This document shows, piece by piece, positions 1 through 64,000 of a DNA stretch of 64,000 bases (the stretch's first letter is position 1; each line of letters starts with the position of its first letter). This stretch comes from Herbaspirillum robiniae (GTDB taxonomy: Bacteria > Pseudomonadota > Gammaproteobacteria > Burkholderiales > Burkholderiaceae_D): contig NZ_NJGU01000010.1 of NCBI RefSeq assembly GCF_002213415.1, positions 186,001 through 250,000 of the forward strand, in the 5' to 3' direction. A program made the translations under genes and the position numbers. A model generated the notes under the pieces. It saw nothing but the letters and a program-made list of their open reading frames with translations. It had not been told where the DNA came from and did not search any database.

Positions 1-289
1 GCGCATGCGAGACCAGCAGGTGGCCCAGCCCGAGCGCGAAGGGGCGCGGATGCGGATGCAACCAGCCGATGATGCCGCCCGCGCTCAAGGCCAGCACGGC
101 GCTCAGGCCCGCGCCGACGGCCGCCTTCTTGACTTTGAAATCGCCCTTGAACCACAGGTGCAGCAGCAGGGCGGGGAGCGCCCACACCAGCCACTCGGCC
201 AGAAACACCGCCAGGTGGCTGCGCCAGCCGCCGGGGTGGCCGGCGCCGCTGTTGAGAAGGAGAAACAGTTGCTGATTGAGTTGTTCCAT
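1..289 (-). CDS. PAP2-family phosphatase, N-terminal part (YbjG/BcrC-like)
   Basis: Partial gene: only the first 96 residues lie in the window, and the rest continues past position 1. The start is ATG at 289. The visible part has a hydrophobic segment around residues 30-45 and another around 55-72, followed by HPHPRPFALGLG, which resembles the RPF-containing first phosphatase motif of the YbjG/BcrC group. Members of that group dephosphorylate undecaprenyl diphosphate at the periplasmic face and recycle the lipid carrier for cell-wall synthesis; some related PAP2 enzymes act on lipid A. The PSGH and SxxxH motifs would lie outside the window, so activity cannot be judged. It is divergent from the cluster starting at 475 and has its own regulator box and -10 at 318-349. 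Confidence 0.72.
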   Translation of the reverse strand, partial: MEQLNQQLFLLLNSGAGHPGGWRSHLAVFLAEWLVWALPALLLHLWFKGDFKVKKAAVGAGLSAVLALSAGGIIGWLHPHPRPFALGLGHLLVSHA

Positions 290-317
290 GCCGTGACTAC
301 CATTGATGACAACCGCC

Positions 318-349
318 AGCATAGGTCGCCAGACTTAGGCCTTCCTGAG
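318..349 (-). promoter_or_regulatory. Putative response-regulator box plus -10 of the PAP2 gene
   Basis: Read on the minus strand, CTCAG-N6-CTAAG occupies 349 to 334 (11-bp direct repeat, one mismatch from CTAAG in the first half). After exactly 10 bp comes TATGCT (323 to 318), a plausible -10 hexamer. The arrangement matches the boxes at 389-420 and 10217-10248. Activator-dependent control by an OmpR/PhoB-family regulator is inferred. Confidence 0.5.
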
Positions 350-388
350 GGATGACCCGCAGGGCCGCGGCGGTCGCGCCGCGCCCGC

Positions 389-420
389 CTAAGTCAAGGC
401 TAAGTCAGCCGCTCTAGGAT
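389..420 (+). promoter_or_regulatory. Putative response-regulator box plus -10 of the decarboxylase cluster
   Basis: CTAAGTCAAGGCTAAG at 389-404 is a perfect 5-bp direct repeat with an 11-bp period. TAGGAT, a possible -10, starts 10 bp later at 415-420. No good -35 hexamer is visible, as expected for a promoter in which a bound activator replaces it. The start codon of the first cluster gene is at 475. The spacing is the same as in the sites at 318-349 and 10217-10248. Confidence 0.52.
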
Positions 421-474
421 CCGCACAACGACAAGACGGCTTCGATTCGGTCGGACCAAGCGCAAGGAACATAC

Positions 475-1983
475 ATGGATGCACCCGGCAATGATTGGCA
501 GAGCCCGCTGGATCCGCGGGACTGGGGCGAGTGGCGGCGGCAGGGGCATGCCATGCTGGAGGATATGTTCGATTTTCTCGAACGCATGTCCGGCGGCGAA
601 GGACCTGTCTGGCAGCCCATTCCGGCATCCGTGCGCACGGCGATCGCCGAGCCGCTGCCGCAGGAGGGCTGCTCGCTGGAGCAGGCCTATGGCCTGTTCC
701 GGGACAGCATTCTTCCCTACGCCGTGGGCAACGCGCATCCCGGTTTCATGGGCTGGGTCCATGGCGCCGGCACCCCGGTGGGGATGCTGGCCGAGATGCT
801 GGCCGCCGGCCTCAACGCCAACCTGGGCGGGCGCGACCACATGCCGGTGGAGCTCGAGCGCCAGGTCGTGCGCTGGGTGCGCGACCTGTTCGCGTTTCCC
901 GACACCGCCAGCGGCGTGTTCGTCACCGGCTCATCGATGGCCAATTTCCTGGGCGTGCTGGTTGCGCGGAGCAGGGCGCTGGGACCGTCGGTGCGCACCG
1001 ACGGCATGCAAGGGCAGGGCGGCGGCGCACTGGTCGCCTATGCCTCGCGTGCGGCGCATGCCTGCGTCGCGCGGGCGATGGACCTGGCCGGCCTGGGCAG
1101 CGCAGCCCTGAACCTGATCGACGTCGACGGCAGCGGCGCCCTCGATGCCGATGCGCTGGCGTCGGCCATCCGCTGCGACCTGCGGCAGGGGAGCCGGCCG
1201 TTTCTTCTGGTCGGCACCGCCGGCTCGGTGGATACCGGGGCCATCGACGATCTCGCCGCGCTGGCCGACATCGCGGCCCGACACCGCCTGCATTTTCACG
1301 TCGACGGCGCATTCGGCGCGCTGGGCATGCTCGCCGCGGATCTGGCGCCCATGCTGGGCGGCATCGAGCGGGCCGACTCCATCGCCCTGGATTTCCACAA
1401 GTGGATGCATGTGCCCTATGACGCGGGGTTCATCCTGGTGCGGGACGGCAAGCATCACCTTGCCGCCTTCGACGGCGGCGCGCACAGCTACCTGGCCCGC
1501 GAGCCGGGCGGCATGTCGGCCGGCTCGCCCTGGCCATGCGACTACGGGCCGGACCTGTCGCGGGGATTCCGGGCATTGAAGACCTGGATGACCTTGAAGG
1601 TCTATGGCGCCCGGCGCCTGGGGGCCGCCATTTCGGACAGCTGCGAGCGCGCCCGCCACCTGGGCGAACTGGTCAGGCGGCAGGCCGAGCTGGAGTTGAT
1701 GGCGCCGGTGCACCTGAACATCGTCTGTTTCCGTTTCCGCGCGCCGGAGGGGATCAGCGACGAGCTCAATTCGCGTCTGTTGCAAGCCATACAAGGCTCC
1801 GGGATCGCCGCCCCGTCGTCCACGCGCATCGACGGGAAATACGTATTGCGGGCGGCGCTGTTCAATCACCGCACCGGTCGCGCCCAGCTGGCGGGGCTCA
1901 TCGACGCCGCCCTCGTCCACGGGCGCGCCCTCCTGGCCGAACTGGCCCGACAGGAAACGACAGGAACCGATAGGAACCGATAG
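475..1983 (+). CDS. PLP-dependent group II amino acid decarboxylase-like protein
   Basis: This 502-residue protein belongs to the fold-type I, group II decarboxylases (aromatic amino acid, glutamate and diaminobutyrate decarboxylase superfamily). Visible signatures are NAHPGFMGW near residue 85, the glycine/serine phosphate-binding stretch FVTGSSMANF near 145, HVDGAFGA near 278 with the aspartate that pairs with the pyridine nitrogen, and ALDFHKWMHVPYDAG near 305 with the lysine expected to hold PLP. It would remove the carboxyl group from an amino acid to give an amine; the substrate cannot be read. AAGGAA lies 5 bp before the ATG. It is the first gene of a cluster with an ATP-grasp ligase, a second PLP enzyme and an ABC transporter. 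Its last codons run into a 10-bp tandem repeat. Confidence 0.85.
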   Translation: MDAPGNDWQSPLDPRDWGEWRRQGHAMLEDMFDFLERMSGGEGPVWQPIPASVRTAIAEPLPQEGCSLEQAYGLFRDSILPYAVGNAHPGFMGWVHGAGTPVGMLAEMLAAGLNANLGGRDHMPVELERQVVRWVRDLFAFPDTASGVFVTGSSMANFLGVLVARSRALGPSVRTDGMQGQGGGALVAYASRAAHACVARAMDLAGLGSAALNLIDVDGSGALDADALASAIRCDLRQGSRPFLLVGTAGSVDTGAIDDLAALADIAARHRLHFHVDGAFGALGMLAADLAPMLGGIERADSIALDFHKWMHVPYDAGFILVRDGKHHLAAFDGGAHSYLAREPGGMSAGSPWPCDYGPDLSRGFRALKTWMTLKVYGARRLGAAISDSCERARHLGELVRRQAELELMAPVHLNIVCFRFRAPEGISDELNSRLLQAIQGSGIAAPSSTRIDGKYVLRAALFNHRTGRAQLAGLIDAALVHGRALLAELARQETTGTDRNR

Positions 1984-2020
1984 GAACCGATAGGAACCGA
2001 TAGGAACCGATAGGAATAGC
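1951..2020 (+). repeat. Decanucleotide tandem repeat spanning a stop codon and the next ribosome binding site
   Basis: Seven consecutive 10-bp units: two diverged (1951, 1961), four perfect TAGGAACCGA (1971-2010) and one partial (2011-2020). The decarboxylase stop TAG is at 1981-1983, inside the array, and the ATP-grasp gene starts at 2023. Each unit holds AGGA, so the array is a series of Shine-Dalgarno-like sites; the last, at 2012-2015, is correctly spaced for the ATG at 2023. Copy number may vary by slippage. Confidence 0.9.
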
Positions 2021-2022
2021 AC

Positions 2023-3261
2023 ATGCAGGAATTACTGACGGCGCTGGAGTTCGTTCCCGGTTCGCCCTTCCAACTCGGCCTGGAGACGCTGCTGCACGCG
2101 GCCTTTCTCGGCATCGACCTCAATCCCCTGGGCAACCGGCTCATCGCGCACCTGGCGCAGTTTCCCGAGGATGCGGTGCGCTACATGGACTTGTCGTTCG
2201 TGCTGCAGATCGGCGGCAACGAGAGCATGGCGGCCACCCTCCAGCGCGAAGCGCTGAGGCTGCAGCGCCATTTCCTGCTGCCGACGGCCGCAGGCGAACC
2301 GGCGCTGCGCCTGCTGGCGATCATGGCGCCGGGCAATTTCATGGCCAATACGCCGCTGGAGTTCCTGGTCTCCAGGGGCGACATCGCGCTGGAAGCGCTC
2401 TACGTCATGCCGGGGGAGCCGCTGCCGGAGCAGCTGCCGCCGCACGACGTGCTGTTCGTCGCTGTCGGCGAATCGGCCTCGACCCGGGACCTCCTGGCGG
2501 ACCTTTGCGCAGCCGTCGGGCACTGGAAGGCGCCGCTGCTGAACCATCCCATGCATTCCCTCTGCCTGGCGCGCGACACCGTTTCCGTCATCCTCAATGA
2601 CGCGCAGGCGATCCAGTTGCCCCTGACCGCGCGCCTGTCGCGGCGTGAACTCGAACAGCTCGCCGGCGGCGAGCCGGAGCGCGACTTCCTGGCCGACGCC
2701 GCCTGGCCGCTCATCGCAAGACCGCTGGACTCGCATGCCGGCAAGGGCCTCGAGAGGCTGGACGACCGCGCGGCATTGCAGGCCTATCTCGCGCGGCACG
2801 AGGGCGTTCCCGAGTTCTATCTCTCCAGCTTCGTGGACTATCGCAGCGGGGACGGGCTGTTCCGGAAGTACCGGATCGTCCTGATCGAAGGCGTCCCCTA
2901 CCTCTGCCACATGGCTATCTCCTCGCACTGGATGATCCACTACCTGAACGCCGACATGACCGAAAGACCGGAGCGGCGCGCCGAAGAGGCGCGCGTCATG
3001 CTGGATTTCGAGAACGGGTTCGCGCGCCGGCACAGGCAGGCCTTCGCCGAACTGCACCAGGCTTTTCCGCTGGACTATTTCGGCATCGATTGCGCCGAGA
3101 CCGCCGATGGGAGCTTGCTTGTCTTCGAGGTGGACACCGGCATGATCGTGCACGCGATGGATCCGGTGGACATGTTCCCCTACAAGCACGCGGCGATGCG
3201 CAAGGTGTTCGACGCTTTCCAGCGCATGGTTCGCAAGGCCGCCGGAAGCGCCCATGCATAA
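2023..3261 (+). CDS. ATP-grasp family ligase-like protein
   Basis: 412 residues. The C-terminal half reads as an ATP-grasp domain: ARPLDSHAGKGLERLDD (about residues 230-247) matches the glycine-rich nucleotide-binding loop, FRKYRIVLIEGVPYLCHMAIS (about 284-304) the central strand pair, and FGIDCAETADGSLLVFEVDT (about 353-372) the metal-binding acidic strand near the end. ATP-grasp enzymes join a carboxylate to an amine through an acyl phosphate. The N-terminal 200 residues are not recognised; a Rossmann-like pre-ATP-grasp domain around 95-190 is likely. Given its neighbours it could link the decarboxylase product to another acid. The next gene overlaps it by 8 bp. The family is fairly sure; the reaction is unknown. 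Confidence 0.75.
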   Translation: MQELLTALEFVPGSPFQLGLETLLHAAFLGIDLNPLGNRLIAHLAQFPEDAVRYMDLSFVLQIGGNESMAATLQREALRLQRHFLLPTAAGEPALRLLAIMAPGNFMANTPLEFLVSRGDIALEALYVMPGEPLPEQLPPHDVLFVAVGESASTRDLLADLCAAVGHWKAPLLNHPMHSLCLARDTVSVILNDAQAIQLPLTARLSRRELEQLAGGEPERDFLADAAWPLIARPLDSHAGKGLERLDDRAALQAYLARHEGVPEFYLSSFVDYRSGDGLFRKYRIVLIEGVPYLCHMAISSHWMIHYLNADMTERPERRAEEARVMLDFENGFARRHRQAFAELHQAFPLDYFGIDCAETADGSLLVFEVDTGMIVHAMDPVDMFPYKHAAMRKVFDAFQRMVRKAAGSAHA

Positions 3262-4621
3262 GCTCGATACGATCTCCCGGCTGCTGGTGCAGGGCGGCGA
3301 CGCGCGGACCACCCTGGCGCCCGACACCGGCGTCAACCGTTACGGGGTGAGCCCCGGCCCGCGCAGCGGGCAGGTCGAGTTCTCGTCGTCGACGGCTTCC
3401 CACATCGCGCCGCAGGCATGGTTCGCGGTCGAGCGTTTCCGCACGCGCATCAATGCCGACCTGGCGCAAGGCTGCGCGGCGGACCTGTGGCAACGTGAAG
3501 AACGACGCATCCGCAAGGCGTTTGCGCAGATCTGGCAGCTCGACGAAGCGCGCCTGCAATGGAGCCTGCAGCGCTCCGGCACGCACGCCCATGCGCTGGC
3601 CAGCGCGCTGGCATACCGCAAGTTCGGCCGGCCGTTTCGCATCGTCATGGGCGAGTTCTCCGAGACCGGAAGCCAGGTGTCCCTGGCCCTGCTCAAGGGC
3701 AGCCGCCGCAATGGCGAGAACATGGCCGATATCCGGGAGGTCCCGGTGCGCAACCTCGACGGCTCCGCGCGCAGCGTCAAGGCGGTCGACCAGGATTTCT
3801 ACCGCGCCATCGCCGAGGCGCTGGCGGAGGACCTGCCGGTGCTGGTGGTGCGGGTCGCCGAGTCAAAATCGGGGAGCATCTTTCCCAGCCTGGACCTGCT
3901 CAGGATGTTTACCGGGCGCTCGCCCGGGAGCGTGGCCGGCCTTGTCGATTGCGCCCAGCTGCGCTGCGGCGCTGCGGAGCTGGCGGACTATCTCGCGGCG
4001 GGCTTCATGGTGGCCGTGACCGGCTCCAAGTTCTATGGCGCACCCGCCTTCTGCGGCGCGCTGCTGGCCGGCGACCAGTGGCAGCAGGCATGGCCGGCCG
4101 CCAGTGTGGACGTGGACGAAGGCGGCCGCCCGAACTTCGGGCTGCTGGCGCGCTGGGAGGCGGCGCTGTTTACGATGAGCCGGTTTCAGCGGGTCCCCGG
4201 CGAGATGCGGGAGCGGATCACCGGCAGGTTCCAGCACGCCGTGATGCAGGCGACGGCCGAGATCGGCGCCGTCTCCCTGCTCGACGTGATCCGGGACGGC
4301 CGGCGCGAGCCCCGCAGCCTGTTCGCGATCCGCTGCACGCATCCCGGCACCGGCCGCAGCCTCTCGCACGAAGAGGTGGACCTCGTCTACCGCCGCATGC
4401 GCGAGCGGGAGCAGGGCAACGGCAGCCGTTATGTCCTCGGCCAGCCGGTCGCCTGTGGCGGAAAAGACTATCTGCGCACACAATATCTTCGCCTGAGCCT
4501 GTCGGCGCACATGCTGATCGACGCATGCCGGCTGCCCGACGGCGACAGCGAAGGCTGGCTGCAATCCGAGGTGTCCTTCGCCCTGCACGCGCTCAACGAG
4601 GAGATCGCACGACTGCCATGA
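3254..4621 (+). CDS. PLP-dependent class V aminotransferase-like protein
   Basis: 455 residues with features of fold-type I PLP enzymes close to class V (cysteine desulfurase/aminotransferase fold). The strongest sign is AVTGSKFYGAPAFCGALL at about residues 254-271, where the lysine of SKFYGAP is in the place of the PLP lysine; GLVDCAQLR about 20 residues before it resembles the conserved acidic strand. The substrate-binding part and product are not recognisable. It starts inside the end of the ATP-grasp gene (8-bp overlap) and ends with an ATGA overlap with the ABC ATPase, so the genes are translationally coupled. It probably modifies an amino acid or amine intermediate of the same pathway as its neighbours, which is inference. 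Confidence 0.72.
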   Translation: MHKLDTISRLLVQGGDARTTLAPDTGVNRYGVSPGPRSGQVEFSSSTASHIAPQAWFAVERFRTRINADLAQGCAADLWQREERRIRKAFAQIWQLDEARLQWSLQRSGTHAHALASALAYRKFGRPFRIVMGEFSETGSQVSLALLKGSRRNGENMADIREVPVRNLDGSARSVKAVDQDFYRAIAEALAEDLPVLVVRVAESKSGSIFPSLDLLRMFTGRSPGSVAGLVDCAQLRCGAAELADYLAAGFMVAVTGSKFYGAPAFCGALLAGDQWQQAWPAASVDVDEGGRPNFGLLARWEAALFTMSRFQRVPGEMRERITGRFQHAVMQATAEIGAVSLLDVIRDGRREPRSLFAIRCTHPGTGRSLSHEEVDLVYRRMREREQGNGSRYVLGQPVACGGKDYLRTQYLRLSLSAHMLIDACRLPDGDSEGWLQSEVSFALHALNEEIARLP

Positions 4622-5247
4622 CCAACCCAGAACACGTATCGCCGGCGCCCGACGTGGCCGCCGCGCGGCTGCAGGCCTGCGACCTCGCCTCCGGGCTGGT
4701 CGGGCCGGTCAGCTTCCTGCTGGCGAAGGGACAATGCCTTTGCGTGACCGGCCCCTCGGGCGCCGGCAAGACGCGGCTGCTGCGCCTGCTTGCCGACCTC
4801 GACGAAGGACGCGGGGAGGTCTTCCTCGACGGCGTCGCGCGCAGCGCCTTCACGGCGCCGCAGTGGCGCGCCAGGGTGCTCTACCAGGCGGCCGAGTCGA
4901 GCTGGTGGCTGCCCAGCGTGATCGCGCATTTCCGGCCGGAGCAACACGACGAGGCCGTGCAGCTGGCGTCGCGCCTGGGACTGGGCGCGGAGCGCCTGGC
5001 CGCCGACGTCACGCAACTGTCCACCGGCGAACGCCAGCGGGCGCTGCTGGTGCGCTCGCTGCTGAAAAAGCCGGACGTCCTGTTGCTGGACGAGCCCTCC
5101 AGCGCCCTGGACGCCGGCAACGTCGCCCGCATGGAGGCGCTGCTGCAGGAGAAGATGCAGGGCGGATTGGCCATGCTGCTGGTCACCCATTCCCGCGAGC
5201 AGGAAACCCGCCTGGCCGACGGCGCCATCGCCCTGGAGAAGAGATGA
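4618..5247 (+). CDS. FetA-like ABC transporter ATP-binding protein
   Basis: 209 residues, the short length typical of FetA/YbbL-type ATPases. Walker A is GPSGAGKT (about residues 45-52), the signature LSTGERQR (about 138-145), Walker B VLLLDEPSSALD (about 160-171) and the H-loop LVTHS (about 193). It starts within the stop of the PLP enzyme (ATGA) and overlaps the permease gene in the same way, so the two form one transporter. In E. coli, FetAB exports iron and protects against peroxide. Here the linked biosynthetic genes suggest export of their product or a metal complex of it. Confidence 0.85.
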   Translation: MTNPEHVSPAPDVAAARLQACDLASGLVGPVSFLLAKGQCLCVTGPSGAGKTRLLRLLADLDEGRGEVFLDGVARSAFTAPQWRARVLYQAAESSWWLPSVIAHFRPEQHDEAVQLASRLGLGAERLAADVTQLSTGERQRALLVRSLLKKPDVLLLDEPSSALDAGNVARMEALLQEKMQGGLAMLLVTHSREQETRLADGAIALEKR

Positions 5248-6047
5248 GCACCATGTCCCCCCTTGCGCTGTCGGCCACGGACCTGGCCTTGTCGGCGGTG
5301 CTGGTGCTGGCCAACGGCATCGCCTCGGTAGTGCTCGGCCTGCAGGTGCACAAGTCCCTGGCGGTGGCCGCGGTGCGCATGGCGGCGCAACTGCTGCTGG
5401 TCGGCCTGGCGCTGCGCTGGATCCTCGGCAGCCAGTCGCCCCTGATGACCGCATTGGCGGTGCTGGCGATGATCGCCGCCGCCGCGAGGGAAGTCGCCAG
5501 CCGGCCGCGCCATCCCTTGCGCGGCTGGGCCGGCATGCGGATCAGCCTGACGGTGGTGAGTGCGGCCTCCATCCTGACGGTGGCGCTGGCGCTCACGACC
5601 GCGATACGGCCCACGCCCTGGTATGACCCGCGCTATGCGATTGCGCTGATGGGAATCGTGCTCGGCAGCGTCTTGAATTCGGCCAGCATTTCGCTGGATG
5701 CCTTCCTCTCCGGGGTGCGCCTGGCGGCGCCGTCGATCGAGGCCCGCCTGGCCCTGGGCGAGAGCAGGCATGAGGCGATCCGGCCGCAGATGATCGCCTC
5801 CATCCGAAGCGGCATGCTGCCGGTGATCAACCAGATGTCGGCCGCCGGCATCATCACCTTGCCGGGGATCATGACGGGCCAGATCCTGGCCGGCATGGAT
5901 GCCCTGGAGGCCGCCAAGTACCAGATCCTGCTGATGTTCATCCTGGCCGGCGCCAGCGGCCTGGCGGCCTATGGCTGCGTGATGCTGGCCGCGTCGAGGG
6001 TGACCGACGCCCGGCACCGGCTGCGGCTGGACCGCATCCGGGCCTGA
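5244..6047 (+). CDS. FetB-like (UPF0014) ABC transporter permease
   Basis: 267 residues, hydrophobic throughout, with six to seven likely membrane segments. ALMGIVLGSVLNSASISLDAFLSGVR (about residues 133-158), the following LALGESRHEAIRP, and LPVINQMSAAGIITLPGIMTGQILAGMDALEAAKYQI match the conserved core of the FetB/YbbM family. It is the membrane half of the transporter whose ATPase precedes it with an ATGA overlap. The family is known for iron export. Coupling to two PLP enzymes and an ATP-grasp ligase is unusual for FetAB and suggests a different or extended role. Confidence 0.85.
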   Translation: MSTMSPLALSATDLALSAVLVLANGIASVVLGLQVHKSLAVAAVRMAAQLLLVGLALRWILGSQSPLMTALAVLAMIAAAAREVASRPRHPLRGWAGMRISLTVVSAASILTVALALTTAIRPTPWYDPRYAIALMGIVLGSVLNSASISLDAFLSGVRLAAPSIEARLALGESRHEAIRPQMIASIRSGMLPVINQMSAAGIITLPGIMTGQILAGMDALEAAKYQILLMFILAGASGLAAYGCVMLAASRVTDARHRLRLDRIRA

Positions 6048-6116
6048 TCTTTCCCTGATCCATCCCTGAGTTCAACCCTGATTCACCTCGGAACCATCTA
6101 CCTGTCTGCCGTCGAA

Positions 6117-6554
6117 ATGAACACTGTCTTGTCGCTGCTGAACCAACGCGGACTCCGTCCCACCGTCGCGCGTATGCAATTGCTGTCCGCCCTGGAGGGA
6201 GGCGGTCATGAGCGGATGACCGCCGAGCAGATCTACATGAGGATCGCCAACGACGGCGCCTCGGTGAGCCTGGCGACCGTCTACCGGGTGCTCAAGGAGT
6301 TGAGCCGATATGGGCTGGTGGAGCGCGGCTGGTGCCAGGATGGACAAGAGGTGAGGCTGCTGTTTTCAAAGCGCCGCGCCGAGATGCGCGATCCCGAGCC
6401 GGAGATGTTCTGCGTCTCCTGCCGTCGCAGCATGACCGTCGGCATGCCGGCATTGCGCGCCGAGCTCAATCGCCTGGCGGTGAAGCACAAGCTGCAGCCG
6501 CAGGATCGGGCCATCGTGATCCATATCACCTGTCCGGCCTGCGCGAAGGGCTGA
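6117..6554 (+). CDS. Fur-family transcriptional regulator with altered metal-sensing site
   Basis: 145 residues. The N-terminal winged helix is clear (RGLRPTVARMQLLSAL, MTAEQIYMRI, VSLATVYRVLKELSRYGLVER). Two structural-zinc pairs are present, CVSC (about 97-100) and CPAC (about 140-143). The histidine-rich HHDH stretch that normally precedes the first CxxC in Fur, Zur and PerR is absent; the sequence there is EMRDPEPEM. The domain is therefore probably folded by zinc but senses something else, or nothing. It follows the FetB-like gene by 69 bp in the same direction, likely in the same unit, and a strong terminator follows. No clear Shine-Dalgarno precedes the ATG. Confidence 0.85.
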   Translation: MNTVLSLLNQRGLRPTVARMQLLSALEGGGHERMTAEQIYMRIANDGASVSLATVYRVLKELSRYGLVERGWCQDGQEVRLLFSKRRAEMRDPEPEMFCVSCRRSMTVGMPALRAELNRLAVKHKLQPQDRAIVIHITCPACAKG

Positions 6555-6607
6555 GGGCGGCAGACCACGTCGTCGGGAAACAGCGGCCGGCAACGTCGGC
6601 AACAAAC

Positions 6608-6646
6608 GAAAAAGGCTTGTATGGATCTCCATACAAGCCTTTTTTC
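6608..6646. terminator. Bidirectional rho-independent terminator
   Basis: A near-perfect hairpin with 12-bp arms (GGCTTGTATGGA and TCCATACAAGCC) is flanked by A-runs on the left and T-runs on the right. It can end transcription of the Fur gene from the left and of the porin gene from the right. Confidence 0.9.
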
Positions 6647-6683
6647 ATGCGAGCCCTGCGCGGCAGGACTCGCAGCCACAGCG

Positions 6684-7844
6684 TCAGAACTTGTGACGGA
6701 TGCCGACGGCGACGGCGGTCTGGCTGGCGTCGGCGCCGCCGATGGCGGCATTGCCGGTGGCGTCGCCGAACACGCCGGAGTTGGCCATGTCGGAGGCGCG
6801 GATGTTGGCCACGAAGGCGTACAGGTCGGTGCGCTTGGACAGGAAGTAATCCGTGCCCAGGCTGATCTGGGTCAGCTTGCCCTTGGCGGACGAGTTGAAG
6901 TCGGCGCGGCTGTGGGTCACGGCGCCCAGCAGCTTGAGCGACGGCGTCAGCGAGTAGGCGGTGCCGATTTCATAGATATCGACCTTATTGGCGCTGGCCA
7001 GGGTCTTGGAGGCGAGGGCGGTCGGCGAGCCCGTGTTGAGGTCTTGCTTCACGCGCGAATAGTTGCCGTACACGCGCGCCGCGCCGAACTGGTAGCTGGC
7101 CGCCAGGGTCAGCACCTTGAACGCGCTGTTGCCCGACTGGGTCACGTCGCCGGCGCCGGTGGTGCCGACCAGGATGCTGGTGTCGGCGGGAGTGGCGCCC
7201 TGCTTGGACTGGTAGTAGTTCAGGCCCAGTCCCAGCGGACCGTTGTCGTACTTGCCGCCGATGTTGAAGGCTTGTCCGGCCGAAGTCTGGCCGGCCTGCT
7301 CGCCGAAGCCGTACATCAGGTTGCCGGTGAAGCCGGCGATGCTGTTGGTGGTGTAGGTGATGGCGTTGTTGGTGCGGGTGCCTTCCAGGCGGTCCAGGTT
7401 ATGGCCCACCGCGCCGGTCACGCCGAAGAAATCGCCCACCGAGGTGTACGACGAGATGACGTCCGCGTAGTCGGTATTGCGACCCAGCAGCACGGTGCCG
7501 AAGTTGCCGGCCAGGCCGACCACCGATTTGCGGCGGAACAGCGTGTTGCTGGTCTTGGAGTCGTCCAGCGCGCCGGTGTCGTTCTTGAAGCCGGTCTCCA
7601 GGTTGAACACGGCCTTCAGGCCGCCGCCCAGGTCTTCCGCGCCCTTGAAGCCGATACGCGAACCTTGCATGATGCCCGAGTTGATGCCGAACTTGCTGCC
7701 GGTTCCGGTGCCGGTGGCGTTGACCGCCTTGCTGGTATAGACGACGCCGGTGTCGACGATGCCGTAGATGGTGACGCTGCTTTGTGCCTGGGCGGCACCC
7801 GCGAAAGCGCCGAGAACAGCCAGTGCAAGCATGGATTTTTTCAT
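6684..7844 (-). CDS. Gram-negative trimeric porin (Burkholderiales OmpC-like)
   Basis: 386 residues. The signal peptide is MKKSMLALAVLGAFAGAAQA with cleavage after AQA, followed by QSSVTIYGIVDTG, the first beta strand typical of betaproteobacterial porins. Further strands include SRIGFKGAEDLGGGLKAVFNLETG (about residues 57-80) and the protein ends in GIRHKF, with the terminal phenylalanine needed for outer-membrane insertion. It would form general diffusion channels. The ATG at 7844 has AGGAAG 6 bp upstream; a longer reading frame upstream is discarded because it precedes the signal peptide. It stands alone and ends at the bidirectional terminator. Confidence 0.93.
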   Translation of the reverse strand: MKKSMLALAVLGAFAGAAQAQSSVTIYGIVDTGVVYTSKAVNATGTGTGSKFGINSGIMQGSRIGFKGAEDLGGGLKAVFNLETGFKNDTGALDDSKTSNTLFRRKSVVGLAGNFGTVLLGRNTDYADVISSYTSVGDFFGVTGAVGHNLDRLEGTRTNNAITYTTNSIAGFTGNLMYGFGEQAGQTSAGQAFNIGGKYDNGPLGLGLNYYQSKQGATPADTSILVGTTGAGDVTQSGNSAFKVLTLAASYQFGAARVYGNYSRVKQDLNTGSPTALASKTLASANKVDIYEIGTAYSLTPSLKLLGAVTHSRADFNSSAKGKLTQISLGTDYFLSKRTDLYAFVANIRASDMANSGVFGDATGNAAIGGADASQTAVAVGIRHKF

Positions 7845-8049
7845 GTGACTTCCTTCTGAAAAATGGTCTTGGGAATCCGTACGTTTCGTCGGATGGGTGA
7901 ACATTAAGGGTTCCGCTTCGCCATGACTTCCGATTTGTAAATACCGCAAACTATTTCGGTAAAGCGTTTTTGATCGGCGCGCATATGTTGTTTTTTTTGA
8001 GCGGCGAGAACGGGCTCTCGCGCTGGCTTCTCCCGAACATGCGGGCCCG

Positions 8050-9600
8050 TCACCGGCCCTCTCCGACCAGCGTCGCCAGCCTGTATTGGCGCTGCCGGTA
8101 ATTTCCTTCCGGCCCGCTGTAGCCACAGTCGACGTCGCCGAACAGCCTGCCGGCAAGGTTCATCAGCGAGCGCTGTTGCGCACCGTCGATCGCGATCAGG
8201 CGGCGCCGGCTGCGCGCATGGTGCTGACCGATGTTCACCTCCAGGCAATGCCCGTGATCGGCGCCGCCCACATCGAGCAGCAGCGCCTCCGGCCTGGTCA
8301 GGCCGAAGGCGCTCGCCAGTTCCAGCCGGGTGCACAGGAAGGGATGGGCCTTGCGCGATTTGGCCGCGATTCTGTCCAGCGCCGCGCCGGCCCAGGCGCC
8401 CTGGTTCAGCCTGGGGGCGAACTGCTGCAGCGCCTCGCGCGACCCCGGGTGGCCCTGCCTGGCCGCCTGCTGCCACCAGTAGATGGCGCTGATATCGCCT
8501 TGCGGCGTGTCGCGGCGGTTGCGCCAGGCATTGTTCGCCAGTTCGAACTGGGCGGCGAGCAGTCCCATTTCGGCGGCGCGCTCGAGATAGCGCCTGGAGG
8601 TCGGCAAGTCGCGATGGGAGAACTCGGAACGCGCATAGATATGCGACAGCGCATGCCAGGCGGGAGCGTGGCCGCCGTTGGCCGACAGCAGGAGCCAGGC
8701 CACGGCCTTCTTGTAGCTGGCGGTGCCGTAGAGCGGGAAGGTGCGGCGACCATCTTCGTCTATGCAGGCATGCAGCAGGCCCAGCTGATAGCGGGCCTGG
8801 CCGCTGCCGGCCACGGCCGCCAGCTCCAGCAGCTTGCGCGAGCGCACCGGCGACGAGGGGCCGTGGCGCTGCAGGACCTGAGCCAGCCGCAGGAGCAGGC
8901 CGATCTCGTGCGGTTCAAGGGTGAGCGCCGCGGCCTGCTGCGGCTCGTTGCACGCCAGCCCCAAGGCGCCGCGGTGCCGTTGCAGCAAGGCCTCGGCCAG
9001 CGGCGCCGCGCCGGCCAGGTAGGCGTCGCCGTCCGCACTGTCCCAGGCCTGCTCGAGCAGGGAGTAGCGGGCCGCTTCAATCCCGGCATCGGCGGCCTTT
9101 TGCAGCAGCACCTGGCCGGCCGGCAGATCCGCAGGGCCGTCGCCGGCTGCCGGATGGTCGTGCGGCCCGGCCATGTTGTTCAGGTGCTGGGCCAGCATCC
9201 ACTGCGCGTCGTGGTTGTCCCGCTCCGCCAGATCGCGCAGCGCCGCCACCGCCTTGCGCCTGGCGGCGGCGTCGAAGTGCCGCGGGTTGTCGAGGACCAG
9301 CCGCGCGAAGGTCAGCCCGGCGCCGAGAACGCCGGCGTCGAAAGCCTTTTCATACCAGGGCGCGGCCTCATGGGGACGCGACATGGTCGTCACGATGTCG
9401 TAGGGGACATGTTCGCCGATCATCAGGAACGCGTCTTCCAGTCCCTGGCGCGCGGCGCGCTCGAGCCAGTAGAAGGCGGTGCCCGGGCTTTGGGGCAGGC
9501 CGCTCTTGCCGAAGAAGTAACGGGTGCCCAGCGCAAGCTGCGCGGTCGCCGCGCCGGTGCGCGCCGCGCGGATGATGGGGAGGTTGTTGCGCGTGGCCAT
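8050..9600 (-). CDS. Sel1-like tetratricopeptide repeat protein
   Basis: 516 residues without an obvious signal peptide. Sel1-type repeats are visible as A..A...LG..Y..G....P..A..W...AA..G units, for example ATAQLALGTRYFFGKSGLPQ near residue 18, and a cluster at about 275-410 (ARYQLGLLHAC, AVAWLLLSANGGHAPAWHALSHIYA, AISAIYWWQQAARQGHPGSREAL in sense). The last 110 residues are not repeats and are unrecognised. Such proteins act as scaffolds for protein contacts; no partner is suggested by the neighbours. The start at 9600 is the first ATG of the frame. The 450-nt lead between this gene's stop and the porin start holds no further gene. Confidence 0.75.
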   Translation of the reverse strand: MATRNNLPIIRAARTGAATAQLALGTRYFFGKSGLPQSPGTAFYWLERAARQGLEDAFLMIGEHVPYDIVTTMSRPHEAAPWYEKAFDAGVLGAGLTFARLVLDNPRHFDAAARRKAVAALRDLAERDNHDAQWMLAQHLNNMAGPHDHPAAGDGPADLPAGQVLLQKAADAGIEAARYSLLEQAWDSADGDAYLAGAAPLAEALLQRHRGALGLACNEPQQAAALTLEPHEIGLLLRLAQVLQRHGPSSPVRSRKLLELAAVAGSGQARYQLGLLHACIDEDGRRTFPLYGTASYKKAVAWLLLSANGGHAPAWHALSHIYARSEFSHRDLPTSRRYLERAAEMGLLAAQFELANNAWRNRRDTPQGDISAIYWWQQAARQGHPGSREALQQFAPRLNQGAWAGAALDRIAAKSRKAHPFLCTRLELASAFGLTRPEALLLDVGGADHGHCLEVNIGQHHARSRRRLIAIDGAQQRSLMNLAGRLFGDVDCGYSGPEGNYRQRQYRLATLVGEGR

Positions 9601-10104
9601 CTATGCGTCCTCCGCGCCGGCGCAGGTGGCAAGCATGGACGCCGCGCAGCAGGCGGCGACAGGAACGGGAAGCTCAGATCTGGTTCGGTTCATTGGATCT
9701 CCGATGTGAAGCGATGGCGGAGAGGGGCAGGGGAGCCGCGCTCTTTGCATGGAGGCAGACCGCCGGGGAAATCGGCCAGCAGCGTGGCCAAAGGTGCTGC
9801 AACGGAGGCTGATGTTAGGAGTCGCGGATGGCGCGCAGGGCGCTCGGAATAATTAAATCTTGTTCATCGGCGGGCCTGAAAAACGCGCCCGCAAGAGGGC
9901 GGAATTCAGGGCCGGAACAGAAGCTTCGGCGATGGATGAGGTGGCATGGCATGCGGCGCGCGTTTGCATTTCACCGCGCCTGGTCATGGGCGGATGGGCG
10001 CATTAACTTCTGTTCACAAAAGCCCGTTTCCTGTCTTTTTCGCGGCGAAATCCCTCGCGCGTCGCGTGCTTTTCCGACGCGATTTCGCAACAGCATGTGA
10101 TCGG

Positions 10105-10120
10105 CTAAGGATGTCCTAAG
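10105..10120 (+). promoter_or_regulatory. Upstream CTAAG-N6-CTAAG box
   Basis: CTAAGGATGTCCTAAG is a perfect 5-bp direct repeat with 11-bp period, 112 bp upstream of a second box of the same type. No -10-like hexamer follows at 10 bp, so it may be an auxiliary site. Confidence 0.45.
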
Positions 10121-10216
10121 TATCCGGTCAATGCCCCGCTGCGCCGGCTATGGGCGCCCCTTCGCGGCCTGCGCCGCAGGTCGGTTGGCCGGGATTTCGG
10201 AGGAGGATGTGGCGGG

Positions 10217-10248
10217 CTAAGGCTGCGCTAAGTCGGCGCTTCCATGCT
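10217..10248 (+). promoter_or_regulatory. Response-regulator box plus -10 of the DUF347 gene
   Basis: CTAAGGCTGCGCTAAG lies at 10217-10232, and 10 bp later CATGCT (10243-10248) resembles a -10. Geometry is identical to the sites at 318-349 and 389-420. The DUF347 start codon is 35 bp downstream of the hexamer. Confidence 0.5.
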
Positions 10249-10283
10249 GGCCGGTGAAGACCATTTCACATCGAGGAGGCAGC

Positions 10284-11048
10284 ATGAAGACCAAAGACAG
10301 CGGGGCGGGCATCGCCGCGTGGGGCAACAAGGTGCCGGAGGCGACGCTGGCGTTCTGGCTCATCAAGATGATGTCCACCACCGTCGGCGAGACCGCCGCA
10401 GATTTTCTGAACGCCGACCTGGGCTTCGGCCTGGCGGGGACGTCGGCGGTGGTGGGCGTGCTGTTCTTCGTCGCGCTCTTCGTGCAGATGTCGGCCCGCA
10501 GCTACCATCCGGTGCGCTACTGGACGACGGTGCTGCTGATCAGCGTCTTCGGCACGCTGATCACGGACAACCTCACCGATGTCCTCGGGGTTCCCCTGGC
10601 GTGGTCGACGTCGGCCTTCCTCGTGCTGCTGCTGGCGGTGTTTTCAGTGTGGTACGCCAGGGAGAAGACGCTGTCGATTCACCATGTCGATACGCCGGCG
10701 CGCGAGGGTTTCTACTGGCTCGCCATTCTCGCGACATTCGCCCTGGGTACCGCCGCCGGCGACTGGTTTTCGGAAGGGCTGCAGCTGGGCTACGGGGCGT
10801 CGGCGATCCTGTTCGGCACGGCAATCGCCGCCGTCGCCTTCATCTATTACGTGCTGGATAGCCCGCCGGTGCTGTGCTTCTGGATCGCCTATGTCCTGAC
10901 GCGGCCGCTGGGCGCGTCGATCGGGGACGGCATGGCCCAGGCCAGGGATGCCGGCGGACTGGGGCTTGGGACCACGGTCACGAGCGTGATCTTCCTGGTC
11001 GTGATCGTGCTGTTCGTTGCCGGCAGCGCGATCAGGCATCGCCGCTGA
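10284..11048 (+). CDS. DUF347 (COG4705) membrane repeat protein
   Basis: 254 residues, about eight membrane segments. NKVPEATLAFWLIKMMSTTVGETAADFLNADLG at the N-terminus is the hallmark of DUF347, a repeated membrane domain; related motifs recur (GTLITDNLTDVLG near 94, LGTAAGDWFSEGLQLGY near 155, RPLGASIGDGMAQ near 211). The acidic residues within the membrane segments suggest transport of a cation or small molecule, but no function is established. The start at 10284 is preferred over the in-frame ATG at 10254 because GAGGAGG lies 7 bp upstream. Two CTAAG-N6-CTAAG boxes precede it, which places it with the PAP2 and decarboxylase promoters. Confidence 0.82.
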   Translation: MKTKDSGAGIAAWGNKVPEATLAFWLIKMMSTTVGETAADFLNADLGFGLAGTSAVVGVLFFVALFVQMSARSYHPVRYWTTVLLISVFGTLITDNLTDVLGVPLAWSTSAFLVLLLAVFSVWYAREKTLSIHHVDTPAREGFYWLAILATFALGTAAGDWFSEGLQLGYGASAILFGTAIAAVAFIYYVLDSPPVLCFWIAYVLTRPLGASIGDGMAQARDAGGLGLGTTVTSVIFLVVIVLFVAGSAIRHRR

Positions 11049-11078
11049 ACGGCGCAATGCGCGGTGCGGCGTTCACGT

Positions 11079-12245
11079 TCAGTGCACGAAACCGCCCTTG
11101 ATGAAGCGCACCGGATCGGCGTCCATGGCGGCGATCAGCGATCCGAGTCCGCCCGCATCGGGGGCGCTCGGCGCTGCTGTCGAATCGGCAGCCGCGGCGC
11201 CGGAGGTCAGCGGCGAGCGGCACAGCATGTCCGCCTGCGACCATGCGCCGCCGCTGCTGCGGGCGCGCAGCCAGCCGTCGCGGTCGGCCAGCAGTTCGGT
11301 GCCGGCCAGCTTGTCCGGCGCGGTGCCGGTGATGATGGCGATGGCGCGCAGGCTGTCGGCGTTGGTGCTGGCGCAATCGATGGCGCCGACCGCCTCGCCG
11401 GCCGGTGCACCCAGCAACACGCTTTGCAGGCGCGGATCTTCGCCCTGGCCGGGGCCGTCCTGGCCCACCACCAGCCGTACGCGTTGCCCGCGCCACTGGC
11501 CGGTGTGGGCGGCGCCCGAGTGCAGGCAGGCCAGCGGCATGTCCGGCAGCGCCACCGGGCGCGGCCATGTTCCGGTGTCGGCGATGCCTACGCCGGCGGC
11601 GTTGGCCTTCATGTAATCGATCAGGGCCCAGCTGTCGGCCACGTCGAGCTTGTCGGCGAAGGCCGGCATGCCACCCTTGCCGTGGCGCAGGCTCCAGTAG
11701 ATGTCGCCGTCCTGGCGACGCCACAGCAGACCGCTGGAGAGATTGGGCGGCGCGACCGGCAATGCCAGCGCCTGCGGCGTGTTGCCCTTGCCGTCGGCGC
11801 CGTGGCAGGCGATGCATTGTCGCTGGTAGATCCGTTCGCCGCGCACGATGGAGGCGGCGGAGAAGGCCGCGGGCGAGACATGGAAACTGGTGGGATGCGC
11901 CGGCGCGGTGACCAGGCCGGCGTCAGGCCAGGGCGTGAGCAGCAGCAATGCCGCCGCCAGCGCAAACAACGGCACCCGCGCCCGTCGCCACAGCAGGGCC
12001 AGCAAGGCCAGCAGCAGGGCCGCCGCCGTATAGCCCAGCGCCGCCAGCAGGGCGCGCGCCACGCTGCGGTCGATCAGCATGACCTCGCCCGACAAGCGCA
12101 GCGCGAAAGGCCAGGCGGGCTGGCCGTCGACCTCGCCGGCCAGGTGCAGCCAGGCCAGCAGCTGCAGCCCGGCCTGCTGGGTCACTTGCATGGCGCGCAG
12201 CATCAGGTCGATGCTCGCCTCCCAGTCGATGCCGATGGCGGGCAC
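11079..12245 (-). CDS. Membrane-anchored c-type cytochrome protein
   Basis: 388 residues. After an unassigned N-terminal 60 residues come one or two membrane segments (about 64-105), then a class I cytochrome c domain with the haem site CIACH (about 143-147) and a likely axial methionine in GKGGMPAFADKL (about 186-197). The C-terminal 150 residues (from about 235) are unrecognised and contain three further cysteines. It starts with GTG at 12245, sharing one base with the stop of the ABC ATPase (TAGTG), so it is coupled to a transporter operon. That coupling suggests oxidation of an imported sulfur compound or transfer of electrons from it; this is inference. Confidence 0.75.
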   Translation of the reverse strand: MPAIGIDWEASIDLMLRAMQVTQQAGLQLLAWLHLAGEVDGQPAWPFALRLSGEVMLIDRSVARALLAALGYTAAALLLALLALLWRRARVPLFALAAALLLLTPWPDAGLVTAPAHPTSFHVSPAAFSAASIVRGERIYQRQCIACHGADGKGNTPQALALPVAPPNLSSGLLWRRQDGDIYWSLRHGKGGMPAFADKLDVADSWALIDYMKANAAGVGIADTGTWPRPVALPDMPLACLHSGAAHTGQWRGQRVRLVVGQDGPGQGEDPRLQSVLLGAPAGEAVGAIDCASTNADSLRAIAIITGTAPDKLAGTELLADRDGWLRARSSGGAWSQADMLCRSPLTSGAAAADSTAAPSAPDAGGLGSLIAAMDADPVRFIKGGFVH

Positions 12246-13054
12246 TACCAGCTCTCATCCAGCCCCAGGTGGCGCGCCGCCTCATGCCGCAGCTGCGCCA
12301 GGCGGGCGTCGCCGCGGTGGCGCGGGTAGGGCAGGTCGACCTTGATCTCGGCGCGGATGGCGGCCGGACGCTGGCCGAACACGATCACCCGCTGCGCCAG
12401 GAACAGCGCCTCTTCGATATCGTGCGTCACCAGCAGCGCCGAGAACTTCTGGCGCTGCCACAAGGCCACCAGCTCGCTCTGCATGGTCAGGCGGGTGAGC
12501 GAATCCAGCTTGCCCAGCGGCTCGTCCAGCACCAGCAGCTGCGGGTCGTTGACCAGCGCGCGCGCCAGCGCCACGCGCTGCGCCATGCCGCCGGAGAGCT
12601 GGTGCGGGAAAGCCTGCGCGAACTCGCCCAACCCGACCAGTTCCAGCGCATCGTCCACGCGCTGCCGGTGCTGCTTGAGCAGCCCGCGCGCCTGCAGGCC
12701 CAGCGCCACGTTGTCCCACACGCGGCGCCAGGGATAGAGCGTCGGATCCTGGAACACCACGATGCGCGAGGGATCGGGCCTGGCGATGGCCTGGCCGTCC
12801 TGTTCGATGCTGCCGGCGGTGGCCGGCTCCAGCCCCGCCACCAGCCGCAGCAGCGTCGACTTGCCGCAGCCGCTGGGGCCGAGCAGGGCGACGAATTCGC
12901 CCGGCTCCACCGTCAGCGAGATGTCGTCCAGCACTTGCAGCACGCCCTGCTTCTTGTCCGGCAGGGTGAACCAGTGGCTGACCTGGCGCACGTCGATGCG
13001 CGCGCCGGCCTGCGCCTGTTCCGGTGTGCTCCGGGTTTGCGTTGCGCTTACCAT
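12245..13054 (-). CDS. ABC transporter ATP-binding protein (SsuB/TauB type)
   Basis: 269 residues. Walker A is GPSGCGKST (about 57-65), the Q-loop is in [22 protein letters not shown] (about 95-116), the signature LSGGMAQR (about 152-159), Walker [13 protein letters not shown] (about 171-182) and the H-loop LLVTHD. This is the pattern of nitrate/sulfonate/taurine importer ATPases. The ATG at 13054 lies inside the end of the permease gene (7-bp overlap), and the following cytochrome gene overlaps its stop by one base. It powers the importer formed with the two genes upstream. Confidence 0.9.
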
Positions 13055-14070
13055 TTGACGGTTCCTTTCTGCCACGACAGCGCGCGGTCGCGCACCTTGA
13101 ACAGCAGCGTGATCAGGCCCGAGCACAGCGCCGCCATCACGATCAGCGCCGCGTACATGTTGCTGTAGGCGGCCCAGCCCTGCGACCATTGCAGGTACCA
13201 GCCCAGCCCGGCCTTCACGCCCATCATCTCGGCCGTCACCAGCACCGAGAACGCCGCGCCCAGCCCCATGAACAGGCCCACGAACACCTGCGGCAGCGCC
13301 GCCGGTATCGCCACGCGCAGCACCAGGAAGGATTCGGACGCGCCCAGCGTGCGCGCCACGTCGTAGTAGCTCTTGTTGACCGCGGCCACGCCCGACCAGG
13401 TCAGCACCGCCACCGGGAAGAAGGTCGCCAGGCCGATCAGGAACACCGCGGCGGCATAGCTGGACGGCGCGAAGAAGAAGGCCAGCGGCAGCAGCGCCGA
13501 GGCCGGCACCGGACCCAGGAAGCGCAGCGCCGGATGCACCCAGTAGCCGGCGATGCGCGACCAGCCTATCCACACGCCGACCAGGAACCCGACCACCGCG
13601 CCGCTGGCAAAGCCGTGCGCCAGCAGGCGCAGCGAATGCGCGGTGGACAGGCCCAGGCGCGGCCAGTCTTCGGCGTACACCTCGATCAGGCTTTGCGGCG
13701 GCGCGAAGAAGGGCGTGGGCAGCACGCCCAGCTTGGCGGTCAGGATTTCCCACACGCCGATCAACAGCGGCAGCACCACCAGCCATTGCCCGGCCGGACG
13801 CAGCAGCTCGGTGGCGCGTTCGGTCAGCCGCCCGCCCAGCGACAGCACGGCCAGCAGGGCCGCCGCCGCCAGCGCGGCGTAGCCGAACTCGTCGGTGTAG
13901 GCCCAGTCGCTGAAGCCGACTTCCTTGTTGGGCCACTTCAGCACCAGCGCTCCCAGCGCCAGCCAGACTACAGTCGCCAGCAGGCCGGTGCGCCACAGCG
14001 CCGCACGCGGCGCCGGCGAGGTTGCGGCCAGCAGCGCGCGGCGCGGCAGGCTCTCGGTTGTCGTCGTCAT
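13048..14070 (-). CDS. ABC transporter permease (SsuC/TauC type)
   Basis: 340 residues. The N-terminal third has two membrane segments not found in ordinary SsuC/TauC proteins (about 25-45 and 63-80). The BPD_transp_1 core starts near residue 95 (VLPLLIGVWEILTAKLGVLPTPFFAPPQSLIEV), and the coupling helix region DVARTLGASESFLVLRVAIPAALPQVFVGLFMGLGAAFSVLVTAEMMG (about 240-287) is clear. It would import an organosulfonate, nitrate or similar anion with the adjacent ATPase and binding protein. It follows the binding protein gene by 34 bp. Confidence 0.9.
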   Translation of the reverse strand: MTTTTESLPRRALLAATSPAPRAALWRTGLLATVVWLALGALVLKWPNKEVGFSDWAYTDEFGYAALAAAALLAVLSLGGRLTERATELLRPAGQWLVVLPLLIGVWEILTAKLGVLPTPFFAPPQSLIEVYAEDWPRLGLSTAHSLRLLAHGFASGAVVGFLVGVWIGWSRIAGYWVHPALRFLGPVPASALLPLAFFFAPSSYAAAVFLIGLATFFPVAVLTWSGVAAVNKSYYDVARTLGASESFLVLRVAIPAALPQVFVGLFMGLGAAFSVLVTAEMMGVKAGLGWYLQWSQGWAAYSNMYAALIVMAALCSGLITLLFKVRDRALSWQKGTVKW

Positions 14071-14104
14071 GTCGTTCTCCTTGTTGCGCCGGATGCGGCG
14101 CGGA

Positions 14105-15163
14105 TCAGGCCAGCACGTCCACCGTCACGTGGCTGGCGAAGCGCGCCGGATCGGTGCTCTTCTTGAGCACGCCGGCGGTGTGGAAGTCGCGCGCGAAATA
14201 TTCGACCTCGGAACGCAGCGCGCCGCCGGTCGGGTGGTTGTGGTAGGTCAGGTCGGTCAGCAGCGCGCGCAGGTCTTCCACCGGCACCTTGGGCGAATAC
14301 TTGGCGTATAGCTTGGCGGCTTCGTTGGGGTTTTCGGCCACGTATTCGGAGGCCTGGATGATGGAGCGCACCACGGCGGCTGCGGCCGGCTTGTTGTTGC
14401 GCACGAACTCGCCGCGCGCGCCGGTGATGCAGCAGATCTTGTCCTTGTATTCGCCGGTGCCGCTGTTGCCGATCTCGGTGAACACGCCCTGGTTGCGCTT
14501 CTCGATCAGGTAGACGTTGGGGTCGCCGTCGGCGATGGCCTGGATCTCGCCCTTCTTCACCGCCACGTCCAGCAGGTCGGCCGGGTAGACGCGCCATTCC
14601 ACGTCCTTGTCGACGTTCACGCCGCGCTTGGCCAGGTGGATGGCGAAGAAGTTCTTGGCCGGGCTGTTCAGGTCGGACACGCCGATGGTCTTGCCCTTGA
14701 GCTGCTTCCAGTCGGTCACGCCGGCGTTCTTGACGCCCACCATGCGCAGGCAGCCGCCGTGCGCGGCGCCGATCACCTTGACGTCGAAGCCGGACTCCAG
14801 CGGCTTGAGCCAGCGATGGATCAGGCCCACGCCGACATCGGCCTTGCCGGTGGCCAGCGCCTCCAGCAACTGGTCGGTCGAGCCGCCCCAGTTGAGCAGC
14901 TCGACCTGCAGGCCGTTCTTTTCGAAGATGCCTTTTTCCTGCGCCACCACTACCGGCGAGAGGCAGAACGCCACCGCGCTCCAGGCGAAGGTCAGCTTGT
15001 GCGGCGCGCCGGCCGACCAGGCGCTGCCGGCGGCCAGGGATCCCCCGATCCCGGCCAGCGCGGCGGCTCCGCCGGCGCGCAGCACATCGCGGCGCGACCA
15101 GGAGGATGGTTGGGGGTGGGGCTGCGATTGCTGGTGTTCAGGCAGGAGGAGGTCTTTTTTCAT
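14105..15163 (-). CDS. ABC transporter substrate-binding protein (SsuA/TauA type), Tat signal
   Basis: 352 residues. A twin-arginine signal is visible (SWSRRDVLRAGGAAALAGIGG, residues 21-41) with likely cleavage after SAWSA. The mature part reads as a NMT1/SsuA-type periplasmic binding protein: LSPVVVAQEKGIFEKNGLQVELLNWGGSTDQLLEALATGKADVGVGLIHRWLKPLESG near residues 67-125, then LKGKTIGVSDLNSPAKNF near 151. The ligand is not evident. The Tat signal is unusual but known in this family. The start ATG at 15163 is chosen because it opens the signal peptide; the frame extends further upstream without coding character. First gene of the leftward operon. Confidence 0.88.
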   Translation of the reverse strand: MKKDLLLPEHQQSQPHPQPSSWSRRDVLRAGGAAALAGIGGSLAAGSAWSAGAPHKLTFAWSAVAFCLSPVVVAQEKGIFEKNGLQVELLNWGGSTDQLLEALATGKADVGVGLIHRWLKPLESGFDVKVIGAAHGGCLRMVGVKNAGVTDWKQLKGKTIGVSDLNSPAKNFFAIHLAKRGVNVDKDVEWRVYPADLLDVAVKKGEIQAIADGDPNVYLIEKRNQGVFTEIGNSGTGEYKDKICCITGARGEFVRNNKPAAAAVVRSIIQASEYVAENPNEAAKLYAKYSPKVPVEDLRALLTDLTYHNHPTGGALRSEVEYFARDFHTAGVLKKSTDPARFASHVTVDVLA

Positions 15164-15262
15164 GTGCTCGTGGCTCCGTTGCTGGAAAGGAAAAGGGTGC
15201 GGCGAAATGCCGCAGATGGAGAAATATGGAGCAAGCGCCGGCGCGCGCAAAAGAATAAGAAT

Positions 15263-15347
15263 GCGCATCCATATGCGCCCGGCGGCGCATGTCGATATGC
15301 CGTTTGCGCAGATGGGGCGCGCGGCCCGGGCGCATATCGATATGCGC
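15263..15347. promoter_or_regulatory. Three related palindromic operators between the sulfur operons
   Basis: GCGCATCCATATGCGC (15263-15278), an imperfect GCGCATGTCGATATGCCG (15285-15302) and a perfect 18-bp palindrome GCGCATATCGATATGCGC (15330-15347) lie in the divergent promoter region. The shared core GCGCAT...ATATGCGC suggests binding of one dimeric regulator controlling both arms. The regulator gene is not adjacent. Confidence 0.55.
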
Positions 15348-15419
15348 ATTGCTTCGTTGCGGGCGTTCCCGGCGCGGCGGGACACTGTGCGTCGCCCAAC
15401 CCAACAAGACGAGGACGCC

Positions 15420-15989
15420 ATGACATCAGTGAACCATTACCTGAGCGAGAAGCGCAGCGCCGTGCTGGCGCGCGAGGCGCTGATCGAAGCCGGCAACGCC
15501 GGCCCCAATGCGCTGGCTGCGCGCGTGTCGGCCGAGGGCCGCAGCGGCGTGCGCCGCATCCGCATCCGCGATCACCAGGTGATCAGCGACAGCCCGCCGG
15601 ATTTCGCCGGCTACAACCTCGGGCCGAGTTCGCCGGAGCTGCAGCTGGGCGTGCTGGGTTCCTGCGTGACCCATATCTTCCTGATCCAGGCCGCGCACCG
15701 CCAGGTGCCGGTGGATTCGCTGGAAGTGGAAGTGAGCGGCAAGATCGACCCGCGCGGCGGCCGCCCCGGCCATGAGGGCATTCCCATCTGGCCGCACGAC
15801 ATCGGCTACGTGGTGCACCTGGAGTCGCCGGCCTCCGACGAGGACGTCAAGGCGCTCTTTGAGGCGGTGGAAGCCAGCTGCCCCATCCTCAACCTGCTGA
15901 AGAACCCGCAGACCATCCGCGCCGAGATCCGGCACAGCCGCACCGCCGCGTCGGAGACGCAGGCCGGCGCGGAAAACGCCATCGCCTGA
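15420..15989 (+). CDS. OsmC-family protein
   Basis: 189 residues. It has the OsmC/Ohr layout: a substituted N-terminal strand region, SSPELQLGVLGSCVTHIFLIQAAHRQVPVDSLEVEVSGKIDPRGG (about 67-111) with one conserved cysteine in GSC, and a second cysteine in VEASCPILNLLKNP (about 152-165). Proteins with this pair reduce organic hydroperoxides, and several family members are linked to sulfur-compound metabolism. It heads the rightward arm, with a thiol dioxygenase and a rhodanese behind it, and faces an organosulfur-type importer. The 188-bp gap to the next gene could hold a second promoter. Confidence 0.85.
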   Translation: MTSVNHYLSEKRSAVLAREALIEAGNAGPNALAARVSAEGRSGVRRIRIRDHQVISDSPPDFAGYNLGPSSPELQLGVLGSCVTHIFLIQAAHRQVPVDSLEVEVSGKIDPRGGRPGHEGIPIWPHDIGYVVHLESPASDEDVKALFEAVEASCPILNLLKNPQTIRAEIRHSRTAASETQAGAENAIA

Positions 15990-16177
15990 ACCGGGCGTAG
16001 CTGCGCACCTGTGAACTGACGCATTTGCGCTCCGGCCGGCCGCTTCCCCGGGGTGGCCGGCCGGGCGCGTTTGAGGGGCTTTCCGGCGCGCCCGGCAGGC
16101 AAGCCGGAAATTGCTTATAGTTTGCGTCTGAGCCGGCGCAGACCGACCACACCAAAGAACATGAAAGGGAGCGGGAC

Positions 16178-16870
16178 ATGAGCGTGCTCAATATTGCGAC
16201 ACCCGGAACCATTGCCGCCGCGGCGCCGGCCTTGCGTGCGCAGCCGGGGCAGCAGCCGTCGCCTGTCAACGGCAAGAACCTCTGGCGCCTGCGTTCCTTC
16301 ATCACCGATTTCGCCGACCTGCTCTCCACCGCGCCGGTCGAGGAGACCATCCTCTACGTCGGCGGCGACCTGCTGCGCCAGCTGGTGGCGCATGACGACT
16401 GGCTGCCCGACGAGTTCGCCCAGCCCGATCCGCAGCGCTATCGCCAATACCTGCTGCATGCCGACTCGGCGCAGCGCTTTTCCATCGTCAGTTTCGTCTG
16501 GGGGCCGGGCCAGCGCACGCCGGTGCACGACCATACCGTGTGGGGCCTGATCGGCATGCTGCGCGGCGCCGAGCACGCGCAGTCGTATGTCCTGGCCGGC
16601 GGCGCGCTGGAACAGAGCGGGGCGCCGGTACTGCTCAAGCCGGGCGCGGTGGAAGCGGTCTCGCCCAACAGCGCAGAGCTGCACGACGTGCACCAGGTCA
16701 GCAACGCCTACGACGACCGCGTCTCCATCAGCATCCACGTCTACGGCGCCAACATCGGCGCGGTGCGGCGCTCGGTCTACCAGCCGGACGGCCAGCGCAA
16801 GCTGTTCATTTCCGGCTATTCGAATTCCACCCTGCCCAACATCTGGGACCTTTCCGCAGAACAGCAATGA
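16178..16870 (+). CDS. Thiol dioxygenase (cysteine dioxygenase / 3-mercaptopropionate dioxygenase family)
   Basis: 230 residues, slightly longer than the usual 200. The cupin iron ligands are His117 and His119 in RTPVHDHTVWG and His187 in SISIHVYG. HDHTVWG is the form typical of bacterial thiol dioxygenases, which add O2 to the thiol of cysteine or 3-mercaptopropionate to give a sulfinate. Substrate preference cannot be settled by eye. The gene has GGGAG before the ATG and its stop overlaps the rhodanese start (ATGA), so product sulfur is probably handed to the rhodanese-containing protein. Confidence 0.88.
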   Translation: MSVLNIATPGTIAAAAPALRAQPGQQPSPVNGKNLWRLRSFITDFADLLSTAPVEETILYVGGDLLRQLVAHDDWLPDEFAQPDPQRYRQYLLHADSAQRFSIVSFVWGPGQRTPVHDHTVWGLIGMLRGAEHAQSYVLAGGALEQSGAPVLLKPGAVEAVSPNSAELHDVHQVSNAYDDRVSISIHVYGANIGAVRRSVYQPDGQRKLFISGYSNSTLPNIWDLSAEQQ

Positions 16871-18477
16871 CCATCGCCCAACAGCATCCTTCCATCCCCG
16901 TCGTCTCCTATCCCGAAGTGCGCGCCGCGCTGCTGGCGCGCGAAGAAATCGCCCTGCTGGACGTGCGCGAAGAGGCGCCGCATGCCGAGTCGCATCCGCT
17001 GTTCGCCGCCAACTTCCCGTTCTCGCACCTGGAGCTGAACGCCTACACCCGCCTGCCGCGGCGCGATACCCGCATCGTCACGCTGGATGACGGCGAAGGC
17101 CTGGCCGTGCGCGCAGCCCTGCGCCTGCGCGCGCTCGGCTATACCCAGGTGGGCGTGTTTGCCGGCGGCGTGCGCGGCTGGCGCGAGGCCGGCGGCGAGC
17201 TGTTCCAGGACGTCAACGTGCCCAGCAAGGCCTTCGGCGAACTGGTCGAGGCCAAACGCCATACGCCCTCGCTGTCGGCCCAGGAGGTCAAGGCGCTGCT
17301 GGACGCGAAAGAAGACGTGGTGGTAGTCGACGCGCGCCGCTTCGACGAATACCAGAACATGAACATCCCCGGCTCGGTCAGTGTGCCCGGCGCCGAGCTG
17401 GTGCTGCGGGTGCGCGCGCTGGCGCCGGATCCGGCCACGCGCGTGATCGTCAACTGCGCCGGCCGCACGCGCAGCATCATCGGCACGCAGTCGCTGGTCA
17501 ATGCCGGCATTCCCAACCAGGTGCATGCGCTGCGCAACGGCACCATAGGCTGGACGCTGGCCGGGCAGCAGCTGGAACACGGCCAGCAGCGCCGCTTCCC
17601 GGATGCGCTGGGGACCGCGCAAAAGGAAGAAGCACGGCGCCAGGCGCGCTCGGTGGCCGACCGCGCCGGCGTCAGGCGCGTCGCGCTGGAGCGCATCGGC
17701 GAACTGGAACAGCCCGGCCGCACCCTGTATCGCTTCGACGTGCGCACGCCGGAGGAGTATCGCGCCGGCCACTTGCCCGGGTTCTTCTCCGCGCCCGGCG
17801 GGCAGCTGGTGCAGGAGACCGAGATGAACGCGCCGGTGCGCGGCGCGCGCATCGTGCTGGCCGACGACGACGGCGTGCGCGCCGACATGACCGCCTCATG
17901 GCTGGCGCAGATGGCGTGGGACGTGTACGTGGTGGACGGCGTCGAGGACGCGCACCTGTCGGTGAAGGGCGATGCGCCGCGCCCGGTTCCGGACGCCGCG
18001 GTGTCGCCGCAGCAGCGCATCAGCGCGCAACAGCTCAAGGCCTGGCTGGACGCCGGCAACGACACCGTGGTGCTGGACTTTGCGCTGAGCGCGCGCCATG
18101 TGGCGCGGCATGTTCCCGGCGCCTGGTTCGTGCTGCGTTCGCAGATCGAGCAGGCCGCGCGCAAGTTCCCGTCCGCCTCGCGCTTCGTGGTCACCTGCGG
18201 CAGCTCGCTGCTGGCGCAGTTCGCCGTGGCCGATCTGCAGGCGCTGGTGGCGCAGCCGGTGTACCTGCTCGAAGGCGGCAATACCGCCTGGGAAGCCGCA
18301 GGCTACCCGGTGGCCGAGGGCGAGGAGCACCTGCTGTCGCCGCGCATCGACCGCTATCGCCGCCCCTACGAGGGCACCGGCAACGCCGCCAGCGCCATGC
18401 AGGCCTATCTCGATTGGGAGTTCGGGCTGGTCGAGCAGTTGGGGCGCGACGGCACCCATGGGTTCTTCGTGATCTGA
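16867..18477 (+). CDS. Four-domain rhodanese-like sulfurtransferase
   Basis: 536 residues forming four rhodanese-like units of about 110-130 residues. Domains 2 and 4 carry a cysteine at the active loop (Cys197 in VNCAGRTRS and Cys444 in VTCGSSLLA). Domains 1 and 3 have an aspartate-rich loop in its place (TLDDGEG and LADDDGVRA) and are probably structural. Active rhodaneses carry persulfide sulfur from a donor such as thiosulfate or a cysteine-derived persulfide to an acceptor. There is no signal peptide, so it acts in the cytoplasm. It is coupled to the thiol dioxygenase. It ends exactly where the convergent M81-family gene ends: the two stops together form TGATCA. Confidence 0.88.
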   Translation: MTIAQQHPSIPVVSYPEVRAALLAREEIALLDVREEAPHAESHPLFAANFPFSHLELNAYTRLPRRDTRIVTLDDGEGLAVRAALRLRALGYTQVGVFAGGVRGWREAGGELFQDVNVPSKAFGELVEAKRHTPSLSAQEVKALLDAKEDVVVVDARRFDEYQNMNIPGSVSVPGAELVLRVRALAPDPATRVIVNCAGRTRSIIGTQSLVNAGIPNQVHALRNGTIGWTLAGQQLEHGQQRRFPDALGTAQKEEARRQARSVADRAGVRRVALERIGELEQPGRTLYRFDVRTPEEYRAGHLPGFFSAPGGQLVQETEMNAPVRGARIVLADDDGVRADMTASWLAQMAWDVYVVDGVEDAHLSVKGDAPRPVPDAAVSPQQRISAQQLKAWLDAGNDTVVLDFALSARHVARHVPGAWFVLRSQIEQAARKFPSASRFVVTCGSSLLAQFAVADLQALVAQPVYLLEGGNTAWEAAGYPVAEGEEHLLSPRIDRYRRPYEGTGNAASAMQAYLDWEFGLVEQLGRDGTHGFFVI

Positions 18478-19980
18478 TCAGGAAGAGGCAAGCGGGCGCC
18501 GGCGGATCTCCGGCGGCAGCCTGCGCCAGTCCAGTTGCGCCGGGTCGAGCGGGAACGCGCCGGGCGCGGCGCACACCAAAATCTCGCTGGCCACGGGGGC
18601 AAAGTCGGTGCGGAAATGCACCGTGCTCTTGAGCGCGATGATGTCCAGCCGCTCCGGTTCCAGGCCGATGAAGCGCAGCAAGGCCAGGTCCAGCAGTTGC
18701 ACCGGCTGCGACACCACGATCACCTTCACGCGGCCGATGGCCAGCAGCGCGCTCGGCCCCAGCGTCAGGCGATAGCCCTGGAACACGCTGCCGGTCGCAT
18801 CCACCATGCCGTCGTGCAAGACTTCCACGCGCGCCTGCACGCTAAACGGCGCGTCGCCGGCGATGCCGGAGCGGCCGCCCAGGGCCAGCCGCAGTTCAGC
18901 GCCGGCGCCTGCGGCATGCGCGGCGGCCGCCGCCTGCGGATCGACCAGCAGGCCCAGCGCCGCATTGGCATCGGCTTTCACCAGTTCGCGCAGCAGGCCC
19001 GTGGTGTCGGCGCTGCCGCCGGCGCCGGGGTTGTCCTGGGCGTCGGCGATCACCACCGGGCCGCCGCGCCCGGCTACGGTCTGCAGCGCTCGTTCGACCG
19101 CGCCGCGCGCATCGAACAGCTCGCCGCCGAAGCGCGCTTCGGCGTCCAGCACCGCCTGCAGCAGGCGTTGTGCGGCTGCGTCCGCCGTCGTTGCATCCCC
19201 GGCGTAGGCCCAGACCGACGGGCCGCATTCGGCGACGTCGGCGGCGGGAAACCCCATCGTGAAATTGGCCAGAACCCCGTCGTCGTCTTCCAGTACCTGC
19301 GTCAGGTGTTGCAGCGAGCGCGCCGGTTCGAGGTCGGTGCATTGCCAGCACATGGGAATGAGAAAGGGAATGCGCCGCCATGCCGCCAGCGGACGACGCG
19401 CGTCGCCGGCCAGGCGCATCAGTTGGGCAAAGACGCGCGCACCGGTGGCGGCCATGTCCACATGCGGATAGGTGCGATAGGACAGCAGCAGGTCGGCCTG
19501 TTCCAGCATCTGCGGCGAGACGTTGGCGTGCAGGTCGAGGCTGGCCGCCAGCGGTACCTGCGGGCCTATCGCCGCGCGCACGCGGCGCAGGATCTCGCCG
19601 TCGGCGTCGTCGACGTGTTCGGCCGCCATCGCGCCGTGCAGGTCGAGGTAGACGGCGTCGGGCCTGGCCTGCGCGAGGGCATCCAGCAGCAGTGCGCACA
19701 TGCGCTCGAAGGCGTCGCGCGTGACCCGTCCCGAGGGGCCGGCCGCGGCCCAGGCCAGCGGCAGCAGCTGTACGCCGCCCTGCCTGTTGGCGGCATCGAT
19801 GAAGCCGGCGATGGGAATATTGCGCGGCGGCTTTCCCGCCGCCGGGGACATGGTCTGCAGCAGGGCGGGGCCTTGCAGCAATCCCGGCCAGGTGTCGGCC
19901 GCGACCAGGTGTTCCCAGCGCGTGGGGACCTGGCTGAAGGTGTTGGTTTCATGCTGGAAACCGCCGATGGCAATGCGCAT
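18478..19980 (-). CDS. M81-family metallopeptidase (MlrC-like)
   Basis: 500 residues. HETNTFS (residues 9-15), VYLDLHGAM (about 119-127) and SLDLHANVS (about 155-163) are the histidine and aspartate motifs of the MlrC/M81 family, and the MlrC C-terminal domain follows (from about 300: VVIADAQDNPGAGGSADTTGLL). MlrC hydrolyses linearised microcystin, but most homologues lie beside hydantoinase or amide genes and act on other peptides or amides. The start at 19980 has AGGAC 9 bp upstream. It is divergent from hyuA with a 210-bp shared promoter region, so it likely belongs to the same catabolic pathway. Confidence 0.9.
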   Translation of the reverse strand: MRIAIGGFQHETNTFSQVPTRWEHLVAADTWPGLLQGPALLQTMSPAAGKPPRNIPIAGFIDAANRQGGVQLLPLAWAAAGPSGRVTRDAFERMCALLLDALAQARPDAVYLDLHGAMAAEHVDDADGEILRRVRAAIGPQVPLAASLDLHANVSPQMLEQADLLLSYRTYPHVDMAATGARVFAQLMRLAGDARRPLAAWRRIPFLIPMCWQCTDLEPARSLQHLTQVLEDDDGVLANFTMGFPAADVAECGPSVWAYAGDATTADAAAQRLLQAVLDAEARFGGELFDARGAVERALQTVAGRGGPVVIADAQDNPGAGGSADTTGLLRELVKADANAALGLLVDPQAAAAAHAAGAGAELRLALGGRSGIAGDAPFSVQARVEVLHDGMVDATGSVFQGYRLTLGPSALLAIGRVKVIVVSQPVQLLDLALLRFIGLEPERLDIIALKSTVHFRTDFAPVASEILVCAAPGAFPLDPAQLDWRRLPPEIRRRPLASS

Positions 19981-20190
19981 GCGATGTTGTCCTGGTGACA
20001 AGGAGGCGTGGAATCTTTCCCACGTTAACAATTTGAGGAACGAAACGCAAAACTCGAAAGTCGCATAAGCTTAGTTGGAAATCTGATTTTCCCTTGCAGT
20101 TCCGAGAACCTAAACTCTTGCACTTTGCCCGTCCGGCGACCTGTGTTTCTTGGTGACGGATCCGGGCAGGCATCACCTTCCGGAGTAGCA

Positions 20191-22323
20191 GTGAATCCCG
20201 ATTCAGCGACCGGGGTGCGCGTCGGCATTGACGTCGGCGGCACCTTTACCGATTTCGTCCTCTATGATGCCGGCCACAAGCGCCTGGCTTACCACAAGCA
20301 ACCCAGCACGCCCGCCGATCCGGCGCTGGCGGTGCGCGACGGACTGGCCGCGCTGATCGCGCGGCAGGGGCTTTCCCCGGCCGACGTCGGCGTGCTGCTG
20401 CACGGGACCACCATCGGCCTGAACGCCATCATCCAGCGCCGCGGCGCGCGGGTGGCGCTGATTGCCAGCGAGGGCTTCCGCGACGTGCTGGAGATCGGCC
20501 GCGCGCGCATGCCGTCTTCCTTCGACTTCCACGCCACCCGCGAAGAACCGTTCCTGCCGCGCGAGCGCGTGCTGGAGATCGGCGCGCGCTTCAACCGCGA
20601 CGGCGAGGCCACGCGCTGGCCCGCCGCCGACGAGATCGCCCGCGTGGCCGAAGGCATCGGCCGGCTGGAGTGCGACGCCGCCGTGCTGATGCTGATCAAC
20701 GGATTTCTCCAGCCCGAGCGCGAGGCCGAACTGGCCGCCGCGCTGCAGGCCGCCTTGCCGGAGCATACGCGCGACGTCGCGGTGCTGTCGGCGGCGCAGA
20801 CCTGGCCGGAGATCCGCGAATACGAACGCACCGTGGTGGCCACCCTGAACGCCTATATCCAGCCGCTGATGCGCCGCTATTTCGAGCGCCTGGCGCAACT
20901 GGTGGGCGAGCTGGGCATATCCGCACCCATCCTCGTGACCGCCTCCAACGGCGGTTCGCTGTCGCTGCAGGGAGCGCTGGCGCGTCCCATCGATACCGTG
21001 CTGTCGGGTCCGGCCTCCGGGGTCGTGGCCGCAGCCCGCCTGGCCGACGAATCGCACACGCCGCGCATCGTCACCTTCGACATGGGCGGCACCAGCAGCG
21101 ATATCGCCGTCTCCCAGCACGGTCAGGCCGAGATGGTCACACGTACCGAGATCGGCGGCCTGCCGCTGGTGCTGCCGGTGGTGGGGGTGTCGGCCATCGG
21201 CGCCGGCGGCGGCTCGCGCATCCGCGTGGACGAACACGGCGTGCTCAAGGTCGGCCCGGAAAGCGCCGGTGCCGATCCCGGCCCGGCCTGCTACGGCCGC
21301 GGCGGCGACGATGCCACCGTCACCGACTGCTACCTCGCCACCGGCGTGCTGGACGCCGACGCCTTCGTCGGCGGCGCCATGAAGCTTTATCCCGAGCGCG
21401 CCATCAAGGCGCTGGACAAGGTCGCCGCCGCGCTGGGCGACAACAATCCCGACGCGGCCATCCGCGCCGCCTCCGGTGCACTGGCCATCGCCACCGCGCA
21501 GATGGCCTCCGAGCTGCGCAAGAGCCTGGCCCAGCGCGGTCTGGATCCGACCGAGTTCGCCCTGGTGCCGTTCGGCGGCGCCGGTCCGACCCACGCCAAC
21601 TGGCTGGCCGAAGAGGCGGGCCTCGCGCACGTGCTGGTGCCGCAGAAACCCGGCACCTTCTGCGCGCTGGGCGCGGCCACCTCGGACCTGCGGCGCGATT
21701 TCGTGCGCAGCCTGCGCGTGGCCATCGACGAGCGCAGCGCGGCCGACGTGGCGGCGATCTGGAGCGCGCTGGCGGCGCAGGCGCAGGAGTGGCTGGACCA
21801 ACAGGGCATGCATATGGGCGCAGAGGCGGGCGGCGCCACCGAGCTGCGCCATGCGCTGGACATGCGCTATGCCGGCCAGGCCTATGAGCTCAGCGTGGCC
21901 TTGCCCGAACCCCTGCCGTCGCCGCTGGATGCGCAGGTGCTGACCGAAGCCTTCCACAGCGAGCACGAACGCCTCTACGGTTTTCGCGACGAGGGCGCGC
22001 CGGTGGAGGTCTCGACCATCCGCCTGGCCATCGTCGGCCGCCTGGCCAAGGCCGGCGGCGCCCAACGCGAGGCCGGCTCCGGTTCGCCGGCGCCGCGTGC
22101 GCGACGGCGCGTGTTCCTGCTCGGCGGCTGGCACGAGGCCGGTGTCTACGGCCGTGAAGACCTCGGCGCCGGCGACCTGTTGCAAGGGCCGGCGATCATC
22201 GAGCAGGAAGACACCACGGTGCTGGTGCTGCCCGGTTGGCAGGGCCGCACCGATCGCCACGGCAATCTGCACCTGAAGCCGGTGGGCGCGCAAGACAATG
22301 CAGCACAGGGAGTATACGCATGA
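20191..22323 (+). CDS. hyuA: Hydantoinase/oxoprolinase subunit A
   Basis: 710 residues. VGIDVGGTFTDFVLYDAG at the N-terminus and VTFDMGGTSSDIAV near residue 295 are the two ATP-binding motifs of the HyuA/5-oxoprolinase A subunit (ASKHA fold). LHGTTIGLNAIIQRRGARVALI near 70 and GGGSRIRVDEHG near 340 are family signatures. With HyuB it should hydrolyse a cyclic amide such as a hydantoin or 5-oxoproline using ATP. The start is taken as GTG at 20191, with GGAG 8 bp upstream. The stop overlaps the hyuB start (ATGA). Confidence 0.9.
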   Translation: MNPDSATGVRVGIDVGGTFTDFVLYDAGHKRLAYHKQPSTPADPALAVRDGLAALIARQGLSPADVGVLLHGTTIGLNAIIQRRGARVALIASEGFRDVLEIGRARMPSSFDFHATREEPFLPRERVLEIGARFNRDGEATRWPAADEIARVAEGIGRLECDAAVLMLINGFLQPEREAELAAALQAALPEHTRDVAVLSAAQTWPEIREYERTVVATLNAYIQPLMRRYFERLAQLVGELGISAPILVTASNGGSLSLQGALARPIDTVLSGPASGVVAAARLADESHTPRIVTFDMGGTSSDIAVSQHGQAEMVTRTEIGGLPLVLPVVGVSAIGAGGGSRIRVDEHGVLKVGPESAGADPGPACYGRGGDDATVTDCYLATGVLDADAFVGGAMKLYPERAIKALDKVAAALGDNNPDAAIRAASGALAIATAQMASELRKSLAQRGLDPTEFALVPFGGAGPTHANWLAEEAGLAHVLVPQKPGTFCALGAATSDLRRDFVRSLRVAIDERSAADVAAIWSALAAQAQEWLDQQGMHMGAEAGGATELRHALDMRYAGQAYELSVALPEPLPSPLDAQVLTEAFHSEHERLYGFRDEGAPVEVSTIRLAIVGRLAKAGGAQREAGSGSPAPRARRRVFLLGGWHEAGVYGREDLGAGDLLQGPAIIEQEDTTVLVLPGWQGRTDRHGNLHLKPVGAQDNAAQGVYA

Positions 22324-24332
22324 AACTCGATCCGGTAAGCATAGAAATCCTCGGCAACAAGCTGACCTCGGTGGCCGAGGAGATGTGCCTGACGCTGCAA
22401 CGCACCGGGCGCACCCTGTACGTGAAGGAGACCGCCGACTTCTGCTGCGCGCTGGCCGGCCTGGACGGCAAGTTCTTCGCCTATCCGCGCGCGCTGGGGG
22501 TGTCCGGTTTCGTCGGACTGGATTGCACCGCCGCCATCGAGGCGGTCGGCGCGCTGGAGCCGGGCGACGTGATCCTGACCAACGATCCCTACCGCTCGCG
22601 TGGCCTGGCCACCCACCTGCCCGACCTGCAGGTGATCGAGCCGTATTTCCACGAAGGCCGCATCGTCGCCTACGGCTGGGGCTTCCTGCATGCTTCCGAC
22701 GTCGGCGGCAAGGTGCCCAGCAGCATCTCGCCGACCAATCACGAGATCTTCCAGGAAGGCCTGCAGATCCCGCCGGTGAAGATCATGCGCGCCGGGCGGA
22801 TGAACGAGGACGTGGCGCTGCTGTTTCGCGCCAACAGCCGCACGCCCGATGCCAACATGGGTGACCTGAAGGCCATGCTGGGCGCGCTGGCCACGGGCCG
22901 CGAGCGTGTGGCGCAGACCCTGGCCCAGCACGGCGGGCAAGCCTTCCTCGACGCCCAGGGCGACCTGGTGGAATACGCCGCGCTGCGCGCCCGCGCGGTG
23001 CTCTCGCGCATTCCGGAAGGCACCTACCGCTTCACCGACTATCTCGACGACGAGGCCGGCGCCGGCCTGCCGGTGCGTATCGCGCTGGCGGTGACGTTGA
23101 AGGGCGGCGGCATCGAACTGGACTTCACCGGCAGCGACCCGCAGGTGGCTGCCGCCATCAACATTCCCAGTCACGGCCTGCCGCATGCCTGGCTGACGCT
23201 GCGCATCCTGGCGCTGGTGGCGACGCTGGACAAGGGCGTGCCGATCAACGCGGGCCTGCTGAAACCGGTGTCGGTGGTGGCCCCGGCCGGCAGCATCGTC
23301 AATCCCTTGCCGGGCGCCGCCGTGGGCGTGCGCCACGCGGCTGCGGTGCGCGTCAACGATGCGCTCAACGGTGTGCTCGGCCAGGCGCTGCCCGAGCACA
23401 TGCCGGCGGCCAGCGGCGGCACCATCATTCCGGTGGTGGTGGCCGAGCCTTCGCGCCATGGCCACGGCCAGAACGTGCAGGTCGTCGAACCCATGGTCGG
23501 CGGTACCGGCGGGCGTCGCGGCCGCGACGGCGCCGACGGCCGCGACAGCAGCATTTCCAACCTGTCCAACAACCCGGTCGAAACGGTGGAAGCCGAGACC
23601 GGGGTCGAGATCGTGCGCTACGGTCTGCGCGCGGACTCCGCCGGCGCCGGCCAATGGCGCGGCGGCAACGGCCAGGAGATCCGCTTCCGCGTGCTGCAGG
23701 ACGACAGCTTCGTGCTGGCGCGCGGCATGGAGCGCCTGCGCTTTCGTCCGTGGGGCGCGCACGGCGGCGGTCCCGGCGCGCCGGCGCGGCTGGTGCTGCA
23801 TCGCCCCGGCGAATCGCCGCGCGAGCTGGGCAAGATCGACCTGCTGCCGGTGGCCGCGGGTGACGAGATCGCCATCCAGACGCCCGGCGGCGGCGGCTGG
23901 GGCAATCCCTTCGAACGGGATCCTGGCGCAGTGCTGGCCGACGTCAGGCGCGGCCTGCTGTCGCCGGATGCGGCGCGGCGCGATTACGGCGTGGCGCTGT
24001 CCGGCGGCCCTGCGGGCGTGGCCGTCGATGACGCCGCCACCGTCGCGCTGCGCGCCCGGGAGCCCGAGACGCGCACCCGCTTCGGCGCCGAGCGCGAGGC
24101 CTGGGACAAGGTCTTCCCATCCGAGCAGCTGGACCGCCTGAACGCGGCGCTGTTCGCGCTGGCGCCGGCGGCCCGTCCGCGCCGTCGGCGCCAGGTCTTC
24201 GCCGCCGCGCTGGCGACCTTGCCGGAAGGTTTTCCGCAGTCGCTGGCGCATGAGGACGCGATACGCCAGGCCGCCGCGCATTTCGCGCGCGAGGTCGAGG
24301 CCTGTACCGCCTCGGCGGCGCCGGCCGCCTGA
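22320..24332 (+). CDS. hyuB: Hydantoinase/oxoprolinase subunit B
   Basis: 670 residues, rather longer than the usual 520-580; about 110 residues at the C-terminus after NPFERDP (near residue 530) are poorly conserved and arginine- and alanine-rich. Family signatures are LTLQRTGRTLYVKETADFC near 25-43, ILTNDPYRSRGLATHLPDLQVI near 83-104 and the glycine-rich GGTGGRRGRDGADG near 395. It is the catalytic partner of HyuA. It is followed by a polyamine-type ABC importer, suggesting that substrate is taken up by that system. Confidence 0.9.
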   Translation: MKLDPVSIEILGNKLTSVAEEMCLTLQRTGRTLYVKETADFCCALAGLDGKFFAYPRALGVSGFVGLDCTAAIEAVGALEPGDVILTNDPYRSRGLATHLPDLQVIEPYFHEGRIVAYGWGFLHASDVGGKVPSSISPTNHEIFQEGLQIPPVKIMRAGRMNEDVALLFRANSRTPDANMGDLKAMLGALATGRERVAQTLAQHGGQAFLDAQGDLVEYAALRARAVLSRIPEGTYRFTDYLDDEAGAGLPVRIALAVTLKGGGIELDFTGSDPQVAAAINIPSHGLPHAWLTLRILALVATLDKGVPINAGLLKPVSVVAPAGSIVNPLPGAAVGVRHAAAVRVNDALNGVLGQALPEHMPAASGGTIIPVVVAEPSRHGHGQNVQVVEPMVGGTGGRRGRDGADGRDSSISNLSNNPVETVEAETGVEIVRYGLRADSAGAGQWRGGNGQEIRFRVLQDDSFVLARGMERLRFRPWGAHGGGPGAPARLVLHRPGESPRELGKIDLLPVAAGDEIAIQTPGGGGWGNPFERDPGAVLADVRRGLLSPDAARRDYGVALSGGPAGVAVDDAATVALRAREPETRTRFGAEREAWDKVFPSEQLDRLNAALFALAPAARPRRRRQVFAAALATLPEGFPQSLAHEDAIRQAAAHFAREVEACTASAAPAA

Positions 24333-24405
24333 GTCGGCTTGCAAGCACCGAGATACGCATTCGATCCATCCGACCGAAATCCGATCAAACAACATGGAGA
24401 ACACC

Positions 24406-25524
24406 GTGAAATCGATCCGCCTGATTCCCACCCTGGCTGTCACCCTGATTGCCGCCGCCATCCTCGCCGCCTGCGGCGACAAGAAACCCGAGGCGCCGCA
24501 GGCCGGCGCTGCCGCGCCCGCGCCGGCCGCCACCGACAAGGTGGTGATCGGCGTCTATGGCGGCGACTGGGAGAAGAACATCCGCGCCGCCGGCCTCGAG
24601 CAATACGCCAAGGACAACAAGATCAACGTCGAGATCGTGTCCGGCGCGGACGCCGAATGGCTGGCCAAGCTGCGCGCCTCCAACGGCAACAACCCGCAAT
24701 ACGACATCGTGGTGTTCCAGCCCGACTCGGTGCAGCGCGCCGCCGCGGCTGGCCTGCTGCAGCCGCTGGAAGCCGCCAACATCCCCAACCTGGCCAAACT
24801 TTATCCCTCGGTGCAGGAGAAGTTCACCAAGGACGGCAAGACCTACGCCGCCGCCTTCAGCCTCGGTCAGCTGGGCCTGGCCTATCGCACCGACCTGGTG
24901 AAGACCCCGCCCAAGAGCTGGCTGGACCTGTGGAATCCCGAATACAAGGGACACGTGGCGATCTCTTCGCCGACCTATGCGGCCGGCCTGCAGTTCTTTG
25001 CCGGCCTGACCCATGCGCTGGGCGGCGAGCTGAAGAATGACGCCGACGTCGACAAGACCTTCGCCAAGCTGGCCGAACTCAAGGGCAGCGCGGTCGCCTT
25101 CCCGGACAGCCCGGGCGCGATCCAGACGCTGCTGGAGCGCGGCGATGCATGGGTGGTGCCGTACTGGGACGGCCGCGTGTTCGCGCTGCAGAAATCGGGC
25201 CTGAAGGTCGGCTTCACCTATCCCAGCGACGGCCCGGTGGTGGGCGCGGCCAACTGGGTGATCGCCAAGGGCGCGCCCAACCTGGCCAACGCCTACAAGC
25301 TGGTCGACTTCCTCTCCAGCGACAAGGTGCAGAAGTCCTTCTCGGACGGTTCGCTGTACGGCATGACCAACCAGGACGTGCAGTACAACGAAGAACTGAA
25401 GGGCAAGGTGCAGGTCGGCGAAGAAGCGTACAAGAAGCTGATCTGGATCGACTATGAAACCGCCACGCCCAAGGTCGCCGACTGGAGCACGCGCTGGGCG
25501 CAGGCCCTGGGCAACGGAAAGTAA
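24406..25524 (+). CDS. ABC transporter substrate-binding lipoprotein (PotD-like)
   Basis: 372 residues. A lipoprotein signal is clear: positively charged start, hydrophobic stretch and lipobox ILAAC with the modified cysteine near residue 24. The mature protein resembles the spermidine/putrescine class of binding proteins (KVVIGVYGGDWEKNIRAAGLEQYAK, then GLAYRTDLVKTPPKSWLDLWNPEYKGHVAISSP). The GTG at 24406 is preferred because GGAGA lies 8 bp upstream; the in-frame ATG at 24394 would add four residues but has no ribosome binding site. It is separated from hyuB by 73 bp. The ligand is probably an amide or amine used by HyuAB. Confidence 0.88.
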   Translation: MKSIRLIPTLAVTLIAAAILAACGDKKPEAPQAGAAAPAPAATDKVVIGVYGGDWEKNIRAAGLEQYAKDNKINVEIVSGADAEWLAKLRASNGNNPQYDIVVFQPDSVQRAAAAGLLQPLEAANIPNLAKLYPSVQEKFTKDGKTYAAAFSLGQLGLAYRTDLVKTPPKSWLDLWNPEYKGHVAISSPTYAAGLQFFAGLTHALGGELKNDADVDKTFAKLAELKGSAVAFPDSPGAIQTLLERGDAWVVPYWDGRVFALQKSGLKVGFTYPSDGPVVGAANWVIAKGAPNLANAYKLVDFLSSDKVQKSFSDGSLYGMTNQDVQYNEELKGKVQVGEEAYKKLIWIDYETATPKVADWSTRWAQALGNGK

Positions 25525-25531
25525 GGCGCGC

Positions 25532-26638
25532 ATGAGCGCTATCGACATCCGTGGCGTGGCGCGCCGTTTCGGCGCGCTGCAGGCGCTGGACGGCGTGGAC
25601 CTGCAGATCGCGCAGGGCGAGTTCTTTTCGCTGCTGGGCCCCAGCGGCTGCGGCAAGACCACGCTGCTCAACATCATTGCCGGCTTTCTCGAACCCAGCG
25701 CCGGCAGCGTCGCGCTGGGCGGGCGCGACATCACCCGGCTGGCGCCGCATGAGCGCGACATCGGCATGGTGTTCCAGAACTATGCGCTGTTCCCGCACCT
25801 GAACGTGTTCGACAACGTCGCCTACGGCCTGCGCGTGCGCCGGCAGAAAGGCGAGGCGATCCGCGAACGGGTGGCGAGCATGCTGGCGCTGGTGCGCCTG
25901 TCTGAGCTGGCGCAGCGCATGCCGCACCAGCTCTCGGGCGGCCAGCAGCAGCGTGTGGCGATCGCCCGCGCGCTGGCCATCAGGCCGCAGGTGCTGCTGC
26001 TGGACGAGCCCCTGTCCAACCTCGACGCCAAGCTGCGCAAGGAGATGCAGGCCGAACTGCGTCGCCTGCAGCGCGACGTCGGCATCACCACCGTGATGGT
26101 GACGCACGACCAGGAGGAAGCGCTGGGCCTGTCAGACCGCATCGGCATCCTGGGCGGCGGCCGCCTGCAGCAGGTGGGCACGCCGCTGGAGCTGTACCGC
26201 CAGCCGGCCAACCGCTTCGTCGGCGAGTTCGTCGGCCAGGCCAACCTGATTGCCGCGCAGCCCGAGGGCGGCGGCTATTTCAAGGCGCTGTCGCACGAGG
26301 CCGCCGAAGGCGTGCCGCTGCGCCTGTTCGCAGGCGAAGGGCAGGCCGGGCAGACGCTGTTCCTGCTGCGACCGGAACGCATCCGCCTGGCCGAACCCGA
26401 CGGCGCGCCGGCCGGACCCAACGTGGTGGAGGGCCAGGTGCGCGAGGCCAGCTACGCCGGCGCCGAACTGCACCTGACGGTGACGCTGCCGGGCGCGGGC
26501 GTGCTGCATGTGGCGGCCCCGGAGTCGCTGTTCGGCCAGGTGCCGCAGGCCGGCGTGGGCGTGCGCCTGTCGTGGGAGGCGCATGACCTGGTGCCGCTGC
26601 CGGACGACAATGCGGCGGCGCAGGGAAGCGCCGCATGA
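25532..26638 (+). CDS. ABC transporter ATP-binding protein (PotA-like)
   Basis: 368 residues, the usual PotA length. Walker A is GPSGCGKTT (about 37-45), the Q-loop MVFQNYALFPHLNVFDNVAYGL (about 80-101), the signature LSGGQQQR (about 135-142), Walker B VLLLDEPLSNLDAKLR (about 154-169) and MVTHDQEEAL. The C-terminal 130 residues form the TOBE regulatory region (FLLRPERIRLAEPD). It starts 7 bp after the binding protein stop and overlaps the first permease by ATGA. Confidence 0.93.
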   Translation: MSAIDIRGVARRFGALQALDGVDLQIAQGEFFSLLGPSGCGKTTLLNIIAGFLEPSAGSVALGGRDITRLAPHERDIGMVFQNYALFPHLNVFDNVAYGLRVRRQKGEAIRERVASMLALVRLSELAQRMPHQLSGGQQQRVAIARALAIRPQVLLLDEPLSNLDAKLRKEMQAELRRLQRDVGITTVMVTHDQEEALGLSDRIGILGGGRLQQVGTPLELYRQPANRFVGEFVGQANLIAAQPEGGGYFKALSHEAAEGVPLRLFAGEGQAGQTLFLLRPERIRLAEPDGAPAGPNVVEGQVREASYAGAELHLTVTLPGAGVLHVAAPESLFGQVPQAGVGVRLSWEAHDLVPLPDDNAAAQGSAA

Positions 26639-27513
26639 GCCGCGGGCGCATCGTCGGCGGTTCGCTCTTCCCCTGGCTGCTGCTCACGCCGGGCATGCTG
26701 TTCCTGATCGCCTTCCTGGTCGCGCCCGGCCTGCTGCTGGCCGCGCTGTCGCTGCGCGACGTCGACGGCATGCTGATGGTGCTGCCGACCTACGGCTTCT
26801 CGCAGTACATCAAGGTCTTCACCAGCGCCGGCTATCTCGACGCGCTGGGCACCACGCTGTGGGTGGCCGCGCTGACCGCCGTGCTGTGCGTGCTGCTGGC
26901 ATGGCCTGCGGCCTGGCTGCTGGTCAACACCCGCAGCCGCGCCTGGCGCACGGTGCTGTACGTGATCCTGATCTCGCCGCTGCTGACCAGCGTGGTGATC
27001 CGCACCTTCGCCTGGATCGTGCTGCTGGCGCAGAACGGCCTGATCAACGACGTGCTGCGCAAGCTGGGCGTGATCGACGCGCCGCTGGCGCTGCTGTGGA
27101 ACATGAAGGCGGTGATCGTGGCCTACGTGCAGGTGATGCTGCCGTTCGCGGTGTTGCCGCTGGCGACCTCGCTGGGCGAGATCCCGCCGGCGCTGCCGCG
27201 CGCCTCGCAGTCGCTGGGCGCCGGCGCGCGTCATACCTTCTTCAACGTGCTGCTGCCGCTGACCATCCCGGGCATGATGAGCGGCGCCATCATCGTCTTC
27301 GCGCTGGCCGCGGGCAGCTACGTCACGCCGCTGCTGATCGGCGGGCGCCTGCAGCCGCTGCTGCCGATCAATATCTATCAACAGGCGCTGCAGATCGCCA
27401 ACCTGCCGCTGGCGGCCGCGCTGTCGCTGACGCTGCTGGCGGTGACGGCGATCATCGCCGCCGTCATGAGCCGCCTGCAGAAACAATGGGAGCGCCGCGT
27501 CTATGGCCACTGA
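26635..27513 (+). CDS. ABC transporter permease 1 (PotB-like)
   Basis: 292 residues with about six membrane helices. The EAA-type coupling segment PRASQSLGAGARHTFFNVLLPLTIPGMMSGAIIVFALAAGSYVTPLLIGG (about 190-240) is typical of PotB-type permeases, as is the ending YQQALQIANLPLAAALSLTLLAVT. The ATG overlaps the ATPase stop and the next permease starts 11 bp before its end, so all four transporter genes are tightly coupled. Confidence 0.9.
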   Translation: MSRGRIVGGSLFPWLLLTPGMLFLIAFLVAPGLLLAALSLRDVDGMLMVLPTYGFSQYIKVFTSAGYLDALGTTLWVAALTAVLCVLLAWPAAWLLVNTRSRAWRTVLYVILISPLLTSVVIRTFAWIVLLAQNGLINDVLRKLGVIDAPLALLWNMKAVIVAYVQVMLPFAVLPLATSLGEIPPALPRASQSLGAGARHTFFNVLLPLTIPGMMSGAIIVFALAAGSYVTPLLIGGRLQPLLPINIYQQALQIANLPLAAALSLTLLAVTAIIAAVMSRLQKQWERRVYGH

Positions 27514-28318
27514 CAACGACACCCTGCGCACCTCCGGCGGACCCTGGCGCTGGGCCGGGATGGGCGCCGGCGCGCTGGTCTACCTGTTCCTGCTGCTGCC
27601 GGTGCTGGTGATCTTCCTCTCGGCGTTCAGCCCGGAGGCTTATCCGCAGTTTCCGCCCAAGTCGTTCTCGCTGCGCTGGTTCCAGGCTTTTGTCGATAAC
27701 GGCGCGTGGCTGCGCGCGCTGCAGGTGAGCGCGTGGCTGCTGCTGGTGGTGACGCCGCTGACCACCATCCTCGGCACCACCGCCGCCTATGCGCTGGCGC
27801 GGCTGGATTTTCGCGGGCGCGAGCTGCTGCAGGCCTTCGTGCTGTCGCCGCTGATCATTCCGCAGGTGGTGCTGGGCATCGCGCTGTTGTATGTGCTGAC
27901 CGCGGCCGGCCTGGCCGGCTCGATGGCGGGCCTGGCGATCGGCCACACGCTGGTGGCGCTGCCCTATGCGGTGCGCACCGTCTCGGTCAGCCTGGCCAGC
28001 ATGGACCGCCGGCTGGAGGCGGCGTCGATGAACCTCGGCGCCACGCCGGCCTATACCTTCCGTCATGTGACGCTGCCGCTGATCCGGCCGGGCATCGTGG
28101 CCGGCGCCGTGTTCGCCGCGGTGACCTCGTTCGGCGAGGTCTCGGTAAGCCTGTTCCTGACCGCGCCGGGCACGGTGAGCATGCCGGTGCGCATCTTCAC
28201 CTACATCGACCAGACTTTCGACCCGGTGGTCAATGCCGTGTCGGCGGTGTTCATCGTGCTGGCGGTAGCGGCGCTGGTGCTGATCGAGCGCACCATCGGC
28301 CTGACCAAGGCCATGTGA
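27503..28318 (+). CDS. ABC transporter permease 2 (PotC-like)
   Basis: 271 residues with six membrane helices. FSPEAYPQFPPKSFSLRWFQAFVDNGAWLRALQVSAWL (about 35-72) is the usual PotC opening, and LEAASMNLGATPAYTFRHVTLPLIRPGIVAGAVFAAVTSFGEVSVSLFL (about 170-218) the coupling region. It completes the importer with the three genes upstream. It is the last gene of the hyuAB unit. No hairpin terminator is visible in the 99 bp that follow. Confidence 0.9.
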   Translation: MATDNDTLRTSGGPWRWAGMGAGALVYLFLLLPVLVIFLSAFSPEAYPQFPPKSFSLRWFQAFVDNGAWLRALQVSAWLLLVVTPLTTILGTTAAYALARLDFRGRELLQAFVLSPLIIPQVVLGIALLYVLTAAGLAGSMAGLAIGHTLVALPYAVRTVSVSLASMDRRLEAASMNLGATPAYTFRHVTLPLIRPGIVAGAVFAAVTSFGEVSVSLFLTAPGTVSMPVRIFTYIDQTFDPVVNAVSAVFIVLAVAALVLIERTIGLTKAM

Positions 28319-28417
28319 GCATTCCCACCCGGCGATACGCGCCGTATGGTCACAATGTTGTCACACGAGTTAAATATGATCGCTGATTGATCAAAATTTC
28401 ATTCGCGGGCAAGCACG

Positions 28418-29710
28418 GTGGACAGCCATTTCAGCCTTTCCCCGGCGATGGGGAACAAGTTGTTTCAACCGACGGCGGGGGCGCTGGCGGTGAATGTACC
28501 GGTGGTCTCGTTCGATGAGAACAATGCCAGGGTGCTGGAGATCTTCGGCCAGCACAAGGAGCTGGTGAGCCTGCCGGTGGTCGAGGGGGACCGGCCGATC
28601 GGCCTGATCAGCCGGCATATCTTCATGTCGCAGATGTCCAAGCCGTATCACCGCGAGCTGTATGAGCGCAAGAGCTGCATCGCGTTCATGGACAAGGACC
28701 CGCTGATCGTCGACACCGGCACGCCCATCGAAACCCTGGGCGCGATGGCGGTCGCCTCCGGCGACAAGACGCTGGCCGACGGTTTCCTGATCGTCGAGGG
28801 CGAGCGGTTGCGCGGGCTCGGCTCCGGCCTTGAGCTCATGCGCGAGCTGGTGGCCCTGCAGGTCGAGAAGAACCGCCAGGTCATGCAGAGCATCGACTAC
28901 GCCAGCGTGATCCAGCGCGCCATGCTCAGCGCCTCGCGCTCGGCCATGTCGCAGGCGCTGGACGACGCCTGCCTGGTCTGGGAGCCGCGCGACGTGGTCG
29001 GCGGCGACTTCTACCATTTCGAACATCATCCCGACGGCTGGTTCGCCGCCGTGGCCGACTGCACCGGGCACGGCGTGCCGGGGGCCTTCCTGACCCTGAT
29101 CGCATCGTCGTCGCTGAAACAGGCGCTGGAGCTGCACGGGCCGCGCAATCCGGCGCTGGTGATGAACGAGGTCAACCGCAGCATGAAGCGCGTGCTGGGC
29201 CAGCAGGGCGGATCGGGCAAGGAGGCCGGCGCGCAGTCGGATCTGCAGTCCGAATCCGACGACGGCATGGACGCCTGCTTCTTCTGGTTCGACGCCGGCA
29301 CGCGCGAGCTGACCTGCGCCAACGCCAAGATGTCGCTGTTCGTGCTCTCGGGCGAGGGCGACGAGGTGCAGACCATCGACGGCAAGCGCACCGGACTGGG
29401 CTACGTCGACACCCCCGACGACATGCAATGGGACAACCGCAGCGTGCAGGTCGCGCCGGGCGCCATCGTGTTCGTCTCCACCGACGGCATCATCGACCAG
29501 ATCGGCGGCGCCAAGAACATCGCCTTCGGCAAGCAGCGCCTGCGCAAGAGCATGCTGGAGCATCGCCACCTGCCGATGGCCGAGCTCGGCCGCCAGGTCA
29601 TGGCGGGGCACCGCAGCTACCAGGGCGGCCAGCGCCGCCGCGATGACGTCACCTTCTTCGGCGCCCGCCTGGGCGGCGCCGCCAACCTTCAACACGGACA
29701 ACAGGCATGA
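28418..29710 (+). CDS. SiaA-type PP2C phosphatase with N-terminal CBS-like domains
   Basis: 430 residues. The N-terminal 130 residues look like a CBS pair (VPVVSFDENNARVLEIF...LVSLPVVEGDRPIGLISRHIF, then DPLIVDTGTPIETLGAMA...GFLIVEGERLRGLGSG). A short helix (about 150-170) leads to a SpoIIE/PP2C phosphatase domain with metal-binding aspartates in RDVVGGDFYHF (about 190-200), VADCTGHGVPGAFL (about 209-222) and STDGIIDQIGG (about 350-360). By analogy with Pseudomonas SiaA it should dephosphorylate the SiaC-like protein two genes downstream. The known SiaA is a membrane HAMP protein; this one is soluble. The GTG at 28418 lacks a good ribosome binding site, and ATG at 28448 is an alternative. Confidence 0.82.
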   Translation: MDSHFSLSPAMGNKLFQPTAGALAVNVPVVSFDENNARVLEIFGQHKELVSLPVVEGDRPIGLISRHIFMSQMSKPYHRELYERKSCIAFMDKDPLIVDTGTPIETLGAMAVASGDKTLADGFLIVEGERLRGLGSGLELMRELVALQVEKNRQVMQSIDYASVIQRAMLSASRSAMSQALDDACLVWEPRDVVGGDFYHFEHHPDGWFAAVADCTGHGVPGAFLTLIASSSLKQALELHGPRNPALVMNEVNRSMKRVLGQQGGSGKEAGAQSDLQSESDDGMDACFFWFDAGTRELTCANAKMSLFVLSGEGDEVQTIDGKRTGLGYVDTPDDMQWDNRSVQVAPGAIVFVSTDGIIDQIGGAKNIAFGKQRLRKSMLEHRHLPMAELGRQVMAGHRSYQGGQRRRDDVTFFGARLGGAANLQHGQQA

Positions 29711-30270
29711 GCGGTATCCAGCAGGAATGGGCGGAGTTCCAGAGCTACGTAGAGCGTCGCGACGTGATCTTCTATTACGTCGGATATTTTTCGCAGACCA
29801 TCATCGCGGCCATGGCCGATGCGGTGAAGCTGCGCGCCGAGCACACCGGCGCGGTCGGCCAGACGCGCCGCAAGCTGTTCTCCTCCTTCATCGAGATGGC
29901 GCAGAACATCGTCCACTACTCGTCCGACCTGCACGAGAAGGAAGGCCGCGCGACCGAGCCGTCAATGCGCCACGGCGCGGTGTTCATCACCCTGACCGAC
30001 GGCATCTATTACCTGCATTGCGCCAATCCCGTCGACGCCGAAATGGCCGAAAAGCTGCGCGCCAAGCTCGAACACCTGCGCACCATGACCATCGACGAGA
30101 TCAAGGCCGAGTACAAGGAAATGCTGCGCTCGGAAACGCCGCCCGACAGCAAGGGCGCCGGACTGGGCTTCCTGACCGTGGCGCGCGACGCCAGCGCGCC
30201 GCTGGATTTCGAATTCTCCCCGCCGGCGGAAGACGGCGCCTTGACCTTCTATCTGAGGGCCACCATCTGA
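29707..30270 (+). CDS. siaB: SiaB-family protein kinase (DUF6272)
   Basis: 187 residues, GHKL-type ATPase. FIEMAQNIVHYSSDLHEKEGR (about 60-80) gives the N-box with conserved Glu and Asn, and KGAGLGFLTVARDASAPLDFEF (about 144-165) the G-box. SiaB phosphorylates SiaC on a threonine, holding it off the diguanylate cyclase. The start overlaps the stop of the phosphatase gene (ATGA). Gene order phosphatase-kinase-SiaC-cyclase is the same as in Pseudomonas siaABCD. Confidence 0.85.
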   Translation: MSGIQQEWAEFQSYVERRDVIFYYVGYFSQTIIAAMADAVKLRAEHTGAVGQTRRKLFSSFIEMAQNIVHYSSDLHEKEGRATEPSMRHGAVFITLTDGIYYLHCANPVDAEMAEKLRAKLEHLRTMTIDEIKAEYKEMLRSETPPDSKGAGLGFLTVARDASAPLDFEFSPPAEDGALTFYLRATI

Positions 30271-30313
30271 CGTCGCCCGGCATCGGGCCATTTTGCATTC
30301 AGGAAAAGTATTC

Positions 30314-30703
30314 ATGGACAACTTATTCATCGCCGCCAGCGCCAGTTCCCCCGAAGTCGATTTTCGCTTCGATGAACGCACGCTGGCATTGAAAGGCGAA
30401 TCCTATCCGGAGAACGCGGCGCAGTTCTGGGGCGAGATCATCGCCACGCTGCGCCGTTTCCTGGCCGACGACGAAGGCGGCGCGGCCATCACCGTGAACG
30501 TGGCGCTGTCCTACTTCAACAGCTCCAGCACCAAGATGCTGTTCTCGCTGTTCGATGCCTTGAACGAGAAGGCCGAAGAGGGCACCGAAGTGGTGCTGAA
30601 CTGGTACCACGACGAGGATGACGACACCATCTTCGAGTTCGGCCAGGAGCTGCAGGAGGATTTCTCGGCGCTCGTCTTCAATGACCACGCGGTACAGAGC
30701 TGA
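30314..30703 (+). CDS. siaC: SiaC-family partner-switch protein (DUF1987)
   Basis: 129 residues. The phosphoacceptor region SYFNSSSTKMLFSLFDAL (about 66-83) matches SiaC; Thr73 is in the place of the threonine phosphorylated by SiaB. The preceding strand LALKGESYPENAAQFW is typical of DUF1987. In Pseudomonas, unphosphorylated SiaC binds and activates SiaD. The ATG at 30314 has AGGAAAAG 5 bp upstream. It is followed directly by the cyclase gene (TGATG overlap). Confidence 0.88.
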   Translation: MDNLFIAASASSPEVDFRFDERTLALKGESYPENAAQFWGEIIATLRRFLADDEGGAAITVNVALSYFNSSSTKMLFSLFDALNEKAEEGTEVVLNWYHDEDDDTIFEFGQELQEDFSALVFNDHAVQS

Positions 30704-31416
30704 TGACCGACGTCGACCTTTTCGAGGCTGAAGCCGAGGCCCTGGAGCGCGCCAACACGGTCCTGGCCAGCGGCACGCAGGAGCTCACGCGCTACCGCGC
30801 GGCGCTGGAGGAGCTGGTGCAGAACTACGGCCAGCTGATGCGCCAGAGCCGCCGGCTGATCTCGCGCAGCGACCGCACCGAGCGCGAGCTGAACCAGCTC
30901 AATTCGCGCCTGAAGCAGCTGAGCGACGAACTCGAATACAAGGCGCGCCACGACAACCTGACCGGCGCGCTCAACCGCGGCGCGGTGTTCGAGAGCGCGC
31001 ATCGCATCCTGGAAAAATCGGCGATGTCGGTGATCGTGCTGGACATCGATTTCTTCAAGCGCATCAACGACGAGTTCGGCCATCCGACCGGCGATGCCGT
31101 GATCCGCGAGCTGGTCAATCGTCTGCGCGTGGCGCTGGGCGATGTGGGCCTGATCGGCCGCGTCGGCGGCGAGGAGTTCTCGATCCTGCTGGCCGGCATG
31201 GCGCTGGACGAGGCCGTGGTGCTGGCCGAACACATCCGCCAGGCGATCTCCGGCGAACTCTTCCCCTGCCTGCCGTCGCGTCCGGTGACCTCCAGTTTCG
31301 GCGTATCGTGGAGCGTCGCCGGCGGCGACTTCGAAGACGCCTATGCGCGCGCCGACGAGGCGCTCTACCAGGCCAAGCGCGGCGGACGCAATCGCGTGGA
31401 GCGCGAGGCGGCCTGA
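30703..31416 (+). CDS. siaD: SiaD-like diguanylate cyclase
   Basis: 237 residues. The first 80 form a helical, probably coiled-coil region that in SiaD contacts SiaC. The GGDEF domain follows: DNLTGALNRGAVFE (about 84-97), LDIDFFKRINDEFGHPTGDAVI (about 113-134) and the active loop GRVGGEEFSILLAG with GGEEF at 155-159. It should make cyclic di-GMP from two GTP. The inhibitory RxxD motif usual five residues before the loop is not seen. It is the output of the module. No membrane segment. Confidence 0.88.
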   Translation: MTDVDLFEAEAEALERANTVLASGTQELTRYRAALEELVQNYGQLMRQSRRLISRSDRTERELNQLNSRLKQLSDELEYKARHDNLTGALNRGAVFESAHRILEKSAMSVIVLDIDFFKRINDEFGHPTGDAVIRELVNRLRVALGDVGLIGRVGGEEFSILLAGMALDEAVVLAEHIRQAISGELFPCLPSRPVTSSFGVSWSVAGGDFEDAYARADEALYQAKRGGRNRVEREAA

Positions 31417-31560
31417 TCGCCGCCGCTGCCACGCTTTCTTCTTCAGCGCCCCGACGGCGTGGGGCCAACCCCGCGCCGGCCTTTGCGCTACCATCGGTGA
31501 GCCGCAGGCGGGCGCCGTGTCGGGTTCCGCCGGGCACTTGTCCACCTCGCAGGGTCTTCC

Positions 31561-32055
31561 ATGTCCATTCGCCGCCTGATCGCCGTCTCCATCCTGCCGT
31601 TGGCAGGCCTTCTTTCCGCCTGCACGCAGGCGCCCGTATCGCCTCAGGGCGGCGTCGGCGCGAGCAGCTCCACGCGCGCCGAAGCCAACAAGCGCAACGC
31701 GCTGGCGTTCTATGACGCCTTCTTCAACCGGCACGACCTGACGGCCGCGCAGCGCTACGTCGCGCCGGGCTATATCCAGCACAACCCCCGCGTGGCCAGC
31801 GGCCGCGACGCCTTCGTCAATGCCTTCACGCAGATTTTCGCGCGCTATCCCCAACGCCGCAGCACGGTCCACAAGGCCATCGCCGACGGCGACCTGGTGG
31901 CGCTGCACGTGCATACGGTGACCGGGCCGGATGACCGCGGCATGGCCATCGTCGACATCTTCCGCTTCGACGGCGACGGCAAGATCGTCGAGCACTGGGA
32001 TGTGATGCAGCCGGTGCCGGAGTCCACGGCCAGCGGCAACGGCATGTTCGACTGA
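31561..32055 (+). CDS. SnoaL-like lipoprotein
   Basis: 164 residues. MSIRRLIAVSILPLAGLLSAC is a lipoprotein signal with lipobox LLSAC (Cys21). The mature part (from about residue 45) is a SnoaL-like/NTF2 fold: ALAFYDAFFNRHDLTAAQRYVAPGYIQHNPRVASGRDAFVNAF and IVDIFRFDGDGKIVEHWDVMQPVPE. Such proteins bind small ligands or act as cyclases or hydrolases; the function here is unknown. The gene ends one base before the end of the convergent chrA. Confidence 0.82.
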   Translation: MSIRRLIAVSILPLAGLLSACTQAPVSPQGGVGASSSTRAEANKRNALAFYDAFFNRHDLTAAQRYVAPGYIQHNPRVASGRDAFVNAFTQIFARYPQRRSTVHKAIADGDLVALHVHTVTGPDDRGMAIVDIFRFDGDGKIVEHWDVMQPVPESTASGNGMFD

Positions 32056-32056
32056 A

Positions 32057-33262
32057 TCAGCCCAGGAGTGCGCCGGCGGCTGCGCAGCACAACACGGCCA
32101 GCCAGGGGGGACATCTGCCGGACTGGAGCGCCGCCAGGGCCGCAAGGGCGATGATGAAATCCTTTGGCGCAAATAAGGCCGATGTGCCGACGGGGTAATA
32201 CAGGGCCGCCGCCAGCAGTCCGACCACGGCGGCATTGACTCCACCCAGCGCCGAACGCATGCGGCTGCTGCGGCGCAGGTCGGCCCAGAACGGCATGGTG
32301 CCCGCCACCAGCAGGAAGGACGGAGCGAAGATGGCGAGCAGGCAGATCATGCCTCCCGACCAGCCGGAGGGCGCAACCTGCATTGATGCGCCGAGGAACG
32401 CGGCGAAGGTGAACAGCGGGCCGGGTACCGCCTGCGCGGCGCCGTAGCCGGCCAGGAAGACGTCGTTGCTGACCAGCCCGCCCGGAACCACTTCCGCCTG
32501 CAGCAGCGGCAGTACAACGTGGCCGCCGCCGAATACCAAGGCGCCGGTGCGGAAGAAGGCGGAGACATCGGCCAGTGCTTGCCACGGCAGTGTGGAAGCC
32601 AGCAACGGGAGCAAGGCCAGCAGGGCGCAGAACAACGCCAGCCACGCGATGCCGGCGCGCTTTGCGATGGTGACCGGCATCGGTTCATTTCCGGTTTCGT
32701 GCGGCGCCTGCAGTATCAGCACGCCGCCCACGCCTGCGACGACGATGATCGCCAATTGTCCGGCGGCGCCCGGGAGCAGCAGCGTAGCGCCGGCGGCCAA
32801 GGCCGCGATGGCGATGCGCGGTGCATCGGTGCACAGCTTGCGCGCCATGCCCAAGACGGCCTGCGCCACCACGGCAACGGCCGCCAGTTTCAGGCCGTGC
32901 AGCATATCTGGCGGCAGATGGCTTCCATGCGAAATTCCCAGCGCGAACAGGATCAGGGCGACCGCCGACGGCAAGGTAAAACCGGCCCAGGCGACAAACG
33001 CGCCCGGATAGCCATGCCGCAGGATCCCCACCGCCATGCCGACCTGGCTGCTGGCAGGTCCCGGCAAAAACTGGCAGAGCGCGACCAGGTCGGCGTAGCC
33101 TTGTTCGGACAGCCAGTGCCGGCGGGCGACGAATTCGTCGCGGAAGTAGCCGAGATGGGCGATCGGGCCGCCGAAGGAGGTCAGGCCGAGACGCAGGAAG
33201 ATCAGAAACAGGCCCCAAGTGCTTTCTTTTTCGTTTGTCGTATGAGTCTGTGTCTGGAGCAT
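32057..33262 (-). CDS. chrA: Chromate transporter ChrA
   Basis: 401 residues, long-chain CHR type with two homologous halves. Each half holds the FGG motif: LGLTSFGGPIAHLGYFRDEFV (about 22-42) and TGALVFGGGHVVLPLLQAEVVP (about 245-266); QFLPGPASSQ and AAQAVPGPLFTFAAFLGA are the paired PGP motifs. ChrA expels chromate through the inner membrane. The start at 33262 is chosen because it fits the family N-terminus and has AAGGGAAG upstream; the frame runs on further upstream. It is a single-gene unit with no chrB regulator beside it. Confidence 0.9.
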   Translation of the reverse strand: MLQTQTHTTNEKESTWGLFLIFLRLGLTSFGGPIAHLGYFRDEFVARRHWLSEQGYADLVALCQFLPGPASSQVGMAVGILRHGYPGAFVAWAGFTLPSAVALILFALGISHGSHLPPDMLHGLKLAAVAVVAQAVLGMARKLCTDAPRIAIAALAAGATLLLPGAAGQLAIIVVAGVGGVLILQAPHETGNEPMPVTIAKRAGIAWLALFCALLALLPLLASTLPWQALADVSAFFRTGALVFGGGHVVLPLLQAEVVPGGLVSNDVFLAGYGAAQAVPGPLFTFAAFLGASMQVAPSGWSGGMICLLAIFAPSFLLVAGTMPFWADLRRSSRMRSALGGVNAAVVGLLAAALYYPVGTSALFAPKDFIIALAALAALQSGRCPPWLAVLCCAAAGALLG

Positions 33263-33499
33263 CGATGCGTCTTCCCTTGATCTGGTCAGCGCCATTATGC
33301 GTCGGATCACCGAGGCCACGAGGCGTGTCGCGGGTCGCCGTTGCCGGATTGGGACGTTGCGCATGCGGAACGGCAAAGCGCTGTACCGGCCGCCGACTCT
33401 TGGCTATGATTTATCCACAAGCAACACCTGCGCGCAGGACGTTGCGTTACGACAAGAACGGCCCGTGGGGAGCCGCATAAGAAGCAGGGACGGGAAGGG

Positions 33500-36091
33500 A
33501 TGAAATTCCTCAGAAAAGACCATCAGTGGAAGATCGGGCACCTGGTGTTCGGCGCGCTGATTTCCTTCATCGGCATCCTCACGTTCTTCGGGGCGGCCGG
33601 GTTCTTCTGGCTGCAGCACGACTTGGAGGAGAAGATCGTCCAGCCGTTGCTGGAGCGCGAGGTCAATCGCGTGCTGGAAGGGTTCAAGTCCGAATACCTG
33701 GCCGGCGGCATCTTCATCAAGCAGATGCAGGGCCTGCTGCTGGAGTCCCAGGTCACGCTGCACGGCGACCTGCTGGGCGTGGCCCGCTTCATCGAGGCGC
33801 TGGCGCGCAGGGAGAATACCGAGGATCCGCGCTTCTCTTACATCCAGTTCGGCAACAACCGGGGCGAGATGATCGCCGTCAACCTCAAGGGCGACGGCAA
33901 CCTGGCGTTCTACATCAAGGACGAGCAGCATCGCGGCGGCCTGCAGCAGTTCGACATGCGTCCCGATGCCGAAGGCGCCGCGCCGCAAGGCATGACCAGG
34001 GACTACGATCCGCGCAAGCGCCCCTGGTACGCCAACGCCACCGCGGAATGCCCGCAGGTGTCTTCCATCTATTTCAGCATGGGCGCGGACGCGCAGTGGA
34101 ACGCCTCGATCACCTGCCCGGTCAACCGCTCGCCGGAGGACCAGGGCGTGATCGCCGTCGACCTGTCGTCGGGGCGGCTGCAGAAGCTGCTCGACGCGGC
34201 GGTGCGGCAGTCGCTGGTGTCGGGCGTGTTCATCGTCGACGACAACGACCGCGTGCTGCTCAAGTCGGAGCGCCTGAGCAGCAGCGACAAGGCCTTCCTG
34301 CTGGAAGGCGACAGCGAGAAGCCGCGCTTCAGCGAGCTGGTGGTGTCGCGCCTGAACGCCGACCACTCGCGCATGATCAACCTGCACACCGACTCGCACG
34401 GCAAGTTCCTGATCTACCAACAACCCTTGACCGAGATGGGCAGCGTGGCGGGCGACATGGCGCATTTCCGGGTGCTGGTCATCTCCTCGCGCGACGAGCT
34501 GCTGTCGGTGTTCAACAGTTTCTTCTGGATGAGCTGGATCGCGCTGGCGTTGATCGTCTTCGGCGCCTATATCCTGATCCGCGTCTATCGCGGCAGCATC
34601 ACCTTCCCGCTGATCCGCCTGCGCGAGCAGGCCGAGAACGTGGCGTTCAGGGAGGTGGTGAGCTCGCACGAGTTCGAGCTGCTGTACCCGAAGGGGCGCG
34701 CGATCGAGGAGATCGTATCGGTGCAGGACGCGGTCGAGAAGATGGCCAACAGCCTCTATTCGCTCTATCAGGAATTGCGCGATAAGGTCGACCGCGACGA
34801 GGAGAGCGGCCTGCTCAGCCTGATCGGCGCGGCCGACCGGCTGGAGGGGGCGAAGTGGGAGGAGGCCACCGTCTGCGTGGTCGAGATCAGCAACTACGTG
34901 CAGCTCTCCGACACGCTCAACAAGGTCGCGCTCAGGCATCTGTGGCACAGCCTGTGCACGCAGGTCTCGCCGGTGTGGGCGGATTTTCCGCCGAACCGGC
35001 TGTTCCGCTGCCGTTACAGCGAGAGCCGCATCGCCATCGTGATGCTGGGCGCGCCGCATGAGCACGAGCCGATGCTGGAGCGGCTGCGGCAGAAATCGGA
35101 CCTGGTGCTGGGCACCGGCGCGCAGGAAGAGGTGCGGGTGTTCCTGTGCCTGGGCGTGAGCCATTGCCGCGAGCGCAGCCGACCGGCCATGGAGAAGAGT
35201 TTTGCCAATGCCGTCCTCGCGCTGCGCCAGGCGCAACTGGCGGGAGGCGGCGGCTTCAGCGTCTTCCAGCAGTCCATGCTGGAGAAGGAGGAGCGGGTGC
35301 AGGCGCTGCTGGGCGCGATGGATTCGGCCAGCATCGAGGACGAGTTCACGATGGTGTACCAGCCGATCTGCGACCTCAGGAGCGGGCGCATGCACGGCGT
35401 CGAGGCGCTGATGCGGTGGCAGTCGCCGTTGTTCGGCGCGGTCTCGCCGGCCGAATTCATTCCGCTGGCCGAACGCAGCGAGCGGATCACGCAGCTGGGC
35501 GCGCTGGCCCTGCGCAAGGTGGCGCGCGACGTCGCCGCGATGCAGGCGGCGGGCTTGCTGCCGCCGGGCTTTACCGCCCATATCAACGTATCGGCGCGGC
35601 AGGCGATGAACGTGCACTTCTTCGAACAGGTGCGCGATATCGCGCTGGCGGCCGGATTGCCGCCCGGACTGCTGACGCTGGAGCTGACCGAGAGCCTGCT
35701 TGTGGACGACGCCCATCATTTGCGCGCGCAGTTCCGCCGGCTGGCCGATTTCGGGTTCGGGCTGTGCCTGGACGACTTCGGCACCGGCTATTCGTCGCTA
35801 TCGACGCTGCACAATTTCAACTTCGATTGCGTCAAGCTGGATCGGTCGTTCATCGTCCGTTCCACCGAAGAGGGGCGGGCCTCGGCGGTGCTGCCGGCCA
35901 TCGTCGGCATCGCCAGGTCGCTGAAGATGAGCTGCGTGGCCGAAGGGGTGGAAACGCCGGAGCAGGCCGCCGTGCTGCGCGCGATGGGATGCGAATACGT
36001 GCAGGGCTACCTGTTTGCGCGCCCGATGGGCCTGGCGCCGCTGCAGGCCTGGATGGCCGACAACGCCCGCGCCGACATCAGCGGCGGCTGA
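33500..36091 (+). CDS. Membrane sensor with degenerate GGDEF and intact EAL domain (c-di-GMP phosphodiesterase)
   Basis: 863 residues. One membrane helix (about 15-38) and another (about 345-367) enclose a periplasmic sensor of some 300 residues that resembles dCache/PAS-like ligand domains (YDPRKRPWYANA, GVIAVDLSSGRLQKLL). A HAMP-like linker and a GGDEF-type fold follow, but the active loop reads CRYSESRIAIVML, so it cannot make c-di-GMP. The EAL domain (from about 600) is complete: VEALMRW, LELTESLLV, DDFGTGYSSL, VKLDRSF, AEGVET and YVQGYLFARPM. It should hydrolyse c-di-GMP under control of an external signal. GGGAAGGG precedes the ATG. Its end overlaps the convergent LysR gene by 14 bp. 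Confidence 0.9.
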   Translation: MKFLRKDHQWKIGHLVFGALISFIGILTFFGAAGFFWLQHDLEEKIVQPLLEREVNRVLEGFKSEYLAGGIFIKQMQGLLLESQVTLHGDLLGVARFIEALARRENTEDPRFSYIQFGNNRGEMIAVNLKGDGNLAFYIKDEQHRGGLQQFDMRPDAEGAAPQGMTRDYDPRKRPWYANATAECPQVSSIYFSMGADAQWNASITCPVNRSPEDQGVIAVDLSSGRLQKLLDAAVRQSLVSGVFIVDDNDRVLLKSERLSSSDKAFLLEGDSEKPRFSELVVSRLNADHSRMINLHTDSHGKFLIYQQPLTEMGSVAGDMAHFRVLVISSRDELLSVFNSFFWMSWIALALIVFGAYILIRVYRGSITFPLIRLREQAENVAFREVVSSHEFELLYPKGRAIEEIVSVQDAVEKMANSLYSLYQELRDKVDRDEESGLLSLIGAADRLEGAKWEEATVCVVEISNYVQLSDTLNKVALRHLWHSLCTQVSPVWADFPPNRLFRCRYSESRIAIVMLGAPHEHEPMLERLRQKSDLVLGTGAQEEVRVFLCLGVSHCRERSRPAMEKSFANAVLALRQAQLAGGGGFSVFQQSMLEKEERVQALLGAMDSASIEDEFTMVYQPICDLRSGRMHGVEALMRWQSPLFGAVSPAEFIPLAERSERITQLGALALRKVARDVAAMQAAGLLPPGFTAHINVSARQAMNVHFFEQVRDIALAAGLPPGLLTLELTESLLVDDAHHLRAQFRRLADFGFGLCLDDFGTGYSSLSTLHNFNFDCVKLDRSFIVRSTEEGRASAVLPAIVGIARSLKMSCVAEGVETPEQAAVLRAMGCEYVQGYLFARPMGLAPLQAWMADNARADISGG

Positions 36092-37013
36092 GCGCCGGCG
36101 CGCCGCATACGCGGCGGATCAGCTCGCGCAGCCAGCGGTGGACGGGATCCTGTTCCAGCCGCGGATGCCACATCAGGGAGATGGTGATCTTCTCGGTCGT
36201 CACCGGCAGGTCGAAGGCGAAGGTGGCGGCCGAGCGCGCGTTCTTCTGGCGCTCGGGCGGCACCTCCAGGAAGGACGCCGGCACCAGCGCCACCAGGTCG
36301 GATGCGCGCGCCACCGCCAGCGCGGTCGGAAAGCTGGGCACCATCGCCGCCACCTTGCGCTCCAGTCCCGCGGCGGCCAGCGCCTGGTCTACCGGGCCAT
36401 GGCTGTTGCCGTAGCGCGAGACCACCACATGGCCGAAATCCAGATAGCGCTCCACCGTGATCTTGCGCATGGCGGCCAGCGGATGATCCTTGCGCACCAC
36501 GCCGACGAAGCGGTCGCGGTACAGCGCCTGGATGCGCACCTCCGGCCCCATGTCGCCGACCACGCCGATCTCGAGGTCGGCCGTGCCTTCGCGCAGGAAG
36601 GTCGGGGACTTCTCGGTCTTGGTTGCGAAACACAGCCGCAGCAGCGGCGCCTCGGCGTGCACCGCGCTGATCAGGCGCGCGCCGAAGGCTTCGACGAAGC
36701 CGTCGTTGGCGCGGATGGTGAAGGTACGGTTCAACGTCGACAGGTCGGGTTCGGGCGCGGCCGGGCGCAGCAGCGAGCGCGCTTCGTGCACGGCGTTGCG
36801 CGTGCGTTCGCGCAGGCCTTCGGCGCAGGGCGTGAGCACCATGCGGCGTCCCGCCCGAACCAGCAGCTGGTCGCCGGTCTCCTCGCGCAGGCGCGCCAGG
36901 GTACGGCTCATGGCCGAGGCGCTCAGGCGCAGCCGGCGCGCCGCCCGCGCCACGCTTTCTTCGGTCAGCAGGGCGTCCAGCGCGATCAGCAGGTTGAGGT
37001 CGGGTTCGGACAT
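36078..37013 (-). CDS. LysR-family transcriptional regulator
   Basis: 311 residues. DLNLLIALDALLTEESVARAARRLRLSASAMSRTLARLREETGDQLLVRAGRRMVLTP (4-61) is the LysR winged helix. The effector domain follows (FTIRANDGFVEAFGARLI, then ADLEIGVVGDMG). The ATG at 37013 is used because AGGA lies 8 bp upstream; an ATG nine bases earlier is possible. It is divergent from an MFS exporter across 131 bp and probably regulates it, the usual LysR arrangement. Confidence 0.9.
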   Translation of the reverse strand: MSEPDLNLLIALDALLTEESVARAARRLRLSASAMSRTLARLREETGDQLLVRAGRRMVLTPCAEGLRERTRNAVHEARSLLRPAAPEPDLSTLNRTFTIRANDGFVEAFGARLISAVHAEAPLLRLCFATKTEKSPTFLREGTADLEIGVVGDMGPEVRIQALYRDRFVGVVRKDHPLAAMRKITVERYLDFGHVVVSRYGNSHGPVDQALAAAGLERKVAAMVPSFPTALAVARASDLVALVPASFLEVPPERQKNARSAATFAFDLPVTTEKITISLMWHPRLEQDPVHRWLRELIRRVCGAPALSRR

Positions 37014-37144
37014 GCGGGCCATCCTAACATGCCAGATATGGCGTTTGGCGCAGGTATTAGTTGCAAATGCTGCGCCTTCCGCCATGACTGGCCGGCCGAT
37101 ATAGTGTGCATATCAGCATCAACATCGACAGGATAAGCACAGCC

Positions 37145-38599
37145 ATGGAATTGTTCTCAGACCAGCCCGGCGACGAGGGCTTGCCGGGCGCCGAGCGGCG
37201 CCTGGCCATGATCGCCGTGATGACCGCCACCACCATGGCGGTGTTCGACGGCACCATCGTCAACGTGGCGCTCCCGCAGATCACGCGCGCGCTGGACGCG
37301 CCGGTGGGCACCGCCATCTGGGTGGCCAACGGCTACCTGCTGGCTACCGCCATGACGCTGGCGACGTTCGCCTCGCTCTCCGGCCGGATCGGTTTTCGCA
37401 CGCTCTTCAGCGCCGGGCTGGCGGTGTTCACGCTGGCCTCGCTCGGTTGTGCGCTGGCGCCTTCCATGAACCTGCTGATCTTCATGCGCGTGCTGCAGGG
37501 TTTCGGCGGCGCGGCCATGCTGAGCATTGCGCCGGCCATCCATCGCACCATCTTCCCCAACCGCCTGCTCGGGCGCATCCTGGGCATGAACGCGGTGCTG
37601 ATCGCCACCAGCACCGCGGTCGGGCCGGCGCTGGGCGGCACCTTGCTGGCGGCGCTGAGCTGGGAGTGGCTGTTCGCCATCAACGTACCGCTGGGACTGG
37701 TTGCGATCTACCTGTCGCTGCGCGCCATCCCCGGCAAGCGCAGCGCCACGCGCGCGCCGTTCGACGTAGCCGGCGCGCTGCTGTCGGCGGTGTCCATGGG
37801 CGCGATGATCATGGCCGCGGATGCCTGTGCGCAGCTGGCGCATCACGGGCAGGAGGGCGAGGCGGCGCTGACCGCCGGCGCTTATGCGCTGGTCAGCGTG
37901 GCCGCCGGCATCGGCTTCGTGAAGGTGCAGCGCCGCGCCCGCGAGCCGCTGCTGCCGCTGGACATCTTCGCTTCGGCGCGCTTCTCGCTGGCGGCGCTGA
38001 CTTCGCTGGTTTCCTTCGTGGGGCAGGGGATCGCCTTTGTGGCCTTGCCCTTCCTGTTCCAGAACGCTTACGGCTATACCGCGTTCGAGTCGGCCCTGTT
38101 GTTTACGCCCTGGCCGATCGGCATCGTGCTGGTGGCGCCGCACGCCGGCCGCCTGGCGGATCGCCATTCGCCGGCCTTGCTGTCGACGGCGGGACTGGCG
38201 CTGTTTACCGTCGGGCTGGGTTTGCTGGCGCTGCTGCCGGCCCAGGCGCAGGCCTGGGACATCTGTTGGCGCGCGCTGGTCTGCGGCATGGGATTCGGCT
38301 TCTTCCAGAGCCCGAACAACCGCGAGATGCTGGGCAACGTGTCGCGCGAGCGCAGCGGCAATGCGTCGGGCGTGCTGGCGATCATGCGCACCTTCGGGCA
38401 ATGCCTGGGGGCGGCGGTGCTGGGCATCATCCTCTCGGTCTATGCGGCGGCGGCCCTCTCCCACGGCGAGGTGCACATGAGCGCGCTGGAGGACGCGGCG
38501 GCGATCCGGCTGGCCTTGTGGGTGGCCGTCGGGGCGACCGCGCTGGCGAGCCTGGTCAGCTTCAGCCGCATCAGGAAGGCGAGGGTGGTCGGCGCCTGA
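37145..38599 (+). CDS. MFS drug efflux transporter (DHA2/EmrB-QacA type)
   Basis: 484 residues with about 14 membrane helices, the DHA2 number. MAVFDGTIVNVALPQITRALD (about 30-50) is motif D1 of this family, and GRIGFRTLFSAGLAVFTLASLGCALAP and RVLQGFGGAAMLSIAPAI (about 117-134, motif B) follow, with AVGPALGGTLLAALSWEWLFAINVPLG as antiporter motif C. It should export drugs or metabolites by proton exchange. AGGATAA precedes the ATG at 37145. It is divergent from the LysR gene and lies just before a TetR gene; either could regulate it. Confidence 0.9.
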   Translation: MELFSDQPGDEGLPGAERRLAMIAVMTATTMAVFDGTIVNVALPQITRALDAPVGTAIWVANGYLLATAMTLATFASLSGRIGFRTLFSAGLAVFTLASLGCALAPSMNLLIFMRVLQGFGGAAMLSIAPAIHRTIFPNRLLGRILGMNAVLIATSTAVGPALGGTLLAALSWEWLFAINVPLGLVAIYLSLRAIPGKRSATRAPFDVAGALLSAVSMGAMIMAADACAQLAHHGQEGEAALTAGAYALVSVAAGIGFVKVQRRAREPLLPLDIFASARFSLAALTSLVSFVGQGIAFVALPFLFQNAYGYTAFESALLFTPWPIGIVLVAPHAGRLADRHSPALLSTAGLALFTVGLGLLALLPAQAQAWDICWRALVCGMGFGFFQSPNNREMLGNVSRERSGNASGVLAIMRTFGQCLGAAVLGIILSVYAAAALSHGEVHMSALEDAAAIRLALWVAVGATALASLVSFSRIRKARVVGA

Positions 38600-38638
38600 T
38601 GCCGCACGGAAACGGTGGGGGCAGATTCTTTCACGCGC

Positions 38639-38667
38639 TTGACATGCTACCTACTAAAAGGTAGGCT
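38639..38667 (+). promoter_or_regulatory. TetR promoter with overlapping 18-bp operator
   Basis: TTGACA at 38639-38644 and TAGGCT at 38662-38667 are separated by 17 bp. The spacer holds CTACCTACTAAAAGGTAG (38647-38664), an inverted repeat of CTACC/GGTAG with an 8-bp centre. A matching site lies at 39312-39329. Predicted transcription would start close to the ATG at 38674, giving a nearly leaderless mRNA. Autorepression is inferred. Confidence 0.65.
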
Positions 38668-38673
38668 GCGTGC

Positions 38674-39258
38674 ATGGTGAATTCTTCAGGCACTTCCGAC
38701 AATATCCTGCGCTGTGCGCAGACCCTGATCGTGGCCGGCGGCTACAACGGCTTCAGCTATGCCGACATCGCCAAGGTGGTCGGCGTGCGCAATGCCAGCA
38801 TCCATCATCACTTCCCGAGCAAGGCCATCCTCGTGCAGACGCTGGTGGCGCGCTATCGGCAAGAGGTCGAGGCGGGAATCGCCGAGATGGAGCGGCAGGT
38901 GACCGACCCGCTCGGCCAGCTCTGCGCCTACACCGGGTTCTGGGAAGGATGCATTGACCAGGCGGCTACCTCGTTTTGCGTCTGCGCGCTGCTGGCCAGC
39001 GAGATGCCCTTGCTGCCGGAGGAGATCGCGCTGGAGGTGCGGGCGCATTTCCGTTCGCTCTCGGCCTGGCTGGCCTCGGTGTTCGAGCGCGGCGCCAAGC
39101 TCGGCAGTTTCGCATTGAGCGCCCCGCCCAAGGTGGAGGCGGAGATGTTCCTGGCCGCGGTGCACGGCGCCATGTTGTCGGCGCGCGCGTATGGGGACCC
39201 CAAGATGTTCGGCGTGATCATCAATCCCGTGGTGGAACGACTGGTGCGCAAGGCGTGA
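38674..39258 (+). CDS. TetR/AcrR-family transcriptional regulator
   Basis: 194 residues. NILRCAQTLIVAGGYNGFSYADIAKVVGVRNASIHHHFPSKAILVQTLVARY (9-60) is the TetR helix-turn-helix. The ligand domain has two close cysteines (FCVCALLASEMPLLPEE, about 99-115), as in YxaF/NemR-like regulators that can respond to electrophiles; that is a suggestion only. No ribosome binding site is visible between the promoter and the ATG. Operators of the same sequence lie before this gene and before the membrane protein gene at 39366. Confidence 0.9.
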   Translation: MVNSSGTSDNILRCAQTLIVAGGYNGFSYADIAKVVGVRNASIHHHFPSKAILVQTLVARYRQEVEAGIAEMERQVTDPLGQLCAYTGFWEGCIDQAATSFCVCALLASEMPLLPEEIALEVRAHFRSLSAWLASVFERGAKLGSFALSAPPKVEAEMFLAAVHGAMLSARAYGDPKMFGVIINPVVERLVRKA

Positions 39259-39274
39259 GCCGCAAGGCTTGCTG

Positions 39275-39300
39275 GAGGCCAGTGACGGCCTCTCATTTTT
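39275..39300 (+). terminator. Rho-independent terminator after the TetR gene
   Basis: GAGGCC and GGCCTC pair across a six-base loop and are followed by TCATTTTT. It separates the TetR gene from the next promoter. Confidence 0.65.
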
Positions 39301-39311
39301 ATCCAATTTAT

Positions 39312-39329
39312 CTACCGATTAGTAGGTAG
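39312..39329 (+). promoter_or_regulatory. Second TetR operator
   Basis: CTACCGATTAGTAGGTAG has the same CTACC-N8-GGTAG layout as the site at 38647-38664. It lies 37 bp before the start codon at 39366, over the likely promoter, so the TetR protein probably represses the membrane protein gene. Confidence 0.6.
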
Positions 39330-39365
39330 TTATTTAAATCTTCTTTCTCTGCAAAGGACTCTTTC

Positions 39366-39860
39366 ATGTTCGGAATTTCTCCCCTGGGCTGGGTGCATAC
39401 GCTGGGCAGCCTGCCGGCCATCCCGGTCGCCGTCTACATGTTCGCCCGCCATGGCCGCATCGTGCCGCGTTCCATTCCTGGTGCGATCTACTTCGTGTCC
39501 ATGCTGATCGGTGCGTTGACCGTGCTGCTGGTGGCGCACCAGTCGATCAGCTACGGCATCGCGGCGGCGACCCTGCTGTTCCTGCTGGCAGGTTATGGCG
39601 TCGGCTGGCTGCCGCTGGGGCGCGCAGGTGTTTATCTGGAGACTGGTTTGTTGACGGTGACGAGCTTCCTGTTGATGGTGCCGACCGTGAGCGAGACCCT
39701 GCGCCGCGTGCCGGATGGCCATCCGATCGTGACCGACCTGAAGTCGCCACTGCTGCTCGGCGCACAGGGCGCGCTCTTCGTGCTGCTGGTGGTCGGGCTG
39801 GTCGCGCAGGTCCTCTACCTGCGCAGGAAAGGGCGGCCTGCGGGAATCGCCGCACAGTGA
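39366..39860 (+). CDS. Small four-helix membrane protein under TetR control
   Basis: 164 residues with four likely membrane segments (about 10-27, 37-57, 63-84 and 133-153). No recognised motif; the length and helix number resemble small DUF2306- or DoxX-like proteins but the match is not convincing. AAGGA lies 7 bp before the ATG. It has its own promoter region with a TetR operator, so it is probably induced by the ligand of that regulator and could help remove or tolerate it. Confidence 0.7.
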   Translation: MFGISPLGWVHTLGSLPAIPVAVYMFARHGRIVPRSIPGAIYFVSMLIGALTVLLVAHQSISYGIAAATLLFLLAGYGVGWLPLGRAGVYLETGLLTVTSFLLMVPTVSETLRRVPDGHPIVTDLKSPLLLGAQGALFVLLVVGLVAQVLYLRRKGRPAGIAAQ

Positions 39861-39896
39861 TTTAATCGAGGTTCAATGCAACTCGGAGGAGGTCGT

Positions 39897-40106
39897 ATGG
39901 CGCGCAATCCGGTGACTGCCGTTATTCCCGTGGACCCCGTCGGCGCCGTCCGGCGTGTGGACAGCGGCTCGACGTATTATCGGCATCTTGAATCCTGGCG
40001 GATCTATTCCGAGGTCTATGCCGCCGAGCGGCGGGCCAGGGACAGGCGAGATTTGAAGGCTGGGTTGGGGTGGGTGTTGAGTTGGTGTGGAGATTTCAAA
40101 GAATGA
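39897..40106 (+). CDS. Small hypothetical protein
   Basis: 69 residues, rich in arginine, without membrane segment or known motif. The ATG at 39897 is supported by a strong GGAGGAGG 6 bp upstream; an in-frame ATG at 39876 has none. It follows the membrane protein gene by 36 bp and may be co-transcribed. A repeat region starts 60 bp downstream. The strong ribosome binding site is the main reason to accept it. Confidence 0.5.
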   Translation: MARNPVTAVIPVDPVGAVRRVDSGSTYYRHLESWRIYSEVYAAERRARDRRDLKAGLGWVLSWCGDFKE

Positions 40107-40169
40107 TTCTGGTTCGTTCCGCGCCTGGACCAGCGATGCAATTGAATCTGCAGCGGTAATAAAGCGGGA

Positions 40170-40510
40170 GGAAATGGCCCGATGGGGCCATGCGGCGGGA
40201 ATCTCCCGGGATTGCGCTTGCAAGCGCAATCCGCTCGCCCGGCGCGACGCATGCGTCGCGAAACCCCGGACTCGCCCCGCGTCCGTGCCGGACGCGGGAT
40301 CGATCTGCGGCGTCAAAAAACAAAAGGAAATGGCCCCGATGGGGCCATGCGGCGGGAATCTCCCGGGATTGCGCTTGCAAGCGCAATCCGCTCGTCCGGC
40401 GCGACGCATGCGTCGCGAAACCCCGGACTCGCCCCGCGTCCGTCCCGGACGCGGGATCGATCTGCGGCGTCAAAAAACAAAAGGAAATGGCCCCAACGGG
40501 GCCATTTCCT
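40170..40510. repeat. 157-bp tandem repeat beside ssrA
   Basis: Two nearly identical units (40170-40325 and 40326-40482) and a truncated third (from 40483) that forms the ssrA terminator. Each unit holds several palindromes: GGCCCCGATGGGGCC, GCGCTTGCAAGCGC, GCGACGCATGCGTCGC and CGCGTCC...GGACGCG. The units differ by a few single bases. The 12-mer GCGGCGGGAATC in each unit (40192, 40349) also occurs in the 3' end of ssrA (40525). Open frames through it on both strands are artefacts of the repeat. Confidence 0.88.
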
Positions 40511-40514
40511 TTTG
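40478..40514 (-). terminator. Rho-independent terminator of ssrA
   Basis: A perfect 17-bp stem (CAAAAGGAAATGGCCCC and its complement) with loop AAC starts three bases after the mature tmRNA 3' end; in the minus direction it is followed by TTTTGTTTTTTG. Confidence 0.9.
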
Positions 40515-40516
40515 TT

Positions 40517-40877
40517 TGGTGGAGGCGGCGGGAATCGAACCCGCGTCCGCAAGCACTCTACAGACAGTTCTACATACTTAGTGCTGTCATTTGATTTAAC
40601 CCGGCCGCCGCGGACGCACACGCTGCGGAAAGGCTAGTCACCTAAGATTTAACCCCGGTTCAAGTGACCCGTTCCGAGGCGATTCTCTGTAAATGACTCC
40701 ACTGCTGTTGCCAGCCCACCCCAGAGACGAGATGGTGTGGAGCTAACCGCGATTAAGCGGCCAGTGCGTACGAGTTATCGTTAGCAGTTATTTACGTTCT
40801 GACTGTATTTACGAGGTAATCAGGCCTCGGTATGCCCTGCGCTGCTTTGCAACCCACGTCGAAACCAAGTCGCCCCC
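40517..40877 (-). ncRNA. ssrA: Transfer-messenger RNA (tmRNA)
   Basis: A one-piece tmRNA of about 361 nt. The 5' end reads GGGGGCGACTTGGTTTCGAC (from 40877) and the 3' end GGTTCGATTCCCGCCGCCTCCACCA in sense, with the T-arm and an encoded CCA at 40517. The tag reading frame at 40785-40753 encodes ANDNSYALAA followed by TAA. tmRNA rescues stalled ribosomes with SmpB and marks the unfinished protein for ClpXP through the C-terminal ALAA. The 5' end is placed by analogy with other tmRNAs. Confidence 0.95.
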
Positions 40878-40967
40878 GCAGAAGAGGAATTATAACCTAC
40901 TGTATGGGCATCCACGCCGTTATCAAGAGCCGGGCGCCATTTCCGTGCATTGCGGTGTTGCCGGGCG

Positions 40968-43900
40968 TCATTGGATGTTCAGGTCGACCCGCGCCCGCGG
41001 CTCCTTTTCGGGGATGCCGTCGCCGTTGAGCTTGGGGGCGATCAGGAAGATGCGTTCCGGCGGGATCACGCTTTGCTCCTGCAGATAGTTGCGGACCTGG
41101 TCGGCGCGCGCCTGGGCCAGCTTGCGCAGGTCGTCTTCGGTGACCTTGGTGTTGCCGACGATGAGCTTTTGCATCTCCTCCGGCGGCAGCGACTTGGCGA
41201 AGCCGATCACGTTGCGCGGCTTGTCGAACTTGCCATCCTTGTAGACGCGCTCCATGTACTTGGCGCGGTCGGCGTCGCTCAGCTGGACCGGGCCGGAGGG
41301 CTGGCCTTCCTTTTCGATCAGGTCGCGGCGCTTCAGGGCGCGCATCTGGCGGTTCAATGCTTCCTGGCGCAGGCCTTCGTCGTCGACCTGGGGATCGACG
41401 CGACCGGTGATGTCGAGCTTGATGCCGGGACGTTCATTGAGCACATAGCCCAGCGCATCGAGCTTCTTGCGGACCTCCGGCGTGATCTCCGAGGAGCCCG
41501 GCTGGAACTCGATATAGCGCAGTTCGCCGATGTTGTCGGAGCTGTGGAACATCGAGCCGATCAGCGCGAACGGCGAGGTCACGGCCTTGACGATCAGGTT
41601 CACGAACACGCGCACGATGATGCCGCCGACCGAGAATTCCGGGTCCGAGAGGGAGCCTGAAATCGGCAGGTTGAGGTTGATGTTGCCGTCGCGGTCCTTG
41701 AGCAGCGACACTGCCAGCATCACGGGCAGCTTGGTGGCGTCGGGGCTGTCGACGCGCTCGCCGAAGGTCAGCTGTTCGATGCGCACATCGTTTTGCGCCA
41801 CCAGCTTGTCGTTCTCGATCTTGTATTGCACATCCATCGACAGCTTGCCCTTGGTGATCGGGTAGCCGGCGTACTTGGCCGAGTAGGGCGTCAGTCGCGG
41901 CAGCTGCACGCCGTTGGCGCTGGCCTTGATGTCCAGGAACATGGGCTTGAACAACGGATTGAGCGAGCCCGAGATCTGCAGCGGCGCGTCGTTGTCGATC
42001 TTGCCGCTGATGTTGACCGGCGCCGGCTGCGGTTTCTCCGAGGAGATTTCGCCGATGGTGCCGGCCAGGTTGGTCATGTTGGCGGTGTAGTTCGGCTTGA
42101 CGAAGTTGTCGGTGTAATTGATGTTGCCGGCGGCCAGCACCACTTGCCCGACGCGGATCACCGGCGCATTGGCGTCGGCCGCGGGGGCGGTGACCGGGGC
42201 GGTCGAGGTGGTGGTCTTGCGCGAGGTGGAGGAGGGCTGGTCCTTGCCATCCTTGCCATCCTTGTCGCTCTTCTTGCTGTCGTCGGTGATCGAGCCCTGC
42301 GATTGCGCGTCCGAGACGACGATGTCGCGCAGGTTCAGGCGCCCCTGTTCGGACAGGATGGCGCGCGCATAGAAGTTGTTCAGCGAGACCTTGTCCAGCG
42401 ACACCTGCGGGCGACCGCCCAGTTTGGCCTGGATGCCGGCGAGGTCGAGCGAGCGCCAGCGCAGGAAGTCGGTGGAGGTGACCTTGTCCTGCATGCGCAG
42501 GTTGTTGACCGCGGCGCTGCCGTTGTAGCTGAGCGCGAACTTCTGCTGCTCCAGCGGCGGCGTCACCGCCAGCTTGCCCTTGGCGCTCAGCAGGCCGCTG
42601 GTCAGCGTCACGTTGAGCACATTGGAGAAGTAGCCTTGGAACGGCGCGACCGGCAGCGAGCGGGCGTCGAGTTCGAGCTCCACGTTTTTGAACTGCGGCG
42701 CGGCCTGGCCCCTGATGTCCAGCTTGCCGCTCTTGTCGAATTGCGCCTGCAGGCTGATCTTGGTGTTCTGGTCCAGTTTGCTGGAGAGGTTTTGCACCTG
42801 CAGGTTGATGCCGCTGATCTGCAGCCTGGATTTGGCGGTGGCGGCGTCCTCGAAGTTGATGGTGCTGTCGGCCAGGCTGAAGGTGTTCAGGCGCGCCACC
42901 CACGGCGATTGCGCGGCGGACTTGCCCGATGGCTTGGCGGCGGCGGGCGCCGGCGCGGCTGGCGGGTGGTCGGCCCCTTGGGCGGTGCCGGCCTGCAGTT
43001 TCTGCACGCTGAAGACGCCGTCGTTTTCACGGCGGATGTCGCCCACCAGGCCGCTGATGCGGATGGCGTCGGCCTGCGCCTGGTGCGCGGCGAGATCCAG
43101 CGTCGCCTTTTGCAGCGCTATCGATTTCACGGTGATGGCGCTGGCGGTCTTGGCCTTGGGCGAGAGCTTGAGCGTGGCCAGCTCGAGGCCGGCGTCGTCC
43201 AGCTTCAGCTGGCCGTCCTGGAAGCGAACCGTGGCGGCGCCCGAAAGCTTGCCCGAGACGCTGGCGGCCAGCGAGCGGTTCAGGTAATTCTGGTAGCCGG
43301 CGATGTCGATGCCTTCCAGCGTCGCACGGCCGCCGAGCTGTGCCTTGAGCGGCGCGATGTCGCCGTCGAAGCCGATCTTGCCGTGGCCGTTTTCCACCGC
43401 CGAGATTTTCAGCGTGGCGGGCTTGGCGTCGGCGGCGGTGGAGATCTGGGCGGCGTCGATGGTGAGCTGGCTCAGCTGGATGGCCTGCGCCGGCGAGGCA
43501 TTAGCCTCGTCGCGCCAGTTGATCTCGCCGTCGCGCACGTTCAGTTGCTGCACCAGGATGGCGGCGGCTTTCTTTTCTTCCGCGGATGCCGGGGCCGGAG
43601 CGGTCGCCGTAGCGGCAGCGGCAGCGGCGTTCTTCTCCGGCTTGTTCTTGCCTGCGGCGGCCGGTTTGCCGCCGGCCAGCGCGCGTACCCAGTTGATCTC
43701 GCCGCGCGCGTTCATGGCGGCCCAGACCTGGGGCGCATCGAGCGTGACCTGGCGGATGTCTCCAGCGGCTGCCAGCACGTCGAACTGATTCAGGGTCGCG
43801 GCCAGTTGTTTGGCCTTGAACAGCTGGGCCTGGCTCTTGTCCTGCAGCGAGACGTCGTCAAGCGCGATGTCGCCGGAGAGCGCCACTTTCGGTTTGCCGT

Positions 43901-44726
43901 CGGTGCGCACGAAGCCCAGGTCCAGTTTGGTCGTCAGTTTGGCGCTTTGCAGGATCACCGGCAGCTGGGCCGGCACGAAGGGCAGGTAGCTGACCACGTC
44001 CAGCTTGTCGATGTCGATCGCGAACGTCGATTCCTGGGTGCCGGAGAAGGGTTTGCTGCGGCCCTTGAGCAGGAAGGGCGTGCCGTTGACGGTGGCCGAG
44101 AGCTGCGGCTGCACGAAGCTGTCGATGCTGCCGGGCAGATTGGAGATGAAGGGCAGGCCGACCTGCAGCGCGGCGATGTCGATGTTCTTGCCGCTGACCT
44201 TGTCTTCGAAGCGCAGCTTGCCGTCCTGCAGTTGCACATTGGCCAGCGAGAACAGCGTCTTGGAATCGCTCTTGGGCATCGCGTCGATGCGCTCGAGGAT
44301 GTCGGAGAAGTTGTAGTGGCCGATACCGTCGGCATCCAGGCGCACCACATGGACGTCGGGCGCGGTCAGCTTGATTTCGTCGAGCACCGGCGCCAGGCGC
44401 AGCAGCGAGAAGGAAGAGGCGTTGACCAGCAGCGACTTGGCGGCAAAGAAGGGCGTCTTGCCATCCTGCTCATAGAGCGTGACGTCGGAGACCGTCAGCG
44501 CCAGGCGCAAGGGATTGAAGGCGACCTCGCCGATGTCGAGCTTGCGGCCTATCTTTTGCTGCGTCTGCTCGATCGCGGTCTTCTTGACGAAGGAGGGCAG
44601 GGCCAGCCAGGCGACGGCGGCCAGCACCAGCAGGACGGCGACGATCCAGGCCAGCCACTTGAGCGGGCGGCGCAGGCGCTCACGATTCCAGTTCTTGAAG
44701 TTTGCCGCAATGCGCGCATTGGCCAT
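40968..44726 (-). CDS. DUF748/AsmA-like envelope protein
   Basis: 1252 residues. A single membrane anchor lies near the N-terminus (WLAWIVAVLLVLAAVAWLALP, about 24-44), and the remainder is predicted to be periplasmic. The segments PSFVKKTAIEQTQQKIGRKLDIGEVAFNPLRLALTVSDVTLYE (about 44-86) and the repeated beta-rich stretches belong to the AsmA/DUF748 group. Proteins of this kind form long lipid-carrying grooves between the membranes. Two alanine/proline- or lysine-rich linkers occur (about 350-385 and 815-850). The last 170 residues include RKKLDALGYVLNERPGIKLDITGRVDP, which resembles an OmpA-type peptidoglycan-binding strand. It follows gph by 264 bp and ends 90 bp before ssrA. Confidence 0.8.
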   Translation of the reverse strand: MANARIAANFKNWNRERLRRPLKWLAWIVAVLLVLAAVAWLALPSFVKKTAIEQTQQKIGRKLDIGEVAFNPLRLALTVSDVTLYEQDGKTPFFAAKSLLVNASSFSLLRLAPVLDEIKLTAPDVHVVRLDADGIGHYNFSDILERIDAMPKSDSKTLFSLANVQLQDGKLRFEDKVSGKNIDIAALQVGLPFISNLPGSIDSFVQPQLSATVNGTPFLLKGRSKPFSGTQESTFAIDIDKLDVVSYLPFVPAQLPVILQSAKLTTKLDLGFVRTDGKPKVALSGDIALDDVSLQDKSQAQLFKAKQLAATLNQFDVLAAAGDIRQVTLDAPQVWAAMNARGEINWVRALAGGKPAAAGKNKPEKNAAAAAATATAPAPASAEEKKAAAILVQQLNVRDGEINWRDEANASPAQAIQLSQLTIDAAQISTAADAKPATLKISAVENGHGKIGFDGDIAPLKAQLGGRATLEGIDIAGYQNYLNRSLAASVSGKLSGAATVRFQDGQLKLDDAGLELATLKLSPKAKTASAITVKSIALQKATLDLAAHQAQADAIRISGLVGDIRRENDGVFSVQKLQAGTAQGADHPPAAPAPAAAKPSGKSAAQSPWVARLNTFSLADSTINFEDAATAKSRLQISGINLQVQNLSSKLDQNTKISLQAQFDKSGKLDIRGQAAPQFKNVELELDARSLPVAPFQGYFSNVLNVTLTSGLLSAKGKLAVTPPLEQQKFALSYNGSAAVNNLRMQDKVTSTDFLRWRSLDLAGIQAKLGGRPQVSLDKVSLNNFYARAILSEQGRLNLRDIVVSDAQSQGSITDDSKKSDKDGKDGKDQPSSTSRKTTTSTAPVTAPAADANAPVIRVGQVVLAAGNINYTDNFVKPNYTANMTNLAGTIGEISSEKPQPAPVNISGKIDNDAPLQISGSLNPLFKPMFLDIKASANGVQLPRLTPYSAKYAGYPITKGKLSMDVQYKIENDKLVAQNDVRIEQLTFGERVDSPDATKLPVMLAVSLLKDRDGNINLNLPISGSLSDPEFSVGGIIVRVFVNLIVKAVTSPFALIGSMFHSSDNIGELRYIEFQPGSSEITPEVRKKLDALGYVLNERPGIKLDITGRVDPQVDDEGLRQEALNRQMRALKRRDLIEKEGQPSGPVQLSDADRAKYMERVYKDGKFDKPRNVIGFAKSLPPEEMQKLIVGNTKVTEDDLRKLAQARADQVRNYLQEQSVIPPERIFLIAPKLNGDGIPEKEPRARVDLNIQ

Positions 44727-44990
44727 GGCCGGTGTTCCTTGTCGATGCTCCGGCGGACGGCTGCGTCAATCAGAACAGGCGGCGCCATTGCGTATTGTGA
44801 TTTTGTTCGAGTTGCCGAGGCCCCGGATTGCACGGGCTCCTGAGCGTCATTCTAATGCGCCGGGAGAAAACTGTAAGCGTTGCGGCGCACCCGGCCCGCG
44901 CGTGTGCGCGGACTGGTTCTCAGAGGCGAAAGGAAGGGCGAAGTTTCAGCGCGCCGCGGCGGTCTCCGGCACGCCGCGCCGCGGGGCCGT

Positions 44991-45647
44991 TCAGGCCAGC
45001 AGTTGCAGCAGCTGCAGCGGCTCGTGGGCCAGGGCATCGGCCTCCCAGGAGGCAGGCGCGCTGTGGCCGCAGTAGCCCCAGGCGGCGGCCACCGTGGGCA
45101 TGCCGGCGGCGCGGCCGGCCTGGATGTCGCGCAGGTCGTCGCCGACATACCAGCAATCCTCGGGCGCCAGCTGCAGGCGTTTGGCGGCTTCCAGCAGCGG
45201 GGCCGGATGCGGTTTGGGATGCGGGGTGGTGTCGCCGGAGACGGTGCAGCCGGCATGGCCCAGGCCGATCTGCGGCGTCAGCTTGTCGGTGAAGCGCGAG
45301 GCCTTGTTGGTGACGATGCCCCAGGCGATGCCGCGCGCTTCAAGCTGCGCCAGCAGCTCGGGCACGCTGTCGAAGAGCTTGCTGTGCGCGGTCATGTTGG
45401 CTTCGTAGCGGTCCAGGAAGCGCGCCTTGAGTGCTTCGTAGCGCTCGTCGCCGGGATGGATGTCCAGCGCGGCGCCGATCAGTCCGCGCGCGCCGGCCGA
45501 TGCGACCGGACGCAAGGTCTCGTAGGGCGCCGGGTCCATGCCGTGTTCCTGGCGCAGGAAATTGGCGGCGGCGGCCAGGTCGGGAGCGGTGTCGGCAAGC
45601 GTGCCGTCGAGGTCGAACAGGATCGCGCGCGGCGGGCGTAATGGCAT
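44991..45647 (-). CDS. gph: Phosphoglycolate phosphatase
   Basis: 218 residues of the HAD superfamily. Motif I is LFDLDGTLADTAPDL (10-24), with nucleophile Asp11 or equivalent; motif II is GIVTNK (about 108-113); motif III and IV are in PHPKPHPAPLLEAAKRL and CWYVGDDLRDIQAGRAAGMPTVAAAWGY (about 167-194). It removes phosphate from 2-phosphoglycolate arising from DNA repair or RubisCO. It lies directly after ubiG (67-bp gap) in the order conserved in this bacterial group. Confidence 0.93.
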   Translation of the reverse strand: MPLRPPRAILFDLDGTLADTAPDLAAAANFLRQEHGMDPAPYETLRPVASAGARGLIGAALDIHPGDERYEALKARFLDRYEANMTAHSKLFDSVPELLAQLEARGIAWGIVTNKASRFTDKLTPQIGLGHAGCTVSGDTTPHPKPHPAPLLEAAKRLQLAPEDCWYVGDDLRDIQAGRAAGMPTVAAAWGYCGHSAPASWEADALAHEPLQLLQLLA

Positions 45648-45714
45648 GGCGGGAGCGGAAAAATCAGTGGGGTTGAAGATGCGCCGCGGCAGGAGCGCCG
45701 CGGCGTACGCGGAA

Positions 45715-46419
45715 TCAGGCAGCCTTGGTGCAGGCCACCAGGTAGTTGACGTCGGTATCCTGGTTCAGCGAGTAGATCCGGGTGAGCGGGTTGTAGCTCA
45801 TGCCCTTGAAGGCGTCGATCTCCAGGCCCGCTTCGCGCGTGTAATGCGCCAGTTCGGCCGGGGTGATGAACTTGGCGTAGTCGTGCGTGCCCTTGGGTAG
45901 CATGCGCAGGAGGTATTCGGCGCCCACGATGGCCAGCAGGTAGGCCTTGGGATTGCGGTTGAGCGTGGAGAAGAACACCTTGCCGCCGGGTTTGGCCAGC
46001 GTCGCCGCGGCGCGCACGATGGAGGCGGGATCGGGCACGTGCTCCAGCATCTCCATGCAGGTCACCACGTCGTACTGGCCGGGCTCGCGCGCGGCCAGGT
46101 CTTCGGCGGCGATCTTCTCGTAGCGCACCTGCACGCCGGACTCCATGCTGTGCAGGTCGGCCACTTTCAGCGCCTTGTCGGAGAGGTCGATGCCGGTGAC
46201 GACGGCGCCTTTGACGGCCATCGATTCAGCCAGGATGCCGCCGCCGCAGCCGATGTCGACGACTTTCTTGCCGGCCAGCGGGGCGCGTGCGTTGATCCAC
46301 TCCAGGCGCAGCGGGTTGATTTCGTGCAGGGGGCGGAACTCTGAACCCGGGTCCCACCAGCGGTGGGCCAGTTCACTGAATTTCTGGATCTCTTGGGGAT
46401 CGGCGTTGGTAGCATTCAT
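45715..46419 (-). CDS. ubiG: Ubiquinone biosynthesis O-methyltransferase UbiG
   Basis: 234 residues. [33 protein letters not shown] (about 10-42) is the characteristic UbiG opening, and [18 protein letters not shown] (about 53-70) the SAM-binding motif I, with [11 protein letters not shown] and [14 protein letters not shown] following. It methylates the hydroxyl groups of ubiquinone precursors at two steps. It is located between ompA and gph on the same strand. Confidence 0.96.
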
Positions 46420-46479
46420 AGACAGAATGATAGCCGAAAGAGCGTCGGGCGTCGGGAAGGGCTAAATCAAACAGGCATA

Positions 46480-46505
46480 AAAAAACCCCGCCGAAGCGGG
46501 GTTCA
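46480..46505 (-). terminator. Rho-independent terminator of ompA
   Basis: AACCCCGC and GCGGGGTT pair with loop TTCG-like bases (46484-46503), followed in the minus direction by TTTTTTT. It lies 24 bp after the ompA stop and separates it from ubiG. Confidence 0.88.
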
Positions 46506-46528
46506 TTGATGCTTGTAGCGTCAATCGA

Positions 46529-47143
46529 TTACTTGCGGGTGCCCACAACTTCGATTTCCACGCGGCGGTTCTTGGCGCGGCCAGCTGCAGTCTTGTTGTC
46601 TGCGACCGGTTGCGACTTGCCCTTGCCTTCGGTGTAGACGCGGTTGGCTTCAACACCCTTCGACACCAGGTAGCCCTTGACGGCTTCAGCGCGGCGAACC
46701 GACAGCTTCTGGTTGTAGGCGACGGAACCAACGGAGTCGGTGTGGCCGACGGCGATGATGACTTCCAGGTTGATGGCCTTCAGGTTACCGACCAGCTCGT
46801 CCAGCTTAGCCTTGCCGGCCGGCTTCAGGACAGCCTTGTCGAAGTCGAAGAAGGCGTCAGCAGCGTAGGTCACTTTTTCCGAGGTCGGAGCAGCAGCAGC
46901 AGCAGGAGCCGCGGCCGGTGCAGGAGCAGCAGCAACTGCCGGAGCAGGCGGTTCTTCGCAGGGGCCGTTCACGAAGGCGGTGTTCCAGCACAGACCGTAA
47001 CCGCTGCGGGTCACGACGTCACGGCCATCTTGCAGGTACAGGCTGCCCGGGCGGACTTTGATGTCCTTGGTTTCCTGAGCAGTGGCAGACAGAGCGATGG
47101 CTGCGGACGCAGCAGCGAAGACGAGTTTTGCTAATTTGTTCAT
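46529..47143 (-). CDS. ompA: OmpA-family outer-membrane protein
   Basis: 204 residues. The signal peptide is MNKLAKLVFAAASAAIALSATA. A short N-terminal part with two cysteines (GLCWNTAFVNGPCEEPP, about 50-66) leads to an alanine/proline linker (about 67-87), then the OmpA C-terminal peptidoglycan-binding domain: FFDFDKAVLKPAGKAKLDELV (about 98-118), VGHTDSVGSVAYNQKLSVRRAEAVKGYL (about 131-158) and GRAKNRRVEIEVVG. There is no beta barrel, so it tethers the outer membrane to peptidoglycan. GAGGAG precedes the ATG. Codon use is strongly biased, suggesting high expression. Confidence 0.93.
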   Translation of the reverse strand: MNKLAKLVFAAASAAIALSATAQETKDIKVRPGSLYLQDGRDVVTRSGYGLCWNTAFVNGPCEEPPAPAVAAAPAPAAAPAAAAAPTSEKVTYAADAFFDFDKAVLKPAGKAKLDELVGNLKAINLEVIIAVGHTDSVGSVAYNQKLSVRRAEAVKGYLVSKGVEANRVYTEGKGKSQPVADNKTAAGRAKNRRVEIEVVGTRK

Positions 47144-47854
47144 GTTTCTCCTCTCGGGTGAGATATCCGCAGATAAACTGCGCTACAAGATTACGACATC
47201 AAAAAAATGAATAATATCATGTGTTCAGGTCGTCACAGGCCCTTGTTCCGTGGGGCTTGCGATGAACTTAGCCGCCATTCTGCCACACGGATTGTCCTTG
47301 AGCGATGCTTGCTATTTGGTCCAGACAACGTTTTTGGGACTGTGTTGTTTCCACGCAACGCGATTTTTTGGGCTCGTTTTTGTTCCTCTGTGGCTAAAAA
47401 AACGTCAGTTTTTGCAAGAATATCCTTATTTTTCATGCAGTTCGCCAATTTCCGCACGGGCATGAATTTGCATTTTGCGGGAATCCAATCATACGAGCAA
47501 ATCATCAGATATGCCCTGATAGTCGTCGCTCAAAAATGCGGTTCTATAAAAATAGTCCGCCGCCATATTTCCGGCAGTGATTTGATGAGTCGTGAAAATG
47601 TCCGCGGGGAAACTTGCTGCGGCGCCTCCTAATATATATAGGCGCTCGCCGCCGGTACGCAGCCTGACCGGCGGCCGTCCCCGCCAGCGGGAGTCGGGCA
47701 GGTGGGCGGGGCAGGTGGGCCGGGCAGCGCGGCCAGGGCCCGCAACCCGGCGTTTGGGGCTCCCGGCATGCTAGAATGCACTGTTCAGATCAAGTCTTAG
47801 GGCCTCGCCCGCTCGGTGTGCTTTTTTAGCCGAGAAACATCTTTCGACTCTCCA
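47144..47854. other. Intergenic region between ompA and gyrA
   Basis: 711 bp between divergent genes. The part 47200-47640 is clearly richer in A and T than the rest of the window. A frame of 141 codons at 47207-47632 shows no ribosome binding site, no family resemblance and unusual composition, so no gene is called. TAGAAT at 47772-47777 is a possible gyrA -10. Both divergent promoters must lie here. Confidence 0.6.
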
Positions 47855-50506
<2,652 letters not shown>

Positions 50507-50519
50507 GAAGCTTCATGGA

Positions 50520-50554
50520 CAAGGCGGCTCGCATCAAGTGAGCCGCCTTTTTTG
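50520..50554 (+). terminator. Rho-independent terminator of gyrA
   Basis: AGGCGGCTC and GAGCCGCCT pair across a nine-base loop and are followed by TTTTTT. It lies 14 bp after the gyrA stop and just before serC, which needs its own promoter or read-through. Confidence 0.9.
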
Positions 50555-50569
50555 ATTGTGACGGCAGAT

Positions 50570-51682
50570 ATGGTTTACAACTTTTCCGCAGGACCGGCGG
50601 TATTGCCCCGGGAAGTGCTGCAGCAGGCAGCTGACGAAATGCTGGACTGGCATGGCAGCGGCATGTCCGTGATGGAGATGAGCCATCGCGGCAAAGAATA
50701 CATGTCCATCATCGAGGCGGCATTGCGCGACGTGCGTGAGCTGTTTGCGATTCCCTCGAATTACAAGGTGCTGTTCCTGCAGGGCGGCGCCATTGCCGAA
50801 AACGCCATCATCCCGATGAACCTGGCGGCGCTGCGCTCGCCCGCGGGCAAGCGCGAGCCCGGCGTGGCCGACTACATCAACACCGGTTCCTGGTCGACCA
50901 AGTCGATCAAGGAAGCCGCTCGCTATTGCACCGTCAACGTCGCCGCGTCGTCGGCCGAGCACAAGTTCTCCAGCATCCCGGCGCGCGCCGACTGGAAGCT
51001 GTCCAAGGATGCGGCCTACGTCCACATCTGCAGCAACGAGACCATCGACGGCGTCGAGTACCAGTACACCCCGGACGTCGCCGCCGACACCAACGGCGCG
51101 CCGCTGGTGGCCGACATGTCCTCGCACATCCTGTCGCGCGAGGTGGACATCTCCAGATACGGCGTCATCTACGGCGGCGCCCAGAAGAACATCGGCCCGG
51201 CCGGCGTGACCCTCGTCATCGTGCACGAGGACCTGTTGGGCCACGCGCTGCCGTTCTGCCCCTCGGCCTTCGACTGGAAGATCGTGGCCGACAACGACTC
51301 CATGTACAACACCCCGCCGACCTACGCGATCTACATCGCCGGCCTGGTGTTCCAGTGGTTGAAGCGCCAGGGCGGCGTGGCGGCGATGGAGAAGCGCAAC
51401 ATCGCCAAGGCCGAGCTGCTGTACGGCTATCTCGACAGCACCGATTTCTACAGCAACCGCATCGCCAGGGACTGCCGTTCCCGTATGAACGTGCCTTTCT
51501 TCCTGAGCGACGAGTCGCTGAACGACACATTCCTCGCCGGCGCCAAAGAGCGCGGGCTGCTGCAGCTGAAAGGCCACAAGTCGGTCGGCGGCATGCGCGC
51601 ATCGATCTACAACGCGATGCCGATCGAGGGCGTACAGGCCCTGGTCGATTACCTTAAAGAATTCGAAAAGCAGCACGGCTGA
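50570..51682 (+). CDS. serC: Phosphoserine aminotransferase
   Basis: 370 residues. [19 protein letters not shown] at the N-terminus is the SerC signature, and [19 protein letters not shown] (about 203-221) holds the PLP lysine. [22 protein letters not shown] and the ending [27 protein letters not shown] are also diagnostic. It makes 3-phosphoserine for serine synthesis and acts in vitamin B6 synthesis. The ATG at 50570 gives the standard N-terminus. First gene of the serC-pheA-hisC-tyrA-aroA-cmk-rpsA run. Confidence 0.97.
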
Positions 51683-51852
51683 CATGGGCCGGGGCGGGCG
51701 TCGCAAGGTGCCCGCACGGTTCGTGACGGCGCGGTTTCCTCCCGCAGCTTGGGCGGACGCCTTGCGCCGTGCCGCTCCGACGCCAAAGACGCACAGCGCC
51801 ACGCATCCGCGGGAAGACCGGACGCGCGGCGGATTGAACATGAAAGAGCAAG

Positions 51853-52926
51853 ATGAGTGACGACAAGTTGCTGCCCCTGCGCCAGAAGATCGATGCCATC
51901 GATGCGCAGATCCTCGACCTGCTGAACCAGCGCGCCCGCGTCGCGCAGGAAGTGGGCCACGTCAAGGCCGAGACCAACGCCCCGGTGTTTCGCCCCGAGC
52001 GCGAAGCCCAGGTGCTGCGCAAGGCCGCCGAACGCAATCCCGGCCCCTTGCTGGGCACCGATATCCAGACCATCTTCCGCGAAGTGATGTCGGCCTGCCG
52101 CGCGCTGGAAAAGCGCGTGGTGGTCGCCTATCTCGGCCCGGAAGGCACCTTCAGCGAGCAGGCCGTGTACCAGCAGTTCGGCCATTCCATCGAAGGCTTG
52201 CCCTGCGTCTCCATCGACGAGGTGTTCCGCGACGCCGAAGCCGGCACCGCGGATTTCGGTGTGGTGCCGATCGAGAATTCCTCGGAAGGCGTGATCAACC
52301 GCACGCTGGACTTGCTATTGCAGACCACGCTGACCATCAGCGGCGAAGTGGCCATTCCCGTGCACCACAGCCTGATGACCAAGAGCGGCACGATGGACGG
52401 CATCGGCCGCATCTGCGCGCACTCGCAGGCGCTGGCGCAGTGCAACGCCTGGCTCAACCAGAACTATCCCGGCATCGAGCGCCAGGCGGTGGCTTCCAAT
52501 GCCGAAGCCGCCCGCATGGCCAGCGAGGATTCCTCGGTGGCGGCCATCGCCGGCGAGATCGCCGGACAGAAGTACAACCTGCAGACCGTCAACGCCCACA
52601 TCCAGGACGATCCGCACAACCGCACCCGCTTCGCCGTGATCGGTCGCCTGCGCACCGCGCCGTCGGGACGCGACCAGACCTCCATCGTGCTGTCGGTGCC
52701 CAACAAGGCCGGCGCGGTGTACAGCCTGCTGGCGCCGCTGGCCAGGCACGGCGTGTCGATGACGCGCTTCGAGTCGCGCCCGGCGCGCATGGGCGCGTGG
52801 GAGTACTACTTCTACGTCGACCTCGAAGGTCATGAGCAGGACGAGAAGGTCGCCCAGGCCTTGGCCGAGCTGAAGCAGAACGCCGCCTTCTTCAAGCTGC
52901 TGGGGTCGTATCCGCTGGGGCTGTAA
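51853..52926 (+). CDS. pheA: Bifunctional chorismate mutase/prephenate dehydratase
   Basis: 357 residues in three parts: AroQ-type chorismate mutase (about 1-90: LLPLRQKIDAIDAQILDLLNQRARVAQEVGHVK), prephenate dehydratase (about 93-270: VAYLGPEGTFSEQAV, GVVPIENSSEGVINRTLDLL) and an ACT domain (about 275-350) with the ESRP motif in MTRFESRPARMGAWEYYFYVD that binds phenylalanine for feedback control. It turns chorismate into phenylpyruvate. It follows serC by 170 bp. Confidence 0.97.
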   Translation: MSDDKLLPLRQKIDAIDAQILDLLNQRARVAQEVGHVKAETNAPVFRPEREAQVLRKAAERNPGPLLGTDIQTIFREVMSACRALEKRVVVAYLGPEGTFSEQAVYQQFGHSIEGLPCVSIDEVFRDAEAGTADFGVVPIENSSEGVINRTLDLLLQTTLTISGEVAIPVHHSLMTKSGTMDGIGRICAHSQALAQCNAWLNQNYPGIERQAVASNAEAARMASEDSSVAAIAGEIAGQKYNLQTVNAHIQDDPHNRTRFAVIGRLRTAPSGRDQTSIVLSVPNKAGAVYSLLAPLARHGVSMTRFESRPARMGAWEYYFYVDLEGHEQDEKVAQALAELKQNAAFFKLLGSYPLGL

Positions 52927-52999
52927 GGCCGCGCCGAGCATTCGACCAGATCATCGCGCCGGTGAGCCGGCGCCGTCATCAATTTCCGGAAAGACCACG

Positions 53000-54106
53000 A
53001 TGTCCAAACAACTTGCACCCGATTACGTCCGCGCCATCGCTCCCTACCAGGCCGGCAAGCCGATTTCGGAAGTGGCGCGCGAATTCGGCCTGGACGAGGC
53101 CGGCATCGTCAAGCTGGCCTCCAACGAAAACCCGCTGGGCATGCCGGAGTCGGCCAAGCTGGCGATGCAGCAGGCGATGGCCGAGCTGGGCCGCTACCCG
53201 GACGCCAACGGTTTCGCACTGAAGGCCGCCATCAGCGTCAAGTACGACGTGCCGCAGAGCTGGATCACGCTGGGCAACGGCAGCAACGACATTCTCGAGA
53301 TCGCCGCGCACGCCTTCGTGCAACCGGGGCAGTCGGTGGTGTACGCGCAGTACGGCTTCCTGGTCTATGCGCTGGCCACGCAGGCGGTCGGCGCGCGCGC
53401 CATCGAAGTGCCGGCCAAGGAGTTCGGCCATGACCTGCAGGCCATGGCGCAGGCGATCACCGCCGACACCCGCCTGGTGTATCTCGCCAATCCGAACAAC
53501 CCGACCGGCACCTTCGTGTCCGCCGCCGAGCTGGAAGCCTTCCTGAAGGCGGTGCCGGCGGACGTGGTGGTGGTGCTGGACGAGGCCTACAACGAATACC
53601 TGGCCGCCGAGCACCAGTACGAATCGACCGCCTGGGTGCGCCAGTATCCCAACCTGGTGGTTTCGCGCACCATGTCCAAGGCCTATGGCCTGGCCGGCCT
53701 GCGCGTCGGTTTCGCCATTGCGCAGCCCGAGGTGACGGACCTGATGAATCGCATCCGCCAGCCGTTCAACGTCAATTCGCTGGCGCAGGCGGCCGCTATT
53801 GCCGCCTTGAACGACAAGGCCTTCCTGCAGAAGAGCGCGGAGGTCAACAGCGCCGGCTATCGCCAGCTGACCGCGGCCTTCGACGAGCTGAAGCTCTCCT
53901 ATGTGCCGTCCTTCGGCAATTTCGTGCTGGTCAAGGTGGGCGAGGACGACGGCGCCGGGGCGCGGGTCAACCTGGCGCTGCTTCAGCGCGGCATCATCGT
54001 GCGCCCGGTCGGCAACTACGGGCTGCCGCAATGGCTGCGCATCTCCATCGGCCTGCCGGAAGAGAACGCGGCCTTCATCGCCGCCCTGAAAACCGTCCTT
54101 GCCTGA
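53000..54106 (+). CDS. hisC: Histidinol-phosphate aminotransferase
   Basis: 368 residues, class I/II aminotransferase. KLASNENPLGMPESAK (about 37-52), YLANPNNPTGTFVS (about 160-173), DEAYNEY (about 194-200) and SRTMSKAYGLAGLRVGFAIA (about 223-242) with the PLP lysine are clear. Its place between pheA and tyrA suggests it also transaminates aromatic keto acids, as many HisC2-type enzymes do. It ends 7 bp before the preferred tyrA start. Confidence 0.93.
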   Translation: MSKQLAPDYVRAIAPYQAGKPISEVAREFGLDEAGIVKLASNENPLGMPESAKLAMQQAMAELGRYPDANGFALKAAISVKYDVPQSWITLGNGSNDILEIAAHAFVQPGQSVVYAQYGFLVYALATQAVGARAIEVPAKEFGHDLQAMAQAITADTRLVYLANPNNPTGTFVSAAELEAFLKAVPADVVVVLDEAYNEYLAAEHQYESTAWVRQYPNLVVSRTMSKAYGLAGLRVGFAIAQPEVTDLMNRIRQPFNVNSLAQAAAIAALNDKAFLQKSAEVNSAGYRQLTAAFDELKLSYVPSFGNFVLVKVGEDDGAGARVNLALLQRGIIVRPVGNYGLPQWLRISIGLPEENAAFIAALKTVLA

Positions 54107-54113
54107 GTCTGCC

Positions 54114-55001
54114 GTGTTCAAGAAAGTTGTCATCTTCGGCGTCGGCCTGATCGGCGGTTCATTCGCGCTGGCCTTGCGTCACGCCGACCAGGCCGCCCAC
54201 ATCGTCGGCGTCGGCCGCTCCGCCGAGAGCCTGGCGCGCGCGCGCGAGCTGGGCATCATCGACAGCGTCGCCACCGATGCGGCGGCAGCCGTCGACGGCG
54301 CCGACCTGATCATGCTGGCCGCGCCGGTGGCGCAGACCGAAGCCATCCTGGCCTCCATCGCCACGCACCTGGCGCCGGGCGCCATCGTCACCGATGCCGG
54401 CAGCACCAAGAGCGACGTGGTCGCGGCGGCCCGCCGCACGCTGGGCGACAAGATCGCGCAGTTCGTGCCGGGCCATCCCATCGCCGGGCGCGAGAAGCAC
54501 GGGCCCGAGGCTGCGCTGGCCGACCTGTATGCGGGCAAGAAGGTGGTCATCACCGCCTTGCCCGAGAACGGCGCCGGCGACGTCGAGCGCGTGGCCGCCG
54601 CCTGGCAGGCTTGCGGGGCGATCATCCATCGCCTGTCGCCGCAGGAGCACGACGCGGTGTTCGCCTCGGTCAGCCACCTGCCGCATGTGCTGGCGTTCGC
54701 GCTGGTCGACGACATCGCTGGCAAGCCGCATGCGGCGACGCTGTTCCAGTACGCCGCCAGCGGATTTCGCGATTTCACCCGCATCGCCGGTTCTTCGCCG
54801 GAGATGTGGCGCGACATCACGCTGGCCAACCGCGACGCGCTGCTGACCGAGGTCGACGCCTACCTGGCGCAGCTGGGCGCGATGCGGCAGATGATCGCCG
54901 CCGGCGACGGCGCCGCGCTGGAGAAGATCTACGCCAGCGCCCAGCATGCCCGGCTGCAATGGGCCGCCGCCATCGAGGCCGCCGAACGCAAGGAAACCTG
55001 A
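54114..55001 (+). CDS. tyrA: Prephenate dehydrogenase
   Basis: 295 residues. KVVIFGVGLIGGSFALALRHADQAAHIVGVGRS (about 4-36) is the NAD-binding fold and VTDAGSTKSDVVAAARRTLGDKIAQFVPGHPIAGREKHGPEAA (about 93-135) the family core, with GREKHG around the catalytic histidine region. It converts prephenate to 4-hydroxyphenylpyruvate for tyrosine. GTG at 54114 gives the usual short N-terminus; TTG at 54099, overlapping hisC, would add five residues. Neither has a strong ribosome binding site, so coupling to hisC is likely. Confidence 0.93.
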   Translation: MFKKVVIFGVGLIGGSFALALRHADQAAHIVGVGRSAESLARARELGIIDSVATDAAAAVDGADLIMLAAPVAQTEAILASIATHLAPGAIVTDAGSTKSDVVAAARRTLGDKIAQFVPGHPIAGREKHGPEAALADLYAGKKVVITALPENGAGDVERVAAAWQACGAIIHRLSPQEHDAVFASVSHLPHVLAFALVDDIAGKPHAATLFQYAASGFRDFTRIAGSSPEMWRDITLANRDALLTEVDAYLAQLGAMRQMIAAGDGAALEKIYASAQHARLQWAAAIEAAERKET

Positions 55002-55073
55002 GCCGGCGGCGTCTACAATGCAATGGACGGGGCGCGATTGCCGCCCCCACATCAACCCTCATTCCGAACCACG

Positions 55074-56405
55074 ATGAAACAGCCTTCCTACCCCCGACAT
55101 ATCGACCTGGCGCCGGTGCCGCATGTGCAAGGCACGGTCAAGCTGCCGGGCTCGAAAAGCATCTCCAACCGCATCCTGCTGCTGGCCGCCCTGTCCGGCG
55201 GCACCACCCGCATCTTCGACCTGCTGGCGTCCGACGACACCCTGGTCATGCTGATGGCGCTGCAGACGCTGGGCGTGAAGTGGGAGCAGATCGAGGGCAC
55301 CCAGGATTACATCGTGCATGGCGTCAACGGTGTGCTGCCGGTGCACCAGGCCGATCTCTTCATGGGCAATGCCGGCACGGCGATCCGTCCGCTGACCGCG
55401 GCCCTGGCTGTGCTGGGCGGCGACTACACGCTGCACGGCGTGCCGCGCATGCACGAGCGGCCCATCGGCGACCTGGTCGATGCGCTGAACGCGGTCGGCA
55501 TGCATATCGAATACACCGGCAATCCCGGCTATCCGCCGCTGCACATCCGTCGCGGCACGCTCAATTCGCACCGCATGAAGGTGCGCGGCAACGTCTCCAG
55601 CCAGTTCCTGACGGCGCTCTTGATGGCCGCGCCGCTGATGGCGCGCGAAGAGGCGATGCAGATCGACGTGGTCGGCGAGCTGATCTCCAAGCCTTATATC
55701 GAGATCACGCTGAACCTGATGCGCCGCTTCGGCGTCGAGGTCGAGCGCGACGGCTGGCAACAGTTCACCATCCGCGCCGGCCAGCACTATCGCAGCCCCG
55801 GCAGCATCCACGTCGAAGGCGACGCCTCGTCGGCGTCCTACTTCCTGGCCGCAGGCGCGATCGCCGGCGGCCCGATCCGCGTCGAGGGCGTGGGCCGCGA
55901 CAGCATCCAGGGCGACGTGCGCTTCGTCGAGGCGCTGCAGCAGATGGGCGCCACCATCACCATGGGCGAGAACTGGATCGAGGCGTCCTCCAACGGTCCG
56001 CTCAAAGCCATCGATACCGACTTCAATCACATTCCCGATGCCGCCATGACCATCGCCGTGGCCGCGCTGTATGCCGACGGCCCCAGCACCCTGCGCAACA
56101 TCGCCAGCTGGCGCGTCAAGGAAACCGACCGCCTGGCCGCCATGGCCACCGAGCTGCGCAAGCTCGGCGCCGAGGTGGAGGAGGGCGAGGATTACCTCAA
56201 GGTCACCCCGCCGGCCGAGATCGGCAGCGCCGCCATCGACACCTATGACGACCACCGCATGGCCATGTGTTTCTCGCTGGCATCGCTGGACGGCGCCTTG
56301 CGCCGCGGCAACCGCGTCCGCATCAACGACCCGAAGTGCGTGGCCAAGACCTTCCCCGATTATTTCGAGGTCTTCAAAAAGATTGCCGAGCAAACCTTGA
56401 TCTGA
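55074..56405 (+). CDS. aroA: 3-phosphoshikimate 1-carboxyvinyltransferase (EPSP synthase)
   Basis: 443 residues. [21 protein letters not shown] (about 19-39) and [37 protein letters not shown] (about 97-133) are class I EPSP synthase motifs; [30 protein letters not shown] and [18 protein letters not shown] follow. The residue pattern GNAGTA of the glyphosate-sensitive form is present. It joins shikimate 3-phosphate and phosphoenolpyruvate. The ATG at 55074 gives the expected start. Its stop lies within a hairpin before cmk. Confidence 0.97.
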
Positions 56406-56430
56406 TAAACCCTCTGTAAAGGGTTTTATC
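56404..56430 (+). terminator. Hairpin between aroA and cmk, possible weak terminator
   Basis: GATAAACCCT and AGGGTTTTATC pair around a five-base loop at the aroA stop. There is no long T-run after the stem, so it may only reduce or pause transcription into cmk, or stabilise the upstream mRNA. Confidence 0.4.
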
Positions 56431-56459
56431 GCATAAATTATTTACTCGAACTGGTTTGC

Positions 56460-57128
56460 ATGGAAAAAGCAAAGATCCCGGTCATCGCCATCGATGGCCC
56501 CACCGCATCGGGCAAGGGCACGGTTGCGCAGAAGGTGGCCCAGCAGCTGGGCTTCCATTATCTCGACTCGGGCGCGCTGTACCGCCTGACCGCCTTGTCG
56601 GTGCTGCGCCGGGGCGTGGCCCTCAATGACGAGCACGCGCTGGCCAAGGCGGCCGAACACCTGCACTGCCACTTCGACGGCGCCCATATCTTCCTGGCCA
56701 ACGAGGATGTGACCCAGGCCATCCGCGCCGAAGAGGTCGGCAATACGGCCTCCAAGATTGCTGCTTTGATAACGGTTCGCCAAGCCCTGTACGGCCTGCA
56801 GCTGGGCTTTCGCAAGCCGCCCGGCCTGATTGCCGACGGCCGCGACATGGGCACCGTGATCTTCCCGAACGCGCGCCTGAAGGTGTTTTTGACCGCGAGT
56901 GTGGAAGCGCGCGCCGAAAGACGCTATAAGCAATTGATTGACAAGGGTTTTTCTGCTAATATCGCAGACCTTTCCCGTGATTTGAGGGAACGCGACGAAC
57001 GCGACATGAATCGTTCGTCCGCTCCCCTGAAGCCCGCGGAAGACGCATATCACCTGGATACTTCGAACATGACCGCTGACGAGGCGGTGCAGCAGGTGCT
57101 CAGTTGGTACGCCGCCCTGGGACATTGA
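56460..57128 (+). CDS. cmk: Cytidylate kinase
   Basis: 222 residues. The P-loop is [17 protein letters not shown] (about 10-26), followed by [17 protein letters not shown] (about 30-46), and [32 protein letters not shown] (about 128-159) with the conserved RD motif. It phosphorylates CMP and dCMP. It is the usual gene before rpsA. The 234-bp gap to rpsA carries the rpsA promoter and leader. Confidence 0.97.
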
Positions 57129-57362
57129 CCGGCTTGAATTAAAGCCGGCCCGGCCCCATAAAGGCAGAGGCGAGCGGCAAGGCGGCTCGTGAAGTTGTTG
57201 TGCCCGTAGTGTCATTGGTGCCCGGCAGATGCAAAGTCTGACGGGTGTTGATAAACCTAACCCGATATTCAATGCAGCCGGCGCAATGTTGTATGCGAGG
57301 GCGGCAGTGCAAGTCAGCGCGATTGCATCGAACGGATACCGGCCAATCTTTCTTTTTCAATT

Positions 57363-59078
<1,716 letters not shown>

Positions 59079-59092
59079 TCCTTCGGGCCACG

Positions 59093-59398
59093 ATGACAAA
59101 GTCGGAGCTGATTGCCCGCTTGGCTGAGCGTTATCCGCAGCTGGTCGCTAAAGATGCGGATTACGCGGTCAAAACCATCCTCGATGCCATGGTCGACGCG
59201 CTTGCGACCGGCCAGCGCATCGAGATCCGGGGTTTTGGCAGCTTTGCGCTGAATCGCCGCCCGCCGCGTATCGGACGCAATCCCAAGTCCGGCGACAAGG
59301 TGATGGTTCCCGAAAAACGGGTGCCGCACTTCAAGCCGGGCAAGGAATTGCGCGAACGCGTCGACGCGATGGTCGGCCAGCCTATCCGCGAGGATTGA
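59093..59398 (+). CDS. ihfB: Integration host factor subunit beta
   Basis: 101 residues. [17 protein letters not shown] at the start, then [48 protein letters not shown] (about 43-90) with the proline-containing DNA-intercalating arm ([13 protein letters not shown]). It pairs with IHF-alpha to bend DNA. The position after rpsA is conserved in proteobacteria. Confidence 0.97.
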
Positions 59399-59503
59399 AC
59401 CGGCGGCGTCATCGTCCCAGGCAGCACTTGAGCAGCATCCGTTGGCAAGCCGCAGCACCCGGAGCCGCATGGCGAAAGGGTGTAAAGGCTTATCAACAAA
59501 ATG

Positions 59504-59531
59504 AACGGCATCTTTGGATGCCGTTTTTTTT
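59504..59531 (+). terminator. Rho-independent terminator after ihfB
   Basis: AACGGCATC and GATGCCGTT pair with loop TTTG and are followed by a run of eight T in total. It closes the rpsA-ihfB transcript about 105 bp after the ihfB stop. Confidence 0.9.
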
Positions 59532-59713
59532 CACGTACAATTCCGCTTTGACCTCAGAAGCGAGAGATTCCGGGCCGATTTTCCGGGATGGCGCAACAAT
59601 ATTGCGCGCGTCGATGAGCGGGCGCAAAGCGAGCCGCTCGATTTTTCCGTTCAATGCTCACGTTCGCTTTTGGCGTTCGGGGTTCACGTTCGGTTGTCAC
59701 GCGCGGTTGTCTC

Positions 59714-59760
59714 GCTCGTTTTTTAAGCTCGTTTTTAAGCTCGTTTTTAAGCTCGCTTCT
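59714..59760 (+). repeat. 12-bp tandem repeat in the lapA leader
   Basis: Three units of GCTCGTTTTTAA (the first has one extra T) and a diverged fourth GCTCGCTTCT lie 40-86 bp before the lapA start. The 401-bp gap between ihfB and lapA otherwise holds the ihfB terminator and a stretch with repeated GTTCG motifs. The units could change length by slippage and alter the leader of the lapAB operon. Confidence 0.8.
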
Positions 59761-59799
59761 CAGGCCATCATATCGACCAGCCCAAAAGAGGATTACGCC

Positions 59800-60126
59800 A
59801 TGAAAATAATTTCCCGATTGATCGCGGCCATCCTGTTCGTCTTCTTCTTTTTCTTCGCGCTGCGCAATACCCAGGAAGTGACCATGCATTTCTTCCTCGG
59901 CTATGAGCGCACCGACCCGCTGGTGCTGGTGCTGCTGGCGTTCTTCGTGATCGGCGCCGTACTGGGCGTGCTGGCGATGACGCCGATGGTGTTCCGCCAT
60001 CGCCGTGAAGCGGCGCGCTACAAGAAGGCGCTGGCGCAGATCCAGAAGCAGCAGGACGAGATCGCCCAGGCCCAGGCGCAGCCGCCGCAGCCGGACAGCG
60101 TGATCACCGCTCAGCACATCCTCTAA
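59800..60126 (+). CDS. lapA: LPS assembly protein LapA (DUF1049)
   Basis: 108 residues with two membrane helices (about 4-21 and 43-64) and a charged helical tail (RREAARYKKALAQIQKQQDEIAQ). FALRNTQEVTMHFFLGYE between the helices is the DUF1049 core. It works with LapB at the inner membrane in control of LPS synthesis. GAGG lies 7 bp before the ATG at 59800; the frame is open far upstream but shows no family sequence there. lapB follows by 16 bp. Confidence 0.9.
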   Translation: MKIISRLIAAILFVFFFFFALRNTQEVTMHFFLGYERTDPLVLVLLAFFVIGAVLGVLAMTPMVFRHRREAARYKKALAQIQKQQDEIAQAQAQPPQPDSVITAQHIL

Positions 60127-60142
60127 TCTTTTCTCCCACTTT

Positions 60143-61318
60143 ATGGAATTTGAATTCTGGTGGTTGCTCGGCATCCCCGTCTTTTTCGGACTGGGCTGGA
60201 TCGCCGCGCGGGTTGACATCAACCAGCTGTTGTCCGAGTCGCGCAGCCTGCCGCGCGGCTACTTCAAGGGCCTGAATTTCCTGCTCAACGAGCAACCCGA
60301 CAAGGCCATCGACGCCTTCATCGAAATCGTCAAGCTCGATCCCGAAACGGTGGATCTGCATTTCGCGCTGGGCAACCTGTTCCGCCGCCGCGGAGAGACC
60401 GAGCGCGCCATCCGCGTGCACCAGAACCTGCTGGCGCGTCCCGACCTGCCGGCCGAGCATCATGGGCATGCCCTTTACGAGCTGGGCCAGGATTACCTGA
60501 AAGCCGGCCTGCTGGACCGCGCCGAAGAGACCTTCAACAAGCTGATCGACACCCAGTACAGCGCCCAGGCCGGCCGCGCATTGCTGGAAATCTACCAGCG
60601 CGAAAAGGAATGGGCGCGCGCCATCTCCGCCGCCGAGATCCTGCAGGCCACCGGCGCCGGCGGACGCCAGCGCGAGATCGCCCAGTTCTATTGCGAACTG
60701 GCCGCCGACGAGCTGGTGCGCACCAACGCCGACGCCGCCATCGAACTGCTGGACAAGGCGCTGGCCGCCGACCGCAAGAGTGTGCGCGCCACCATGCTGC
60801 TGGGCGACGCGCTGCGCGCCAAGGGCGACATCGAAGGCGCGCTGGAAACCTGGCGCCGCGTCGAGCACCAGAGCGTGCCGCATACGGCCCTGGTGGCGCG
60901 CCGCCTGATGGATGGCTACCTCGCCGTCGGCCGCCCGCAGGAGGGTATCAACCTGCTGCGCGCCTACCTGGCTGAAGCGCCGTCGATCGACCTGCTGGAA
61001 GTGGTGTTCCAGGCGGTGCTGGACGCCGACGGCGTGGAAGCCGCCAACAGCCTGGTCAGCGAGGAGCTGCGCCGCACCCCTACGCTGCTGGGCCTGGACA
61101 AATTCCTCGAAGCGCGCATGATGACCGCGCCGCTCAACGTGCGCCCCGAGCTGTCGGTGGTCAAGACCCTGGTGCACGGTTACACCCAGAAGCTGGCGCG
61201 TTATCAGTGCAGCCACTGCGGCTTCAAGGCGCGCCAGTTCTACTGGCAGTGCCCGGGCTGCAGCCACTGGGAAACCTATCCGCCGCGTCGTACTGAAGAA
61301 CTGAATGTAATGAACTGA
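60143..61318 (+). CDS. lapB: LPS assembly protein LapB
   Basis: 391 residues. One N-terminal membrane helix (WWLLGIPVFFGLGWIAAR, about 6-23), then SLPRGYFKGLNFLLNEQPDKAIDAFIEIVKLDPETVDLHFALGNLFRRRGE and further tetratricopeptide repeats (about 45-330), and a rubredoxin-type metal site with CSHC (about 354-357) and CPGC (about 370-373). LapB presents LpxC to the FtsH protease and so balances LPS and phospholipid. Same unit as lapA. Confidence 0.95.
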   Translation: MEFEFWWLLGIPVFFGLGWIAARVDINQLLSESRSLPRGYFKGLNFLLNEQPDKAIDAFIEIVKLDPETVDLHFALGNLFRRRGETERAIRVHQNLLARPDLPAEHHGHALYELGQDYLKAGLLDRAEETFNKLIDTQYSAQAGRALLEIYQREKEWARAISAAEILQATGAGGRQREIAQFYCELAADELVRTNADAAIELLDKALAADRKSVRATMLLGDALRAKGDIEGALETWRRVEHQSVPHTALVARRLMDGYLAVGRPQEGINLLRAYLAEAPSIDLLEVVFQAVLDADGVEAANSLVSEELRRTPTLLGLDKFLEARMMTAPLNVRPELSVVKTLVHGYTQKLARYQCSHCGFKARQFYWQCPGCSHWETYPPRRTEELNVMN

Positions 61319-61354
61319 GGCCGCAGCGCCGTTTTTTGAGAATCTGGACCAATC

Positions 61355-62728
61355 ATGAAAATCACCATTATCGGCACCGGCTACGTTGGCCTGGTCACCG
61401 GTGCCTGCCTGGCGGAGCTGGGCAACGACGTTTTCTGCCTGGACGTTGACCAATCCAAGGTCGACATCCTCAACAGCGGCGGCATTCCGATCCATGAGCC
61501 GGGCCTGGACGACGTGGTGGCGCGCAACCGCGCCGCCGGCCGCCTGCAGTTCTCCACCGACGTCGCCGCCAGCGTGGCCCACGGCGACGTGCAGTTCATT
61601 GCCGTGGGCACGCCGCCCGACGAAGACGGGTCGGCTGACCTGCAGTACGTGCTCGCCGCCGCGCGCAACATCGGTCGTCACATGGACGGCTTCAAGGTCG
61701 TGGTCGACAAATCGACCGTGCCGGTAGGGACCGCCGACAAGGTCACGGCGGCCATTGCCGATGAACTGGCCAAACGCGGCAAGAACGAGGGTTTCTCGGT
61801 CGTCTCCAATCCCGAGTTCCTGAAAGAGGGCGCGGCGGTGGAGGACTTCATGCGTCCCGACCGCATCGTCATCGGCCACGACCAGACCACCGAAGGCCTG
61901 CGCGCCCACGCGCTGATGAAGAAGCTGTACGCGCCCTTCAACCGCAACCATGAGCGCACCTACTGGATGGACGTGCGTTCGGCCGAATTCACCAAGTACG
62001 CCGCCAACGCCATGCTGGCCACCCGCATCTCGTTCATGAACGAGCTGGCCAACCTGGCCGACAAGGTCGGCGCCGACATCGAGGCCGTGCGCCACGGCAT
62101 CGGCTCGGACCCGCGCATCGGCCACAGCTTCCTGTATGCCGGTTGCGGCTACGGCGGCTCCTGCTTCCCCAAGGATGTGCAGGCGCTGGAGCGCACTGCG
62201 CGCGACTACGATCAGGATCTGCTGATCCTGCGCGCGGTCGAGCAGGTGAACGATTTCCAGAAGCACGTGCTGGGCAAGAAGGTGGTCAAGCGCTTCGGCG
62301 ACGACCTGAGCGGCAAGCACTTCGCGGTCTGGGGCCTGGCGTTCAAGCCCAACACCGACGACATGCGCGAAGCCTCGTCGCGCGTGCTGATCGGCGAGCT
62401 GGTGCGCCGCGGCGCCACCGTCGCCGTCTACGATCCGGTGGCGATGAAGGAAGCCGGGCGCGTGCTGAAGCTGGATTTTGCCGACGATGCCAAGCTGTTC
62501 GATCGCATCAGCTTCGCCGCCAATCCGATGGCCGCCCTGGGCGACGCCGATGCGCTGGCGATCGTAACCGAGTGGAAGGCCTTCCGCAGCCCGGACTTCG
62601 ATCGCGTCAAGGCGGCATTGAAGAATCCGGTGATCTTCGACGGCCGCAACCTGTTCGAGCCGCAAGTGATGGCCGACATCGGCATTGAATACCACGGCAT
62701 CGGCCGTTCTATCTTGACTCGTGGATAA
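61355..62728 (+). CDS. ugd: UDP-glucose 6-dehydrogenase
   Basis: 457 residues. The NAD site is [19 protein letters not shown] (4-22), the substrate loop [26 protein letters not shown] (about 150-175), and the catalytic cysteine is in [19 protein letters not shown] (about 258-276, Cys in GGSCFPKD). It oxidises UDP-glucose to UDP-glucuronate for capsule, exopolysaccharide or lipid A sugars. It overlaps no neighbour; rfaE1 starts 5 bp after its stop. Confidence 0.95.
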
Positions 62729-62732
62729 GACG

Positions 62733-63668
62733 ATGGAAAACACTATCACCGCCGCCTGGAATACCGCCCGCATCCTGATCGTGGGCGACGTGATGCTGGA
62801 CCGCTACTGGTTCGGCGAAGTCAACCGCATTTCGCCCGAGGCGCCGGTGCCGGTGGTGCGCGTCGAGAAGCGCGAAGAGCGCTTGGGCGGCGCAGCCAAC
62901 GTCGCACGCAATACCGCCAGCCTAGGCGCCAGGACGGCGCTCCTGGGCGTGACCGGGGACGATGAACCGGCGCGCGTGGTGGATGCCATGCTGGGCGAGA
63001 TGGGCATCGCCAGCCATCTCAACCGCGACGCTTCGATCTCCACCATCGTCAAGCTGCGCGTGATCGGTCGCCAGCAGCAGCTGGTGCGCATCGACTTCGA
63101 GGAAGCGCCGACCGACACCGTGCTGCGCGACAAGCTCACGCAGTTCAATTCGCTGGTGGCCAACTACGACGTCATCATCTTCTCCGACTACGCCAAGGGC
63201 AGCCTGGTCAACGTCGCCGAGATGATCGCCACCGCCCGCCAGCAGGGCAAGCGTATCCTGGTCGACCCCAAGGGCGACGATTTCGCGCGCTACGCCGGCG
63301 CTTCGATCCTGACGCCGAACAAGTCCGAGCTGGTGCGCATCGTCGGTCAGTGGAAAGGCGAAGAAGACCTCACCGCGCGCGCGCAGAACCTGCGCGCCTC
63401 GCTGAACCTGGAAGCGCTGCTGTTGACGCGCTCCGAGGAAGGGATGAGCCTGTACCGCGAAGGCGACGTGCAGCATTTCCCGACCATGGCGCGCGAGGTG
63501 TTCGACGTTTCCGGCGCCGGCGACACCGTCATCGCCACGCTGGCGGTGATGCTGGGCGCGGGCGCATCGCTGGTGGATGCGGTCACCATGGCCAACCGCG
63601 CCGGTGGCATCGTGGTCGGCAAGCTGGGTACGGCGACCGTCACGCGCGAGGAGCTGCTCGGCGCCTGA
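62733..63668 (+). CDS. rfaE1: D-glycero-beta-D-manno-heptose-7-phosphate kinase
   Basis: 311 residues of the PfkB family, the kinase half of HldE as a separate protein, as usual in Burkholderiales. ILIVGDVMLDRYWFGEVNRISPEAPVPVVRVEKREERLGGAANVARN (about 11-57) and the catalytic DVSGAGDTVIATLAVML (about 257-273) are clear. It makes heptose 1,7-bisphosphate for the LPS inner core. ATG at 62733 is preferred, with GGA 7 bp upstream; GTG at 62721 is possible and would overlap ugd. Confidence 0.94.
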   Translation: MENTITAAWNTARILIVGDVMLDRYWFGEVNRISPEAPVPVVRVEKREERLGGAANVARNTASLGARTALLGVTGDDEPARVVDAMLGEMGIASHLNRDASISTIVKLRVIGRQQQLVRIDFEEAPTDTVLRDKLTQFNSLVANYDVIIFSDYAKGSLVNVAEMIATARQQGKRILVDPKGDDFARYAGASILTPNKSELVRIVGQWKGEEDLTARAQNLRASLNLEALLLTRSEEGMSLYREGDVQHFPTMAREVFDVSGAGDTVIATLAVMLGAGASLVDAVTMANRAGGIVVGKLGTATVTREELLGA

Positions 63669-63739
63669 CAGGGCCGGCGCAATCGCGGCGCGTTTCTAGT
63701 TGAATTTCTGTCAACACCCCTTTGCGGGCGTCGTTGAAC

Positions 63740-63780
63740 AAAGGCAGCGGCATCTCCGGATGCGCTGCCTTTTGTTTTTC
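63740..63780 (+). terminator. Rho-independent terminator after rfaE1
   Basis: AAAGGCAGC and GCTGCCTTT form the outer stem, GCATC and GGATGC an inner stem. TTTGTTTTTC follows. It separates rfaE1 from comEA. Confidence 0.88.
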
Positions 63781-63806
63781 TGACCACTATCCAGAAAGGA
63801 TCGAGC

Positions 63807-64000
63807 ATGTTGAAGAAATTCCTGTTGTTCATCGCAAGCTTCGCCCTGGCCGCCGGCATGGCATTCGCCCAGGTCGACGTCAACAAGGCCGACCAGGCTT
63901 CCCTCGACGGCGTGCGCGGCATCGGCCCCGCGATGTCCAAGCGTATCCTCGAGGAGCGCCAGAAGGGCGGCAGCTTCAAGGATTGGGACGACCTGCAGAA
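63807..64000 (+). CDS. comEA: ComEA-type helix-hairpin-helix DNA-binding protein, N-terminal part
   Basis: Partial: 64 complete codons are visible before the window ends. A signal peptide (MLKKFLLFIASFALAAGMAFA) is followed by QVDVNKADQASLDGVRGIGPAMSKRILEERQKGGSFKDWDDLQ, the ComEA helix-hairpin-helix domain with VNKA and GIGP. It binds incoming DNA in the periplasm during transformation. AAAGGA precedes the ATG. Short stand-alone ComEA proteins of about 100 residues are usual in this group. Confidence 0.9.
   Translation, partial: MLKKFLLFIASFALAAGMAFAQVDVNKADQASLDGVRGIGPAMSKRILEERQKGGSFKDWDDLQ

Follow-up and report, generated by a model that had tools for sequence, protein, structure and literature searches.

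A decarboxylase, ATP-grasp and PLP-enzyme trio in Herbaspirillum robiniae whose relatives often lie in flagellar gene clusters

The operon and its conserved core

What is made by an operon of Herbaspirillum robiniae that joins three predicted enzymes to a transporter and a Fur-family protein, and what is the product for? In the window, i.e., the whole 64,000-nucleotide stretch of DNA analysed, the operon occupies 475..6554. Its first three genes, called DEC, ATPG and PLP here, encode a group II PLP decarboxylase (475..1983), a protein with a short TPR-like N-terminus and a RimK/LysX-type ATP-grasp domain (2023..3261), and a fold-type I PLP enzyme of the class V superfamily (3254..4621). Genes for a FetA-like ABC ATPase (4618..5247), a FetB-like permease of the UPF0014 family (5244..6047) and a Fur-family protein (6117..6554) follow. 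A first-pass annotation had described six genes in one direction, four of them linked by 8-bp and 4-bp overlaps, and this layout was confirmed throughout: all six predicted genes are on the + strand, and four consecutive genes are joined by overlaps of 8, 4 and 4 bp. A 10-bp tandem repeat of 7.0 copies (1947..2016, strand not applicable) spans the DEC stop codon and the ATPG leader; no such repeat was seen at the same junction in the relative WKF16. Between the Fur-like gene and a converging gene that we take to be porin-like is a 16-pair hairpin (6609..6644, strand not applicable), the probable end of the operon. Terminator-like sites in positions 1-7000 numbered 2 versus 2.4 expected, the stem at 6609..6644 being by far the longer.

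Conservation of the gene set was scored in the best 80 of 369 related loci. All three of DEC, ATPG and PLP are present in 68/80, and 63/80 have them on one strand in the order DEC-ATPG-PLP. In five of the 80, DEC is fused to ATPG (L004, L005, L037 and L052) or to PLP (L073). The conserved unit is DEC-ATPG-PLP, smaller than six genes. The first-pass annotation had grouped all six genes as a unit, and this view survives only for the widely conserved trio, the transporter and Fur-like genes being local additions. Its proposed search for the same gene order in other genomes was borne out, with DEC and the ATP-grasp gene kept together in many, sometimes fused. Its statement that the set is no named pathway also stands: the synthesis operon was matched to no described pathway, and no description of the trio was found in one open-access library, from which most subscription papers are absent.

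Enzymes of the trio

DEC matches PF00282 at 186.4 bits (cut-off 27). Its nearest solved sequence is 4obu (E 8.7e-55), named tryptophan decarboxylase, and aromatic, lysine and diaminobutyrate decarboxylases are among the nearest solved sequences. With positions taken from alignments to 4obu and 6eei, K309, D277, H195, Y339, W94, N116, R120 and W353 are each kept in 67/67 rows; the first four are presumably the catalytic Lys, Asp and His and the loop Tyr, so that DEC has both the family match and the residues of a group II PLP decarboxylase. R120, being invariant, may be compatible with a substrate that is acidic.

ATPG has the predicted ATP-grasp fold and the three metal-ligand positions of RimK/GshB-type enzymes. 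It differs from the RimK, LysX and ArgX ligases in its TPR-like N-terminus and in its low score with the NCBIfam model rimK_fam (14.8 bits, below the cut-off of 143.4). A search of phage records with ATPG gave no match. None of the ATPG and PLP relatives examined reached a Pfam ATP-grasp or PLP-enzyme cut-off. The window's PLP, whose predicted overall fold is that of class V PLP enzymes, has no Pfam match, the class V aminotransferase family PF00266 included, and that model matches 1/25 members of the PLP family (E 0.0049). Judged by these searches, two of the trio's enzymes fall outside the named enzyme families searched.

From the class V enzymes NifS, C-DES, LolT, SufS and Egt2, PLP differs in having no Pfam match and in the variability of its SufS-like Cys. 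A SufS-type cysteine desulfurase was considered, on the assumption that the spacing of C401 and R413 is that of a catalytic Cys preceding a substrate-binding Arg. The Cys looked invariant in 25 rows, but a wider alignment gave 70/81 for C401 and 80/81 for R413, and because of this fall in conservation a sulfur-transfer mechanism was abandoned. Profile alignment of PLP to the NifS/IscS, kynureninase and AGXT relatives of the same genome gave nothing usable; only the genome's EgtE-like relative aligned, weakly. Distant PLP relatives (about 29%) end plasmid NRPS operons in 3/6 regions fetched, and some PLP genes have neither DEC nor ATPG in their flank.

In the synthesis of methanofuran and methylofuran, the decarboxylase MfnA is followed by the ATP-grasp ligase MfnD, presumably the same chemical logic as that of DEC and ATPG. 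However, DEC scores 63.5 bits with the MfnA model, whose cut-off is 299.4, and only 17/80 loci (best 80 of 369) are recorded as Methylococcales. The ATPG and PLP families are found in genomes recorded as Alpha-, Beta- and Gammaproteobacteria and in Geobacter-like genomes.

Flagellar neighbourhoods of the trio

The trio's frequent place in flagellar clusters is a new observation, which the first-pass annotation missed because the setting is found only in other genomes. Scored with HMMs within the fetched flank, flagellar genes were present in 35/80 loci (best 80 of 369) versus 1/37 control regions (Fisher p 2.4e-6) and in 6/23 phylum-sample loci versus the same controls (Fisher p 0.010), where the loci are not independent, the 37 controls come from 8 genomes unmatched to those that host the 80 loci, and the HMMs were built from the same loci as were scored, which favours trio loci over controls. 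The one control match, L187, is a real FliD. Many matches are from Gallionella and Methylobacter, and 5/6 phylum matches are from one genus. The HMM labelled FlgK2 derives from an MCP group and is not flagellar, and loci matched by this model only were left out: L005, L024, L036, L053, L059 and L066 (41/80 to 35/80) and, in the phylum sample, L143 and L144 (8/23 to 6/23). L048 was counted on a FliA-type match by an HMM group outside those checked with Pfam, and L042, from which the FliW and FlgL queries came, was counted via FlgK and a Pfam flagellin match. The fetched flank of 45/80 loci, some of which stops at contig ends, has no flagellar gene. In the window, as in 9/9 genus relatives that carry the trio, its surroundings include no structural flagellar gene.

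Placements include flgNM, then the trio, then flgA-BCDE, and a position beside fliC-flaG-fliD-fliS-fliT. FlaG is a neighbour in 13/80 loci, and flgM/flgN in 11/80 (best 80 of 369); since the two are about equally common, neighbourhood alone cannot tell filament from regulation. On the PLP tree (FastTree), the flagellar label changes 10 times, 7 of the changes being forced by starred branches. Flagellin is present in 34/35 PLP-bearing genomes searched versus 330/398 phylum-sample genomes, or 30/30 versus 283/338 among genomes at least 90% complete.

Two features were looked for as marks of a flagellin-modification operon. Location in flagellar clusters was seen elsewhere and not in the window. 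A sigma-28 promoter, which may not accompany every such operon, was sought before DEC in 92 loci against mononucleotide shuffles, and a near-perfect site was found only in L055; L143 and L077 scored slightly above their own shuffles, the window did not, and otherwise the scores resemble shuffles. Among the 18 families matched by at least two of 67 neighbours scanned there was no glycosyltransferase or nonulosonate enzyme, and in this the trio neighbourhoods differ from known flagellin glycan loci. A single GT2 gene is near the trio in L049.

The proposed pathway and its alternatives

That the trio is kept together and often lies within flagellar clusters suggests that it makes or attaches a small molecule linked to flagella. 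Our leading reading, to which we give a probability of roughly 40%, is a flagellum-linked amide pathway, most likely for filament modification, which the window's Herbaspirillum subclade re-uses; DEC-ATPG-PLP would be a biosynthetic operon complete in itself. The sequences show how the genes are arranged and fused, which folds are predicted, which catalytic residues are kept and that flagellar genes are close by in other genomes; the reactions, product, attachment, control and export given next are our inference. DEC would strip the alpha-carboxylate from an amino acid and so release an amine, PLP would prepare or reshape an amino-acid building block, and ATPG would activate a carboxylate as an acyl phosphate for amide formation, its TPR-like part perhaps holding a protein partner or the product. 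In many lineages this chemistry would be put to use for the flagellum, the most likely task being to make or attach an amide-linked group that decorates filament proteins. In the window's subclade the operon, away from flagellar genes and beside a PmrA-like two-component system, would have acquired both a UPF0014 ABC transporter and a Fur-like protein of altered sequence. The conservation of the trio, its varied flagellar placements, the changes on the PLP tree and the flagellin counts speak for this reading. Counting against it are the 45/80 loci with no flagellar gene in the flank, the non-flagellar setting in the window and its genus relatives, the mostly negative sigma-28 search, the lack of recurrent glycosyltransferases, the distant PLP relatives in NRPS operons and the PLP genes that have neither DEC nor ATPG in their flank. 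A more specific version, which we consider improbable, is an undescribed, widely shared decoration in which ATPG puts an amide-linked molecule directly on flagellin or hook-junction proteins without a glycosyltransferase, DEC as a dedicated decarboxylase giving the amine and PLP, as a new class V-like family, the building block, with re-use for export under two-component control in the Herbaspirillum subclade. The proposal gives two families that reach no Pfam enzyme cut-off a role open to experiment. Should the trio modify filaments, it would represent a further kind of flagellin modification, one that does not depend on a conserved glycosyltransferase; the chemistry of flagellin matters for motility, for the attachment of phages and for how plants and animals recognise bacteria.

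Two flagellin-modification loci among the closest known systems offer precedents. The Shewanella oneidensis flagellin-modification operon sfmABCDE encodes a PseI-like protein, a reductase and a methyltransferase and has a predicted FliA site; deletion of its ATP-grasp gene, sfmE, shifts flagellin mass and reduces spreading (PMC3765264). It is, like the trio, an enzyme operon with an ATP-grasp gene, but its description mentions no decarboxylase or PLP enzyme. The type B flagellin glycan locus of C. difficile, CDR20291_0244-0247, also has an ATP-grasp gene in a flagellin setting, and its peptidylamido glycan bears taurine, alanine and glycine (PMC5207246, PMC5207245). As described there, it differs in being glycosyltransferase-based and in its acyltransferase and ornithine-cyclodeaminase-like genes.

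The trio might instead make an intracellular signal or cofactor that tunes motility or chemotaxis, the filament proteins carrying nothing. The flgM/flgN neighbours, the MCP, GGDEF, YcgR-type PilZ and CheB/CheR/CheD genes also found near the trio, and the want of a regular transporter or glycosyltransferase companion would all suit such a role, but filament-side genes are at least as common. FlaG touches the trio in four loci, directly before DEC in L055 and directly before PLP in L069, L071 and L074, and in L149 the trio is enclosed on one strand between FlgL-like and flagellin genes (flgE-flgK-FlgL-like-PLP-ATPG-DEC-fliC-fliC); we consider a signal improbable as well. These same placements, in different hosts, and the different flagellar positions seen in separate clades also argue against an incidental setting, in which flagellar clusters are simply common landing places for horizontally moving operons. 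That idea agrees with the patchy presence of PLP (9/33 genus relatives and 26/398 phylum genomes, one of them a fragment) and with the variable genes flanking the trio, and we rate it a shade more doubtful still.

The first-pass annotation had pictured an exported, possibly metal-binding or stress-protective compound. The FetA-like ATPase matches PF00005 at 77.2 bits, and the permease, the sole UPF0014 match in its genome, matches PF03649 at 227.4 bits (cut-off 22.6). The pair thus shares an ABC ATPase and a UPF0014 permease with the FetAB iron exporter, but is well under both equivalog cut-offs (101.1 versus 292 bits for FetA, 90.8 versus 410 for FetB). The Fur-like protein matches PF01475 at 52.5 bits (cut-off 23.1) and keeps two CxxC; by inspection it lacks the HHDH-type motif that we take to be the usual Fur sensory motif, having DPEPEMF in the window and RARPEIV in WKF16. 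Behind the trio, FetAB-like genes were seen in four Herbaspirillum genomes and the Fur-like gene in two; all six genes are present in two (the window and WKF16). A small secreted amide, metal-binding or stress-protective, exported by the FetAB-like transporter under Fur-like control, is favoured by the shared direction and tight overlaps in the six-gene set, by the identical set in WKF16, and by the adjoining divergent system and candidate operator described below. Among the best 80 of 369 loci, however, FetB-like matches are near the trio in 2/80 and Fur-like matches in 0/80; six more loci have ABC ATPases of other kinds. With the low equivalog scores and the missing motif, these counts leave export and metal binding unsupported as general properties, and the secreted amide is unlikely, if slightly less so than the other alternatives.

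In the window's subclade a PmrA-like two-component system probably controls the operon. Upstream, a divergent operon starts with a PAP2 phosphatase gene (1..322, - strand; locus L206) and continues beyond the window with a PmrA/QseB-like regulator, a histidine kinase, an RND adaptor and a pump, in an order identical in WKF16. Between it and DEC is a candidate response-regulator site, the 11-bp direct repeat CTAAGTC-AAGG-CTAAGTC (389..406, + strand), with an inverted half-site at 332-340. Of 36 genomes searched, 4 carry the exact pattern, and these belong to a single Herbaspirillum subclade: it has the same position in WKF16, and in two other subclade genomes tandem copies precede another OmpR-type regulator.

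The three-enzyme unit and its local additions

The alignment of the class V-like PLP enzyme (PLP) was used to scan genome contigs, giving 369 places that encode a relative; the 80 best of these were taken forward. In 68 of these best 80 loci an ORF scan found PLP together with the group II decarboxylase (DEC) and the ATP-grasp ligase (ATPG). The first-pass annotation had proposed seeking the same gene order in other genomes: greedy gene calling recovered the trio order, +DEC +ATPG +PLP, in 63/80, a count affected by missed DEC genes (e.g., in L002) and by several contigs that end early. The six-gene set was found in two genomes. Gene calling in these 80 loci also gave DEC-ATPG fusions (L004, L005, L037 and L052) and a DEC-PLP fusion (L073). 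The distribution is patchy, PLP being present in 9/33 genus relatives and 26/398 phylum genomes, one fragment included. In Sulfuricella sp. T08 (L035:8932-11445) a SAM methyltransferase domain is fused to the PLP enzyme, and two genus relatives (L121 and L122) have two tandem, more distant ATPG paralogs, with no DEC or PLP match in the fetched stretch.

Among the best 80 of 369 loci, FetB-like genes lie downstream of PLP only in L004 and L005 (2/80), a Fur-like match was found in 0/80, and another ABC ATPase flanks six further loci. FetAB-like genes occur in four genomes overall (the window's, L004, L005 and the Herbaspirillum relative WKF16, L105, which has the complete six-gene set). The window's two transporter proteins and L004's fall far under the FetA/FetB equivalog cut-offs. 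Fur proteins usually carry an HHDH-type motif; by inspection, neither the window's Fur-like protein nor its WKF16 counterpart has it, and both retain two CxxC. The widely kept system is the trio, not all six genes, and the transporter and Fur-like regulator are local additions to it. The six-gene cluster had been rightly observed, and the reading put on it, of an amine joined to an acid and exported, was half right: a gene set is kept, but its widely kept part is the trio only, and the transporter and Fur-like gene were not borne out as a general part.

Flagellar neighbours

Flagellar genes lie near the trio family in 35/80 loci (best 80 of 369), as counted with HMMs derived from the very loci under test, which are related to one another. 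An initial count of 41/80 was reduced because the excess loci were matched solely by the MCP-like model. For every recurrent neighbour group a single member was compared with Pfam, identifying FlgA, FlgD, FlgE, FlgI, FlgM, FlgN, FlaG, FliC, FliD, FliS, FliT, MotA, MotB, FlhA and rod proteins; FlgH, FlgJ, FliA and some other labels come from size and position only. The arrangement varies between clades. Gallionella and others have the order flgNM / trio / flgA-BCDE, and in Methylobacter, Sulfuricella and Sulfuriferula the trio is close to fliT/fliS/fliD/flaG/fliC. FlaG touches DEC or PLP in L055, L069, L071 and L074, and L042 has a flagellin-domain gene and FlgK near the trio family. L149 reads flgE-flgK-FlgL-like-PLP-ATPG-DEC-fliC-fliC, its FlgL-like gene having no Pfam match; L150-L153 are alike, and the flagellins of this group are of 759 aa.

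In the phylum sample 26 genomes bear PLP; 23 were fetched, leaving out the window's genome, fragment G290 and G043 (the same as L115, where the trio is present with no flagellar match). The trio was found in 15/23 of these loci and a flagellar gene in 6/23, five of the six matches coming from one genus. Control regions gave a flagellar match in 1/37, these being 19.9-kb regions at round-number positions in 8 PLP-bearing genomes and not host-matched to the 80 loci. Flagellin genes were found in 34/35 PLP genomes searched versus 330/398 in the phylum sample, uncorrected for relatedness. In a FastTree phylogeny covering 106 PLP rows (13 unlabelled), the flagellar label needs 10 changes, 7 of them forced by starred branches. 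No structural flagellar neighbour was found at the window or at any of 9 fetched trio-bearing genus relatives, and a search for a general sigma-28 promoter signal found none.

Proposed chemistry and probable role

The expected catalytic positions are conserved in alignments of all three families. The loop tyrosine of DEC, present in 67/67 aligned rows, is as expected for decarboxylation rather than for aldehyde synthesis. In the simplest chemistry DEC would make an amine, ATPG would form an amide bond, and PLP would carry out building-block chemistry. DEC of the Herbaspirillum subclade shares changes at otherwise conserved positions, e.g., Q312 to H, three residues past K309, which are compatible with an altered substrate. 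Residue 202 of the window's PLP enzyme, adjoining the invariant SK motif, is Ala versus Asp in 94/99 other rows, and its closest relatives retain the Asp; from this residue, the window's enzyme may be altered or decaying.

The flagellum is the best clue to the trio's role. Filament modification is the likeliest of the readings proposed, and a motility-related metabolite ranks next; in the best 80 of 369, flgM/flgN neighbours (11 loci) are roughly as common as FlaG (13 loci), so the neighbourhood alone cannot tell modification from regulation. In Shewanella, deletion of the ATP-grasp gene sfmE shifts flagellin mass (PMC3765264), and in C. difficile an ATP-grasp gene lies in the locus for a taurine-bearing flagellin glycan (PMC5207246, PMC5207245). 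At the level of enzyme type, both are precedents for an ATP-grasp protein in flagellin modification. In the Herbaspirillum subclade the operon's product is likely to be a secreted compound.

More distant PLP relatives (~29%) on Rhizobium and Sinorhizobium plasmids directly trail or overlap annotated NRPS, NRPS-PKS or AMP-binding genes (L180, L181 and L183, the three NRPS-linked regions among six fetched, of which four were analysed; in L182 the PLP relative stands elsewhere). Two of these three NRPS-linked regions also have a phosphopantetheinyl transferase gene downstream, and the gene ahead of PLP in L034, L050 and L070 presumably resembles an NRPS end. Natural-product synthesis is thus another use of the PLP family.

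Possible control of the operon

The genes divergent from DEC are of the same kinds in the window's genome and WKF16: one for a PAP2 phosphatase, one for a regulator of the OmpR family (its best match is PmrA, 235.8 bits versus a cut-off of 330), one for a QseC/PmrB-like kinase, and those for an RND pump with its adaptor. The intergenic segment before DEC holds a direct repeat, CTAAGTC-N4-CTAAGTC (389-406), through which the operon may respond to the divergent two-component system. The exact repeat was found in 4/36 genomes searched, all of one subclade: in the window and in WKF16 it stands once, ahead of DEC; two relatives have five and three tandem copies ahead of another OmpR-type regulator. 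A second site in the window, at 10217-10234, has one mismatch. Across the DEC stop codon and ATPG leader (1947-2016) a 10-bp repeat occurs seven times, every copy containing an AGGA resembling a ribosome-binding site, and its copy number could tune translation. Elsewhere in the window, a tmRNA gene (40517-40877, - strand) encodes the tag ANDNSYALAA.
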